Of a DNA stretch of 64,000 nucleotides, positions 1 through 64,000 are shown one piece after another. The notes beneath the pieces are model-generated. The model did not search any database. It saw nothing but the letters and a program-made list of their open reading frames with translations, and had not been told where the DNA came from. Origin of the DNA: Gelatoporia subvermispora B (Eukaryota > Basidiomycota > Agaricomycetes > Polyporales > Gelatoporiaceae); assembly GCA_000320605.2 (NCBI GenBank), contig KB445791.1:3522576-3586575 (forward strand). The letters are read 5' to 3'. Positions within the stretch are counted from its first letter, which is position 1. The number at the start of each line of letters is the position of its first letter. The translations under genes and the position numbers were made by a program.

Positions 1-155
1 GGAGATGGGAGAGCATTTGAGGAGCACGCCCGAGAAAAGTCTGAAAATTCACGCGTGGCACGTGGAAATTTAGGGCAGGCCCACGCGCGGCGATCGCGTC
101 TCGCGTCTTCTCGCGTCTGCTGTTTTCGGTGGCGTCTGCTCCTTCCGGTGCGACC

Positions 156-1550
156 ATGGAGCACTTGCCTGAACCGTTGTTCGATATTCTAAGGGCATAT
201 GCTGCGCTATATCCTCCGAGGCTGCTCGAATTTCCAACGCAACTACCGTTCTACCAAGTCCATGGTTTTCTCCTGAACACCGTCTTGTTGAACCCGCACT
301 TCCAAGCATATCCTCCCTCGTCTCAATTTCAAGCCTCATTCTGGAAGTGGGCAATCGATCACCTGGAAAGATACGACGAAGAGGCACGCGTTTTGCATGC
401 TTCTCCGGCCAATTGTGAATGTTGACATCACATAAGGACATCGAAATTGATGAACGTCTGTACGCCCATCACATTGCTCTCATGTCCGAGTCGTCCTCGT
501 ATGTCTCAATCGCATCTTCGGTGCGCTGTTTTTGACAGTGTGAAAGTAGGACAGGAATTGGCTCTGCTCTGCCGGCAGAATCCTATGCGACATACCTCTG
601 GAAAGCAAGCAGATCAGCAAATGGGGCTGTGTATCCCGGTTACGAGAATGCCACGCTCTTCGAGTCTCGTACAATGATTGAAAGCGGGACCACTGGCTAC
701 AAGACATGGACCGCCAGCCTGGTATTGGCAGAACTCTTGATAGCATTCCCAGGTGTCGTGGCAAAAAGTCGACTTACGTCGATGAAAGTTGACACACATG
801 ATCAGAACTTGTGCGGGAGAGGCGTGTCTTGGAGCTGGGTGCTGGCTCCGGATTCCTTGGAATCGCTGCAGCCACCTTGCAGAGTCAATCCGACGGTTCT
901 GCTGCTCTGTGGCTAACAGATCTAACCGAAAACGTTCTGCAACGATGCAGCCGTAACCTCAGTCTCCCTTGCAGTAGGTGACTCGCAACAAGGTCTACAC
1001 CTACTCAGCCACCTTCCAAAGATACGTCATCTCAAAATCCAAATATTAAGTGCAGAGCTCTCGACTGGTTGGATGCGCTTGATTGTACGAGAGAATCAGT
1101 ACTGCAATCCTTCCTCCAAGAAGCTGATCCGGACGTCATACTGGGCGCTGATATTGTGAGCAATCAGTCCGAACTTACGGATTGGCCTCTCACGCATAGG
1201 TCTCAGGTATATGAACCCAGTATAATCCCTGCCTTGGTAGCCATGCTGCGAGCTGCAGTCCAGTTGTATACTAAGAAGACTGTGGCAGCTTATATTGCAT
1301 TAACGGTCCGGAATCAAAGTACCTACGACGCGTTTCTGGCAGAAGCTGGTATGTGACTCGCCGAATTCTAAGACACGTTAGGCTCATTTGAAGAGTAGAA
1401 CGTTTTCTATCTGTGCAGGAAGTTCCCAATACATCACCTCAGGACATCGGGCTTCTGACACCTCACGTTGAGTCAAGGAGATCTGGCATGAGTGTGATGC
1501 AAGAAGTCAAAATACTGAAAATCAAGAGAAAGGATGCGTCGTTACAATGA
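156..1550 (+). CDS. EFM3: EEF2KMT/FAM86-like protein-lysine N-methyltransferase (EFM3-like)
   Basis: Class I SAM-dependent methyltransferase of the FAM86/Efm3 family, which methylates a lysine of translation elongation factor 2 in the cytosol. The N-terminal part starts MEHLPEPLFDIL and carries the family-type helical region. The segment ALPAESYATYLWKASRS leads to SGTTGYKTWTASLVLAE (about 680-735), typical of FAM86. Motif I reads LELGAGSGFLG (about 830-862). DVILGADIVSNQSE (about 1132-1172) is the post-motif region. The reading continues to a terminal exon ending VKILKIKRKDASLQ and TGA at 1548-1550. At least five short introns are needed. The first junctions (around 390-440) and the last (around 1350-1425) are not fully certain. 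The ATG at 156 is preferred because the upstream in-frame extension has no ATG. The gene is convergent with the protease gene that follows. Family assignment is firm; the exact substrate is inferred. Confidence 0.85.
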
Positions 1551-1700
1551 AGCATCTATCAGTATGGTATTTTACATGCATGATTGTCTCTGGCCTAATC
1601 CAGGTCCTACGCAGGGTATTATCCAGGATGTACAATAGATGAGCAGTCAAATCCCCAGCGACACAACAATGACAATACGCAAACAGTCGTAGCTCGGTGC

Positions 1701-3087
1701 TCAACTTCGGCTCTTGATACTGCCGCAGAAACTGCAGCTCCAGAAGTCCTTCGATATACCCTTCTCTCCGCACACAGCACACGACCAGGTGTTCGCAGGC
1801 TCCTCTGGCTCTGGCCGGATGAGCAGACACGCACCGCATTGCACGGTGAGCGCATCGTTGATCAAGGTACAGCGCGGGCATGTCCAACCCTCTGGCGTCG
1901 TTGGCAGAATCGCTGGGCTATGATGTCGCTCGTCTGGCGTCGCAGGTGTGGACGGTGGAGTCCTCGTGGCCGCCCTGGCCCGCTTGAGGAAGCTCGACCG
2001 GACATGCGGATTCATTGGGCGAGATTGGCGAGTGGTCGAAGTCTTTGGTGTAGGCCGATGTTCACTGGAAGTCGCCGACGACGAAGGTTTTGGCGTAGAG
2101 TCCGGTGAATTGGAGGACTCGTCCGACGGAGTACCCACTGATACTGTAACGAACTCAGGCTCCGAATCCGTGTCCGCCGTAAGGTCGATGACCTTGTCCT
2201 CCCGGCTCTCCTGAGCGGCCTTCTCAGCCTCCTGCTCCGCCACAGCTCCCGATGCACACGCTTGCTCGTCCCGTACCCGTCTTTCGGCTGCCTGCGATCC
2301 GTCGCGTGTCATTATACATGCATTTTGACTTATACATCATGCCTGGACTCACCTCTGCCGCAAGCTGGCGAGGCGACTTAGTGTTTCGCACAGGGGAACC
2401 TCCCAGGCGCCCCCCGCCCTGCATGACATAATGCAATCGCCGTCTTTTCTCTGCGGCCTCTATAGCTTTCACGCGAGCCAAATGAGGCGATAGGTTGTGA
2501 GAGACGTTGGTCCCGAGCCTCTGGCCGTTGGAATGGAAACCTTCTCCCGAGTACCCCGACCGCTTGAGAGCGTCATATTCCTCTTCAAGTCCGGAGAGGT
2601 ATTTGTAGAACTTCTCGTCGTGCGGTTCATGGACATTGTGCGTAAGCTGTGAGAGAGTGCGAGGTCTGTTTTAGGCGAGGTCAAGGGCAAGGAATGACGT
2701 ACCTCGTGCAACATCGTGCGGACAATGTCCTCCTCGTCATAGAATGTATCCGGGGCGTGAGCTGGGCGCAATCGCAGGAGAATTTTCTGCCCCCCATTCA
2801 CGTCTGCAAGTACCTCTTGGTCATTATAAGATACTAGCGAACTTGACGCACACTTACTAAGACCTGTAGACCAATGTCGGTCGTTTCGACAGCATCATCG
2901 GACTACGACGCGCACCTAGGAGATTGGGACTCTCTGGGAAGAACTCCGCAAGAACAGGCAGAACCCAACCACGCTTACGCATGATGGGTTTGACCAGCGA
3001 AGCTATACGCTGCAGCAGCGGTAAGGCCTTGTCTGCCTTTGGCCTGTCTTTGAGGTGGGTGAACGACTTTATGAGGACGTCGGTCAT
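1701..3087 (-). CDS. WSS1: WLM-domain metalloprotease, Wss1-like DNA-protein crosslink repair
   Basis: Wss1/SPRTN-type zinc metalloprotease that degrades proteins crosslinked to DNA. The N-terminal WLM domain begins MTDVLIKSFTHLKDRPKADK and continues VMRKRGWVLPVLAEFFPESP-like sequence. The active site reads HELTHNVHEPHDEKFY: the HExxH with its downstream His-Asp is intact, although an intron (about 2645-2700) falls between HE and LTH. A conserved block follows (SGEGFHSNGQRLG, about 2500-2550). The C-terminal third is acidic and Ser/Pro-rich, then has a RanBP2-type zinc finger (WTCPRCTLINDALTVQCGAC, about 1795-1855) and a second Cys4 finger (WSCAVCGEKG...WSCSFCG, about 1710-1770). Two C-terminal fingers suggest ubiquitin/SUMO-conjugate or DNA targeting. 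Roughly 380 aa. The ATG at 3087 is chosen because the WLM homology starts immediately there. Its 5' flank adjoins the duplicated segment starting near 3155. Confidence 0.9.
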
Positions 3088-3581
3088 GGTGGTTTCGAAG
3101 CTGATTGGGTTGTCTCTTGTGTTTCTCTGCTGCTGGAAGATGGACAATGAGACAGAGCTAGAATAGGACAGGGTACAACATAGGATCCAGACACAATCCA
3201 CCGCCCGTGACAGGCACGTCGTGACTGACGCGTCCGCAGCGCGTTGCTGACTAACGGCCTGGGATGTCCGTGCAAGATCCGGTCATTTCATAGAGCAAGG
3301 CCTATGAATCGCGAGAAGGTCGAGAGTAGGTGCTACGGACATCCCTGCAACAAAAAGGGGAACACTGTCCTGGCGAAGCCGCAATTCGCGACCACCCGGA
3401 TCGTCACTGATCGTGACGCAAGCACGTGATATTGATTAGGACAACGCGTTTAGAGCGGCGGACTTATCCGACGCATTGGGCCGGAGTCGCTCAACTGGCC
3501 TTAATAGCTGCCAGTCGTGGGTTCCTTGGTTATCCTAGGATCTTCGTGATCTTACCCCGCTACCCTGGACTGCTCTCCACG

Positions 3582-3935
3582 ATGTCCTCCTCCAACAGCA
3601 GCGACCCGAAGTACACTACCACCGGTCGTGGAGTGAACAGCCAGATGCATTGCTTTCCCGACATGCCGCATAGCTGGAGTTCACGACCTTCATCTGTGAC
3701 TTCAGGGAAACGCTTGGGACCACCGCGTACAATCCGACGGCAGTCACGGATACCATTACTCCAACCAGTATGTTTGTTATGCATAAGTATCGCGACGCAA
3801 TTCATGATATCCGTCTTCATCAGGGATGGGTCTTATTACTATAAGAATGGCGATGGTTCCACCTACTACAAGACCAGCGATGGCTACTCGCAGTACACCT
3901 CCCGGGATGGCCAAGTGACTAAGAAGCACAAGTAA
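3582..3935 (+). CDS. Small Ser/Gly/Tyr-rich protein, copy A, with altered splice donor
   Basis: Paralogue of the gene at 4726. Family function is unknown to me; similar small Ser/Gly/Tyr-rich proteins seem common in Agaricomycetes. The model follows copy B: exons 3582-3644, 3706-3767 and 3824-3935 (63, 62 and 112 nt) give 78 aa starting MSSSNSSDPKYTTTGRG and ending SQYTSRDGQVTKKHK. The first intron should start at 3645, but the donor reads AT instead of GT (CAG then ATGCAT). A GTGAAC donor 12 nt upstream (3633) would keep the frame and lose only four codons (VNSQ). The two introns together are 117 nt with no in-frame stop, so an unspliced reading frame is also open. The TATA box of copy B is missing here. 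The gene may be a weakly expressed copy or an early pseudogene, although the coding exons are well kept. Confidence 0.65.
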   Translation: MSSSNSSDPKYTTTGRGVNSQMHCFPDMPHSWSSRPSSVTSGKRLGPPRTIRRQSRIPLLQPVCLLCISIATQFMISVFIRDGSYYYKNGDGSTYYKTSDGYSQYTSRDGQVTKKHK

Positions 3936-4638
3936 GAATCGTGAGTTGGACGGTGATGCGGTAGGTATCCGTCTGCGACAGTACTGGGTTCGCGGGCACT
4001 CATGTGAGCCATCTAACTCGGTGGCAGATGATTCTTTGGATACAGTATGTGTTTGTACGCAGTTGTTGCGGTTCTTCGACGAAATACCAATGTGTCCTTG
4101 CTGTTTACGAGATTGTGATGTCATTATCTGACTATAGCCTTGAACGACAAGCGATGATTCGAATTTGAGGTGAGGAGATGGCTTGACGACGACGGCAGGC
4201 GTGGTCACTGGTGGATGACAGCTGCGCAATTTATCTTAACTGATTCCACTCCTGGAGATTAGGCATTGGGAGAGAGCTAGAATCGGGATCGAGTACAGCA
4301 TGAGGTTCAGGACTTCAGACACAATCCGTCGCTCGTGATGGAGAGGTCGTGATGGGCACGCCTGCAACGCGCCATGTCAGAGTGATCGTGCAAGGTCCGG
4401 TATTCCAACATTGATACGATCATCCTAAAAGACGAGAAGGCCTTTGAATGTCGTACACATCTCTGTACCATGTAGGAGAAGATGACCTCGCAAATACAGA
4501 GAAGCATCGCGCCCTCCCTAATCTGATCGCGACGCGGGCACGTGACACTAATTAGGGTGACGCGTCCTAGGGGCTTCGGAGTTGCCCGGCACGTTCAGTC
4601 GGAGTCGACTATAGGTTTGTCTTAACTCGTCTGATCCC

Positions 4639-4647
4639 TATATAAAT
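4639..4647 (+). promoter_or_regulatory. TATA box of small gene copy B
   Basis: TATATAAAT lies about 80 bp upstream of the ATG at 4726 and is followed by a pyrimidine-rich stretch, as expected for a fungal core promoter. At the matching place in copy A the sequence reads GGTTATCCTAGGA, so the box is not conserved between the duplicates. Confidence 0.6.
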
Positions 4648-4725
4648 CCTGAGGACCTCCTTTGTCTCATTCTTCACCCCTCTTCCAGACCAATTCATCT
4701 GACGATTCCTTGACTTATCTACACC

Positions 4726-5070
4726 ATGTCTTCCAAGAACAGCGGCAACCAGGGCTACTCTGTCTCCAGCCGTGGCGTTAACAGCCAGGTGACTTCTCAA
4801 CATATAGCATCACTTGGGACTCGAGACGATGCCTAGCAATTTCAGGGGAACTCTTACGACCACCGTGTCAGCTCCAGTGGCGGACACGGATATCACTACT
4901 CCAACCAGTGCGTTCGTCTTCCGAGGATTTCACCACGTAGCTCATGCAATATACTGCGAGCTAGGAACGGTAGCTACTACTATTCGAACAGCAACGGGTC
5001 TACCTACTACAACAGCGGTAGTGGCTACTCCCAGTACACCTCCCCCAGTGGTCAAGTAACCAGGAAGTAG
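4726..5070 (+). CDS. Small Ser/Gly/Tyr-rich protein, copy B
   Basis: Three exons (4726-4788, 4846-4907, 4965-5070) joined at normal GT-AG introns of 57 nt each give 231 coding nt, a 76-aa protein. It starts MSSKNSGNQGYSVSSRGVNS, continues GNSYDHRVSSSGGHGYHYSN and ends in repeated Tyr/Ser/Gly units (GSYYYSNSNGSTYYNS) and YTSPSGQVTRK. There is no signal peptide or membrane segment. The composition suggests a flexible, low-complexity protein; function unknown. Strong core promoter features (TATA at 4639, CT-rich tract) fit a well-transcribed gene. Exon lengths 63 and 62 match copy A exactly, so it is the intact member of the pair. Confidence 0.75.
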
Positions 5071-5652
5071 AACTAAGCCTGAACGTTTCTTCGGTAGGTA
5101 TTCGTTTGTTTCACTTGTGACTGCGTCAACACTCATCTGCGATATTTTCTCCGGCACTGGCCGACGCTACCGTCATTAGTTTACTTCATGTTCTTACACA
5201 GTAGTTGTCACGCTTCGCCCGTAAAGCGCACGCGTTGATAGCCTGGACTCAATCTGGGGAATATTATTTGACAAAGTCCACCCTCGAGAGTCTGAATAAC
5301 CGAGTGTATTCGATGCGTGCGCTAGATCACAGTGAGATTGCATAAAGTGCGTCATAAAGTCATTATTCAACCATGTCTAGTGTCCTCGGGAGTTGAACGG
5401 ATGTCGCTTAAGAGGTAGTGGGTGAATCTACAAAGTATCCGGATGGCTTGGTTACATGGAAGATGCGTATTGTGCGCACTTCGACAGAGCCTTGGCCACT
5501 AGCCAGCGCCGGTTGTGCGGGTCCGTTAGCGTCTGAAAGACGTCGCAAAAGGTTTGGTTTGCTCTCTTCGTCAAAGAAATCCAACCAAACGGACGGCCAA
5601 TTAAATCGCCTCCGCTTGAATCTACAAACACGCGGTTAGCTTGGCTGACACA
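5071..5652. other. Intergenic, no gene seen
   Basis: Holds the 3' end of duplication unit B and the downstream region shared by two convergent genes. No coding region, RNA gene or repeat beyond the duplication could be supported. Confidence 0.5.
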
Positions 5653-7300
5653 CTAGCATGATGAGACGTACTGTTCGTAATCGGAGAAATAATGCGCCAA
5701 AGTCTTCTCAGGAATCGGCGGCGTCTTTCCCGCAGCTACAAACTCCTCTATCCACTTTTTCATGGCATCCTGACACTCGAGGAGAATTTGGATGTTTCGC
5801 GCGGCATGCCACTCCAGGTCTTCCGGGGATAACTTGAGGAGCTGTGGCTGAGACACCAGTTCACCGTCGTGTCGCCACTGATACATGAGTCCGGGGGGCT
5901 GCCAGTATGGGGATTCATATTCCCCGTGACCACGCAGGACGTCCGTGGCTTTGCGGATGAATTGACCGAAGGTATTGCTCCTCTTCGTACTGGGACGTCG
6001 TCCAGAAGCGCCTGTCCTATCACCGGCTTCCTCAAAGAACTCTCTAGGAGGGACAGACAGGTGGCATTCATATATCGAGATGGAAGAAGAGCCGAAGGTG
6101 CGGTGTATCGCATCTTCGATGACCGTGCTGGAGCCAGGAGTGACTCTGAATCGTTGCCTGAGCATCTCCTCGAAGACGAATTCCAGCTCTTTAGCCATTG
6201 CCGTGTCCAACACGTGTGAGCTATGCGCCACAGCTTCCAGATCAATTGCCGGGTGGCAGAGTTCGACGTTGTGTCGACGGTTGGACGGTGTCCTCCTGAG
6301 TGATGTTTCCACGGAATCTAACGAGGATCGTGGACTTGCAGAGTCCGAACCGTCGTCTTCAAACGTTGTATTCCGGACCGTTTTGAGTTGGATGATCCTG
6401 GGTGGCATTGGTCCGCGTGAACGATGTCGTGATGGAAGAATGCTAGGGAAGAAAAGGATATCGTCGATGATCTCCACTATGCCCCCGGGCGAAAGCACCC
6501 GGTACACTTCGCCTAGAAACTGGTCCCACTCTTCGTCTCGAATCTGAAGGTTGATATTGGCGATGCGAATGAAGTCGAAATAGTTGTCCGGATAAATTGA
6601 GTGCACCTTGAAGCTGTAAGATAGATCTGAGAACGCGCACACCATATAATAGAGCTGGTGCGTACAAGTCCCCCTTTTTCATGGGTTTGACGTGCGTGTC
6701 AAGCGACCAGTAACAAGGCTCTACGACGTCTGTATGGAAAATCTGTTTGCACATAGTTGACGGCCACATTGTCGCAGCGCGCGAGACCCAGTATCCATCG
6801 GAACGACCGATGCTAAGGACGCGAGATGGAACCGTGTCTTCGAAGTCGTAGAATGTGGCCTGGCCTTCCTTGACAAGTTCCGCGTATAAGTCGTTCGTTC
6901 GTCGATCGCTGTGGTGCATTCAGATACGATCGCGAAAGACATAGGAAGCAACTCACTTTGCTCTTGCGTAGTGATCATATGTCTGGATGCGCTCTGTCGG
7001 AATTGGATTGATCCATACTGGCTCTGACTCCTCCTCGTCAGATGATGTTGAGGACTCTGCGTCTTCTTCCGACTTGTCTTTCGATGATCCAGCTGAGACG
7101 GGTTGGTTCGAGTTCTTCCTGGAAAGCGGAAACTTCTTCATTGAGATAGCCTTCCCCAGACGAGGTAGCAGAGTGTCTGCATGCTCCTTGATGTCGGAAG
7201 GAGACGCGCCGGCCTGGTAGGTTTCGATGTCATAGCATGGTACGTTCTCCAATTCTGGAATATGCCTCTCCGCAGTCTTGGTATGGTGTTTTGGCGCCAT
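5653..7300 (-). CDS. SAM-dependent methyltransferase-like protein with long C-terminal extension
   Basis: The N-terminal 110 residues are disordered and charged (Ser-Ser-Asp-Glu runs near 7020-7080). A Rossmann-type methyltransferase region follows. Motif I is VLSIGRSDGYWVSRAATMWP, a degenerate form of the usual IGxGxG. The block DNYFDFIRIANINLQIRDEE is followed by VYRVLSPGGIVEIIDD, the classic late motif with the PGG turn. The C-terminal 250 residues are Ser/Arg-rich, then helical (ELEFVFEEMLRQRF, LEWHAARNIQILLECQDAMK). The start at 7300 (MAPKHHTK) is the first ATG of the long N-terminal exon and the stop is at 5653. Introns lie near 6650-6670 and 6910-6960. The fold is clear but the substrate is unknown. 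The Arg-Ser-Asp in place of the glycine-rich turn makes catalytic activity uncertain. Confidence 0.7.
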
Positions 7301-8220
7301 GAGCCACTTCAGGTCGTTGTCAGGAACTCTTCGAACAATAAGACAGAGTGGGTAGAGAAGGCAACCAAAGCAGTGGCGTTGAATCGGATCAGTCCACAGT
7401 AGTGAGCCCTATGCGTTGGGGTTGACCTAGTAACAGGGAAGAAGCCAAGGCAAGCGAGCAAGCTAAGAAGCCTCAGAACTTGGAAGAAGAGAGAGAGAGA
7501 GCTGGGTGTTGCGCGTCCGCCACCGGGTAATTGGGATTGTGGCCAGGGCCCTTATAGTTGTGGCTCGTAGAGGCGGCCCAGTCAGCAGCATGTCAAAGCA
7601 TCCCTCCCAGCCTCTTCGTGCGCATCGGATCGCGTATCCAGGAATAGCTGGCTCTGCTTGAGCACTGGTGCATATGATGTAAGGTAGGACAAAGGGCAAG
7701 CTCAAAGCTGCAGCATACGTTCCAGGAATTGAACCGTTCGGCCATTTAGCCACAAGTCACGGGCTCGGGGCCCGCTTGTACACCGCATCCGCGTCAAGAA
7801 GGAAGCTCAATAGTCATTGTCGAATCTTGAGTGTGGTTGTGAGTGCAGTGTCGGGTAGCGAACTGAGAAATCCATAGAGTTGCTGGGCGATTGTACTTGC
7901 GAAGTGACCGCGATGGAGAGTCGGAGACAACCCGCACTTTCCTAAGCGGGACGCCGCGCCGGGAATAATAACCATGACGTCCGACGAATACTCTTCAGGT
8001 ATTATCTAGCTCATTACTTACTATTGTTTCTGAGCCCAACGATCGTAGTGAAGCACTCCCATTCGGTACAGACACTCAGGAAAATATTACAGGGGGCTGT
8101 GGTATATGGACACCTATGATATGATACATGACTCCCGGCTAGCCTCAACTATAACCTCAACGGTGGCGAGCGATACGTATCCGTCGTGTGAAAGGTCTCC
8201 TCCACTGGGTAGAAGATGCT
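7301..8220. other. Intergenic, no gene seen
   Basis: About 900 bp with a short GA-rich run near 7485-7505. It would contain the promoter of the methyltransferase-like gene and the 3' end of SF3B5. A tRNA-like GGTTCAATTCC on the minus strand near 7725 does not fold into a tRNA. Confidence 0.45.
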
Positions 8221-8808
8221 TTACTCTTCCTTCGCTGGAGGCGGGCCGCAGGGCTGAAGCATACGCTGAGGACAGACAGACAATCAAAGGCTGCTTCGAG
8301 GTCATACAGATCGGAACGTACCTCTGTCATCTCAAACTTCACCCTCCCGACGGCTTCGCCATCGGCAATCGCAAGATATGACAACAGAGGAGGGTGGCCA
8401 ACAATGGACGAAAGGGTGTCGCGGTGTTGGTGCGTGAGCCATTCGCTGTGCATTGGTGCGTATTAAGAGATGGTTCCAGGGGGAAGCACTTCCAGGGCTT
8501 ACTATTTGGTCAAGTCAGCATGTCCTATGGGCCAAAATAGTTAGATAGGTCATTATCGGCAGGCCGCAATCAAAACTTACCTGTTCCTGTGTAGCGAGCA
8601 TGCACTGGGTGGCTTTCAGTACCAATACACCAATGACTTCAAACGAGCAACTCACAGTGCTCAAGCTGTGTGTTCGCTGTGTACCTGAGTTCTGAAGACT
8701 GTGAAAGGGAAGGTTAGCATCGGTAAAAACTCCAGTGTAACACTGCAACTGACCATGACAAGGAGGACGAGTTTGCGCGCACTGGCGCTCGGAATCACTC
8801 GATCTCAT
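8221..8808 (-). CDS. SF3B5: Splicing factor 3B subunit 5 (SF3b10/Ysf3), many tiny exons
   Basis: Small subunit of the SF3b part of U2 snRNP, needed for branch-site recognition. The homology is fragmented over short exons: 8581-8604 (24 nt), 8503-8524 (22 nt), 8322-8445 (124 nt) and 8221-8265 (45 nt). Joined, they read ARYTGTGHADLTKYEWLTHQ, then HRDTLSSIVGHPPLLSYLAI, ADGEAVGRVKFEMTE and RMLQPCGPPPAKEE with TAA at 8221. These match the SF3B5 signature (YxGTGHAD, EW, QHRD, GHxxLLxYxAIA, MLQPCGPP) over its whole core. A 14-nt exon at 8685-8698 would add LQ just before it, as in orthologues. The first exon and start codon are not resolved: the ATG at 8808 does not join in frame with my exons. The gene is divergent from LRP1. 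Confidence 0.8.
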
Positions 8809-8944
8809 GTGCCCGATTTGATCTGCTCCTCGGTGGCTCAAAAATTCGAGGCGCCGGAGGCGTGCACGCACGCACGCCTCCGTGGACTGCCCGGTGTACG
8901 GATACGACAAGATACACTTTGATTTTTAAAGAATACGTGGCGTC

Positions 8945-10039
8945 ATGTCTATGGACACGAACAAACTATTTACAAAGCTAGAGCTTCTCGATAACACACT
9001 AGACGACTTGGAATCTCAACTGGAACCACTGCTTGCGCAGACACTACCCGAGTCTGTAGTCAACCTCGAGACAATACAGCAAGCCAAGCTGCAAGTTGCT
9101 CTGCCATATCTTGTCTATGACCTGATCTTCAGTATGTGGTATAACACCTTCTGTTGACGTCTCTGACACTCGGTGACCCGTGCAGTCTACCTCAAGACGA
9201 GGGGCATTGACCCGAAAACGCACCCCGTCATTACTGAGCTGGTGCGTTGAACATGCAGCCCTGCTCTATGTGTATTTTGACAAGTGTATAGGATCGGATA
9301 CGGCAGTACTTCGATAAGATCAAGAACGCAGAAGACCCCGCAAAGAGTACGTCCAACGCGCATGTATCTCCCGCACCCTCACTGACAGACATGCTCTCTA
9401 CAGGAACCACTACACTAGACAAGGGCGCCGCGAACCGCTTCATCAAGAATGCTATCGCGCAAGTCAGATCGCAGCGTCCCCCCGGCGACAACGAAGGCCC
9501 GTCTCACATCCGGTTCAACGAGGACGGCTCCGCGCCCATATCAGTGAAGGTCACAAGCAAAATGATTGCGCGCGCGGAATACCAGAAGCAGCTCGAAGCT
9601 GTGGACAGCGAGGAAGAGAGCGAGCTCGAGGTCATTGAAGACGCGAGCGCAGGAAGCGAGGCAAGTGTGGAGAAGCTCTCGAAGAAAGACAAGGGTAAAG
9701 GTCGGGCTGTGGATGCCGCGCCAGAGGCGTCGACTGGTTCCGGGAAGAAGAGGAGGCGGACGGCGATCGACCCTTGGGCAGGTATGTATCAACCTCTCGC
9801 TCTCTGACGTGATGCTCATTGATCGTCCAGGCTACGGGAATGATGATGCGCAAAGACCTGAGGAGGCGCAGACTACAAAGAAGTCGAAATCTGCGCAAGG
9901 AACAAGCAAAGCGGATGCCATCATGCTCGACGATAGCGGTTCTGGCCGGAGCACGCCCCTCTCAGCAGACAGCGCGCCCAAGGACAAGAAAGTGGCGAAG
10001 AAGGCCCGCAAAAAAGCACAAAAAGCGGCGGTGGCATGA
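8945..10039 (+). CDS. LRP1: Exosome cofactor Rrp47/C1D-like protein (Lrp1)
   Basis: Nuclear exosome cofactor of the C1D/Sas10 family. It binds Rrp6 and structured RNA and takes part in 3' processing of rRNA, snRNA and snoRNA. The N-terminal helical Sas10/C1D domain reads from MSMDTNKLFTKLELLDNTLD through QQAKLQVALPYLVYDLIF, then VYLKTRGIDPKTHPVITEL and DRIRQYFDKIKNAEDP after short introns. A conserved linker follows (LDKGAANRFIKNAI). The C-terminal part is low complexity with acidic and lysine-rich runs (DSEEESELEVIED; KKVAKKARKKAQKAA at the end), usual for this family and likely involved in RNA binding. The ATG at 8945 starts the domain; the stop is at 10037-10039. Introns lie near 9131-9185, 9241-9291, 9347-9404 and 9782-9831. 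It shares a 136-bp upstream region with the divergent SF3B5 gene. Confidence 0.88.
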
Positions 10040-10261
10040 TCGTGATAGCCGTGGATACCCTCCCCCACATACATTCCATGTCCGTCTGATGCAAGTAGGC
10101 ACCACACACTGTATAAACATGTTGTATAATATACTACATTAATTCTTCACCGACATCTAGAGAGCATTTACAGCTATGGTACACGTTTGGGCGGTACAAC
10201 ACCGTACATCGTGCAAGAGTACAAGAGAGTACAAGGACAGGCCATAAACTTACAATAGATT

Positions 10262-13200
10262 TTACATGATCGTGCATCCCTCCCTATCGTTAAAATTGTT
10301 CATGTCCACAATGGCCGGGGACACCGCGCCGGACCGCCTCCCTCCAGGAGTCCACCACCGCGTGCGCACGACCGACGTCGACGCCGCCTCTTCCGAGCTC
10401 CCGGACGAGTTCGTACTGCGCCGCCCCGCCGCCTTGCGCTTCTTCTCCCGCGCCGCGCGTACCGCATCGACCGTCTGCCACGAGTAGAACGTCTTGAGCA
10501 CCACGCGCAGCGGGTCACACTCGTCCTGGCCGATGCCGAGGCCCTCCTCGTCGCGCGCGTCGAGGAAGCCGAGCTTGCGCGCCCCCCAACCGCGCCACCC
10601 GAGCCGCGGACGCACCTGCCCCACGAGATCCTTCACCGAGTACTCGCCGACGCCGCGGCAGTCGATCGCGGAGATACGCGCGTCCGCGAGCTGCCGTGCG
10701 CGCGCGAGGTGCACGAACTCCTTCACGACCGTCCCGGACATGCGCGTGTTGTCCGCCTCCAGCACGTGAAGGCGCGGACAGTTCTGGACAAGCTCCATCA
10801 GCGCCTCGTTCGTCACGTCCCCGGCGTAGGAGATTGTGAGGTGCTCTAGGGCATGCCCGGGCTGTGGCGGAGTCGGAGTGGCTAGTTTGGCTGGAGGGGT
10901 GATGATGGGGACGGGTGTGATCGCATCGAGGACGTTGTCAGTGATATCGGATGCGTCTTCGAGATCGAGTTTGCGGATGAATGGAGTTGTCTTGAGCAGT
11001 CTGACCAGCCCATCATCCCGCAAGTTCTCGCCAATACCTGCCAACTCGAGTAGCTCCAGCTTCGGGACCGCGTAAGCCAAATGGGAGCATGCGTGGTCCG
11101 TCAGCATCGAGCACGACGAGATGTTCAGGTGCCTCAAGCGTGTGACACGCCTCCAATACTTGCTCGTATCTGTCGAGTCGCGGCCGGCCTCGCGGGCAGT
11201 AAGCTGTATAACTTCGAAGTTCGCAGCATCCTTCTCTTCGCATGCGACGAAGGCTTCGATGGCAGAGTTGTGCAGATGCCGGGAATAGCTGAGTTCCAGA
11301 ACTTCCAGAGCAGGTGTGACCTTGCCAAGGGCGGCCATCATCTCGTCCGTAACACGCTTCAGCCCGGAGAGCCGGAGTTCCTTCAGTCGTAGGGGTTCAT
11401 TGCGGGCGAGCGCCGCGTCTGCGAGGCTCTTAATGCCATCGCCGGTTAAATGAGAGCACCTGCTCAAGTCGAGAGAAACAAGATTGGGACAATGATTGGC
11501 GAGGACCTCCTCGCAGGTCGCGTTCGTGACGGCGGCGAGACCCTTGAGACGGAGCGTCCGTACCTCCGGCGACCGTTGTAGTAAATAGTGTAAGGAACGA
11601 GTTGTGAGTGCTGTGCAGCCATGCAAGTCAATGTACGTGAGGTTTGTGCAGGAGGCGTCATCGGACGCTGCGCGTGGGATGCTGAGATGAAGTGAAATGT
11701 CGTAAAGAGCCGTGGATGAGATATCAGCGTGTCCAGTGAGGTCGAGCTCGCGAATGAACGCGCCCGCAGTCCTGGAGAGACGGAGAAGGGTCGTGGTTGG
11801 AAGACGCGGGAAGGAGCGAAGATCCAGCTTCGTCCAGAGCTGGCCGTCGTAGGCGAGGCCTTGCCAAGCCTTTGAAACCTGCAATGACAGCAACGTCATT
11901 GACGCAGACTATGCGCAAATAGTGAGGTATACAGACCCTGCTCAATTTGAATAGCTCCCGGAGGCCTTTATCCCGGCCGACCCACTTGTTTCTCGAGGAA
12001 GTGGCCTTCAGCACACTCCATGTGTTATCTTGGATGTATCGTCGGTGATCAGCATCGTGTATATTCACGAGGGCTGCTAAAATGTGCAGTCGCAATTCAC
12101 GGGGAAGCCAGTCATCGAAGTGATTCGGAGTGAGCGGGGTTACGGCGGGGATGGGGGCAAAGATATCTGCAGTGGTCACAGGAACGAGGTCGAGAGCGGT
12201 CGACGGAAGTGGCAGCGGAGAAGAGTACGAGCGGCCCTTCGTGCGCAGGAGGGAGTTGTCTGCAGACCGCCCTGCATAGTACATCGGGATAGAATCGACA
12301 TCAACGTAAGCTGTGCCGACCTCGAGGATAGTAGTGGCAAGAGGCGGCGTGCGGAGCTTAAGATCGCGCGACCACGGTATCAGACAGTTCGTCTGGCCCA
12401 GATCCGCGCATCCTGACACGACTGTGTCGCGCTCCGCATACGCAACGTCGAGGGTGGCGGACGGGCCTGCTGTGGATGTCGAGCCCTCGCGCTTCCTGCT
12501 AAAAAGCAGCTTCCGCGCGAGGTTACCGGGCGCCTTGGGGCCTGACACCTTCACTTTCTCTTTCGACATGGATAGAGCGGAGAGGGAGCGATTGGATCGG
12601 ACGGAGAGCGCAGAGAGGGACCGCCGGCGCAAAGGCACCCGGGTGATTGCAAATGGTGCATCCGGGGGCTCAGGAGACGCTCCTTGCGAACTCACGGTCG
12701 GGACACCCTGGGCGGGATCGGGAGAGCCGTATGCGGACCCAAGTGATGAGGACCCTGGAATCGATGAGGACAAGTCGAGTGCAGGCCAATCCAGGGCATT
12801 GTAACTGAATTCCGTCTGAAGGAACGACAGAGGGGGGAGAGTCGGGGGCTGCTCACGGGCCTTGCCCTTTGCGATTGCAGAGCCAATATGCAACTCTGCT
12901 GTATCGCTGTTGTCATCGTCGTCGCTCGAATCGGCGCGTACAGGACTGAGCATAGCCGGAGAATCCACGGAGGTAGGGGGAAACGAGGTTGGAGGGGGCG
13001 ATCTCATTACATCGAGGGACGTGCTGGACGAGCCCAGGGACATGGAAAACATGGCTTGGTCGTCATCGGAGATCTTGGGGATAATGGACACGGGCTGGGA
13101 TACACCCTTGCCCTTACTGTCGGCTGAGGAGCTGCAGCCCATGTTGACGGTAGGAAGGAGCCCCTGGTCCCAGGTGGGGGAGGCGTGCAATGCAGATATA

Positions 13201-13343
13201 TGGCCGCCGACGTCCAGAGTACACGCGCAGACGGCTTGGGACCGGCGTGCAGATACCGCGAGGTAATTATTAGGCCTCAGAGATTCATCAGCGTCCATTT
13301 GGAAGAGGGACTCTTCGTTATCGATGTCATGCGTGCGGCTCAT
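10262..13343 (-). CDS. F-box/leucine-rich-repeat protein with C-terminal CaaX box
   Basis: Predicted SCF ubiquitin-ligase adaptor. Two exons with one intron (11879-11936) give 3024 coding nt, 1007 aa, in frame. The first 400 residues are disordered and Ser/Pro-rich. An F-box follows: LPRELRLHILAALVNI and, after about 40 extra residues, LFKLSRVSKAWQGLAYDGQL-type sequence. About a dozen LRRs of the cysteine-containing type come next (for example LVSLDLSRCSHLTGDGIKSL, LRHLNISSCSMLTDHACSHL, FIRKLDLEDASDITDNVLDA). The protein ends NFNDREGCTIM and TAA at 10262. Cys-Thr-Ile-Met is a CaaX prenylation motif; terminal Met favours farnesylation. Human FBXL2 and FBXL20 also carry CaaX boxes, so membrane anchoring of the ligase is a reasonable inference. 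The start at 13343 is the first ATG of the open frame; later in-frame Met codons are possible. Confidence 0.85.
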
Positions 13344-14181
13344 GGCGAGAGCCTGCGATTCTAAGGGTGCCGGATGCGAGGCTGGTCGGATAAGTGATAC
13401 AAGATAGCGAGGAGGAAGAGGCTAGCGAGAAATGGACTAGAAAGATGAGCTGACGAACGATGGTACAATGCCCCAATACATTATATGAGGCGACAGACGA
13501 GTCAAGTCAGGAACGGCGCTGGGGGAGAGAAACTGGCCGGAGCTGGCCTGGTGAGCGGACAGAGCCTGCCGGCATCCGTCCCGAGATGTCATATTCCCAC
13601 GCCTGCTACTACCTCCCTCGCGCAGACCGTCATCGCAAACGTAACAATCCCGCCCAATGTTTCTGCGCCACTCATGCATTCATATCGCTGCAACATATCA
13701 TGCACACATCGTTCACATTTCAGGTCATATGCGCCGCCCTCCTATTCTCAGAACACTCGAGACTCGGACCCTCGTGAGTTGATGCTGCCGCTCCGGCCCC
13801 TGGCTCCCCAGCGCCGCCGCCACAGCGCTCCGGACTGCCAGCACGCATAGTCCGAAAGTCTCGTCTTGTCCAAAACCTCAAGTTCTCATATCCTTCAGCC
13901 ACGTCAGATGTGATTGGGACAAACACGTTGTTTGCATTCACCAGCACATGGTACAAAGTATATAGTACAGCAGTTGGGTAGTAACGTAGACGACGTCCAC
14001 AACGCTCGCAGCGCGCGGAAACATAGGTTAGCAACAGGCCACGAGAACAACACGACCACGGGGAGCCAGAATTAAACGCAATACTAACGTCCGACGCTGC
14101 GTCGGTCAAACATCGGCAGAAGCGAAGAAGTAAAACGACGCGCAAGTCGCATGACAGGATGACGAAGGAGCATCGACAAGA
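13344..14181. other. Intergenic, no gene seen
   Basis: Promoter side of the F-box gene and 3' side of the small HMG/YABBY-like gene. No coding region recognised. Confidence 0.45.
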
Positions 14182-14525
14182 CTACTTCTCTTTCTGCTTG
14201 TTCCAGTTGTCGATGACAAGCTTGAAACTGCATCCGGAACAAGGAAGTGAGCGCGTGGATGGCATCAGCGACCTTGAGACTTACCGCTCCTTATGAGGCA
14301 TGTCCGGGTCCTGTTCCTTCAGGCGCGCGACCTCGGTCTGCATAAACTTGTTGAAGTCGGTTAGCTTCTTCCTGCCTCCGCTAGAGGATTTTCCTGAATC
14401 GGGCAGAACATAATGAATATTTGGGAAAATCGAAGATGATAAAAACGAATTTACATACTCCTCTTGGAGGCGGTACTCTTCTTGTTGGCAGCGGCCTGGC
14501 CGTTCTGGTTGTTGGTGATGACCAT
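14182..14525 (-). CDS. Small HMG-box/YABBY-like nuclear protein
   Basis: Three exons encode a basic protein of about 75 residues. It begins MVITNNQNGQAAANKKSTAS, a flexible Asn/Ala/Lys tail. The HMG/YABBY-like motif spans two exons: KKLTDFNKFMQTEVARLKEQ, then DPDMPHKER, joined to FKLVIDNWNKQKEK and TAG at 14182. Junctions are at about 14230-14285 and 14400-14462 with normal GT-AG ends. The pattern (L..FN.FM..E...LK...P.M.HKERFK....NW) matches the small fungal YABBY/HMG-related proteins, which are presumed DNA or chromatin binding. The ATG at 14525 is the first in frame. The exact function is unknown. Confidence 0.7.
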
Positions 14526-15574
14526 GTTGTTGCTGTAGCGAAGAAACCAGCTGAATAACCTGGGCTGACAACCACCAGGGCGAAAAACTGCATACCAGAC
14601 GACCTCGCAGGGGAGGATGGCTAACTGGCAGGGCTGCTGAGGGGTGCGAGGAGGGGGTTGAAGGGGAAGCGACGGTGACGCATAGCTCGAGTTAAAAAGG
14701 CCCCTTATCCGAGCCTGGAGATTGAGCTGACAGCTTTAGTCCCGTCGCGCGTGCTTCCATCGCAGTTCGCCGTATTTCACACCCCCGGGCACCCCGCCAG
14801 CAACCACCACCACTTGTTAGTCCCCGCCAGCAACCTCCTGTCTCCCGGCCGTCTTGTTGTCCCCCAGCCGTGACCGTGCGCAGGGGGTGCTCCAGGCCTC
14901 GTCAGCTGCTGCACCGACTGCCTTTCGATATATCCAGTTCCGGGGCGGCTCGCAGCTGACCCGGGCCCCTGGGTCCACAGTATGAGGGAGCGACCCACTT
15001 GGTTTGTTCGCGTGATGATCTCCTGAAAACACAAGATTATTGCCACAGCGACCCCAGGCCTCCAACACCCCAAGCCCCGCCCGCGCACGTCGCGCATGCG
15101 CGCAGATCTCCCGGAAGCGCTTGCAGCGAGGCGAGCGGGGACAGGAAGGCCTGTGGAGGGGAGCGCGGATGTGAGAGGATTAGAGGACTACGCCTACTAG
15201 ACGCTGCTAAACCAAAGAGGATGAGGCTGTGCGGCGGTGTGCACGTTTCCCCACACGCACGATCGGATCTGTCCGCTACCTGCATCTGGGGTCCCTCAGA
15301 CGATCGGCACGCTGAGCGCGTCGCGTTACAGTCACGCTTTCCAGGCTAGACGCGTCCACGCCCGCACGCGAGTCCCTCCCCCGGACCCCCATACAGCGGA
15401 GCACAGGCGGATCGCGAACAGACGATCTTGTGCTGCACGTCGTCAGGCTGATGCACAGCGCGCGACATGAGAATATGCACCCCAAACACAGTTGGGATAG
15501 GAATGAGAAAAGACACAGACATGATGAATTGCAAACGCTTTAATGGTGTGTCCAAACATCCAGACTCGTCCCCC
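14526..15574. other. GC-rich intergenic region, no gene seen
   Basis: About 1 kb between the HMG/YABBY-like promoter and the 3' end of VPS33. Open frames here have no recognisable motif and look like chance frames in GC-rich DNA. Confidence 0.4.
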
Positions 15575-18322
15575 TCACTGCAGACCAGCGTCCTTGGTGC
15601 CTCCCGACCCACGCTCGATTCCAGCGATGCTCTCGATGATGCTCGACCCGCTGACGATGCCCGTCGTCGCGATCAAGAATTTCCGTCCTGTGAACGTTAA
15701 CTTAAACAAAGTCCGGAGCTCCTTTCTCACTTACTCACCTTTGTTCTGTCGACCCACCCATCTGAGTGCAGCGATCTCGGTGTACGTGCATCCGCCCAAG
15801 AAGAACACCACTGTCGTCGTCGGCTGTTCCCTCGGAGCCACTGCGCAGCACGAAGTCAGCCCGGCCGGGTATCGCCAAATATGCTCATGCCACTTACTCA
15901 TCGATGCGACCGGTGGGAGCCCGCCGTCCGGCGCCCCGGGAATCTTCTGCACGATGTCGACCGTAGCGCCGGGGATGCTCGCGACCACGTCTTCAAAGCC
16001 CTTCCAGCCGACGATCGGGTGCGCCTGCACTTTACCCGCACCCGCGACACCCTTGCCCTTCCGCCCGTCTGCGTCCCCGCCCGCCTTCCTTTCCTTCTCG
16101 GCGGGGTTACTCAGGACGCCGCCCTTCTGCGCGACGCACTGCACGAGCCGCACGCTGACGGGCGCGTATCCGGAGTAGACATAGCTGATGTCATTCTCGA
16201 CTTCTTCAAGCTGGTCGGGATCTTCGAGCAGCAGGCGGAACTGCTTCCGCAGCGATGTGTAAGGGAATTTTGACGCGGCGACAGACTGCGGCGTGGACGG
16301 TGGGAGGGGATTCGGGATGAGGATTGCAAGCGGTGGGGCGGCTAGCGAGAGAAGCATGGGCAAGAAGTCGTAGCCATACGACTATGTGATCATGCGGTGA
16401 GACGGTGCTTATAAGCTTGTCTCAATAACCCTACCTGCAGGATCTCCCGCTTGATGTTCTCCAGCGTCTTCGCCTTGATACCCCCCGCGATGATGCTGGC
16501 GAGGCAGAGCAGCCGCAGGACGAGCTGCATGTCTGCTCCTTGTGCGATCAGGTCCTCGATCGCGGTGATCTGTGCGGTGATCTCATAGGATGCCAGGAGG
16601 TCTGTATACAACTCACACCGTCAGTATAGGACTATATGCGCACTGAGAATGACTACTGTACTTTGCTGTATTTCCAGCGACTTGTTGAAATGGTCTGTCC
16701 GTGTCATCGGAACCATCATCTCAGACAATCCAGTATCTTCAGGACAATAAGTAAGTGACAGGTATGCCTGCCGGAGTGTTAGGTGACTGACGAAGTCTCA
16801 GCGACTGATGCTCAGTTTGTAGACCGCCGAGCTTGCCGACGAAGTCTCGCAGTTGCGCGACGGTCTTCGCTTGGTGCCTGAGCTAATTGCACAGTGAGCA
16901 CACGTTTCCGGCTTTTGACGTCCTATTCACCTTGTAGTCTTCATCAATGCGACGGGCAACCTGATTTAGCTTCCTTCCTACGGCGGAGAAGTTGAGGTCT
17001 CTCAGTTCACCGAACAGAGGATCTGTTGCCTCCGTGAGATGATGCTTCTTCTTCTTCTCTTTCATAAGGGTCTGCGCTGGCGGTGGTGCAGCGCTAGAAG
17101 ATGCGGGGGCATTGGGTTGGTTAGGATTAGGGGCAGCAGGAGGGGTGAGCAGGGACACGGGCAATTCGACGTGCGCTGGAATAAGCAGACAATCAGGATA
17201 CGCTCAGTGAGGATGTGACCGGACGTACAGTTCTTGATACCAATCATCTCGTCAATAAGTCCCTCATATGTAAGTTGTGTTAGCAGGGGGGTGATCATGT
17301 CTGTCCGTCGGTCGATGATGATCAGCGAGTCTATCTTCTCGGATGCTGAGTCGAGCAGACTGTCGGAAGGATCACTGGCGGGTATATAACGAGTCATTAG
17401 GTTGGCAAGTCGCTGAACACGATATTAATCCACGTGAGTTAATCCGGAGGTATTCGCGGCTGACCGATGCAAAGTCTCCCTTCCCGATGATACGAGGGAA
17501 TAGCCCATATAACCGCTGTAGCGTAATGAGGGCCTGCATGGAATTGAACACCACAGTTTCGTCCCCATCCTCCGGAAGTGTCAGCATATACACGTCCTGG
17601 ACAAACACCCGAGAAGCACTCACCACCCATAGCTCCTTGAAAGCCGCGTCATTCTCAAGAGAGATGACGTCGTCTGCGAGCGGGATGAACTGCAGGTTAT
17701 ACGACGAAATGTTGACATCGCCCAAAACGCCTTCATCCTCAAGGATCTGGCGAACGAGTGTAGAGGTCCTTGGCACCAAGAAAAGGGTATATGTGTGCTT
17801 CTGTGACTCTCTTGCATGCCGCTTGATCTGGTCTACCAACACATGAACTTAGGGGCAGGCCATTACAGTTGACTACCTCACTCACCAGCAATTATTTTGG
17901 CCCACTTGATGAGAGGTCGACATAGGTAGACGATGTTCGTCGTGGACGCAGACAGCGGTCCAGGTTCCAGCCAGAACATCTTGTCCACGCCATGATGCTG
18001 CGGGGACCAAGCTAAAGCCAAAGGCCCACACCTACCACAGAGCACGCACCTTCAATAGTGCCACCTCCGTGACTAGCCCAAGTGGTCCCGCGAGCGAAGG
18101 ATCAAGTACAAGTGTCTTCGCGCCATTCACCTGCATGCAAGTGGGTCAGCTCATCAGGTTGCTGTGTTACACACTATTCAGTACCGAGTTCAGCGCGTCG
18201 ACGAGGCCTTTCCTGGCCACTTCCTTGAGCTGTGATACATCGAGTGTATATTCATGGTCAGCGTCGGGCTTAGAGGTCCCATCGTCTGATGCGGAAGTGG
18301 AAACGGCGGCGGTGGCAGCCAT
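15575..18322 (-). CDS. VPS33: Vacuolar sorting protein Vps33 (Sec1/Munc18 family, HOPS/CORVET)
   Basis: SM-family subunit of the HOPS and CORVET tethering complexes. It binds SNAREs and drives fusion at endosomes and the vacuole. About ten exons. The N-terminus MAATAAVSTSASDDG is followed by LDVSQLKEVARKGLVDALNS. Family blocks then appear in order: STLVRQILEDEGVLGDVN, LQFIPLADDVISLENDAAFK, ALITLQRLYGLFPRIIGKGD, IDSLIIIDRRTDMITPLLTQ, LTYEGLIDEMIGIKN, DPLFGELRDLNFSAVGRKLN, NDISYVYSGYAPVSVRLVQ and VVFFLGGCTYTEIAALRWVG. The last exon reads KFLIATTGIVSGSSIIESIA and ends at TGA 15575. The DRRTDMITPLLTQLTYEGLIDE stretch and the YSGYAP motif separate Vps33 from Sly1, Sec1 and Vps45. An Ala/Pro/Asn-rich insertion (about 17060-17160) is not part of the family core. 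Confidence 0.93.
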
Positions 18323-18779
18323 GGTCCATCGTCGTCTAGCGCCCGGCGGCGCGCCGCGGCGTGCCCGCGCTGCGCGTGCCCGACGCGATCGAGGGACTGC
18401 AACGGGCGCCTGGCTGCCGCGTCTCTGGAAAGAGAACAACCGTGCGCAATCTTCAGTCTTCTTAAACGATGCATTTTCGCGTTCAGGTACGGTTGGGATT
18501 AATGTTCGTATCAACTGAGACGACCCTCGCCTCTATTAATATAGTACATTACGACAGGCAGGCTCGGAGGCGCAACGATGATCACTGTTTCAGTAGTGCG
18601 AACAATCTCGTGAGTTGTCGGATGGGTAAAATTGTTTCGAAACGAAATCCAGACATGCACGTCTCGAATGCTGTAGACCTTCTCCCTGAACAAATTTGCG
18701 GGAATCATGCAATGCCTGCAAGTGTCACTACGCGAGCTTGCAAGGATAGATAATCATACTGAGCCGAGGTCGACTGGCA
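18323..18779. other. Intergenic, no gene seen
   Basis: Contains the VPS33 promoter and the 3' region of the small dsRBD gene. The first 100 bp are very GC-rich; the rest is AT-richer with nothing recognisable. Confidence 0.4.
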
Positions 18780-19181
18780 CTACGCACAAGCGATCAATGC
18801 GGCTGACTCACTACAACTGCGAAATGAGCCCACGAAGAATCGAACAGCATCTACAAGAAGACTGACACAGTGTCCGCTGAGAGCCATGCGTTCTGCAGCA
18901 GCTTCCTTGGCTACCTTTTTGTTGGGGCCGGTCGATGCAAACCGCTCCAAGCGTTCTCCATTTACTAAGTTCAACGATATCAGCTATCGTCGACCGATAT
19001 AAGCATGGCGAGACTCACGAATAGGGGTGGCCTCAAATTCAGGAATATGATCGGCGCCGCCTACACGCAACACCTCCCAATGTATCATGCCGAGTGACCA
19101 TTCATTGACCTGAGATAGGTATCCTCTCAAGGGTGTGGGTGGATCGAAAGCTTTTGTTCCGATACGATCAAAGAAAGACAT
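18780..19181 (-). CDS. Small double-stranded RNA-binding-domain protein, copy 1
   Basis: Two exons (19181-19019 and 18964-18780, intron 54 nt) give 348 coding nt and 115 aa. It starts MSFFDRIGTKAFDPPTPLRG, then YLSQVNEWSLGMIHWEVLRV and GGADHIPEFEATPI. After the intron it reads NGERLERFASTGPNKKVAKE and AAAERMALSGHCV. This is the layout of a single dsRBM: an alpha1-type start, the beta strands with W-E-V and F-E-A, and the C-terminal GPNKKVAKEAAAERM helix that contacts the RNA backbone (KKxAKxxAA). The tail after HCV is not conserved in the paralogue, so the last residues are uncertain. The paralogue is at 22676-23042 with an identical first-exon length. Small single-dsRBD proteins of this sort have no defined role that I know of. 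Confidence 0.72.
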
Positions 19182-20575
19182 GCGGATGATATGGGACGAA
19201 AGCGCTGTAGTACGTCCCCGCTTTCCTACAGTTATCATTTAAAAGATCCACGCTCTGTTCTCACTGAGTGCATCTCGGGCGGAAACGCATCATGGAGCCT
19301 TTCCCAAGTTCCCAACATCTCTCAGCCATGCCTTTATGCTCAACTAATTGCTGATCCTACAGAGAACCTTGCTCGAGCCGTCCATCAATTAGCGCGTGGT
19401 CTACCTATTCGGTAGGCAGCCGCACGAGCTGACCGCGGAATACGTTCGCGGTCAACAAATGGTGTGTTTGTTAACCTGTTCTCGCCCGCCGCGCGTGCTA
19501 TTCGTACGAAGAAGCTTACCATGTAGCAAAACACGAGGACAAATTCGCCCCAGTGGCGCAATGCGCAGTTCAACGCCCCATTTGAAGCGGTATTTGGTCT
19601 CAAGTACCGAATGGGCGCAATCACGCATAGGAAAATGGTTCCATGACGCGCGTAAATTACAATCAACAAGTGGTTTGTATTCCTCGTGATCGGGGAATCG
19701 CGATTGGTCGAATCCCGTCGGATCCCCGAAGCACTGCACACACCTGCTGGCCCTGAGGTGTCTCTTTGCCATTTAAGAACCGCAGCTGTGACCAAGGAAA
19801 GCCCGCAGCGCCGACAAGAGACAGCCTCCCATTTCAAGCCCAAGGTTTCGTACTACAGCCGATCAGCAATATGGTTTGAGGTCATTTGTCCAGCCTTGCG
19901 TTCTTAAGCACTTCTGCTCTTGGCCCCTTGCTTGACTTTTCTCACAGCTTGTCTAGTTTGCATGATACAGATCAACTTGGTCATACAGTTCACGGAGAAC
20001 ATCATCTTGGCTTCGTTATTTGCCTCTCAGAACCTACGAGCCGATTCTGATATGGGACCTGATGATATGACCAGGATCTTGTTATCTATCAATGCGCGAA
20101 GAGCTGCCTCACTCCCTTGGGAAACCCCGTTGCGGGAGGCAGTGTGCTCTATTCCCAGGCAGAAGCATTGGGAGCTCATAAAGCGGCCCGTCCATTGCAG
20201 CTGTCTCATATTGCCCCTGACATGTGATTCGAAATAGCAACCTGATGCTACGAGCAACGCTACAAAACCATTCGAGTACGAGAAGTACCGCACATGCTCT
20301 ACTATGCCCTCGGATTGGACCTTAGCCTGGCGTTCTATGATCCAAGCCCTTCGCGTACTCATATCACGTCTATCGTTATCGGAGCCCGGGTTCTCCGGCA
20401 GCTTTTCGACTATCTTTCGAAGCTGATTAGGTCGCAGCACAGACACGACGTCCTGAGACTGGGGCTGCTATTCGTGTTACGCATGAGAAATGGACGCCGC
20501 AGCTATATAAGTTGCCCAGTGGGCAGTGCGCAGAACGAGGCTTCAGCACTACAGCGCGGCCACTTGTACTAGGAG
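19182..20575. other. Intergenic, about 1.4 kb, no gene supported
   Basis: Lies between the divergent dsRBD gene and the alcohol dehydrogenase. Two minus-strand frames of 106 and 139 codons exist but carry no recognisable motif. A short imperfect palindrome (GACCGCG / CGCGGTC) is at 19431-19453. The region may hold decayed sequence. Confidence 0.4.
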
Positions 20576-21853
20576 ATGACCTCTGCCGACCACCCCGAGA
20601 CATACAAGGCGTACGCCATCACCGAGAAAGGCGGCTCGCTGCAAGAAATTCGGGTTCAATGGAAAGATCCTGCGCCTGGTCAGATCGTAGTCAAGGTTCT
20701 TGCATGTGGCGTTTGCGCTAGGTCTTCCTTCATCGATACTCTGTCCTCAAGTTTGTTTCATAGTTTGAATGTAGTGATGAGGTTGTCAAGTGGCAGGAAA
20801 TGCCCACTGGCCTCCCACGCGTTCCGGGCCACGAAATTATCGGCGATGTGGTCGCCGTCCATCCTGGGGAGACTTTGTGGAAGGTGGGCGACCGTGTAGG
20901 TGCAGGGTGGCACGGAGGCCATTGTGGCGTCTGCGCTCATTGTCGTCGTGGGGATTTCATATGTTGCGGGAAGGCAACAGCTAACGGTAAGCGCTGTGGT
21001 TCTCGTCATGTGAGTTTGTTCATTGAGTGTGCTGGAAGGTATCTTCGTGGATGGTGGGTATGCTGAATACACAACGTTGAGGACGGAAGCGTGCGCAAGG
21101 ATCCCAGACGATATTGACCCTGCTGAAGCTGCGCCTCAATTATGCGCGGGCATCACTGTGTTCAGTACGTCTTAATCACCCTCGTTCGGAAGATTGCTGA
21201 CGATTGCACTGCGTTCCAGATTCACTACGCAACATGACGTGTCAACCTCCTGATTACGTTGCTGTTCAGGGCATTGGGTACGAATTCTCTCTTGTCGAAA
21301 CTGCTTATACTGAATCATGATAGCGGTCTCGGTCATCTTGCAATCCAATTCGCGCGTGCCATGGGTTTTCGTGTGATTGCTCTATCGTCTGGGTCTGCGA
21401 AAGAAGAGCTCGCGCGCAAGTTGGGAGCACATATCTACTTGGACGGATCGAAAGTCGATCAGGCGGCGGAACTTCAGAAGCTTGGCGGAGCTAGAGTGAT
21501 CATGTGCACGGCACCAAACCCAAGAATCATCGAATCACTAGTGCCTGGACTCTCCGTGAACGGCGAGCTATTGCTCCTGGCCCTGTGTGATGATATCAAG
21601 ATTTCTCCAAGTAAGGGATTCCTGCTAGTATGCATGCAACTACCCTCATACCTCATACCCAGGTGATCTAATCATGAAACGGGCGTCCATTCGCGGTTGG
21701 CCATCGGGTCATGCCAAGGATGACGAAGACACCATCGCCTTCGCGATAGCGCAGGGAGTCAAGTGCATGGTTGATAAGTTCCCGCTCGAGAAAGCCCAGG
21801 AAGCTTATGACCACCGTGGCTCCGCTAGGTTCAGGGCGGTACTCATTCCTTAG
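20576..21853 (+). CDS. Zinc-dependent medium-chain alcohol dehydrogenase
   Basis: Zn-dependent MDR oxidoreductase interconverting alcohols and aldehydes with NAD(P). It starts MTSADHPETYKAYAITEKGG. The catalytic-zinc Cys lies in LACGVCASDE (formed across the first intron) and the catalytic His in LPRVPGHEIIGDVVAVHPGE. The structural-zinc Cys cluster is HCGVCAHCRRGDFICC. After introns near 20985-21040 and 21163-21220 come YAEYTTLRTEACARIPDDID and AEAAPQLCAGITVF. The cofactor-binding turn is GLGHLAIQFARAMGFRVIAL, split by an intron just after AVQGIG. The C-terminal exon runs from LIMKRASIRGWPSGHAKDDE to FRAVLIP and TAG at 21851. Length and motif order suit a complete enzyme of about 340 aa. The substrate cannot be told from sequence. 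It sits between two dsRBD paralogues. Confidence 0.88.
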
Positions 21854-22675
21854 GGCCTGACTGCACCCACCGAGCAGCGTCGTTGCCCCATGACCAGATT
21901 GTACGATTGTCTGTGCAGGGTTGCTATTCCTGTACGCGGAGAGCCTGTGGGACTAGGCAAGGACGACGTTGTTTTCGTAGGCCCAAGAGCACTGCCACGG
22001 AATGACCAGACTCCACTCCATTCATATATGCGGACGCAGTTAAATTCTCAATGGATTCGAAGCATATAATTCCACTTTGTGACGACTCAGGCTATCCATC
22101 CGACTCCAGATCGAAAAACGGACCCTTACTCCATGATGCCCTGATCGCATCAGAGTTACTATCATGCCCAAAAATGCGGACAAGCTGCAGTTGCACTGTC
22201 TAGTTGTAATGTCGCTGAACGGTTATCGACAAACATTTTAAGTATGAGATGTGATAAACTGCATTATTCATTCACAACGTTCGCTGAAATAGAGGAGACA
22301 AGGCCAGATTTAGTTCGAACTCCGCGTCGCGATATTGATTCGTGAGTATTATACGCACTCACAGCCTATTGGGGTTCGATGGCAAACATCATTTCCGATA
22401 TTCGCGCTCGGTAGCTTTCACAAACTGAACCTTGAGGGCCCGATATGGCCAGTGTCGCTCTCCGCGGCTTACTGCATATCTCAGGACACAGGACGAGCGA
22501 CTATGGAATAATGTCGATCGATCCAAATATAGACTCTACAGAAAGATGGCGGTCCTCTTCAGTCGATAGTGTCAAGTGTATGTTGGACTAACGCGAGATC
22601 CAGAGATAAATGTAATATCATCATGGTAGGTGCTTCTGGGTCCAATTTCTTGTGCTATTGTATCACTTGCGCACC
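21854..22675. other. Intergenic, no gene seen
   Basis: About 800 bp, AT-richer than the surroundings, with no supported coding region or repeat. Confidence 0.4.
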
Positions 22676-23042
22676 TCACTGACTGCTGTCAGCCCCTCTA
22701 GTTCGCTGGAACACGTATAGATTACTCACGCAGTGACCGCTAAGTGCGACACGTTCGGCAGCAGCTTCCATAGCCGCTTTCTTACTAGGTCCGAAGGATG
22801 TGAATCGCTCTAGACGTTCGCCATTCCCTGAGGAACACCAAGTTACATCAAATCCACAAACACCATGCCCTGTACCCACAAATAGGCACACACCGGAAGA
22901 CAGGGACATGGTCCTGCCCTCCAATGCGCGCTACCTGCCAATACATCGTACCGCGGGCCCACTCATTGACTTGTGGGAGATATCCCCAAACAGAAGACGG
23001 TGCGCGGAACTGGTGTTGGCCCGCTCTCTCGAAAAACGACAT
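22676..23042 (-). CDS. Small double-stranded RNA-binding-domain protein, copy 2
   Basis: Paralogue of the gene at 18780-19181. Two exons (23042-22880 and 22827-22676, intron 52 nt) give 315 coding nt and 104 aa. It starts MSFFERAGQHQFRAPSSVWG, then YLPQVNEWARGTMYWQVARI and GGQDHVPVFRCVPI. After the intron it reads NGERLERFTSFGPSKKAAME and AAAERVALSGHCV. The first exon is 163 nt in both copies and the intron is in the same phase at the same residue (after PI). The RNA-contacting helix (GPSKKAAMEAAAERV) is kept, with Lys-to-Met at one position. An upstream in-frame extension exists, but the conserved MSFF start argues against it. The C-terminus after HCV could instead be an intron, because GTGAGT follows directly. 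Confidence 0.7.
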
Positions 23043-23558
23043 ATAGGACAGTAGTGAGTATGGACAGTAGTTGGTTGAAGTCAGTGGTTGTCTGGACCCC
23101 CTACCATGTGACTTCTTCTGGTTATATGTGTCTGTGCAAGGACGAGAGTTATCGGTACTAGCACAGGTACTTATACCCGCAGTAGAGGGTATATGCTGAG
23201 AATGGTACAGGCTTATCATCGGAATCCTCGTGGAACAAATTCTGCTTTGGTTCTCGGGTACCGCGGACGTTCGAAGCCAGAACTGCAGCTCTCCTGCGAT
23301 ACAGAGTGCGAAGGTACACATTTTCGAAAAGTTCTACAACCTTCTTAGCTTCGAAGCCACTATGACGGGGTGTGCATGGTTTATATCATACTGTGGCACG
23401 ATTACTGACATGCGAATCTACCGTGGAGGGGATATCGGAAAATTCTGAAGTCAGTATCTCCAATGTCTCCCACCTAGCCCACGCAGGGGGATGATCAAAT
23501 TGTTCGCATTCGTGTGTTATCATGGCTATAAGATTCTAACCTACAGTGTCGTAGTGTC
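23043..23558. other. Intergenic, no gene seen
   Basis: Between the promoter of dsRBD copy 2 and the NTE1 stop codon. No supported feature. Confidence 0.4.
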
Positions 23559-26500
23559 CTAGATCGAATTGCGCCTCGCGCTGCGGCCTCGTGTCCTTCC
23601 TGTCGTAGAGGCAGTATTGGCCTCGATGAACAGTGACGATAAACGGCCTTCGTCATTCCACTTGTCCAGAAATTCCATGGCTGCTTTGTAGCCCCTATCT
23701 TGAATGTCCTCAAACTTCCCAAATTGTAGGGTACCATACTGGAAACAAGCATCAGTGTAAAACGTTCGATCAATGAAAGGTAGGTAGCGGTACCTCCTGA
23801 ACGGGCATTTGCATGTACAAACAACCAGGGGCGATCTTTGCTTCCTCTAGTGTCTTGACGCTAGATACACTATACATAGAATTATCTTAAAATGTGCATG
23901 TAGCAGTTGGTCCGTACTTACTAAGCGAGGCGACTTTGTATTTCGGTGATGGCAGGTATATGCCTCGCGTTTGAGAATGGGTTCCATCGATTAATCAACA
24001 GCCACCAGCCAGAAACCGAATCACCGAAATTTCGCGGGGAGTTGTCATCGATCTATCCGAAGTTGGCATCTATCCAGAGGAGAAATATTTGTGCGCCTTA
24101 CGGATCCAACGTCGGAAGCTATTACTGCGCTTGCACCCATTGCCATCATGGTGGAAACCTGACCATAATTAGCAAAAATCCGTCAATCATGTCGTTCAAG
24201 ACATACCGGTAGATTATCGACTAGATGGGGTTCATCAGTGATACTACAAGCGTTTCACAGATATCTCGATAATGCTTACTGTATCCTCCATCAACCAGCA
24301 TGTTTCCGTTATCGCACAACGGTGGAAGTAATCCGACCAATGTCATAGAGGCACCTACGGATTCATTAGTCGTGTTCACATCACCACAATAGGACCCTTA
24401 CGGATAAAACGCCAAGCATATCCAGTCTCATGAATTTCCATCTGGGACGTGTTGATGTTCGTTGAATTACAGAAATAGGGTAACCACATATCTTCGATAT
24501 GAAGGTCGTAGAATGCCTAGGGTATTGGTGAGTTTGGCAGTGTCGTGGGATGGAAATCATATGAAACCTTGTATATGGAACGATTAAACTCATGACCCTG
24601 CGCATGTTCGTGAGACTTTCATGAGGAATGCGTCTCGACGATCAACTGACCGTCGTGTAGGCAACGATGGGGTATGTGACGTCGGATAGCATTCTCCAGA
24701 TGTTGCCCATACGACCGCTGAATTTCTTTGTGCGGCCAGCGCTAGAAATAACATCACCTTCTCGCGCGTACAAGCCACCGACGAAGGCGCCGATACTGGT
24801 ACCTGCAAAATCAGCAGTGAGGGCAGCTCCTGTAAAAGAGAAGGAGCGGAGATACTAACCGCCGATATGATCTATCGGGATACCAAACTCTTCTAGCGCA
24901 CGAAGGACACCCTGCATTCGATTCCCTAAGATCAAGGGCCACGACCGCAATAAGGACTCCACAAACCAGATGCGAGATTCCACGGGCGCCGCCACCACCA
25001 AGGACGACCCCTATGGACCGGCCACATATCCTGCGTGCGAGTCGAGCGAAGTCGCTGGAATGTGGGGGACGCTGCGGCCGAGGGCTATTGTTGGCTCCAC
25101 GGTATTTCTGAATCTCACTTTGAACACGATACTTCAAGTTCTTGAGTGCAGCCACGGCCGCCGGGTCTTGGACAGTTGGTGTAGGGCGAGGTATAGGTGC
25201 GATCACACCCTAGGCTTGAGATCGGTCTACGGTCCTGTGGGACGAAGGAGCTACGTACCGGTAATTCGACGTGGATGTGCTGATGAATCCAAGGCCGATT
25301 CTAACAGTAGGACACGGTCAGATGTTGCTCGTTTAGCCACTAGTATACTCGCACCTTGAGCCATTGGCGAGTCGACCCAGGGACAACAGAACGTTCTGGA
25401 TGCAACAGCACCAGCTCCTTCCGAGCAGTTGTTTTCATCGACAACAACAGTCTCTCATACTCTCCGATGCTTGGGTCATCACCCACGCCAAGAACCATCA
25501 CGCAGTCCGCCTTGATTGAGGTGAGATACCATCGCTCTGCCAAGCGAGACGGCTTACCTGGCGTATACATGTCTGCGTCCAAGAGCTACTGACCGCGGAA
25601 TCAGCAACGTACAACACAATGCGGTACTTCTGTTCCTGCTCTGCCAGCCATCCTGCAGCCTTCAACTTGCCCATCCTGGTGAATGCGTGCCTGCCGAGAT
25701 GATCTGACACGGACGCCTGGTTGAGGTAGTATGTCGGTGCACCGATGCCTTCCAGAGCCGTATGTAGCTTCCGAGCAAATGCATCTACCGGGACATTCCG
25801 ATGTGAGGGTAGGATGGCGACGGTCTTGAGGTTCATATTGCTGCGCGAGTTATCTGATGGCATTGTCCTCGATGAGGCATCCACTTCAGATCGGACTCGC
25901 GATGCGATCATGTTTAACAATCTGGGGGGAGTTGAAAATGGAGTGTGTGATTTGAAGAAGCTGAAGCTCACTGAGCAGTTGTGCGTGGGTTCCTACACAA
26001 CACCAGTCAGTCGGCTCGCCTCGCAGCGTACGTCGTGAAAACGAACCGAGAGGAAATGGCATTGAACAACGTTTGCGGCATTCGAATAAGTTCAGTGTCA
26101 CGAATCGCATGTACAGTATTTCTGCGAGGAGAGCTGGTGATAACATCGAGCTCGCCAACTGTGTCGCCTTGACCATATTCTGCCACAATATTGATACCAC
26201 CACCGTCTTTCTCAGTTATTGCGCGAAGTCGGCCATTGATCACGATGTAGAAGCTATCACTAATATCTCCTGGACGCCAAAGCACTTGCCCTGCATCCGC
26301 CTGGACCCAGTCCAGCGAACCATCTATCTGGAGCACTGGAGCATTGGTCAGTGACGTTGACAGCGATACTATGCTCTACATACCTAGAGGGGAAAGAAGG
26401 GAGATCAAGCGTTTCGCCAATGTAAGCAGAACGATTGGGCGTTTCTCGAGTAGACGTTCCAGAGCCGGAGATGGCAGGAAACCGACATAGGTGTCGGTCT

Positions 26501-29074
26501 TTGCTACGATATCTACGTATGATGCAGTTTGACAGAGCGAAGCTGGACGAATTTTTCAATCTCTGACATCTTGTGCAAAAAGTGGAAGTATTTACACAGG
26601 TAACCAGCGATACCCCCAGGCTTCACGCTGAAGAGCGGTTTCTGTGTTCGATCGCTCTTCGAGCGGTGTGAGGGTTGCTTCATCGTGTTAATTCCGATCC
26701 CATGACTTGAAGATTGGCTCTGTTTGTCTAGCGGTTGGGGCGGAGGCCGTGGTGGGGGTACGTCGATATCAATCCTACTCTTCCCTTCATCACCTCTCCC
26801 TTTCTCCGAAGGTAACAGGATATCCAGAAACCCATCTATGACGTAGAACAGGCCTAATCATCGAGTCAGTAAATCAGAAGCACAGCAGACGAGATGTGGG
26901 CACCTGTATCCCTCTCCCCAGCCTTTGCCAAAATGGAGCCAGCAGGGAAGAACAAAATCTCTACTTCATTATCGAGTCCACTTAGGTAGTCATCCGTCAT
27001 GAAAGACGAGCTCCCTGTCATGCTCGACGAAGCATCGTCGCCCATGTCAAGCAGTGTGAGAGAACCAAAAGAAGATTGGAAGGGACTATTCCTCGACTGA
27101 GCATCACTTGCAGTAAACGCAGGAGACGCTTCTACAGACTCTTCGCCGCTGATCGGTGGTTGCAACAGGCCAATTGACTTTGCAATGCACGACATGACTT
27201 CCTCCCGAAGGTCAAAATCGTCAGTAGTCAACCGACGAGCAGGAGCACGGCTGTTGTTCGGACGGACGACGGGCGTTTCTTGCCGAAAACTCGACGATGC
27301 ATAAGCATTGCCTCCAGAGTGTGAGCTTGGAGCAAACATATCACCGGTGGTCGTCAGGAGATCTCCGGCTTGTACATTCTGGCGAGAAGTATGGCCTCTG
27401 AGTGGAGTCGGTGGAGTGCGATAGGTCTTTGCAGGGCTCTCTGAAACCTTTTCTTTCCGTTTATCTGCGAAGAGGGGCGTCCTAGACGAGTTGCGAGACT
27501 CAGCAGTGTATGTAGATGATGCATAACTGAAGTAATTGCTTTCGGTATCAGAGTTGCTAGAAAGGGAGACGCCATCGAATCGCTGTCGGAGCTTCCTCAG
27601 GCCGTCAGCGTAGAACGATTGGGGAAGAGGATGACAGGCAATATCGTTTATGGCCTTTTCGGTGCGAAGAACCTCTGCAGTCAAGCCAAGATAATTATGA
27701 GCAGCATTGAATGTCACTCGCGTAAAACGAGTCAAGATCACTGAGATCGTAGTCATGTCAGCTGACAATCCGTCGCATATCGAGAATGCTGGCCCACCTT
27801 GAACGATATGCGCTGTAGCCTTGGGGAATCTCTTCGTCAATCTACGGAATGCTTCGGCAGGAATGACAGCAAGGGTGCTATCTTCCGTTGCTCTAGCGAC
27901 AACACCATAGTGACTCTGTGACTCCGCCGACGTGCTCGGTGGAATACGTGATACCGAAGGAAGGCTGGGCGTGTGTCCTCGTATCTGACTCTGTGCGCGA
28001 GGAACAGACGACGAACTCCTCGGGGAGGTAACGTCTGCTGCATGAACAGTAGAGCCAGAGGAGGATACAGATGCGGTACGCCCCCGAGCACGTGACGTAG
28101 GAAGGTCAATTGGCGTCGTCAGATCGAGTTCAGATATCTCAGAGTTCGAACGCCGGAGCCGGGTGCGTGCAGACGACGCAGAGCTAGGACTTGTGATGTC
28201 AAAGTCCTCGCTAGCCCGATCGGCGTCTTGCCAGCTGATTTGGATGTTCTCGGTAAATAGACTGAGGATTGTGAAGAGACTCGAGAGAGTTCCACCATTG
28301 CCGACCTGGTTCAGCAGCTGATAGCCATTCATATCTTCATCCTCCCAAGAACCTTGTTTCTCCAACTTTTGTTGCCCGGTCTGCGCGAAGACCTGGACTG
28401 TGCCATCAATGACGCAATAGAAGCTCTTGTCTTGGTCCAGAGACAGGGTATCGCCTGCAATCAACCTCCTTGTCTGCAAGTGCCTTGCAAGCTCGTGGAA
28501 GACCTTGAGCATATGTCAGCGGTTATAGCCACATGCAACCGAACATGCGGCGTACCGGTTTCTCTAAGAACCCGAACACTCGCACGGCCTGCAGGAACTC
28601 GTCCAGATAGTTGTGGAAAGTGGGAAGTTGCTCCGGAGTGTTGACGTCGGGATGTAATTCTTGTGCATCCGCTTTGAGGAGTGGTGGTTCTTTGAGTTTG
28701 GTATATGTATTGAGATATCGGAAGCGAATCCAGTAGTTGAGAGCGACGCATGACAGAGCGAATATGACGGCAAACGACCAGAAGTTGAGCTATATGTAAC
28801 GACTTAGTACGGATTTGGGTCCTGGCAATATGTCTCGTACCGTGAGGGTCATAGAATATGAGAGGATTGCATAGATGTATTTCGGGATGGTGATCGTAGC
28901 GAAGGCTATCAACGCCTTCGCACAGGACAGGACCCATACTGCAGATAAAGTGAGTAACCGCATATGTTCACTCTTCGAGAACGCACATATGACCCAGAAG
29001 AACGCGGAAAGAAAGAGTATGAGCGGGTGACCGTCATTGCTCGCTGCAGCGGGGGTGACATGCGGGGGATCCAT
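23559..29074 (-). CDS. NTE1: Lysophospholipase NTE1 (patatin-like, neuropathy target esterase family)
   Basis: ER-membrane serine esterase that deacylates phosphatidylcholine to glycerophosphocholine. The N-terminus from [15 protein letters not shown] has several hydrophobic spans ([35 protein letters not shown]). Cyclic-nucleotide-binding-like regulatory domains follow: [20 protein letters not shown] (about 28400), [20 protein letters not shown] (about 26920) and [20 protein letters not shown] (about 26250). A long Ser-rich region lies between the first two. The patatin catalytic core has the oxyanion loop [20 protein letters not shown] (about 24950), the nucleophile [15 protein letters not shown] (about 24870) and the catalytic DGGYTDNLPV (about 24280). 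The protein ends [13 protein letters not shown] with TAG at 23559; many fungal NTE1 proteins end in RRNSI. It has many small introns and about 1450-1500 residues, normal for the family. It appears intact. Confidence 0.94.
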
Positions 29075-29602
29075 TGTGATGTCTGGAGAGAGTGCTGGGC
29101 TAAAGCATCGACAGGCACTTCATGAGGCAAATTCAGGTCGTTATCTTGGGAATCGGTGGCGCCGTGGGCGGACACAGCAACGAGTGTGAACGTGCGTCGT
29201 GAGCAGACTCAGACTGCCCGCATCCGGCGCGTCCTGCCTCGAGGCAGCTCGAGGCGCTCGACGACGCGTCGCACCACGTGAAATGCACCCGTCGACTTGC
29301 GATATTTCGTCGGTTCCGTCGGTTCTTCCTTTTGTCGGCGACTCAAGCACTCAGTTACAGCTCACAAAACCTGCCTCAATTATATTCGTCAACGAAACGT
29401 ACATCCCGTCCATCTTTCAGCCTCTAAAGACATATTTGAATACTCCTTGAACACGCGAACGCACCGGGTATAGGCTCTCGATCATACAAAGTGTACATCG
29501 GCAAAAGATCCGCTCAGGCCAAGAAGTCATGTCCTTCGTACCAGCGAGAAGGAACAGGCCAATTATATAACTACAAATCAAATGGTATCCAAATTGGCAC
29601 GA
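29075..29602. other. Intergenic between chitin synthase and NTE1
   Basis: Holds the 3' end of the chitin synthase transcript and the NTE1 promoter; both genes run leftward. No other feature seen. Confidence 0.4.
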
Positions 29603-32600
29603 CTAGAATCCGAAGAGTCGGAACAGTAAGTAGAGTGTCGAACCGAGGAAACGAATTGCGGAGAGACCCGCACTGTTAACAGTCTGATTAGCACTATATC
29701 AAACCAAGATATCGGAAAGGGTATACGCACAGGCAAATGAAGAGGAAAGTCAGGTACGGATTGAAGGTCGAATCATCACTGTTTTCCACGTGCTTGTTGA
29801 CCCAGTTGACGAAGAAATTCGAAGTGAAGACCACGATCATCAGCCTGACAACATTTATTAATACCACGACGCGGATGATCAGGCTGGAGACATACATGTT
29901 GGTCCCAACCCATGCGAGGACAACATTCGTACGGCTGTTGCGATCATTGTCAGCTTGTTTGGTGGCAGCATCACGGTGCTCCTTCTCCTCCGGAGGCTTG
30001 TACGACAAGGATGTGCGGCACGCCGCCCAGACTTGGTCCACATCTTCGCGGGCTGTCGGAACCTCGACTTCAAGGACTTCCTTGCCGTTTGAGTCCTTGA
30101 CTTTCTTAGCGCCGCCGAGATCCTTCGCCGAACCGTTGTCTCCTTTGGTACCCCAGGTGACATCGTGCAAGTTGCACATCGCATACATCACTACAAGATA
30201 ATCAGATGCTATCTCCAGGCATCATAAAGGCAATACTCACTGAGAATGTTGACATCTACGTCACGGATCAGTTATCAGACAGCGGCGATATTAATATATG
30301 CTACTCACAACTTGGCAACAGGAACAAGTACTGGAGGAATGATGTGAACATGTGCCATGGCTCGAGATGGATGAATGATCCAAAGAAGTAGAGGCCGTAT
30401 GTGGCAGCGAGAGATATCACGATGTCGCGGAACGCAGCACTGGTCTTGATCAGACTGTATAACAATCGTGAGCACGAACTCCACCATCATAATAGTTTAA
30501 CTTACTTGGGGAAATCTTTCCAGCCGGCTAGGGTATGTGGTACTGCCATATAGACTGTGTACCCCGCACACCACAATGTGATCACGTTACAGAATCCGAA
30601 CAATACCATACAGAGGGCATACGTCCATTTGGATCCCTACATACGGGTAAGTACAAGCGGTGATAGACGCAGAGGTGCTGCCTTACCTGAGGCCGATTGC
30701 CGAGAGAACATACAGTGACCACGAACAAGAGTGCAATGTACAACTACATTTCGGGACTGAGCCTATGTGGCACATGAGTCTAGACGATGACTCACCTTGA
30801 GGAACACCTCGAAGATGTCCGGGCCAGCACCGGCATGTAAGAAATTGAATGCATCCGTCGACGGCGTCGACGTTGCTGAAGACACCAACTATGGCAATAT
30901 TAGCTGAATGAAGGCTACTTTGTGTGAATACCACTCACGAAGAAGAATGCAAGGTAGAAGTTCGCGAGCGAAGTCCAGGTAAACAGCAATTGAATGGCGT
31001 TGTATATGAATTCGATCTATGTGCATTTAGTCATTTCTTAATCAGGTTGCATTGTGGCGAGTTCTTGATTCCTCACCTGCAGGATGATCTTCCTGAAGAA
31101 GTTCTGGCCAGAAGTCCAGATCCGGAACCAGAAGACCGTGGCATGCACGGAGGCGAACAGTGAGCCATTTAACCACCGTCTACGCTGAGAAATGAACTCT
31201 GGAACCTATGAAACAGACATTTATCGACGATGTTTGAGCGACGTGTAGAGAAATACTCACTGTAGTGGGGACATCGGTCGATGCCTTGGCACTCTTGACA
31301 TAGCGCAACCTAGCACGGCATTCAAAAGATTGCAACGGGTTGTCATCAGGAGAGACTTACACCCAAGCCTCGCGCTTCTTAGTGACTATCTCGAAACACA
31401 AAATTCGATCTTCTGCAAGGTACATGTTACGTTCTGCACAGAGCCGAACAAGTTAGTGTTTTCGCTGTCTGGCACACCTCAATCCTGCTAAGTGACGTAC
31501 CGAACAACCCAGCTTCACTGTGACCACCATGCATCTCCTCTCCTTTGAAGTAAGAGGCAAGCGGACCCTTCCCGTCCGGTCCGTTCTGGAGAGCTCGATA
31601 TCTGTAGGCGCTGAACGCGCCTGGCAAGACGCTAATGTATCCGAAGACGCTCTATAATTCACGGGTGAGTGCAACGTAGTTCGACATTTGCTTTTCACGG
31701 ACCTCCAGTGGTTTATCCAAGATGTTGGACATCTTGTACTGTGGAATCGTGAGACGCTTATCAGGTCTCACGACGAAACTGCACTTACCTCGAAGTTCTG
31801 CGATGCCGCAAGAGGGCTCGTCAGGAGCAAAGAGCAGCCCCTTCCAGTATCAACACAGATTCTAAAACAGGTGTCAGCCCTTGCCGCACCACACCGCCGA
31901 AGCGTCGAACTTACTCGCCACATGCGCCTCCGACATTTTTGTGACGGTCAAAGCCTACGGGAACAGTCAGTTCATCAAACAACACGGAAGTAGACATATT
32001 CGCTCTAACATTTCCATAGCTCGTAGATCGAAGTTCCAGTCGGTTTTGTACCGACATCAAGAAGTACGCAAACTGAAAATAATTCAGCATATATAATATG
32101 CCGATTTTGAGAATTGGGCATACCGTTCGGTTGAATGAGTGGTCCAAAAGCATTGAAGAACCAGCGGTGACTGTGATAATCAGTGAGTTGACGCTTTCCA
32201 TTCCTTCGAGCGAATATTCATGCTACCTGTTCAATTTCTTCTTGTTCTGCTCCTTGAGGCAGAAAATAATTTGCACAGGGCATGCACCGTGCGAAACTTC
32301 GCCTTTCTCCGTGACGACAACATTTGATGTGTACCTGCGGAGGGTCAATCAATGCGGCGATGATATGCCGACACACGAACTGACTCAAAGATATGTGCGG
32401 TCACATCCTTGCCGCCAATCGAGTCCTTGGCTACACCCTCTTGGTAGCAACCCATCTGTTCGGGATGTTATCAGACGCACGTCGTCAGAGCTGTCAGATG
32501 TACGCGAACTGACCAGTGTGAGGACTTGGAGAGTACGCTTGTTGATCTTGTTTCGTCCATCGGAGACGACGCATACGACCACCTTCTGCCAGCCGTTCGC

Positions 32601-33388
32601 GCCCCAGGTCTTCGATTTCGACCGGCTACAGAGATGTGTAATATTCTTGATGACGCTGGAGATCGGGAAAAGTCAGGACTCAGTGAATTTGAGTATATGA
32701 GCAGTACACACGCGTTCATCGTCTTCACAAACAAGACCTCGTCCTCATTGTACATCGTCATTACAATGAATAGTTCCGTCTTTCGACCGTACAAATATGG
32801 CCGGAGCGAATATTTCTTTCGCATGAACTCGTCCGGGTCGCAAGTCGCGGCCGTGTAGCGCAGTTTGGTCATCTCCTCCGTGTTCTCCATGCCTTTGGGC
32901 ACGATATGCGACGGCACCTGCATATCGAGCACGAGATTGCCCTCCTGCAGCTCGACTTGGCGCACCGACCGCCGCTTCATGAGCTTCTCGCGGGCGACAG
33001 ACCAACCTGTGCTCTGTTCGTGCATTATCGGCCTTTGCTGGGCAGGAGGATAGTTCTGGTAGGGCATAGACGGAACAGGAGGAGCACCGTGGAGAGAGAC
33101 CTGGCTCATCTCAAACTGAGGGTTGAGGTGCGCCTGAGAGCCAGCATAGCTACTCTGGAAGGATTTTGCGGATTTGGTCTCCCAGTTAGACTGAGACTCA
33201 TACTCGTTGTAGCCCTGGTGCTGGTTCTGGTGCTGATAGACCTGGCCCGGAGGGGCAGCAGCATAACCGTGGTGCTGAGGAGAAGGTGGGTAGTCCGGAG
33301 CAGCGTTAGGTACAGAGGGGGGATAGTCCGGGTACAAAGCATTGTTGTTAGTTCCGTAGGGGTTGTGTTGTGGTTGGCGATACGCCAT
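29603..33388 (-). CDS. Chitin synthase (GT2 family, CHS1-type with disordered N-terminus)
   Basis: Plasma-membrane enzyme polymerising UDP-GlcNAc into chitin for the cell wall. The N-terminal 130 residues are Pro/Gln/Tyr-rich ([20 protein letters not shown] onward). The chitin-synthase N domain follows ([50 protein letters not shown]). Catalytic blocks include [43 protein letters not shown], the EDR of [12 protein letters not shown] and the chitin-synthase signature [18 protein letters not shown]. The C-terminal half is multi-spanning ([48 protein letters not shown]). The last exon, after an intron at about 29670-29715, reads [20 protein letters not shown] plus GF and TAG at 29603. About 14 introns. 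Motif order fits a division-1 (class I-III) enzyme; the class cannot be fixed by eye. Confidence 0.93.
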
Positions 33389-35096
33389 GTTGGATTGGGA
33401 TATCCTGGTTCAAATAAAGGATCGGACGGATGCCGGCAAAGAGTGTCAGGAATAATGAACGGAATGCTCTCGAATGTCAAATACGAGGGCGGAGAAGGAG
33501 GGGCGCACAAGGCGCGAGGCGGGATCGTCGGGTGGGAGGGGGAACAAGATGAAAGTTGTTGTCTCGCGTGCCCACCTCATACCAAGTGCTTCACCATAGC
33601 TACCATATCCAGTAGGTGTTCCTCAGCATCAAAAGATCCCGTCGGCACGGACGCGGCATTCCTGCGGCACTATCGCCTGCTTTAGCCTGTCGACTTCCAA
33701 GCCCAAGGCACACACACGCGCACGCGCACGCATGTGCACGCTTCGCCATGGAAATGCATCGTGTCCGCTTTCTGTCCTTCACCCTGCAGCTACATTGTAC
33801 CTAGCAGTGGTTGTCCTCATTCAAGACGCGTCCACTCGCGGGAATCTTCTCATATGATAAAGATAAATGTTAGTAGCACCCGACGCGGACCGAACGGTGT
33901 GGGGAAAGAAGTGTGCGGAGCAAGACCGGGACGAGTGCGGTGCGGTCAAACGCCGAGGACGTGACGGATGGAGATGGTTGGTTTCGCCACCGGAAAACGA
34001 TCTGACTGGAAGTATGGACTTCGCGGCTCAGAAGATGCCATCGAACGGGTCCGTGATCTCCTGGAGATGTCCAATGATCGCTCAAAGCGCAGGAGTGCTA
34101 CATCGAATTGCTCGATATACTCGTTGCATTGCTCGATATACTTTCGGGGGATACTCGGCTCATGATGTGGCCGAGAAATTCATGAGCCACTCGTCCCGCG
34201 TCTCCAGACGCCAGGGGGACAAATAGGACAGATGCACGCAGAGATGGCGAAGCGACGAGCTGGAAGAAGCTCGATGGTCGGAGCGGGCTGATGAGAACAG
34301 TCACAGCAGACGCTGACGACGCGAATGCTGCTGAGGCCCTGGATGGGGTGAGCATGCGTATGTACACATTAGTGAATGATAGTCAACGGGAACGGGAGTG
34401 TGTAAGCAACCGGGAAACGACGGGACACGGTCTGTCTCCAGGAAGTGCTACATTGCTGGCGAGAGACAACGAGAGCGCGAGAGACTGGGCAGCGGGCGCT
34501 CTGGCCATCGATAGCAGGTGGCGTGACGACCACCGCACGCCGTCCAATTTGGCTGCTCTTCCCACGCTCCCCAGTCCGCCACATTGCCTCCGTCCAGCTC
34601 TCCTCTGTTCTTTCTCCTGCCCTTGTTCTCAGCCCCCTCATCCTTCATATACTCTCTCCTCTCATCCCCTTCTACTCGCATTTCCGTCTTTTTTTCACCC
34701 TTTTTACTCTCGGTGAGTCTCTATCTCCCGTTTCCTCTCCTGAAGTTGCCACCAGTCGGATCTTGTCGCAGCCTCGAGGACTGCGCCCCGTAAGCTGTGG
34801 CGATGGCACCCTTCCGACCCACGTAACAAGCCTGCAAGCTCTCTGTGTCCGTCTCTATTACTGAGTCGTGCAGCGTGCCGTTTGCTGTTCCGAGGCCACG
34901 CAACAGACGTGCCTTCCCAGGCTTCTTGACAGCTCGGCCTGTTCTTTGAACGACCATTCGGACGCCCTCTTGCTCCCCTTCTCCCATCATCTGTCTCCCC
35001 CCTTGTGGCCCTTCTGCCCATTGTCTGCGCCTCAATTTGAGACTGACCTAGCCCCTTGCCCAACAGCACCTCGTTTGTTACGATTTGTAATCTGCA
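33389..35096. promoter_or_regulatory. 1.7-kb divergent promoter region between chitin synthase and casein kinase
   Basis: No gene is supported. Three structures are visible. An alternating purine-pyrimidine CA/CG tract at about 33709-33741 could adopt Z-DNA. A short direct repeat, TTGCTCGATATACT, occurs twice at about 34115-34142. A long pyrimidine-rich stretch (about 34555-34745) upstream of the kinase start resembles CT-rich core promoters of strongly expressed fungal genes. The kinase mRNA may have a long leader or a 5' intron. Confidence 0.45.
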
Positions 35097-36359
35097 ATGG
35101 CCGATTCCTCTGCACACAGACTAGATCTCAGGGTGGGTGGAAAGTATAGGTTGGGCAAGAAGATCGGTTCAGGGTCTTTTGGTACGTCTGAGCGGCCTAT
35201 CGATAGCTAGAGCTTTTTTCACAATGCTTTAGGTGATATCTACCTCGGCATCAACATCATCTCTGGAGAGGAGGTCGCCATCAAGCTCGAGTCTGTCAAG
35301 GCCAAGCATCCGCAGCTCGAGTATGAGTCCAAGGTTTACAAGACTCTCGCTGGTGGCGTTGGCGTCCCCTTCGTACGCTGGTTCGGTACGGAGTGTGACT
35401 ACAACGCCATGGTCATCGACCTTCTCGGCCCTTCCCTCGAGGATTTATTCAACTTCTGCAACCGCAAGTTTAGCCTGAAGACCGTCCTCCTTCTCGCCGA
35501 TCAGCTGGTGGGTTTCCCGCTCTTTCACCGTTACTTCTCCCTGACACTTTGCACCACGTCAGATCTCCCGCATCGAGTACATCCACTCGCGCAACTTCAT
35601 CCACCGCGATATCAAGCCTGACAACTTCCTGATGGGTATTGGAAAGCGCGGTAACCAAGTCAATGTCATTGACTTCGGTCTTGCCAAGAAGTATCGCGAC
35701 CCCAAGACCCATCTCCATATCCCCTACAGAGAGAACAAGAACTTGACCGGTACTGCTCGCTACACCTCGATCAACACTCACTTGGGTGTCGAGCAGGCTC
35801 GTCGCGATGACTTGGAGTCGCTCGCCTACGTCCTCATGTACTTCTTGCGTGGCTCTCTCCCGTGGCAGGGTCTCAAGGCTGCTACCAAGAAGCAGAAATA
35901 CGACCGTATCATGGAGAAGAAGATGACGACCCCCACTGACTTGCTTTGCCGCGGCTTCCCGAACGAGTTTGGGATCTTCCTGAACTACACCCGTGCTCTG
36001 CGTTTCGATGACAAGCCCGACTACTCCTACCTCCGCAAGCTCTTCCGGGACCTCTTCGTCCGCGAAGGTTACCAGTACGACTACGTCTTCGACTGGAGCG
36101 TCCAGCGGGGTCAGGAGGAAGGCAGTGCTAGCACTAGCGCCAAGGCCACCGCAGGCCGCAGGAAGGTTGTTCAAGAGGAAGACGAGCCTCGCACCAGCGA
36201 CAGGATGTAAGTGAGACATTGACCTGCGGACAAGGTACATTCCTGACCTCTGCGTATAGGCTCCGCTCTCACACCCGCCAGCAGCAGCAAGCGGCCGGTG
36301 CTCCCGGTGCCGTTGGTCAGCAACGCTCTGCCCGCATGCGCGACAATGACATTTGGTAG
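35097..36359 (+). CDS. Casein kinase I (CK1 delta/epsilon, Hhp1-type)
   Basis: Ser/Thr protein kinase of the CK1 family. It starts [20 protein letters not shown] and the glycine loop is [16 protein letters not shown], split by an intron at 35182-35231. The catalytic lysine is in [10 protein letters not shown]. The catalytic loop [12 protein letters not shown] and the [10 protein letters not shown] motif are complete, followed by the CK1-specific [16 protein letters not shown] and the [19 protein letters not shown] block. The kinase domain ends near [18 protein letters not shown]. The C-terminal tail is short, basic and Gln-rich ([16 protein letters not shown], ending RMRDNDIW) with an intron at about 36210-36260. 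About 365 aa, as in yeast Hrr25-like and Hhp1-like enzymes. Known roles of the family include DNA-damage signalling, vesicle traffic and clock control; which applies here cannot be told. Confidence 0.93.
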
Positions 36360-37656
36360 ATGATTCTTTGACGCATGGGGAATTTGGTTCTGGAGCACGT
36401 CCGATGTCCGGCCGAGCATGGGGGGCGGGGGGTAGGTGCGGAGGTTTGCTCGGTTTCAAGTTTGGTCGCCTCTCAAGTATGGAAGAATTGGTTGTCGGAG
36501 TATCGTATGGATCGGCGGCGCCCGTGGGAGGACGGCGCGTGGGGGAGGCCGGCGACAAGATAGCGGGGTAGCAGGCGCTGTGGGAGCAGGCCCGGCCTGG
36601 CCGTCCAGGACAGCACACTGCGTCTCTTTCTCGCTGCTGGCGTCACCTTTACACGCAACTATCTATTGCCGCTCGTCTGGGGCAAGACAAGAGCTCTTCA
36701 AGCGCCATCGCATCCGCAATCGCAGTAGAATCCGAAGAGTCGCCTACATCCATTGCACTCCGCCATTCGCCATACGCATTAATGCCCGCCTTTGTTTCAG
36801 TACGGACGCTTTTTCCTTTTACGTCACCGTCGCGCCGTGCCTCACTTGAGAACGTCGTGGCGGGGGCCGCTTCTTCCCATCTCGCCTTGTATGTTGTCCC
36901 CTCGCGCCGTACTTATTGTCACGAACGGATGATGATTGCCATAGTCCACGTCTCCTTCATCACCATCACCGTTGTTGTAAATAGCGCTGACCCCCATCCC
37001 CATCCCACACTCCTTTCTTCCACTGTTTCTGTTTGTCATCCTCCATTACTGCTGCAGTCTTTTATCCTCGTGTCTGCCACCTCTTCGATCCTGACGACTA
37101 CAGAGTCGGGTCGGACGAGGGCGCGCTAGATGGGAGAGGGCGTCGCGTCTGGTGATGCAGGTTGGGAGTGGGGGATATGCGAGGGTCGAGAGGTTGGTAG
37201 GACGAAGGTAGTCCGGGCGCCGTAGTCCCTCGTCAGGAATACCACGGTCTCAAGCTCGACTTTTACGGCAGCCACGACTCATCAAGATCCTTGACGTCTC
37301 TTATACCACCTCCACTCCCTCACGACCGGCCTACGTTCACCAGGCGCGCGAATCAGTGTTTGTCTGTACTGTGCATCCTCCGTTGGTCTGTTACCATTGC
37401 TCGTCGTATTCACGCATCCCTCGTCGCTGTTATTACATACGCAGTTATGCCATAATGTGTGAACTATCCGTGATACTGTCCGCCGTGTTATATTTGTTCG
37501 ATGTCGAGGAAAGACCCACAGAATTTAGCGAATCGAGCGTTCGACGTGCCCTGACGTGAGATCACGTGACGGGAGGAAGGGTGCTAGGTATGGTTGCATG
37601 CTGCTACGCGGAACACGTCGCGCTCATCTGAAGCTTTCTTGCTATAACTCGAAGTC
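36360..37656. other. Intergenic, about 1.3 kb, no gene seen
   Basis: 3' region of casein kinase I and promoter of coatomer gamma. Pyrimidine-rich stretches occur around 36900-37100. No coding sequence supported. Confidence 0.4.
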
Positions 37657-40600
37657 ATGTCTCTCCTTACCAAGAAGGACGAGGAGAGTGGCCTCAGCAC
37701 CTACTATAACAACAAGACCACCGTCATCCAGGAGGCTCGCGTGTTCAATGACTCTCCCATAAGTCCCCGGAAATGCAGGGCGCTGCTAACACGTATCGTC
37801 TACTTACTCTATGTCGGCGAGACTTTCAATGCCCAGGAGGCAACGACGCTGTTCTTTGGAACGACAAAGCTCTTCCAGCATAAGGATGTGAGTGACTGAC
37901 CTGTCGAGGTTCGTACATGTTGGGTCTAAACGAGACGTGGTCCCCAGAGCGCGTTGCGGCAGATGGTCTACCTGGCGATCAAGGAACTGGCGACTACGGC
38001 AGAGGACGTCATCATGGTCACCAGTAGCATTATGAAGGACATGCAGCCCAACTCGGAGGTCATCTACCGGCCGAACGCCATCCGTGCTCTATGCCGCATC
38101 ATCGATGTGAGTGCCCGCGCTCGGAATCAGTGCATGGCCGCTGACCCCTCGCCAGCCGTCGATGGCGCAAGGTGTCGAGCGGTTCTTCAAGGCGGCGATC
38201 GTCGACAAGAACCCGTCCATCTCGTCCGCAGCGCTGGTCTCCGCGTACCACCTGTTCCCCGCGGCCAAGGACGTCGTAAAGCGCTGGGTGAACGAGGCGC
38301 AGGAGGCCGTCAGCGCGAAGAGCTCATCGTCATTCTTCGGAACCACCAACAGTGGGGGCTACCTCGGCTGGGGCGGCTCATCGAGTAACACTAACAGTGG
38401 CTACCAGACAATCCCTTCCACGAGCTACATCACTCAGTACCACGCACTCGGCCTGCTCTACTTCATCCGGCAGCAGGACAGGATGGCGGTCACGAAGATG
38501 ATCCAGCAGCTCGGTGGTGGAAAGTCGGGCTCGGGCACAACGCTGAAGAACCCCATGGCGCTGTGCATGCTCATTCGGTACGCCTCGAAGGTCATGGAGG
38601 AGGATCCGAAGTATGTGTCACGGTTTGAGACTTGAGGGTTGACGCTCACTCGCTGTGCAGTATGCATAGGCCCATGCTAGAGCTGCTTGAAGGTTGGCTG
38701 CGACATAAGAGCGACATGGTCAACCTTGAGGCTGCGCGAGCGATTTGTGAGATCAAGAATGTCACTCCAGCTCAATTGTCGAAACCCATTGCAGGTATGT
38801 GTTGATGATCTTTGATGCTGAGCCGGGGTTGACTCCAGACTAGTCCTCCAACTTTTCCTGTCTTCGCCCAAGTCTACCCTCAAGTTCGCCGCGACTCGTA
38901 CATTGGCCTCACTCGCTGTCACGCACCCGGCTAGCGTTGCTACTTGCAATGTAGATCTAGAGAGTCTGATCTCGGACCAGAATAGGAGCGTCGCGACATA
39001 CGCCATCACTACTCTTCTCAAGGTGAGATGCCGTCAGCAACAATCACCCTCAGAAATTCGGCTCACTCCCTTCGTCAGACTGGCAACGAAGCATCCGTGG
39101 ACCGTCTCATGAAGCAGATCACGACCTTCATGAGCGAGATCAGCGACGAATTCAAGGTCATCATCGTCGACGCAATCCGCTCGCTCTGCCTCAAGTTCCC
39201 CGCTAAGCACGCCGCGATGCTGTCCTTCTTCTCGGGCGTGCTCCGCGATGAGGGGGGGTACGACTTCAAGCGTGCGGTCGTCGAGGCGATGTTTGACATG
39301 ATCAAATTCATCACGGACTGCAAGGAGCAGGCACTCTCGCACCTATGTGAATTCATCGAGGACTGCGAGTTCACGAAGCTCTCGGTGCGTATCCTGCACC
39401 TGCTCGGCGCGGAGGGCCCGAAGGCGCCCAACCCGACGAAGTACATTCGCTTCATCTACAACCGTGTCGTGCTCGAGAACGCGACGGTGCGCGCGGCCGC
39501 CGTCTCGAGCTTGGCAAAGTTCGGTCTGGAGAAGCTCGACACGAAGCTGAGCAAGAGCATCAATGTGCTTCTCAACCGGTAAACTGGGAGTTTGTGGTCC
39601 GAGTATATTCGGTTGTTGACTGCCCTTATTCAGGTGCCTGGATGATGTTGATGATGAAGTGCGAGACCGAGCTGCGATGTATCTCAAAGTTTACAAAGAA
39701 CCTGAGTTGGTTCAGCCTTACATCAAAGAAGGTACAGTCCATATCTTGATAAACAATGCTACATCAGCCTCATCACGATCTCAGAATCAATCTTCTCTCT
39801 CTCCGCACTCGAGTCGAAGCTCGTATCATACATCAGCGACCCCGACGCACTCGAGGAGCCCTTTGATGTCTCCTCGATCCCCAAGATCAGCAGGGCGCAG
39901 GCGGCGAAGGAGGTTGCCCGTGAGCACATGTCAACATGCATCGTATGTGGTAACACTAATGCATATATACAGGTCCCAGCAGCCTGGAGACGATCGGTGT
40001 GCCTTCCTCATCAAAAGCGCCCACTCCCCCACCCACCACTGCTGCGGAGACACAATCCGCATACGCACAGCAACTTGCGGAGGTGCCGGAGTTCGCATCA
40101 TACGGACCTGTGCTCAGCAGCAGCACCAAACCACAGCAACTTACCGAAAGCGAAACCGAGTACCAGGTGTCATGTGTCAAGCACATATTCAAGGAACATG
40201 TCGTCTTCCAGGTACGCGGACTGGTCGTATTTGGTTCCACAGATGTGATGACTAAATCCCCTGTTAGTTCAATGTCTCGAATACGATTCCAGACACTGTT
40301 TTGGAACAGGTATCCATCGTAATGCAGCCGCAGACCGATTCTGGTTTGACGGAAGACTTCATCATCCCCCTGCCATCACTCTCATCGGCGAACTCCCCTG
40401 GGATTGTTTACTTCTCGTTCACCCGGGACAGCCCAGAGGAGTTCCAGATGGCATCGTTCTCGTGTATCCTCAAGTTCGTCAGCAAGGAGCTGGATCCCTC
40501 AACAGGTGAGCCCGAGGACGAAGGTTACGAGGACGAATACCAGCTCGAGGAGACGGAGCTTGCCGCGGGAGACTACGTTGTCCCGACATATGTCACGTTT

Positions 40601-40976
40601 GCGTCGGAGTGGGACCGCCTCCGTGGTGGTGCGTCGGCGATGGAGACATTCGCGCTATCATCTATGGAATCCCTGAAAGGTACGCGCGACCATTTCACGA
40701 TGTCAACTACGACGAGCTTACATGCTGATGAACACAGCCGCATGCATATCAATCATCGAAATCCTGAATATGCAGCCACTCGGAGGAACGGAAGAGCCGC
40801 AGTCGTCGTCGGTTCATACATTGCAGCTGTCGGGACTGGTTGCGGGAGGAGGCGGAAAGATCCTGGTCCGGTGTCGGATGACGTTCTCCAAGACGCAGGG
40901 CGTCACACTGGAGCTCGGTGTGCGCGCGGAAAAGCAGGAAGCCTGCAACCTGGTCATCGCTGCCATCGGAGGCTGA
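37657..40976 (+). CDS. SEC21: Coatomer subunit gamma (Sec21)
   Basis: COPI coat subunit for Golgi-to-ER and intra-Golgi vesicles. It starts [20 protein letters not shown]. The adaptin-like HEAT solenoid reads [40 protein letters not shown], then [14 protein letters not shown], and onward over several exons to [20 protein letters not shown] and [16 protein letters not shown] Ser/Pro/Thr-rich hinge (about 39985-40060) links to the appendage domain: [54 protein letters not shown] and finally [20 protein letters not shown]. It ends LVIAAIGG at 40976. A Gly/Ser/Asn insertion ([20 protein letters not shown], about 38335-38400) interrupts the solenoid. About eleven introns; roughly 910 aa. It appears complete. 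Confidence 0.93.
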
Positions 40977-41618
40977 CGGGCTCCCGACGAGGGGTGGTAG
41001 ACGAGTTTAGTTTTCTCGTGTGTCTGGAGGATAATTTCATTTCATTGCGGACTCGGAAGTACTGTGCCTGTGTGCGAATCCATTGCGGATGCACCGTATG
41101 TGCCTCGACCATGTTGGATTTACACTGGGTTCGCACTGAGACGGGAAAAGCGCGGAGCCTTGCGGGGCCGGCGAGATGGTTGTGCACGAATGTGTGAGCA
41201 GGATCGGAGGTCGGGTATGTGATGACCATGGCCGTGCGAGTCGGGCAGGAGAATGTCTCACTCAGTCCATCAGCGTCTTACTGAGATAGTCGATGTTGGC
41301 CAGAACAATGCGCTGAGGACAACATGGCCGTGATCGCAGCGGAGGAGTCTTGTCGCCTGTGGCAGTTTACGTTCGTGGTCGTACGACGCCCCAGGCGCGC
41401 ATTCTTCAGGCTGGGGTTAACAGCCCGTCGTCTCTCCGACATCGTTCACTGGCATTTTCTGGCATCTCGCATCGTCTCAGCTACAGGCACCCATAATATC
41501 CTGTCTTTAATAACTCCGCGTATACCGAACAACCCGCCAAATTGTATTTCTTCCGAGACTGCTCTCGCAGGCTGCGCCGCCCTTTAGCAACCCCGACGCC
41601 GCCCCCAGCGCCAGCGCC
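40977..41618. other. Intergenic, no gene seen
   Basis: Tail of SEC21 and promoter of the pantothenate kinase. Nothing else supported. Confidence 0.4.
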
Positions 41619-43421
41619 ATGTCGGGCCCATCGCTGCCCACCGCAAAGGCCATCCAGGTCGATACCCGCGGCGCACTCATCCTGGACGAGGAGTCTCCCG
41701 AGGTCCGTCCGCCGCATACCTGCGCTTCTTCTCGCGCGTTGACCGAACTACGCAGACCCGGGACAGTCGAGGGATCTACCTCCCCAATTATATCGAGCCG
41801 GTCTCGCACATCGCTGTGGACGTGAGTGCGCGTGCCTCTGCTCGGCTGCCGGAGCCGGACTACGCTGCTGACACGCGCTGCTGCAGATCGGAGGCTCGCT
41901 CGCGAAGGTGGTCTACTTCACGCGCTCGCCCGAGCCCCCCTCGTCGCCTTCCGTCGCAGCCACCAAGGGGTCGAGCACAATAAGCGACCTCTCCAGCCCT
42001 GTCTCCTCGTCACCTTCGAAAGATACCCCTCTCTCCTCGTCACCTCCGCACAAGGCGAATGGGAAGTTTAACGGTGCACTCACCCCCGCGGTGCTCGAGT
42101 CGCATAGTCTGAACGGACACACAAACGGGACGTTGTCGGGCGGACTCTCTTCGCTGGACCCGCGGACCGTGCACGAGTCGCTGTTGCGCCGCTCAGTGCA
42201 GCACTTTCCGGGCGGGTCGCTCAACTTCGAGCGGTTCGAGACGGACAACATCGACGACTGCGTCGCATTCATCCAGGCGCTCATCGAGCGGTCCGCGCAG
42301 GTGAACGGCGTGTCGATCCAGGAGATGCGCACAGGCGTGAAGATCATGGCGACCGGCGGCGGTGCACACCGCTTCCACGAGTTGTTCGGGCGCGAGCTCG
42401 CGGTCGAGGTGCGCCGCGAGGACGAGATGGAGTGCCTCATCGAGGGCCTCAAGTTCATCACGCTCATCCCGGACGAGGTGTACTACTTCTCGGACGAGCT
42501 TATCCACTCCGTCTCGCATCAGGCCGGCTGCGCGAGTGCGCCACTTGAGCGACCTAGCCCCGACCCGCCCAAGTACGCCGTCACGTTCGAGGCGCATCCC
42601 ACACCACAGCTGCCATGCCTGCTAGTCAACATTGGCTCGGGCGTCTCAATTATCAAAGTGGACGAGGACGGTTCGTATGAGCGAGTCAGTGGGACAAGTC
42701 TTGGCGGGGGTACACTATGGGGACTGTTGAGCATGCTGACACCAGCAACTAATTTTGATGGTGCGTCGCTTGATGGCTCACCACTGATAGCGTTTGCTGA
42801 TCGAGCTGCGCAGAGATGCTGGCGCTCTCTGAAAAGGGCGACAACGAGACAGTTGACATGCTCGTTGGCGACATTTACGGACAGGACTACAGCAAGCTCG
42901 GGCTCAAGTCCACTATGATCGCGAGCTCATTTGGCAAGGTGTTCAAGAAGAGCGGGAAGAAGGGGACGTTCCGGGCAGAAGATATCAGCAAAAGCTTGCT
43001 GTATGCGGTGTCCAACAACATCGGACAGATTGCGTGAGTGAACAAATTGACATGGTGTAACAGTCTTCTGAATATGGCGATTATGATGCAGATACATGAA
43101 TGCAGAAAAGTACCATCTAGACCGGATCTACTTTGGCGGTTGCTTTATCAGAGGTACGTCAGAAGCGCGTCGAGGCAGGGCGAAATGTGGGATTTGATAT
43201 GGTCGGAACAGGTCATGCGGCAACCATAAGCACACTATCGTATGCTATTAGGTTCTGGAGCAAAGGAACGAAGCGGGCACTGTTCCTCCGACACGAGGGC
43301 TTCCTGTGAGTGGTGCTCCGCCCGAGATGCTTCTATGGACTCGTCTGACTGGTCATGCAGTGGTGCGATCGGGGCTTGGATTAAGAATATAGGCGAAGAT
43401 GAGGAGCACGAGGATATATGA
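41619..43421 (+). CDS. CAB1: Pantothenate kinase (eukaryotic type II)
   Basis: Catalyses ATP-dependent phosphorylation of pantothenate, the first step of CoA synthesis. It starts MSGPSLPTAKAIQVDTRGAL. After an intron in the codon region following ESPE, the frame continues RGIYLPNYIEPVSHIAVD and the ATP-binding DIGGSLAKVVYFTR (intron between VD and IGG, about 41822-41886). A disordered Ser/Pro insertion of about 80 residues follows. Conserved blocks are LNFERFETDNIDDCVAFIQA, VKIMATGGGAHRFHELF, CLLVNIGSGVSIIKVDEDG and GTSLGGGTLWGLLSMLT. The last exons give LGLKSTMIASSFGKVFKK, SLLYAVSNNIGQIA, DRIYFGGCFIRGHAATISTL, KRALFLRHEGFL and GAIGAWIKNIGEDEEHEDI with TGA at 43419. The GGG and GSG nucleotide motifs are intact. 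About 500 aa. The long Ser-rich insertion near the ATP loop is not part of the family core. Confidence 0.92.
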
Positions 43422-44522
43422 GGGTGGTGGTGGTGATTGCAAATGTGGTGGTGAATGTGGGATGACGGGACTATGACACATCTACGATTTACAGCAGTTT
43501 ATATTTGGAAGCGCATGTATATGATATCCGTACGATAGTAATTGCTGTGCCAACTGGAAAGGGATGTGAACATCTACCTGACAATGGTTTTGACGTGGGA
43601 TCAGACAGAAGGTCTGTGTGTTGATACAAGGCTGATATAGAGGCTAGTTGGGTTTGGGAGGGAAGACATGATGTGGGGAAGAGTCGCACGAGTGACCGAG
43701 TGTGGGCACAACGAAAGACAGGCGCTGGGGAGACGAGGCAGCGAATGCGGATGAGGCAAAATGCGGCATGCCCGGAGACGAAGAAAGCATCGGCAATGGT
43801 GGGTGATACAGGTCACGTCATAGGCAGACACTCGTCTTACAAAGTCAAGACATGAGATCATCACCAGCCAACGCACCGGTCGCTGTCTCCGAGTTCTGCG
43901 ATATTCCGAATCAGCAAAGACGGCCATGGACACGCGGATAGCGACCAACTAGCCATCTGAGCATCCACTGCGGTTGCTCATGCGTCCATCGAACGATGGC
44001 ATCGCACAGACGCCTTGGGGCACTGCAGCAGCGATCTAAGGCCGTCAAAAAGGAAATGCATTCTTCGCAACAACGCCCAGAAACACCAAAGTCTAATAGG
44101 CGCCCATAAGTGATAGTGGCAGATTATTACCACGTGCATATTACAGGTCATCAATGAATCACAGGCACACCCGTTTCCGGCTATCGAGCGGTGCAGTACC
44201 ATTTGCCCATTTGCCGCCTCGACTATGGCCCCGCAGATGAGTGCATTGTCCAAGGCGGCCTTGGCGACAGAGAGAACGATGGCGAGGACGCTAAATCGAT
44301 TGTACGCATGAACGGAAAGGAGGAAGGAAGAATGGCAGCTCGGCCGACATCGGAAGTTGTTGATCAAATGGATATAAGCAGCCGCAAGATGCCGTGGGAC
44401 AAACGGACGACTGCACTACATTTGTACAGCTGCTTTATTTTTCATAAAGAGCCGAACACAACAGCCCCTAGCGCTTTGCGCTTTGTCTCTCCCCATCCTT
44501 TCATTCCTTCCTCCCTCCCATC
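43422..44522. other. Intergenic, about 1.1 kb, no gene seen
   Basis: Between the pantothenate kinase stop and the homeobox gene. A TATA-like TTTATTTTTCATAAAG lies near 44435-44450, about 80 bp upstream of the homeobox ATG. Nothing else supported. Confidence 0.4.
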
Positions 44523-46286
44523 ATGGCATCCACTTTCTCCTGGTCGCAGTCCCCCTCTGAATCAAAACACCACAGTCCGCAGGATCGCAAGGACCAGCCG
44601 AAGAAACCCCGCCATCGCCATTCCGCCTTTCAGCTCGCTGCACTCAACGAGCTCTACGACAAAAATGAACACCCCTCTCTGGAAGAGCGCACCTCGTTAG
44701 CAGAGCGACTTGGAATGTAAGTTCGAAAATTTCTCCCGCCCCCTCCTCACCGGCGATGGCTCACCGTCGGCATCACGCAGGGAGACAAAGACGGTCAACT
44801 CATGGTTTCAAAATAAGCGAGCTTCTTGCAAGAAGCGCACAACGAAGGGCAGCGCTAGCAATAGCAGCGTTAGCAGCATGAACAACCAAGTCGAGCTCCC
44901 CCCTATCTCTGCACTCATCGCCTCTGTCTCTGCGCCGCCGTCTGCTTTCCCGCTTTCCGAGCATGAAGAGTACTCTGAGGATGACCTGCCACGGCATTCA
45001 CATTCATCCATCTCGGAGCACAGCCAGCATCATCAATCATTATTCTACACCGGGAACACACATCACCGTCACATGTACGATGTCGAGAACTCACCGCCGC
45101 GCAAAGGCCGGTCGAGGCCCTCCGCTGTGCAAACGGAGGAGCTTCGTAAGCTGTATGATATCAACCCGCATCCGTCGAAAGAAGAGCGTGAGGACCTTGG
45201 GGAGAGAATAGGAATGTAAGTGATGACATGCACCGCATGTCATAGCAAGCGAGTAATGGACATTTCCATTTTAGGCGTTATCAGAGCGTTACCAACTGGT
45301 TCCAAAACCAACGCAGCATAGCCAAGAAGCGCAAAGAGGACGCTGACGCACAAGGGCCGGCCCTTACACACAAGCCTCCCAAGTTCGGCGACTCCTCCCA
45401 TCCGTCCCGCCAGATCTCGCCATTCCCTCCCACGACCGGTGCTGCTCATCCTTCCCTCTCCGTCCCTCCTGCAACTGGACATCCTTCCCTCTCCGCGCTA
45501 GCCGCTCCTCACCGTGGTAGGCATCTGTCCAGTGTCTCTCGACCGTCTTCCAATGACAGTCGTCCGTCGTCCCCGCGGGTCTCTCCCTATCGCGCACCGA
45601 CATCCGAACGCGCATTCGTTACGACGCATGCTCGCCCTCGTCGCACACGGCCTGAGCCTCATCAGCTCGAGGCCCTTAAGAAGCTCTTCCGTCGTACGGC
45701 AACACCGTCGATTGAGGAGCGCGGTGCGCTTGCACTCGAGATCGGTATGGACATCGGAAAAGTGACCAACTGGTTCCGAAACTTGCGCCAAACTGCTCGC
45801 AAGCGCGCGCAACGTGGATCCATAGACGCGGACGAGGACATGGACGATATGGAGGACGACGTGAGCCTCGCGACGTATAACCCGCTCTCTCGCAGTGTTT
45901 CCCGCTCCGGTACTCCTACGTACTCGATGACGATGTCCCCGCCTCAGGAAGCCCAGGATGTTCTGATGGATCAGGAAGACAGCGAGATGAAGCTCGAGAT
46001 GGAAGTGAAGCGCCGCCGTATTTATGTCCAGTCGGCCCATGCACACTCTCACTCGGACATGGCTAGCGACGAGGACTTCCAGGAGGCTGTTACTCCTTCT
46101 CCTTCGTCCACCCCGCCACCGACTGCATATGTGCCTGTTGTGTCTCGGACAGACGGCTTCAAGGGTCTCGCCGTGAACGCGCTCGCGTACGCCCAGCTCG
46201 GGAAGGCTAATACGCAATTCAACACCGGTGTCAAGGTCGAGGACGCTCTCTTGCTGCTCAGCTTCCACAAACACATCGTCCAGTAA
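44523..46286 (+). CDS. Transcription factor with three homeodomains
   Basis: Three exons (introns 44717-44780 and 45216-45274) give 1641 coding nt and 546 aa. Three homeodomains are visible. HD1 (about residues 28-85) has recognition helix TVNSWFQNKRASCKK. HD2 (about 173-230) has SVTNWFQNQRSIAKKRK. HD3 (about 330-388) has KVTNWFRNLRQTARKRA. All keep W, F, N and R of helix 3. Linkers are Ser/Pro/His-rich; the C-terminal part is acidic (DADEDMDDMEDD) and Ser/Pro-rich, as in activation regions. Introns 1 and 2 split the equivalent Met codon (M65 and M210) at the same phase, eight residues before the conserved Trp; HD3 has no intron there. Homeodomain factors (for example hom1 and hom2) act in mushroom development in Schizophyllum; which orthologue this is cannot be decided by eye. 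Confidence 0.88.
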
Positions 46287-47703
46287 CCATCAAAAATTCA
46301 CAATTCCTAAGCAATCAGATTCCGCAAATTGCACTGGTACCTGTCGCCATCCACGCATAATTGGCCCCCGCACTGTTCTGTCTTCGTGTCTCATAAATCA
46401 TGCAACATTCTGCGTATCTTACGCTGTATAATCCGTACATGCACGTCTGCTCTCGCCGCCTTTATCACTATCTATTTTTCGTTCGCGTCGTTCACGTCTT
46501 GCGCCATCTTTTGTCTTCCACCACTCATGCCCCTCATGACCGCAGCGACAAGCCACATCGCCCGCCCGCATGTAGTCTGCCTCGCTCTGCATCCGCTTTT
46601 GTGACTCGAAACGTAAAGTGTATAGTTCGCATTCGTACATACGCCGTATTGTCCATGTATGTGCCATTGCTGCATCTCCCGAGAACTGTTGTAGTCTACT
46701 ACATAGCTCGTAGATGTGCGAAAGTAGCTTGTTAATTGCATACATTGTTATCTCCAAGCGTGCCCGCTGTCTGCCTTCCGGTTGCTTTATTGTGAGCAAG
46801 GTTCTCATGGAGCGACAGAAGCATGAGAGTGATCCAGGGAAGCCGCGCGTGATGGAAATTGAACGGAAAGCTTCCGGGGATTCGAAGTGAGCGATGCACC
46901 CGGGATGGGGCGGGCGCTCCCGTTCGAGGTCCGCAGGCGTTTCTTTAACCAAAGCCGATTGGGATCCGCACCGTCCGACGGCGGAGGGAGTTCACGATGC
47001 ACGTGGATCTTCGTCAGCGGAAGTGGGTTGTGCACGATTCTCTTCCGCACTCTCCGCGCAGCGGTGCGGCACACATACGCCCCGCGGATGGCCGCGAATC
47101 TATATCAGGTGTGCTGTAATGTGCGTAAGAGAATCGTTCATGAATGGACATGACTATTTGGCAGGCTGCCGAGAAGATGCGACGCGACGGGCTTCCTTGG
47201 CTGTTGCACGTAACTTGCTGACTGATGACAAAGTGCCACCCCGATGACAGCTCAAAATGTCAACATAGATCGGATCGAACCGCAGGGTGATGTTGCGTTG
47301 TAGTCTCGCAAGCCAGACGTTATAGGAGGATGGCTGCGCCACGGAGGCTGCCGAGCGGAGATTCCCACTACGACTAGTAGTGGGTCTTGTGGACCTTCTT
47401 GTCCGCGAAAACACTACAAACGACCCAGGATTTGCAAATGATACAAATTTCATTACAATCTCGCTTTTCTGAGTTTGAAATAGTCACGTGGTTTTCCCAC
47501 GGTTACAACTACCGGCGCTTCGTGTGTGCCGCCCCCGCGGCGGCCCCACCCACCGCTGAGCGCTCGTGTCGTGCTTTAGCCTGTGCGACAAGGATGTGAT
47601 TCATTTGAGGAGATGGTTTAGGTGAGAGGATGGTCGTAGTGGGCTCTGCCGCGCTCGCGCGGCGTTATGTGAGGTCGAAAAAACAGGGCTCGCATCCTCC
47701 TAT
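46287..47703. other. Intergenic, left flank of the mobile element
   Basis: No gene supported. The first 500 bp are probably the homeobox 3' UTR. The part from 47313 to 47712 is bounded by a 20-bp exact inverted repeat (listed separately) whose right arm runs into the left terminal repeat of the element. Confidence 0.5.
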
Positions 47704-47712
47704 AACGTCTGG
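47313..47712. repeat. Inverted-repeat-bounded 400-bp segment at the left end of the element
   Basis: CCAGACGTTATAGGAGGATG at 47313-47332 is the exact reverse complement of 47693-47712. The match continues after small gaps: CCCACTACGAC at 47364-47374 pairs with GTCGTAGTGGG at 47633-47643. The right arm includes the first nine bases of the terminal repeat of the two-gene element (AACGTCTGG). The segment has no coding capacity and resembles a MITE or fold-back remnant related to that element. Confidence 0.65.
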
Positions 47713-47765
47713 TGAGATTCGGTAGGGCGGGTGTAGATAGGTCCTCACGTGATGTCAACGCGTCG
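47704..47765 (+). repeat. Left terminal inverted repeat
   Basis: A 62-bp sequence starting AACGTCTGGTGAG and ending ATGTCAACGCGTCG. It matches the reverse complement of 53527-53588 at 58 of 62 positions without gaps. It lies 143 bp upstream of the helicase ATG. Beyond it, only TCGAAAA recurs at equal distance (29 bp) on both outer sides, so the sharp edge is near 47704. Confidence 0.85.
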
Positions 47766-47908
47766 GTCGCGTCGCGCTTGTGGCACTGCCAGCAGCACAC
47801 CGCGCACCATCTCCCGGGCCTTCTCCTCGCATACATTCACTCCTCTGTCTCTCTGTTTACTAGTGTACTCTAGTTAGAATTTATATAACCTCTTTTCCTG
47901 CTCGAAAT

Positions 47909-50704
47909 ATGCCTGACAACATACCACTCAAGTCCGAGCCAAGTACACCTCAAACCGGCATCCCAGTCGCCTCGGCAGACATCCACATGTCAGACTCACC
48001 CAGAGCCCCAGAGATATCATCTGAATCGACGTCCGACAACGCTCAAGACGTCACGCTTCAGGACGTTGAGGCCGTGCAATATGATCCGCACTCAGAGGCG
48101 ACCTACAGTGTCTTTCGTGCGAAGCGCCGTGCTGCTACGAAATCACGCAAGTATTGCTCGCAGGACACCCGCCAGCGTATGATAGACGGATTCCGTCACG
48201 CATGCGATGGGAAGGAGCCGTATACCTGGCAGCTTGACGCTGCAGAGGCTGTCCTTCTTGGACTCGACTGCTTGGTTGTAGCGGGCACGGGCGCAGGCAA
48301 GACATACCCATTTGTCATGCCCCTGCTCGCGGATCCCACTAAGTCGAAAAAGGTGATCATAATATCGCCTTTAAATGACCTTGAAGCGGACCAGGTGAGC
48401 TGCGTTTCCAACGCTTCATGCTCTAGAGTTGTACCACTAACGAGATCGCGAACTCCACTAGGCTGCACGATTCCGTCGCATGGGTCTGACAGCCACTCCC
48501 GTCAATGGCGACATATACAACGAGCAGTTCCATAAAGTGACTATTCATTTATTTTTCCGCCTGTATTTGCTGACGTTTGCTCAGAGGATACTCAGCGACG
48601 AATTTCAAGTCCTTCTCCCATCACCCGAAATGTGCCTCAAGCATGAGCTGTTCTCTAAGCTCATGCGTACACCCGACTTCATGAAGAATGTCGCCGCAAT
48701 CGTTATTGACGAAGCCCACTGCATCTCACAGTGGGGAGAGACCTTTCGCAAAGATTATCGACAGCTCGCAAAGCTGCGCTCGTTTGTTCCCCTTGACGTC
48801 CCTATTCTGGCAACATCTGCGACACTCCCACCCCATGTCCTCGCCGATGTCAAGGCCCAGCTATGCTTCGACTCGAGTGACATGCTATACATCAATCTCG
48901 GCAACGATCGGCACAATATTACGCCCATTGTCTCGCGCATGCGAGGCGCTGCTGGTGATCTCAATGCGCTTAATTTTGCCATTGATGAAGCAGCAGCAGG
49001 TCTACCCCTTCCGAAGACCTTGATCTTCTTCAACACTCGCTTGCTAGTCCAAGACGCCTGCGAACATCTACGCGATCTCCTACCAGAGCATCTCCGGCAC
49101 GAGATAGATTTTCTGCATGCTTTTCGCACTCCTCTGTCCAAGCAAAGGGTCATGAAGGATTTCCGAGCCGGGCGCATCAAGATCCTATGTGCTACCGAGG
49201 CCGCGGGCATGGTGAGTTCATATTTCTCCGCGACTTGACAATGACTGATTATGACCACGTTCTTGTAGGGATTGGACATTGGTGATATTGTCCGAGTCAT
49301 CCAATTCATGCTCCCGGACTCGCTTTCCATCTGGTTTCAACGCTACGGCCGTGGGGGACGCGCTGGTCATCCCACAATCGTGGTGCTCCTTGTCGAAGAC
49401 AGCGCCTTTCAGTTGGTCAAGAAGTCCCCCGTCAAGCGTGATCCGGATAAGGCCAGCAATGCGGATGCTCCGGATTCTCATCCTGACGACGAGGATTTTG
49501 ACCGACATGAACATCACCAATACGAGCAAGAAGATGAGCACGAGAATGACGAGAACGATGAGGACAACATTGGGGCTGTCCACGACGCGGTAGACATGCT
49601 GCCAGCTGCCACTGCAAATACTAAGTATCGCAAGAAGGTTGAGGGCGGTCTTCGTGCCTGGATTGACACCTCTGGCTGCCGGCGTGATGTTGCAGACAAG
49701 TACTTTGCAAACACCACTCCCCGTGTTGGTATGCCTTAGGTGACTATATGCGCTTGTAACTGCTGACCTTATGTGTCTCGCATTTAGTCCCAACAGTGCC
49801 ATGTTGCGACAATTGTCTCCTTCGCCTACGAGACACTCCCTCATACACTCTTACTCCACTTGAGACGGAGACTCTTGCCTTTCTAGACTCTGTGCATGAG
49901 CGCACCTCTCGCTTCTCACTGGTTGATCATATGCTTGTCGACGATAGCGACAATCCAGATCCACTGTCTCCGCATGCCCAGGATTCTCATTCAGCACGGT
50001 CGAGTCGTCCCGGACAGCGACGAGGCAAACATCTTACCACGTGCCGCACTGCGCTCTCGCAGTGGGTTGAACAATGCTGGAAGCAGAACTATCCATACTG
50101 CATCTGGGGTCCTAACATTTTGCTACCTGACAAAGTCCTCACGAAACTCGCATCACTCGCTCGCATTCAAACGCTCGACGATCTCATGCATGAGATTCCA
50201 GAGTGGGCTTTCGCTGATACATGGGGCTCAGATGTTCTACAGCTACTTGCCAAGCTCGATGCCGATGAGAAACGAGAAAAAGAGCGCATTCTCGCTGAGA
50301 AGAGAAGCATCAAGAAAGAAGAAAGCGCAAGAAAGAAGGCGCTGCGCACAGAACAACGTCGCGAGGAGCTTTATCAGGCTCGACAGCAAAAGAAAGCGGC
50401 TAACAGTGCCAACGGTATGCATTTACAATATCATGTTCTTCAAACAGTGCCACAGGTGCCCTCCAACATACCATCATCACTCACGTACAGTACGTTTCCG
50501 GTGTCCGCATCACGCATCCATTATCCTCTTGTCCCTGGGCCAAGTCAACCGAGTCCTCCTCTCCATATGCCATACTATCCTATCCCAGCGTATGCGTACC
50601 CAGTGTATTACCCGCAGCCGTTACCGCATGTAAGCTCGTCTTCAATGTCAAGTACAGTATCCACTACATATCCTCATTTTCCAAGTCCCATGAATCCTCT
50701 GTAG
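47909..50704 (+). CDS. RecQ-type DEAH-box DNA helicase of the mobile element
   Basis: Superfamily-2 ATP-dependent DNA helicase. Five exons (47909-48394, 48462-48536, 48585-49211, 49269-49728, 49788-50704) sum to 2565 nt, 854 aa, in frame. After a 120-residue disordered leader come motif 0 (YTWQLDAAEAVL), Walker A (VVAGTGAGKTYPF), motif Ia (IISPLNDLEADQAARF), the DEAH box (AIVIDEAHCISQWGETFR), motif III (ILATSATLPPHV), motif IV (KTLIFFNTRLLVQDACEHL), motif V (ILCATEAAGMGLDIGDI) and motif VI (QRYGRGGRAGHP). Next is a very acidic Asp/Glu/His stretch (about 49470-49565) and a RecQ-like zinc region with CRRDVADKYF and CCDNC. The C-terminus has a Lys/Glu coiled segment (about 50265-50400) and a Pro/Tyr/Ser tail. 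Its last 41 bp overlap the opposing gene. A TATA-like TTATATAA lies about 25 bp before the ATG. Confidence 0.88.
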
Positions 50705-53418
50705 ACCGTTTACGTAGCCTTCCTTTCCACCAATTTTCCATCGATTTTGTAACACGACCTTCAACTAGACTAGTCTCAATATAATCGGCGCATTTGTCAC
50801 GTGTACCTAGAGTTCGACCGTCAAGGTGCTGGTGTAACTTCGATTTTTGATACGACTGTTGAAGTTTCTTGACATCTGCCTCCTTGCTCGGTGAGGTGTG
50901 TGATTTGCCACGTCGGAAGTGATTGATATCATCTTCAACATGGTCGATGACCTTACGCTGTGTTGGTATAGATGCAGATGTCTTGCCAATGTACTCCCAT
51001 GATGTATAGGGCCCGGACGTCGCGAAGGTGTGCTACATGATATCAACTTTGTACCGGAAGTAATGACACAGTCTGTCACACCTTGATTCCCAGCACATTA
51101 TGCTCCTGCAGCATGTCGATAGGTAGGAATCTTCCTGGCAATCCGGTTGTGTTTGCAAGCCATGAATGCTTGAGCATATAATCTCTACAATGGCAAACAT
51201 TAGTGTTGCATGCAAAGAGCCCCAAGACGACGAAAATGCACTTCAAATCATCAGGCCATTCCTTATGAATCGACTGCAGTATCTCGAGTATTTCAACAGC
51301 GTACTTGCAGTTCTTTCCACCTGCAAAGCGAAAGAGCAACCGTGGCAGAAGATCCTCCATGCGCCCAACATCACCAGAACTGATCGCATCAGTGAGATTC
51401 AGATAATCGAGTATATCCCGATTAAACTGAACAGCTTGCTGTAGTAGTTGATCTTGTTTATTCTTTGGTTTGCTCTGTAAAGCATGCAAGGCAGGTGTAG
51501 ATGCGTATTCATCAATGATGCGAGTTGCCAGTACATGTAATTGTTGTGGATGTAGTTGACGTAGGTCTGCGAGCGAGGAGACATTGCCGAGAACACACCA
51601 GAGATCCCGAAAGCGTGCCTCGGCAACATGCAAGAGTAACTCTTGTATATGGTGATGAAAGGTACCCTGAACGGACGGTGAGTGGAGTCCTTTGCGGTTA
51701 AGGAGCTCTATGGAGTGAATCAATCCGAGGGAAGCCCTTGTGCCGAAGTATTGTGCATGTAGGGAGTGCTCAAATGCCATGAGGATATGAAGCCATCCAG
51801 GCTGCTTCTCGATATGCTCGAGACGGTCAAACGAGTTTAGCTCCGCATACCGGAAGGTTTGCAAGCCACGGATACGAGCAATAGTAAGCTGGTCTCCAAC
51901 CCAGGGAATCACAGAGCTTCCAAGGATGCGTCGCTTTTGTTGGGTTCTGAATCCGAGCTGGCGCCAGATATCTGCCAAGACACGGTCATTGCCTTCGTAT
52001 GATGACTCGTCGATGTGCATTGTGTTCAACATATACTGGCAGGTTGCGTATTCCGGCCCAGTAGGCAGCTGAGAGACAGGAGCAGGTGGGTCGAAAAGAT
52101 CACTCATCTTGTGCTTGTAGTTGTCAAAGTCGAACTCGGGAGCATCAGTGAGAAGCTTGAGAACATAGAAAATAGCCCAAGAACGCAAACGAGAGGATGC
52201 AGCACTCTCAAGATCAAGAACATTGCGCAATGTTATCGGATTCTTGCGTCCTTCAAGGAACTGCTGGCACCGAGCGTTGGGATCAGGACATATTGTGTGA
52301 GGCTGTTTGTTGATTAATATAGTAGCCGCCGTCCCGCAGTCGAAGCGGTTTTGATTATCAAGTCGCTGCTCGAAAGCCAGAATGCGTACATGGAGATTAT
52401 CATAGACACCGCCCCAGGGATAGACCGCAATATCAGAGAGCAAGGATTGTCGTGATGATTGAGCAAGTGTGAGGATACCATCATAAGCCCATTTCTGGCT
52501 CATTGTGATGCCGAGAGCATGCAGTGTATCGAAAGCTTTAGTCGCAATGCCACAACTCTTGAAATAGATTGTCAGAAGCTTCTGTATGCTGCTGCACATG
52601 CGAGACCGGGTGAAAGCAGCAATAGCGATCATCGTAAGGATGGCCTTGGACACGAGCAGCATAAGACATTGTCAGTGGACAGCGAGACATGCAAGAGCGT
52701 TCACCGGTGCAGGATTCTTCTTCGTATTACGCTTCTCTTGCTTACGTGTGTATGAGACACGCTGGAGAAGAGACCATAGAGTCGGAGCAGTGGAACGTGC
52801 AGTGTCAATCATTGGCTGCCACGAGACACCGAGAAGTGACTCTTCAGACAGTCCGTGCTGTGGTGATAGCAGATAAGGGCGTAACTTCTTCATTTCGTTG
52901 TTGATTACATCGTTCACAAGCTCTGTAGCCCACTTTTTGAGTATGCTTGATGCTCCTTTGCTGCGGATGCCCTTGCCGTGACGACGAGGCGGCTTGTACA
53001 TATTTCTCAAGATTGCCGGAAGCTCTTGGCTCTGTGTAAGAGTTGTTCTTGCATAGCGTGCTTTTGGGTCGGGTACAAGCTCTTCGACGTGGTAGAAAAT
53101 TGCCCAGAGAAAGAGAGGCAGGTTGAGAGACTGTGTTGTCATAAAGTCCAGTACATTCCGGACTCGCTGTGCTATGTCACCAGATTGCTCAAGTCTTGCA
53201 CGTAGTGTCGCAGTATGATCTTCATAGATAGTCTTGCTTCGTGTTCTTGAATGCTCTGGGTATGTCCAATTAGGCCCCAAGTTACTCTGAGCTGTGCCGA
53301 AGGTGCTGTCCTCGAGCTCGCAGGGCGCCGTGTCAAGTTCCAAAGTATCACTCTCTGCATCAGAATCTTCATCCTCGGAGGAATCATACTCGAGTTCATC
53401 TTCCAAGTGATCACTCAT
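50664..53418 (-). CDS. DUF6589-type protein, candidate transposase of the mobile element
   Basis: Three exons (53418-52705, 52644-51082, 51032-50664; introns 60 and 49 nt) sum to 2646 nt, 881 aa, in frame. The N-terminus is acidic (LEYDSSEDEDSDAESDTLEL). A helical region follows (MIDTARSTAPTLWSLLQRVS). The DUF6589 signature comes next: FDTLHALGITMSQKWAYDGI, VYDNLHVRILAFEQRLDNQ, VIPWVGDQLTIARIRGLQTF, GWLHILMAFEHSLHAQYFGT, SIELLNRKGLHSPSVQGTFH and HHIQELLLHVAEARFRDLW. Asp320 of the YDN motif and Asp489 of the GDQLT motif are spaced acidic residues that could belong to an RNase-H-like centre; this is inference. The last exon is basic (ENWWKGRLRKRSTEDSWDLE). No function is established to my knowledge. 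I assign it as the recombinase-like partner from its position between inverted repeats. Confidence 0.8.
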
Positions 53419-53526
53419 GGTGGAAGAGGTAGTAACAAAAGATATATTTGGGGTAACGCAAGCTTGTCTACAGTGGTCGATCATACGCGGTGGAGCGCAT
53501 ATAATGAGTGCTCGAGGGGCCGTGCG

Positions 53527-53588
53527 CGACGCGTTGACATCACATGACGACCTATCTACACCCGCCCTACCAAAACTCACCAGACGTT
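53527..53588 (-). repeat. Right terminal inverted repeat
   Basis: Reverse complement of the 47704-47765 repeat with four substitutions and no gaps. It lies 108 bp upstream of the DUF6589 gene ATG (53418). Outside it is a short hairpin (GGAGATTTTCGATCTCC, about 53605-53621). Confidence 0.85.
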
Positions 53589-54920
53589 CGTGCTGCGTCG
53601 TCGCTGGAGATTTTCGATCTCCGACCGGAGAGCGCCGAGCAGCACGTGCGGATGGGAACGAGACTAGTTGCGTTGATTTGGGCGCTCTGTGAACGCGTGA
53701 ACCTTCGAGGGTTGATGGAATCATCACGATGGGGACGTATGACCCTGGATGAGGGCATAGGTTACAATGCTGTTGAACCATCGTTAACGGATATGATGGG
53801 GACGTATGACCCTGGATGAGGGTATAGGTTACAATGCTGTTGAACCATCGTTAACGGATATGGAGGCAGGGCTACTAGGGTTCCAGGTACAACGATAGGC
53901 GGCTGCGCTAAATCGTCGTAATCTGTATCTGATAGGTCAAACGTTCGAGCTGCGCCTCTCAAGTTAGATGGACCCTCTATATGGCAGTACCTAGTATCGC
54001 ACGTACCTCGCATACCGAGACTGCTTGGGGAAATCATATGTCTTGAATTGTGCCATACGATACCCGAGCAATGGCGCCGCGTAGCAACACGTCGCATTTG
54101 GTTGAAACTTGCAGGGAAAGTGTAGGCCCCAGACGGGCAGGCTGAGCAGATCCGGCAAGCCCATATCCGCTGTTGAGCATTTCCCGGAACTGCCTCTATT
54201 GCATCGGCGAAGACAGGCACAGGTGAGAGACTGTACATGCTCATTGAATTCAAAAGAAGCTGCCGCCACATTATGAATGGTCGGCTGTAGCGTTAGGTTC
54301 GCTATTCTTGCTTTCTCCCGAGACATCCCCACGCGGAGTTAGAACGTAGCAAGCGTCGATCCCAAGATGTCTATCCGTCTGAGTCTAGTGGCCGAAGCGG
54401 GTGAAGAACATGCCAAGGAAAGCGGCCAATGGCATTGGAGGGCATTCTGACCAGAAGCAGATCGTATGACTTCTTGGCGTGAATCAGGTATGAGCCTGAC
54501 TACAGAACCCTATACAGCTTCAATGCATGTGATAGGAAACTACCCGTCCCGCGTTGACAATAACATGAGCTAGCAAGTTCGCGAGAGCTTGAGAATGGTG
54601 GAGGCTGGTGGAGGACGTTCGATGTCCACGACTAACACGAACGCGTCGCGCTGCCGCCTCTTGCAGAATTAGCGCTTGCGCCACGGTCACGTGCGAGGTG
54701 GCGCGCTATGCCCCTCCGACGACTTTGACGTCGACCTTGGCCATGTCGTCATCTCCCGGTCACTCCAGCGACGCTGCAATATATGAGAGGCATATTCCTC
54801 TAAAATGTCCCCCCTAAACTCTGTGCTAACGATCTTTGCGCACAATTCACAACTTTACGACACACCTCGAGGACGCCAAAATCCGTGAAATTATCGCTCG
54901 AATTCAACTGACTGAATAAT
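53589..54920. other. Intergenic right flank of the element, no gene supported
   Basis: About 1.3 kb. It contains a 67-bp tandem duplication (separate entry). A minus-strand frame of about 165 codons (around 53762-54271) has no recognisable motif, and its 3' end is built from the tandem duplication, so I do not call it a gene. It may be decayed sequence. Confidence 0.4.
53728..53861. repeat. Perfectly abutting 67-bp tandem duplication
   Basis: Two direct copies, 53728-53794 and 53795-53861, each starting GATGGGGACGTATGACCCTG and ending GTTAACGGATAT plus one base. I find one difference (GGGCAT versus GGGTAT). It lies 140 bp outside the right terminal repeat of the mobile element, and the near identity indicates a recent event. 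Confidence 0.9.
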
Positions 54921-55815
54921 ATGTGGGTCGGACACTACGCATCAGGTATGCGGCGCACGGGATGACTACTGCGGTACTCGAAAAGCTCACTGGTACCCCA
55001 CAGGTCTCATCGCGAAGCCATTCGCCCCAATCGTTCCGCTCTGGTTGCTTTCGCTCGCAAGCGGACTACCCGATGCAGTGTTCTTCGTCCTTCAATTCTT
55101 CGGCATTGAGAGCTTCAATCTCGACGCCAAGCTTGTTTCACGCGGGTGCTTCCCATACAGCAATGATTACCCCTACAGCCACTCGCTCGCGGGTATGGTC
55201 GTCGCCGGTGCGTGCTCGCGCAGACCATTGACTCAGTACGTCAGGCTGACATTGACATGCAGGCGTCGCGCTGGCTGCATTCTGGAAGGCGAAGACAAAT
55301 ACGCCTGCGACTCTGAAAGACCAAGCGGTCATTGTTGCGACGGCCGCGAGTCACTTCCTGCTTGAATGGCCCGTCCACCGTCAAGGTACTTCCTCGACGA
55401 TATCGTATCGTAGAATGATTCGAGCTTATTCGATCTGATGCAGACGTCAAGATTACCCCCCACGACAACAAACAGCTGGGTGTGGGCCTCTTTGAATACC
55501 CCATTCTCGACTTCGTAATGGAATCCGGGCTATTCCTGTTCGGCCTCTGGGTGTACGCAAACTACTCGGCGGTCGCCACACGTGCTGGGTATTTGAAGAA
55601 CAAGAACAGGCTCTGGGGCGTCATCGCGGTTATGATCTTCCAGCAGGCACAATTCTGCTTCTCTGCGTGAGTGCCCTCCGTATCTGTGAACGAGATTGTG
55701 ACTAAAACGGATCGTTCGTAGCGCGCCGACTACAGAAACACGTTGGGTGCACGCTCCGCTGTTCCTGGGCATGATCCTAGGAAGCTCATGGCTTCTGGGC
55801 AAACTGGAGGAGTGA
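54921..55815 (+). CDS. Multi-span membrane protein with conserved His/Asp motifs
   Basis: Five exons encode about 220 aa. The first is tiny (54921-54945: MWVGHYASG). The following exons read LIAKPFAPIVPLWLLSLASG, LPDAVFFVLQFFGIESFNLD, NDYPYSHSLAGMVVAG, then VALAAFWKAKT, IVATAASHFLLEWPVHRQD, EYPILDFVMESGLFLFGLWV, RLWGVIAVMIFQQAQFCFSA and APLFLGMILGSSWLLGKLEE, stop TGA at 55813. Five or so hydrophobic segments are visible. Polar residues inside or next to them form a recurring set (GHY, LPD, YSHS, SHF, HRQD) that resembles bacterial membrane proteins with the pattern HY..PD..YSHS..H..H.D and metal-dependent membrane hydrolases. Metal binding is inferred; function unknown. The stop is 106 bp from the stop of the convergent neighbour. 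Confidence 0.75.
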
Positions 55816-55921
55816 GATGAGTGAGATGTTCAAAGCTATCATAAATAAATAAGTCAACACAAACTCGTTTACACATGGGGTGTTTGTACGATAATGGAAG
55901 CATCAATCGAAGTCTATGCAA

Positions 55922-57254
55922 TCATTTCTTCCATAACCTCGCCGGGTTGAGTCGGCTCCATATTGATCTGGACCTTGTAGGTTGTGGAACAAATTTTTCG
56001 TACGAATAGTCTTGGCCACTCATCATGCTCGATTCGTCTTGCAATGTCGGAGTGTTCCATGTTGAGTCTCCATCGATTTCCTTCTCGGGTACTGCCTTAT
56101 ATCTATCTCTCCTGTCGAGACACCAGAGCGTCAAGAAAATGAGGAGTATTGCGCCCACGAGGCCCCCAATGACGCCGCCAACAATCGCGCCAACGTTCTT
56201 CTTGTGCGGCTCCAGCGTGACAAGAGGAACTGCCTCGCCAATCGTTGCATTCAGACAGTTCAATAGCGTGTTGTCGACCCAGGACGGGAGCGGGTCTGCA
56301 GTGGCATTGGGCCCCTGAGTAAACGCATTTGTGTTGTTATATCCGTCAAGTGTTAGAGCGACAGTGCTCGCACGGAAATACTGAATGGTCTGCTCAGGGA
56401 CTGGCTCAGACATGTTTGTGCCATTGTATGGAGTAGGTGATGTCGAAGATCCAGGCCCTAGTGTGCAGTTGACCGTGATGGAAGTGATCAGCGAAGATAC
56501 GGTGCTGTTGTCAGAAAGAACGTGGAAGGTACTGTTTGTCGTGTTCGAGGTGAAAGTTGCAAAGGCCATTGGTCCACCCGGTCGAGAAGAGTTGTCGGGC
56601 AGTCCGTACTGTAGCAAGTATATAAATAGATCGAATAAATGTGAGTTGAAGTAGGCTGTGCTCACAATGCCGGTATGCCAAAACGGTGGCCCATAGCCAT
56701 ATCCTGGTCCCCAGCTTATAGGCCAATAGACATAGGGAAAGATCGGAGGCTCCTGGTAAATGTAGATATATGTATATCTTGTCCCAGGATATCCACTCCC
56801 ATATATCCTAAGTTCTCAGAGAATGAATATCCTGCTGAATATGCACTCGAGCCACAACAACAAAGACTGACCGCGATCCGTATATTGTGGTGCGCGAACC
56901 ACCTCCTTGTGAAAGTCCCGCGAACGGTTGTCCCTTCGGTATTGTCGCTGTGCTCCCCCCACCAGCGCTGTACGATGTGGCCTGGTATTTCCTCCCTCCC
57001 GTTGCGCCAGTCAACGGTACCGAGGTGGTTGCACGGCTGCTTGGGCTCTCTTCGTCGACGCCTTTGTTCCCACTACTGCTCGAACTTCCACTTTTACCGC
57101 TGCTTTCCTCACCGCCACCTTCTTCGCTACTCCCTCCGCCGCCTTTGCTACTTGAACCGTGTGACGATGCGTGGCCACCTCCTCCGCCTTTTCTCGCAAA
57201 TACTAGTGGCCAGGGCCTCGGGGATTCAGATACGCCGGGTTCTACGGGCAACAT
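55922..57254 (-). CDS. Gly/Ser-rich single-pass membrane glycoprotein
   Basis: Two exons. Exon 1 starts MLPVEPGVSESPRPWPLVFA and has a long Gly/Ser-rich stretch (about 57000-57190), then GGSRTTIYGSR. Exon 2 begins IYGSGYPGTRYTYIYIYQEP, continues WGPGYGYGPPFWHTGIVSTA and NSSRPGGPMAFATFTSNTTN, and carries several N-glycosylation sequons. One transmembrane helix follows (VGAIVGGVIGGLVGAILLIF, then LTLWCLDRRDRYK), with a cytoplasmic tail ending SRLNPARLWKK at 55922. The junction at about 56815-56865 uses CG then GTCAGT. Proteins with this Gly/Ser-rich, GSGYP and NSSRPGG layout recur in basidiomycetes, as far as I recall; no function is known to me. No clear signal peptide is seen at the chosen ATG, so an upstream exon is possible. 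Confidence 0.75.
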
Positions 57255-57991
57255 GGATGCGACGACGCGTAGGGGAACACGAGGCGAACGTGCGACAACG
57301 GAACGGATGTTGGACGGCTTTTAGGGTAATGTCAGGGTCCAGGGAAGACGAAGGGCTTGAGGGTTCAATCTAAGTAATCTAATTTCAGCGATGGTCAGCA
57401 TTTTCCAAGATTAGTCACTTCTTAACGCTCCAAGGAGCTATGTCGGCAGCTCCAGTAGTTGCGGATGTGGTGAAATCTTGTCCACGGGCGTGGATGGAAT
57501 GCTGCGTGATCACTGATCTGGAGCAATGAAGCACAGGCGCCGCAAATAGATGATCCAGATATCTACGCGATTAGTAGTGTATGTCCTGCATTATACCAGT
57601 ATTTGACTGATTACCTGTACGTGCACTGGTAACCGCCGGTCAGCCCGTGCAGACGTTGAAGGAGGTTCGATTCGTGAGCTGGGATACAGATATCTCAGCT
57701 TGGTAACGCTTGTATGATCCACCACAAAAGTGACTGGTAATGGCATTCTGACATGACTGATGAGACAGGCCTAGGTGGTTCAACCGAACGGGACACGTTG
57801 CATTCCCAGGGCACCTCTCCGAACCACTGGCGTTGCCAGGAGGGCGCTACATCACATGCTAATACACGCGGGCCGGAAGCCGGACTGCTGGGGTCATCGA
57901 CTCATCGTCCCCTGCAGCGTCAAGCAAGCAGAAGTGTGTCAAGCAGCTTTCAGAGCAGGACGCTCGAGACGAGTCGAGCAACTCACGCATC
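57255..57991. other. Divergent promoter region, no gene seen
   Basis: About 740 bp between the membrane glycoprotein gene and the lyase gene. No feature supported. Confidence 0.4.
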
Positions 57992-60466
57992 ATGTCGTCT
58001 TTCCTCCGCGCAACCCGTCTCAACATCATACGCCCCGCATTCTCTGCGCGCAGCGTCCGCGCCATGGCCACCGACGCCTATACCCTCCCGCTCACCCCGC
58101 CCAGCGCGGCCGAAGAGACCGCCGCGCTTGCTGACCGTGTCGCTACCCTAGAGGCTTTCTTCAAGAGCCCAAGGTTTTCAGGACTCACTAGGCCGTACAC
58201 AGCTGCCTCGGTAGCCTCAAAGCAAGGCTCGCTTCCGACCTTGCCGCTCCCCTCATCGCTTCTTGCGGACAAGCTCTTCCGCTTGTTCCAGCAGGCGAGC
58301 GCAGAGGGCCGCCCGGTGCACACCCTAGGCGCGATCGATCCAGTACAGATGACTCAGATGGCGAGACACCAAGAGGTGGTATACGTGAGCGGTTGGGCGT
58401 GCTCGAGTGTACTGACGACGGGTATGAACGAAGTTGGCCCGGATCTGGGGTGCGTGCCCTCCACAAATCACACGGCACAGCCACCTCATAATGAAGTCAT
58501 GCCTGTGCTTACATTCCTGTAATATTGCGATGCTTGGCTGCACAGAGACTACCCGTATACGACGGTGCCGAACCAGGTACAACGCCTCTTCCGTGCTCAG
58601 CAGCTGCACGACAAGAAGCACTACGATGAGCGCATATCCGCGACACCCGAGGCGCGCGCAGCAATGCCCTATGTCGACTATCTGCGTCCCATCATCGCCG
58701 ATGCGGACATGGGGTAAACAGCGTTTGATCGTCGACCTACTATATGTGCGCTGATGCGCCTGTACAGGCACGGCGGGCTGTCCACTGTCATGAAGCTCGT
58801 GAAGCACTTTGCCGAGTCTGTGAGCACGCCCGCACAACTCTGACGCACGAGGCTTGAGCATCTCTAGGGCGCGGCGGGCATCCACCTCGAGGACCAGCTC
58901 GTCGGCGGGAAGAAGGTGCGCCCCTCCTCCCTCCGGTTTACCGGATCTCCCTCACGTGCTGACCCTGCACCAGTGCGGCCATCTCGCGGGCAAAGTGCTC
59001 GTCCCCGCCTCGACGCATGTCTCTCGCCTCATCGCCGCGCGCTTCCAGCTCGACCTCCTGCAGCATGGCATGCTTCTCCTTGCGCGCACCGACGCCGAGT
59101 CTGCACGGCTCCTGTCCTCCACCGTCGACGCGGCCGACCATGAGTTCGTCCGCGGCGTCGCGCGTCCCGCTCGTGCACTGGCAGAGGAGATTGCCGCTGC
59201 GGAACGCAGTGGGCGCGGCCCCGAGGAGGTTGACCGTGTCGAACGCGAATGGATGGAAGGTAACCCGCTCTGCACATTTGACGAAGGTAAGTGTCGCAGT
59301 GCCTGCGCACCACGAAGCCAGGTTCCTGGGTGTATGCGGATTCTGACCGGCTATCGGTGATGTATAGCTGTGGCACAAGCGATACAAAGGTCCAGCATCC
59401 AGCACAAGGAGCAGGCGCTGGAGGCGTACCGTGCCGCCGTTCAGGGCAAGTCTAACTCGGAGGCGCGAGACATAGCCAAAGACATCCTAGGAGAGCCCGT
59501 GTTCTGGGACTGGGACTGTGAGCGACATTATACCCTACTTGACGTTGTATGTTGTAATCGTCCGATCATCTCGCAGTGCCGAAGACCCGTGAAGGCTACT
59601 ACCACTATACGGGTGGTGTAGAGGTATGTTTTTACGCTGCGCGTTGTTGCCGAGGACATTCGTAAGCCCTAAATAATTGTGGCTAAGGCGGCCGTCAAGC
59701 GTGTCCTCGCCTTTGCGCCGTACTCGGACATGCTGTGGCTCGAGACAAAGCTGCCAGACCTGGAGCAGGCGCGTTACTTTGCACGCAAGGTCCGAGCACA
59801 GTTCCCCGGCAAGTCAGTGCACATTATTCCTCTTTGACCTCTTAGTCATATGACATGGACTGACGCCTACCAAAGGTGGTTCGTGTACAACCTGAGCCCA
59901 AGCTTCAACTGGTCTGCACATGGCTTCTCTGGTGAGATGAGACCATCGTGCCATTTGTCTACAGGTGGTACTGATCATGAACTACCCCGAAGACACCGGC
60001 CTTAAGAATTTCGTCTGGGATTTAGCGCAAGAAGGGTAGGACCCTGTGCACCTAGTCAATGCATACAATTGATGACCCGACCATTATAGTTTCGTGTTCC
60101 AGCTGGTATCGCTTGCAGGCTTACATCTGAACGCCGCTGCCACCGGTATGCCCTCGTAGTCTGCCTCCTGTCAAATATTGACCTAATTGGACTCGTGTTT
60201 GCAGCTGAGCTTGCGTCTCGATACAAGACTGACGGCATGCTCGCGTATGTCGAGCTTGTACAGCGGAAGGAGAAGGAACTCGGTTGCGACGTCCTCACGC
60301 ACCAGCGATGGTCCGCATTCAATCACTATTCTCAATGCGTGACATATGACTAACATCTATCTATAGGAGCGGTGCAAATTACATTGACCGGATCCTGACG
60401 ACCGTGTCCGCTGGCTCGTCGAGCACGTCCGCCGTGGGCAAGGACTCGACGGAGCATTCATTCTAG
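57992..60466 (+). CDS. Isocitrate lyase family enzyme, likely mitochondrial 2-methylisocitrate lyase
   Basis: ICL/PEPM-superfamily lyase. About eleven exons, roughly 600 aa. The N-terminus [20 protein letters not shown] plus SVRAMA is Arg/Ser-rich without acidic residues, a good mitochondrial presequence. Conserved blocks: [82 protein letters not shown] and [20 protein letters not shown]. The KKCGH catalytic motif is complete across the intron at about 58915-58973. Later blocks are [58 protein letters not shown] and [16 protein letters not shown], with TAG at 60464. There is no peroxisomal C-terminal signal (ends EHSF). The presequence favours the propionate/methylcitrate enzyme over the glyoxylate-cycle enzyme, but the substrate choice is inferred. 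Confidence 0.87.
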
Positions 60467-60844
60467 GTCAGTTGCCTCGCAGTGCTCTGCCGCTGACATA
60501 TGTCCCAACGGCATCCCACGTACGTGTCGCCGTTAGCATATTGCATATATTGCGTGTACGGGCTGCGCCGGATGCCAGCACCACTTCGCCCGCGACATCT
60601 GTATTACACTCCTGGCGACAGATGGAAGCGAACACGAGTTTTACTTTACTTACAAACTAACCATAACAATAACACAAGCAGTGCAATATCAAAGGAAGGA
60701 TGTGCAGGAAGACAGTCTATAAGCCGAGGTGTAGGATAGATACTGTGGAAGTGTGGTCGAGATGAGGGCTGTGGGTCGAATAGCAAGTACGTAGGCTAGG
60801 TGTAAGCGCTGTCCTAGCCATCCAGGTGAGCAGCAGCGTTCCGT
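60467..60844. other. Short intergenic, convergent gene ends
   Basis: Joint 3' region of the lyase gene and the large disordered protein. Nothing else seen. Confidence 0.4.
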
Positions 60845-63800
60845 TTACTCAATGGACGACATGGACTGGTCCAGACCGTGGTATGGATACGAGGGCAGCA
60901 CATACGAGTCCAGTTTGGGCGAAACGATCTCGAATTGCGAGTCGTCGAAGCTTGGCCGGCTCTCGGTCGATTCGCCCGACGTGCGCGGGGGCATCGACAG
61001 GTTACTGCCGTTTTGCGGCGGCGACGTGGACAGAACGGGGCGCGAGCGTGGCTGGCTCTTGGACGACCGCTTGTCCACCGCCGAGTCCTTTGACGATTGG
61101 CGGCTCGCTGTGCGCACCTGGTTCGCGAACTCCTCCGGGAGTGCGGGACTCGGTGGAATGTCGACGAGGGTGGTGGTGGACGAAACAAGCGAGCCTCGCT
61201 TGATGGACGCGGTCCCATCGAGCATGCTCGGGCGCCGCTTCTTCTGCGGCGGGTCCTGCGACTGGTCGATGCTCGAGCGAGATGTCGATGTGGACGAAAC
61301 GGAGTTGACAGAGAGGCTACCGGATGCAGATCTCCAGGATTTGAGGATGGACTTGCGCACGCCGCTGCTCCGCTCTGCTGGTAGTGCTGCCGCCGCAGGT
61401 TGTGGCGACGGCGGCGTTGGTGACGGGACAGGAGTGATTCGGGGTGAAGACTGCCGGGAAGCATCAATTGGTGGACTGCGTACCGGGTGGACGGGGTAGG
61501 GAGAGTCCTGGTTCCATTGTAGGTTGAAGCTAGAGGACTTGCGCCGCGGCCGCGGAGGTGCGGTCTGCACAACCTGGATAGGTCTTGCTTGGACAATACC
61601 TTCCGGGTGGGCCTCCACGTGGACGTACTCCCCAGGTTGTGGTGAGCGGGACACCGTTCTCGATGCTGGACGACTGGGCATTTCCTGAGGGGTCGGTGGC
61701 ACACTTGTTACATTGGGAGAAGTCCGGCCAGACTGGGTGCCTGATGCATCTGACGAAGCAGAGACTGACAACTTGTTGTTCGTCTTCCGCCACAATCGTT
61801 TGATGCTCTTAACGCTCATAAGGCTAGCCTTTGAGTCCTTCGGTTCCTTCAGGTGCTTGCCAGCGTCGTCCGAGGTGACCGAGTCCATCGAGAACCGGCT
61901 GGAAGGAGTCTTGGAGGCTCGGTGTCCTTCGTCGCTCCCAGCAGCCGTCACCGAAATCCGGGTAGAGTCCCTGTTTAGAGGCCCAAGTCCGTCCTCAAAA
62001 TCCGCCGCTTCTTCTGCTTTGGAGGGAAACCGTCCAAACGGATCTGGCGAGAGGGGTATAATTGGAGATTCTCCACTGCCGTTCTGAAGCGAAGCAGAAG
62101 CGACCAATGGCGGGTATAAGTCTCTCTCTTCTTCCATCGCACGTTTTCGCGCAAGCGTTTCGTCGGAGATACTGCCGGTGCTCGACATCCGTTGTTGGAG
62201 CATTGTCTTGGGCAGGTCGGTGGAGACGCCATTGAAAGCAATACGGGGAGGAGAAGGAGGGCGGTTCTCGGGCTCGGGTTCGTGATCCCGTTTATTGAGA
62301 GCGGAAAATGGTACTGCAGGCCAAGATGCGCCTGACGGTGCTGGGGAGCTGGTCGAGCCCACAGCCTGATTAATTCGACGGACCTTGAATCATAGAAAGG
62401 ACTTGCCTGTCCGCGGAAGGCAACTCTCCGTGAGTCCTTGGCGGAGAGGATTGGTGGGCAGATGGCATGGGAAGTAAAACATCCTCGTCCGTGAGCTCCT
62501 CGGAGCGCAGGCGCCGAGGTGAGAATTGTACGAGTGTCTAGTTATATCTGTCATGAAAGAATCACGGAAGGAAATATAGTGGACGTACTCGTTCAATTTC
62601 GTCAAGCTGAGCCTTCATAAGTACCTGACTACGACGATGGTCATGAGGGTCATCCTCATCATACTGGAATTACTGATATCAGCTCGGACATGTTTTTTTC
62701 AAGTCACCGCAACTCACTTCCACGGCATGATCGCCAAGCCCGAGGTCAAGGTCTTCGAAGATGGCACCTTCCCTCTTCTCGTCCTGGGGGCTTCTTGCCT
62801 TCCTCGCAGCCAGCGTCTCCTCGATTTCGTCCTCATACACTGAGGCATCATCGTCAAGTAATTCGTCGTCGTCGTCGTTCAGACCTTCAACTGAATGCGC
62901 GGAAGAGCCCTTCAAATAAGGTAAGTACACACTCTCAGCGCTCCTGGGTACCTGTGGACTGACTTCCACAGACAAGGCTCCGTCACCAGGTAGCGCAGGG
63001 ACAAGATTAAGGGGTGGGGGCAGGTGCTTGCGGACGGTGCCCGCAGTGGTGGGGGACGAACGGCGCTTGCTCGCGGCAGGGGGAGATGAGGGGATGGATA
63101 CCTCGAGGGAAGGACGCGACTGTCTCTTGAGAATCTCCGTAACCTCCTCGATATCGTTGTCTTCCATTTCTGGGTCCTCTTCTGTCTCCGGGAACTCAGA
63201 GAGTGCTTGGCCATCCAGCGCAAGCGGAACAACGTTCGGGTTTATCTCCAGCTTCGGGCCAGATTCCGCGCGCATCTCGGACCAGGTCTCCTCGTCCGCT
63301 CCGAAGACTTCTTCGAGGGGGTCGGCGCCATTGCGCCCATTCAAGCGTGCAGTCACGTCTTCGTCGTCCGCGTCATCTCCATTGGCATCCAGTTCTGGCG
63401 ACTCTGCGAGCTGCGCATATCCGCCCTCTGCGTCCGCACCAGACAACTCGCGCAGGAAGCGGGGGGCACTGTTGTCTTGCATTCTACCAACCAGCTTAAG
63501 GTCAATAGGAGCCTTTCTGTCGTCCTCGCCCTCTTCATCCTCTTCAATGTCGCCTTCTACCCTGGAGCCCGACCGTTTCCTCATGCCCAAGCGGCTCTCT
63601 GTACGCTTAGCGAGGTTAACCTGCCTGCTGCGCATCCACGACTCGTACCAATGTGCTTTGCGCCGGTCGATGTCAAATTCGACCTTCGCTAGCACAGGAA
63701 TCAGCGCGGATGATCTCAAACCGGGTAATGCGATGTCTCCTTCGCCGTCCTGGTCTCCGGGCGCAGAAGACATGGACTCCGGAGGGTCCGCGTCGGACTG

Positions 63801-64000
63801 ATGAGAGAAGACAGATGGCGATGGAGTTGATGGCGAGGGCGTCATTTGCGGTTGGGGAGACTCGATGCGTTTCGGAGACATCAACGGACGCAATGTACCT
63901 GGAGGAACGTCTTGCAAGAAGTTTGAAGGATGTGGGCCCACTCCGAAACCAAGGCCAATCGGCTTGAGACCAGCCGATGTCTCCTCCCTCTCAGACTTCA
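60845..64000 (-). CDS. Large disordered Ser/Pro-rich protein, 5' end outside the window
   Basis: Partial gene; it enters from the right edge (the frame is open through 64000 with ETSAGLKPIGLGFGVGPHPS) and stops at 60845 after LDQSMSSIE. At least three exons: about 63941-62700, a short exon around 62590-62665 reading EDDPHDHRRSQVLMKAQLDE, and about 62530-60845. The protein is mostly low complexity: acidic runs (IEEDEEGEDD, DDDDELLDDD), SP/TP sites and Ser-rich stretches. Short more ordered pieces are VEFDIDRRKAHWYESWMRSR, SLMSVKSIKRLWRK and GVRKSILKSWRSASGSLSVN. I do not recognise a family. Composition fits a scaffold or regulatory protein with many phosphorylation sites. No domain permits a functional call. 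Confidence 0.7.

What the first reader, a model, noticed from the sequence alone, without database searches (positions are those of the whole stretch)
47704..53588. Compact two-gene inverted-repeat element: RecQ-like helicase plus DUF6589 protein
The 62-bp inverted repeats (58/62 identical) bound exactly two convergent genes, and both coding models close in frame (854 and 881 aa). DUF6589 has no assigned function that I know of. Finding it as the only other gene in a bounded unit with a helicase suggests it is a transposase-like recombinase that needs a helicase for end unwinding or replicative transposition. This would be an autonomous DNA transposon type with an unusual gene set.
Basis: partly seen in the sequence, partly recalled or inferred. 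Interest (0 to 1): 0.9.

Follow-up and report, generated by a model that had tools for sequence, protein, structure and literature searches.

The report
Mushroom jumping gene carrying a helicase
This is a real DNA transposon of a mushroom, most likely of the already described AcademH type, which carries its own DNA helicase; its second protein, from a family labelled "unknown function", is very probably the cut-and-paste enzyme.

Summary
The 62-bp repeats (58/62) and two convergent genes are real: an 854-aa RecQ-type helicase and an 881-aa DUF6589 protein. But the repeats are subterminal. The element is 47301-53666, with 8-bp ends TAGTCTCG, a palindromic stretch at each end and a perfect 9-bp target duplication. 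In this genome 7 of 8 both-ended copies of the group have perfect 9-bp duplications. Six of 7 short copies are 94-97% identical, where they align, to one of three long copies, as expected of a mobile family.

AlphaFold models of DUF6589 resemble P element, Hermes, Transib and RAG1, and place conserved D320, D489 and E752 where a DDE active site is expected; DUF6589 is probably the transposase. The helicase is under purifying selection (dN/dS 0.17) and lies beside DUF6589 at 10 of 13 loci here.

A helicase plus 9-10 bp duplications in a fungal DNA transposon is the described AcademH type (Kojima 2020, not held; known from citing passages). I file it as a probable AcademH member; homology to a reference Academ transposase could not be tested. 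The addition is naming DUF6589 a DDE transposase. The helicase's role is inferred; no empty site was found.

The parts
47301..53666 (.). whole element, TAGTCTCG...CGAGACTA, 6366 bp including the 313-bp insertion
   Evidence: alignment with copies in the own genome
47292..47300 (.). left copy of the 9-bp target duplication GTTGCGTTG
53667..53675 (.). right copy of the 9-bp target duplication GTTGCGTTG
47301..47308 (+). left terminal inverted repeat TAGTCTCG
53659..53666 (-). right terminal inverted repeat (CGAGACTA on +)
47313..47332 (+). outer arm of the left-end palindrome; its inner arm is 47693-47712 (20 of 20 complementary), the two now pushed apart by the insertion
   Evidence: pair I2; uninterrupted form folded in L010 and L018
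47693..47712 (-). inner arm of the left-end palindrome, overlapping the start of the 62-bp repeat
   Evidence: pair I2
53589..53648 (.). right-end imperfect palindrome (approximate limits)
   Evidence: DNA fold of the window right end (no shuffled control run)
47362..47674 (.). 313-bp insertion of a dispersed repeat in the left end
   Evidence: alignment with the C20 copy; 100% identical copies at three other places
47704..47765 (+). left subterminal 62-bp inverted repeat
53527..53588 (-). right subterminal 62-bp inverted repeat
47909..50704 (+). RecQ-type helicase gene, 854 aa, introns 48395-48461, 48537-48584, 49212-49268, 49729-49787
50664..53418 (-). DUF6589 gene, 881 aa, predicted DDE transposase, introns 52645-52704 and 51033-51081

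Best explanation
An autonomous-type cut-and-paste DNA transposon, most likely of the AcademH lineage. Shown: bounded copies with 9-bp target duplications, short derivatives that match particular long copies, and purifying selection on both genes. Inferred: the DUF6589 protein is a DDE transposase that binds the 62-bp subterminal repeats and TAGTCTCG ends, cuts there using D320, D489 and E752, and joins the ends to target strands 9 bp apart. Inferred and weaker: the RecQ-type helicase works for the element itself, unwinding the palindromic ends or the gapped donor or target joint.
For: Perfect 9-bp duplications in 7 of 8 both-ended copies of the group and 2 of 2 group III copies examined; shared ends; short copies paired with long ones; dN/dS 0.167 helicase and 0.124 DUF6589, window versus C7; core model: the first 22 VIA-align rows are all DDE transposases or RAG1, Foldseek best hit P element, E 2.3e-3, probability 0.98; D and D and E together in 45 of 46 rows that have letters at all three sites; helicase sequence beside DUF6589 at 10 of 13 loci; AcademH described with helicase and 9-10 bp duplications and in Basidiomycota.
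Against: No empty site found (3 joined flanks of 8 prepared). One both-ended copy, L016, has no duplication; two more copies have only one end motif. No Foldseek match reaches E 0.001, and the VIA rows are a re-ranking of Foldseek's list. The folded sequence keeps one intron (20 residues) in the whole model and lacks the last exon in both. The AcademH paper and reference sequences could not be consulted. At 3 of 13 DUF6589 loci no helicase was seen.
Confidence: 0.8

Rival explanations
1. A separate, unnamed superfamily of DDE transposons (DUF6589 plus helicase) that resembles AcademH only in gene content and duplication length.
For: Homology of DUF6589 to Academ transposases was not testable here. 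The best structural matches are P element and Hermes, but the C/DxxH signature of the hAT/P/MuDR/Kolobok/Dada group (described in PMC9587614) was not seen at any position in 5 or more of 62 rows.
Against: Helicase, 9-bp duplications and a basidiomycete host all fit AcademH.
Confidence: 0.15
2. The helicase is a passenger or a captured host gene, not needed by the element.
For: Short derivatives without it were mobilised, though they could use it in trans; the C7 copy's helicase shows in-frame stops in the aligned part (2; open frame broken).
Against: dN/dS 0.167 between window and C7 copies; found beside DUF6589 in three diverged groups, 10 of 13 loci, with both convergent and divergent gene order; consecutive gene numbers in two other mushroom genomes.
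Confidence: 0.1
3. A KolobokH element: a fungal Kolobok transposon with a RecQ helicase.
For: KolobokH is fungal and encodes a RecQ helicase (PMC9587614 passage).
Against: Kolobok makes TTAA duplications; here they are 9 bp and of varied sequence. The C/DxxH signature was not seen.
Confidence: 0.02
4. A helicase-driven element that copies itself by rolling circle or another replicative route.
For: A helicase is present, as in Helitrons, and the ends are palindromic.
Against: Target duplications and a DDE-like protein; no Helitron or PIF1 domain among the Pfam matches of either protein at E <= 0.1.
Confidence: 0.04
5. Two host genes that happen to lie between chance repeats.
For: Only that no empty site was seen.
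Against: Shared exact ends, with a different perfect 9-bp duplication at each of 7 places.
Confidence: 0.01

Closest known systems
AcademH, helicase-encoding Academ DNA transposons (Kojima 2020, Mob DNA 11:15; paper not held, known from passages in PMC10045372, PMC10799480 and PMC8290104)
   Same: helicase gene of the DEAD/Helicase_C kind, 9-10 bp duplications, occurrence in Basidiomycota
   Different: nothing shown to differ; homology of DUF6589 to the Academ transposase was not testable here
KolobokH (fungal Kolobok with RecQ helicase, passage in PMC9587614)
   Same: RecQ helicase in a fungal DDE-type transposon
   Different: Kolobok makes TTAA duplications; here 9 bp of varied sequence; C/DxxH signature not seen
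P element and Hermes (hAT) transposases
   Same: predicted RNase H-like fold with a helical insertion between strand 5 and the last helix; best structural matches
   Different: 6-12% identity in the structural alignments; no P- or hAT-type Pfam domain found; 8-bp duplications and no helicase in those (recalled)

Membership tests
AcademH | encodes a helicase (DEAD/Helicase_C kind) | tested here: met
   AcademH or KolobokH named as source of these domains in PMC10799480
AcademH | 9 or 10 bp target duplications | tested here: met
   9 bp perfect in 7 of 8 both-ended copies; two group III copies read as 9 bp, up to 11 if the first bases of the repeat are counted
AcademH | transposase homologous to Academ transposases | not testable with these tools
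   no Academ reference sequence or paper held
KolobokH | TTAA target duplication | tested here: not met
hAT / P / MuDR / Kolobok / Dada group | C/DxxH motif between second D and last E | tested here: not met
   no position with the motif in 5 or more of 62 rows, at fixed spacing in the query; definition from PMC9587614
Helitron | HUH Rep protein with PIF1-type helicase, no target duplication (recalled) | tested here: not met
   no such Pfam match in either protein at E <= 0.1; duplications present
DDE transposases in general | RNase H-like fold with D, D, E | tested here: met
   predicted models only; conserved residues; no biochemical test

The most novel reading that the evidence does not exclude
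DUF6589-helicase elements form their own superfamily of DDE transposons, structurally near P/hAT/RAG but without the C/DxxH signature, in which a self-encoded RecQ helicase opens long palindromic ends before or after cleavage: a helicase-dependent cut-and-paste mechanism.
Probability: 0.15. Interest if true: 0.7.

Novelty: new member of a known kind. Interest (0 to 1): 0.42.

Why it matters
A Pfam family of unknown function that is common in mushrooms gets a concrete assignment (DDE transposase, with a named triad to mutate). Many mushroom gene models called "DUF6589 domain-containing protein", and some called "DNA 3'-5' helicase", are then probably transposon genes rather than host genes. Long copies with matching short derivatives in one genome give a ready system to ask why some cut-and-paste transposons carry a RecQ helicase.

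Tried and rejected
Element ends at the 62-bp repeats: rejected, copies align past them. Empty sites: joined flanks of the window, C12 and C25 copies (3 of 8 prepared) each found only their own two flanks, plus for the window copy the adjacent 67-bp tandem copy. Viral contigs: 99 stretches matched a pattern, none confirmed as a relative. Third catalytic residue: E689 or E692 (P0001 E709/E712; conserved in 59 of 61 rows each) was considered. E752 (P0001 E772, 46 of 46) is preferred because the core model ends 8 residues past it, and the aligned ranges end at P element 539 and RAG1 970, 8 past E531 and E962 (entry title); Hermes 580 and PFV 229 fit with recalled E572 and E221, Mos1 293 is off by one against recalled D284. 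This assumes no gap in the last residues. Group II left end not found. Literature: DUF6589 0 papers; PF20231 4 hits, unrelated by their titles; Academ-H 0; Muszewska 2017 not held. Other PDB families absent from the VIA lists were not excluded by that. Host: a DUF6589 relative named Gelatoporia subvermispora B lies on a contig of 1,749,049 bases, the length of C8 here, but that protein was not found in this genome, so the species is a guess. One search failed through my file handling; one search repeated it. My note says the C/DxxH motif is in 0 of 62 rows; the call only shows no position with 5 or more.

Full report
What is there. They run tail to tail and overlap by 41 bp. The helicase matches DEAD and Helicase_C and is nearest to RecQ helicases of known structure (Bloom helicase, E 1.5e-32). 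A RecQ zinc-binding domain stays below its cut-off.

Boundaries. A search of the window's own genome gave a second full-length relative on C7 (77%), a 14-kb relative on C1 and several short copies; the tool calls such counts lower bounds. Laid side by side, they agree well outside the 62-bp repeat and stop at TAGTCTCG...CGAGACTA. The window element is therefore 47301-53666, with GTTGCGTTG on both sides. Of 8 copies of this group with both end motifs, 7 have a perfect 9-bp duplication, each of different sequence; L016 (273 bp) has none. Two further copies (L013, L017) have one end motif only, and L019 is a fragment. Between the 8-bp end and the 62-bp repeat each end has a palindrome that folds as a DNA hairpin, with different sequences at the two ends (five ends folded, no shuffled control). 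The left palindrome of the window copy is split by a 313-bp insertion (47362-47674) of a dispersed repeat that is 100% identical at three other places.

Family. Short copies pair with particular long copies. L011 is 95.2% identical to the window copy. L010, L012 and L013 are 97.0, 94.7 and 94.8% identical to the C7 copy. L017 and L018 are 94.5 and 94.8% identical to the 14-kb copy. L016 is nearest to C7 at 90.3%. These figures are for the parts that align: 1157 of 2726 bases in L012, 275 of 480 in L017, 307 of 988 in L018, most or all of the others. This is what derivatives mobilised in trans look like. Between window and C7 copies dN/dS is 0.167 for the helicase and 0.124 for DUF6589, at dS about 0.92, so both genes have been under constraint. 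In the C7 copy the aligned helicase shows two stops and the aligned DUF6589 one (some may be alignment running into introns), so that copy may be broken. Against the 14-kb copy dS is saturated.

Relatives in the genome. There are 13 DUF6589 loci by my grouping of 22 matches (none in 14 control genomes). They fall in three groups. Helicase sequence lies beside DUF6589 at 3 of 3 loci of the window's group (the third, the 14-kb copy, has about 8.2 kb of extra DNA in the DUF6589 gene), 6 of 7 of group III (for four of these only the stretch matching the C-terminal part was in reach) and 1 of 3 of group II, there in divergent order (at one of the other two none lay within 3 kb, at the other the flank was not fetched). 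That is 10 of 13. Group III copies on C25 and C6 are 97.5% identical over 6.4 kb, with ends CAGGCTC and duplications read as 9 bp, or up to 11 if the first bases of the repeat are counted. The group II right end reads TAGGCTCG; its left end was not found.

Relatives elsewhere. The DUF6589 search found 185 proteins and the helicase search 527, 120 listed each, both from capped candidate lists. In Hermanssonia centrifuga and Trametes cinnabarina the two genes bear consecutive numbers. Some of the shared contigs are megabases long, so there a shared length does not show adjacency.

Comparison with what is known. From passages: AcademH makes 9 or 10 bp duplications and encodes a helicase (PMC10045372). 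AcademH is low-copy in Basidiomycota, Ascomycota and Mucoromycota, and DEAD and Helicase_C domains are named as coming from AcademH or KolobokH (PMC10799480). Putative nonautonomous Academ elements were noted in Marasmius oreades (PMC8290104). KolobokH carries a RecQ helicase, but Kolobok makes TTAA duplications (PMC9587614). The founding AcademH paper is not held. I file the element as a probable AcademH member. What I add is the assignment of DUF6589, the predicted triad and the end structure. Searches for DUF6589 and PF20231 in the held library gave no paper on the family; subscription papers and Repbase entries could not be searched.

Mechanism. Shown: mobility, from copies, duplications and derivatives, and constraint on both genes. 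Inferred: DDE cut-and-paste. Least certain: what the helicase does. Ends that could form hairpins suggest end opening or resolution; repair of the gap left by a 9-bp staggered cut is another option.

Noticed in passing
window 47362-47674: A dispersed 313-bp repeat inserted in the left end of the element, 100% identical at three other places in the genome; its class was not determined.
   Followed up: partly
window 53728-53861: A 67-bp tandem duplication (99% identical) just right of the element.
   Followed up: no
L014 about 1424-1441 (C1:236023-236040) and C1:250450: Further end motifs of the same family flank the 14-kb copy, one separated from it by just the 9-bp TCTGATTGG that is also its duplication: repeated insertion at one target or rearrangement.
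   Followed up: partly
L014/L015, C1:239520-247754: About 8.2 kb of extra DNA inside the DUF6589 gene of the 14-kb copy, not characterised.
   Followed up: no
L020 3600-5675 and L021 4071-4548: Helicase relatives with no DUF6589 match in the 9-10 kb fetched around them: remnants or independent helicase genes.
   Followed up: no
L049 213-2611 with L023 (C6:632 to 638 kb): A group II DUF6589 locus where the helicase is divergent rather than convergent; left end unresolved.
   Followed up: partly
P0002 versus G000:C8: A Gelatoporia subvermispora B DUF6589 protein is listed on a contig of exactly the length of C8 but is not found in this genome; a masked stretch or another assembly could explain it.
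   Followed up: partly
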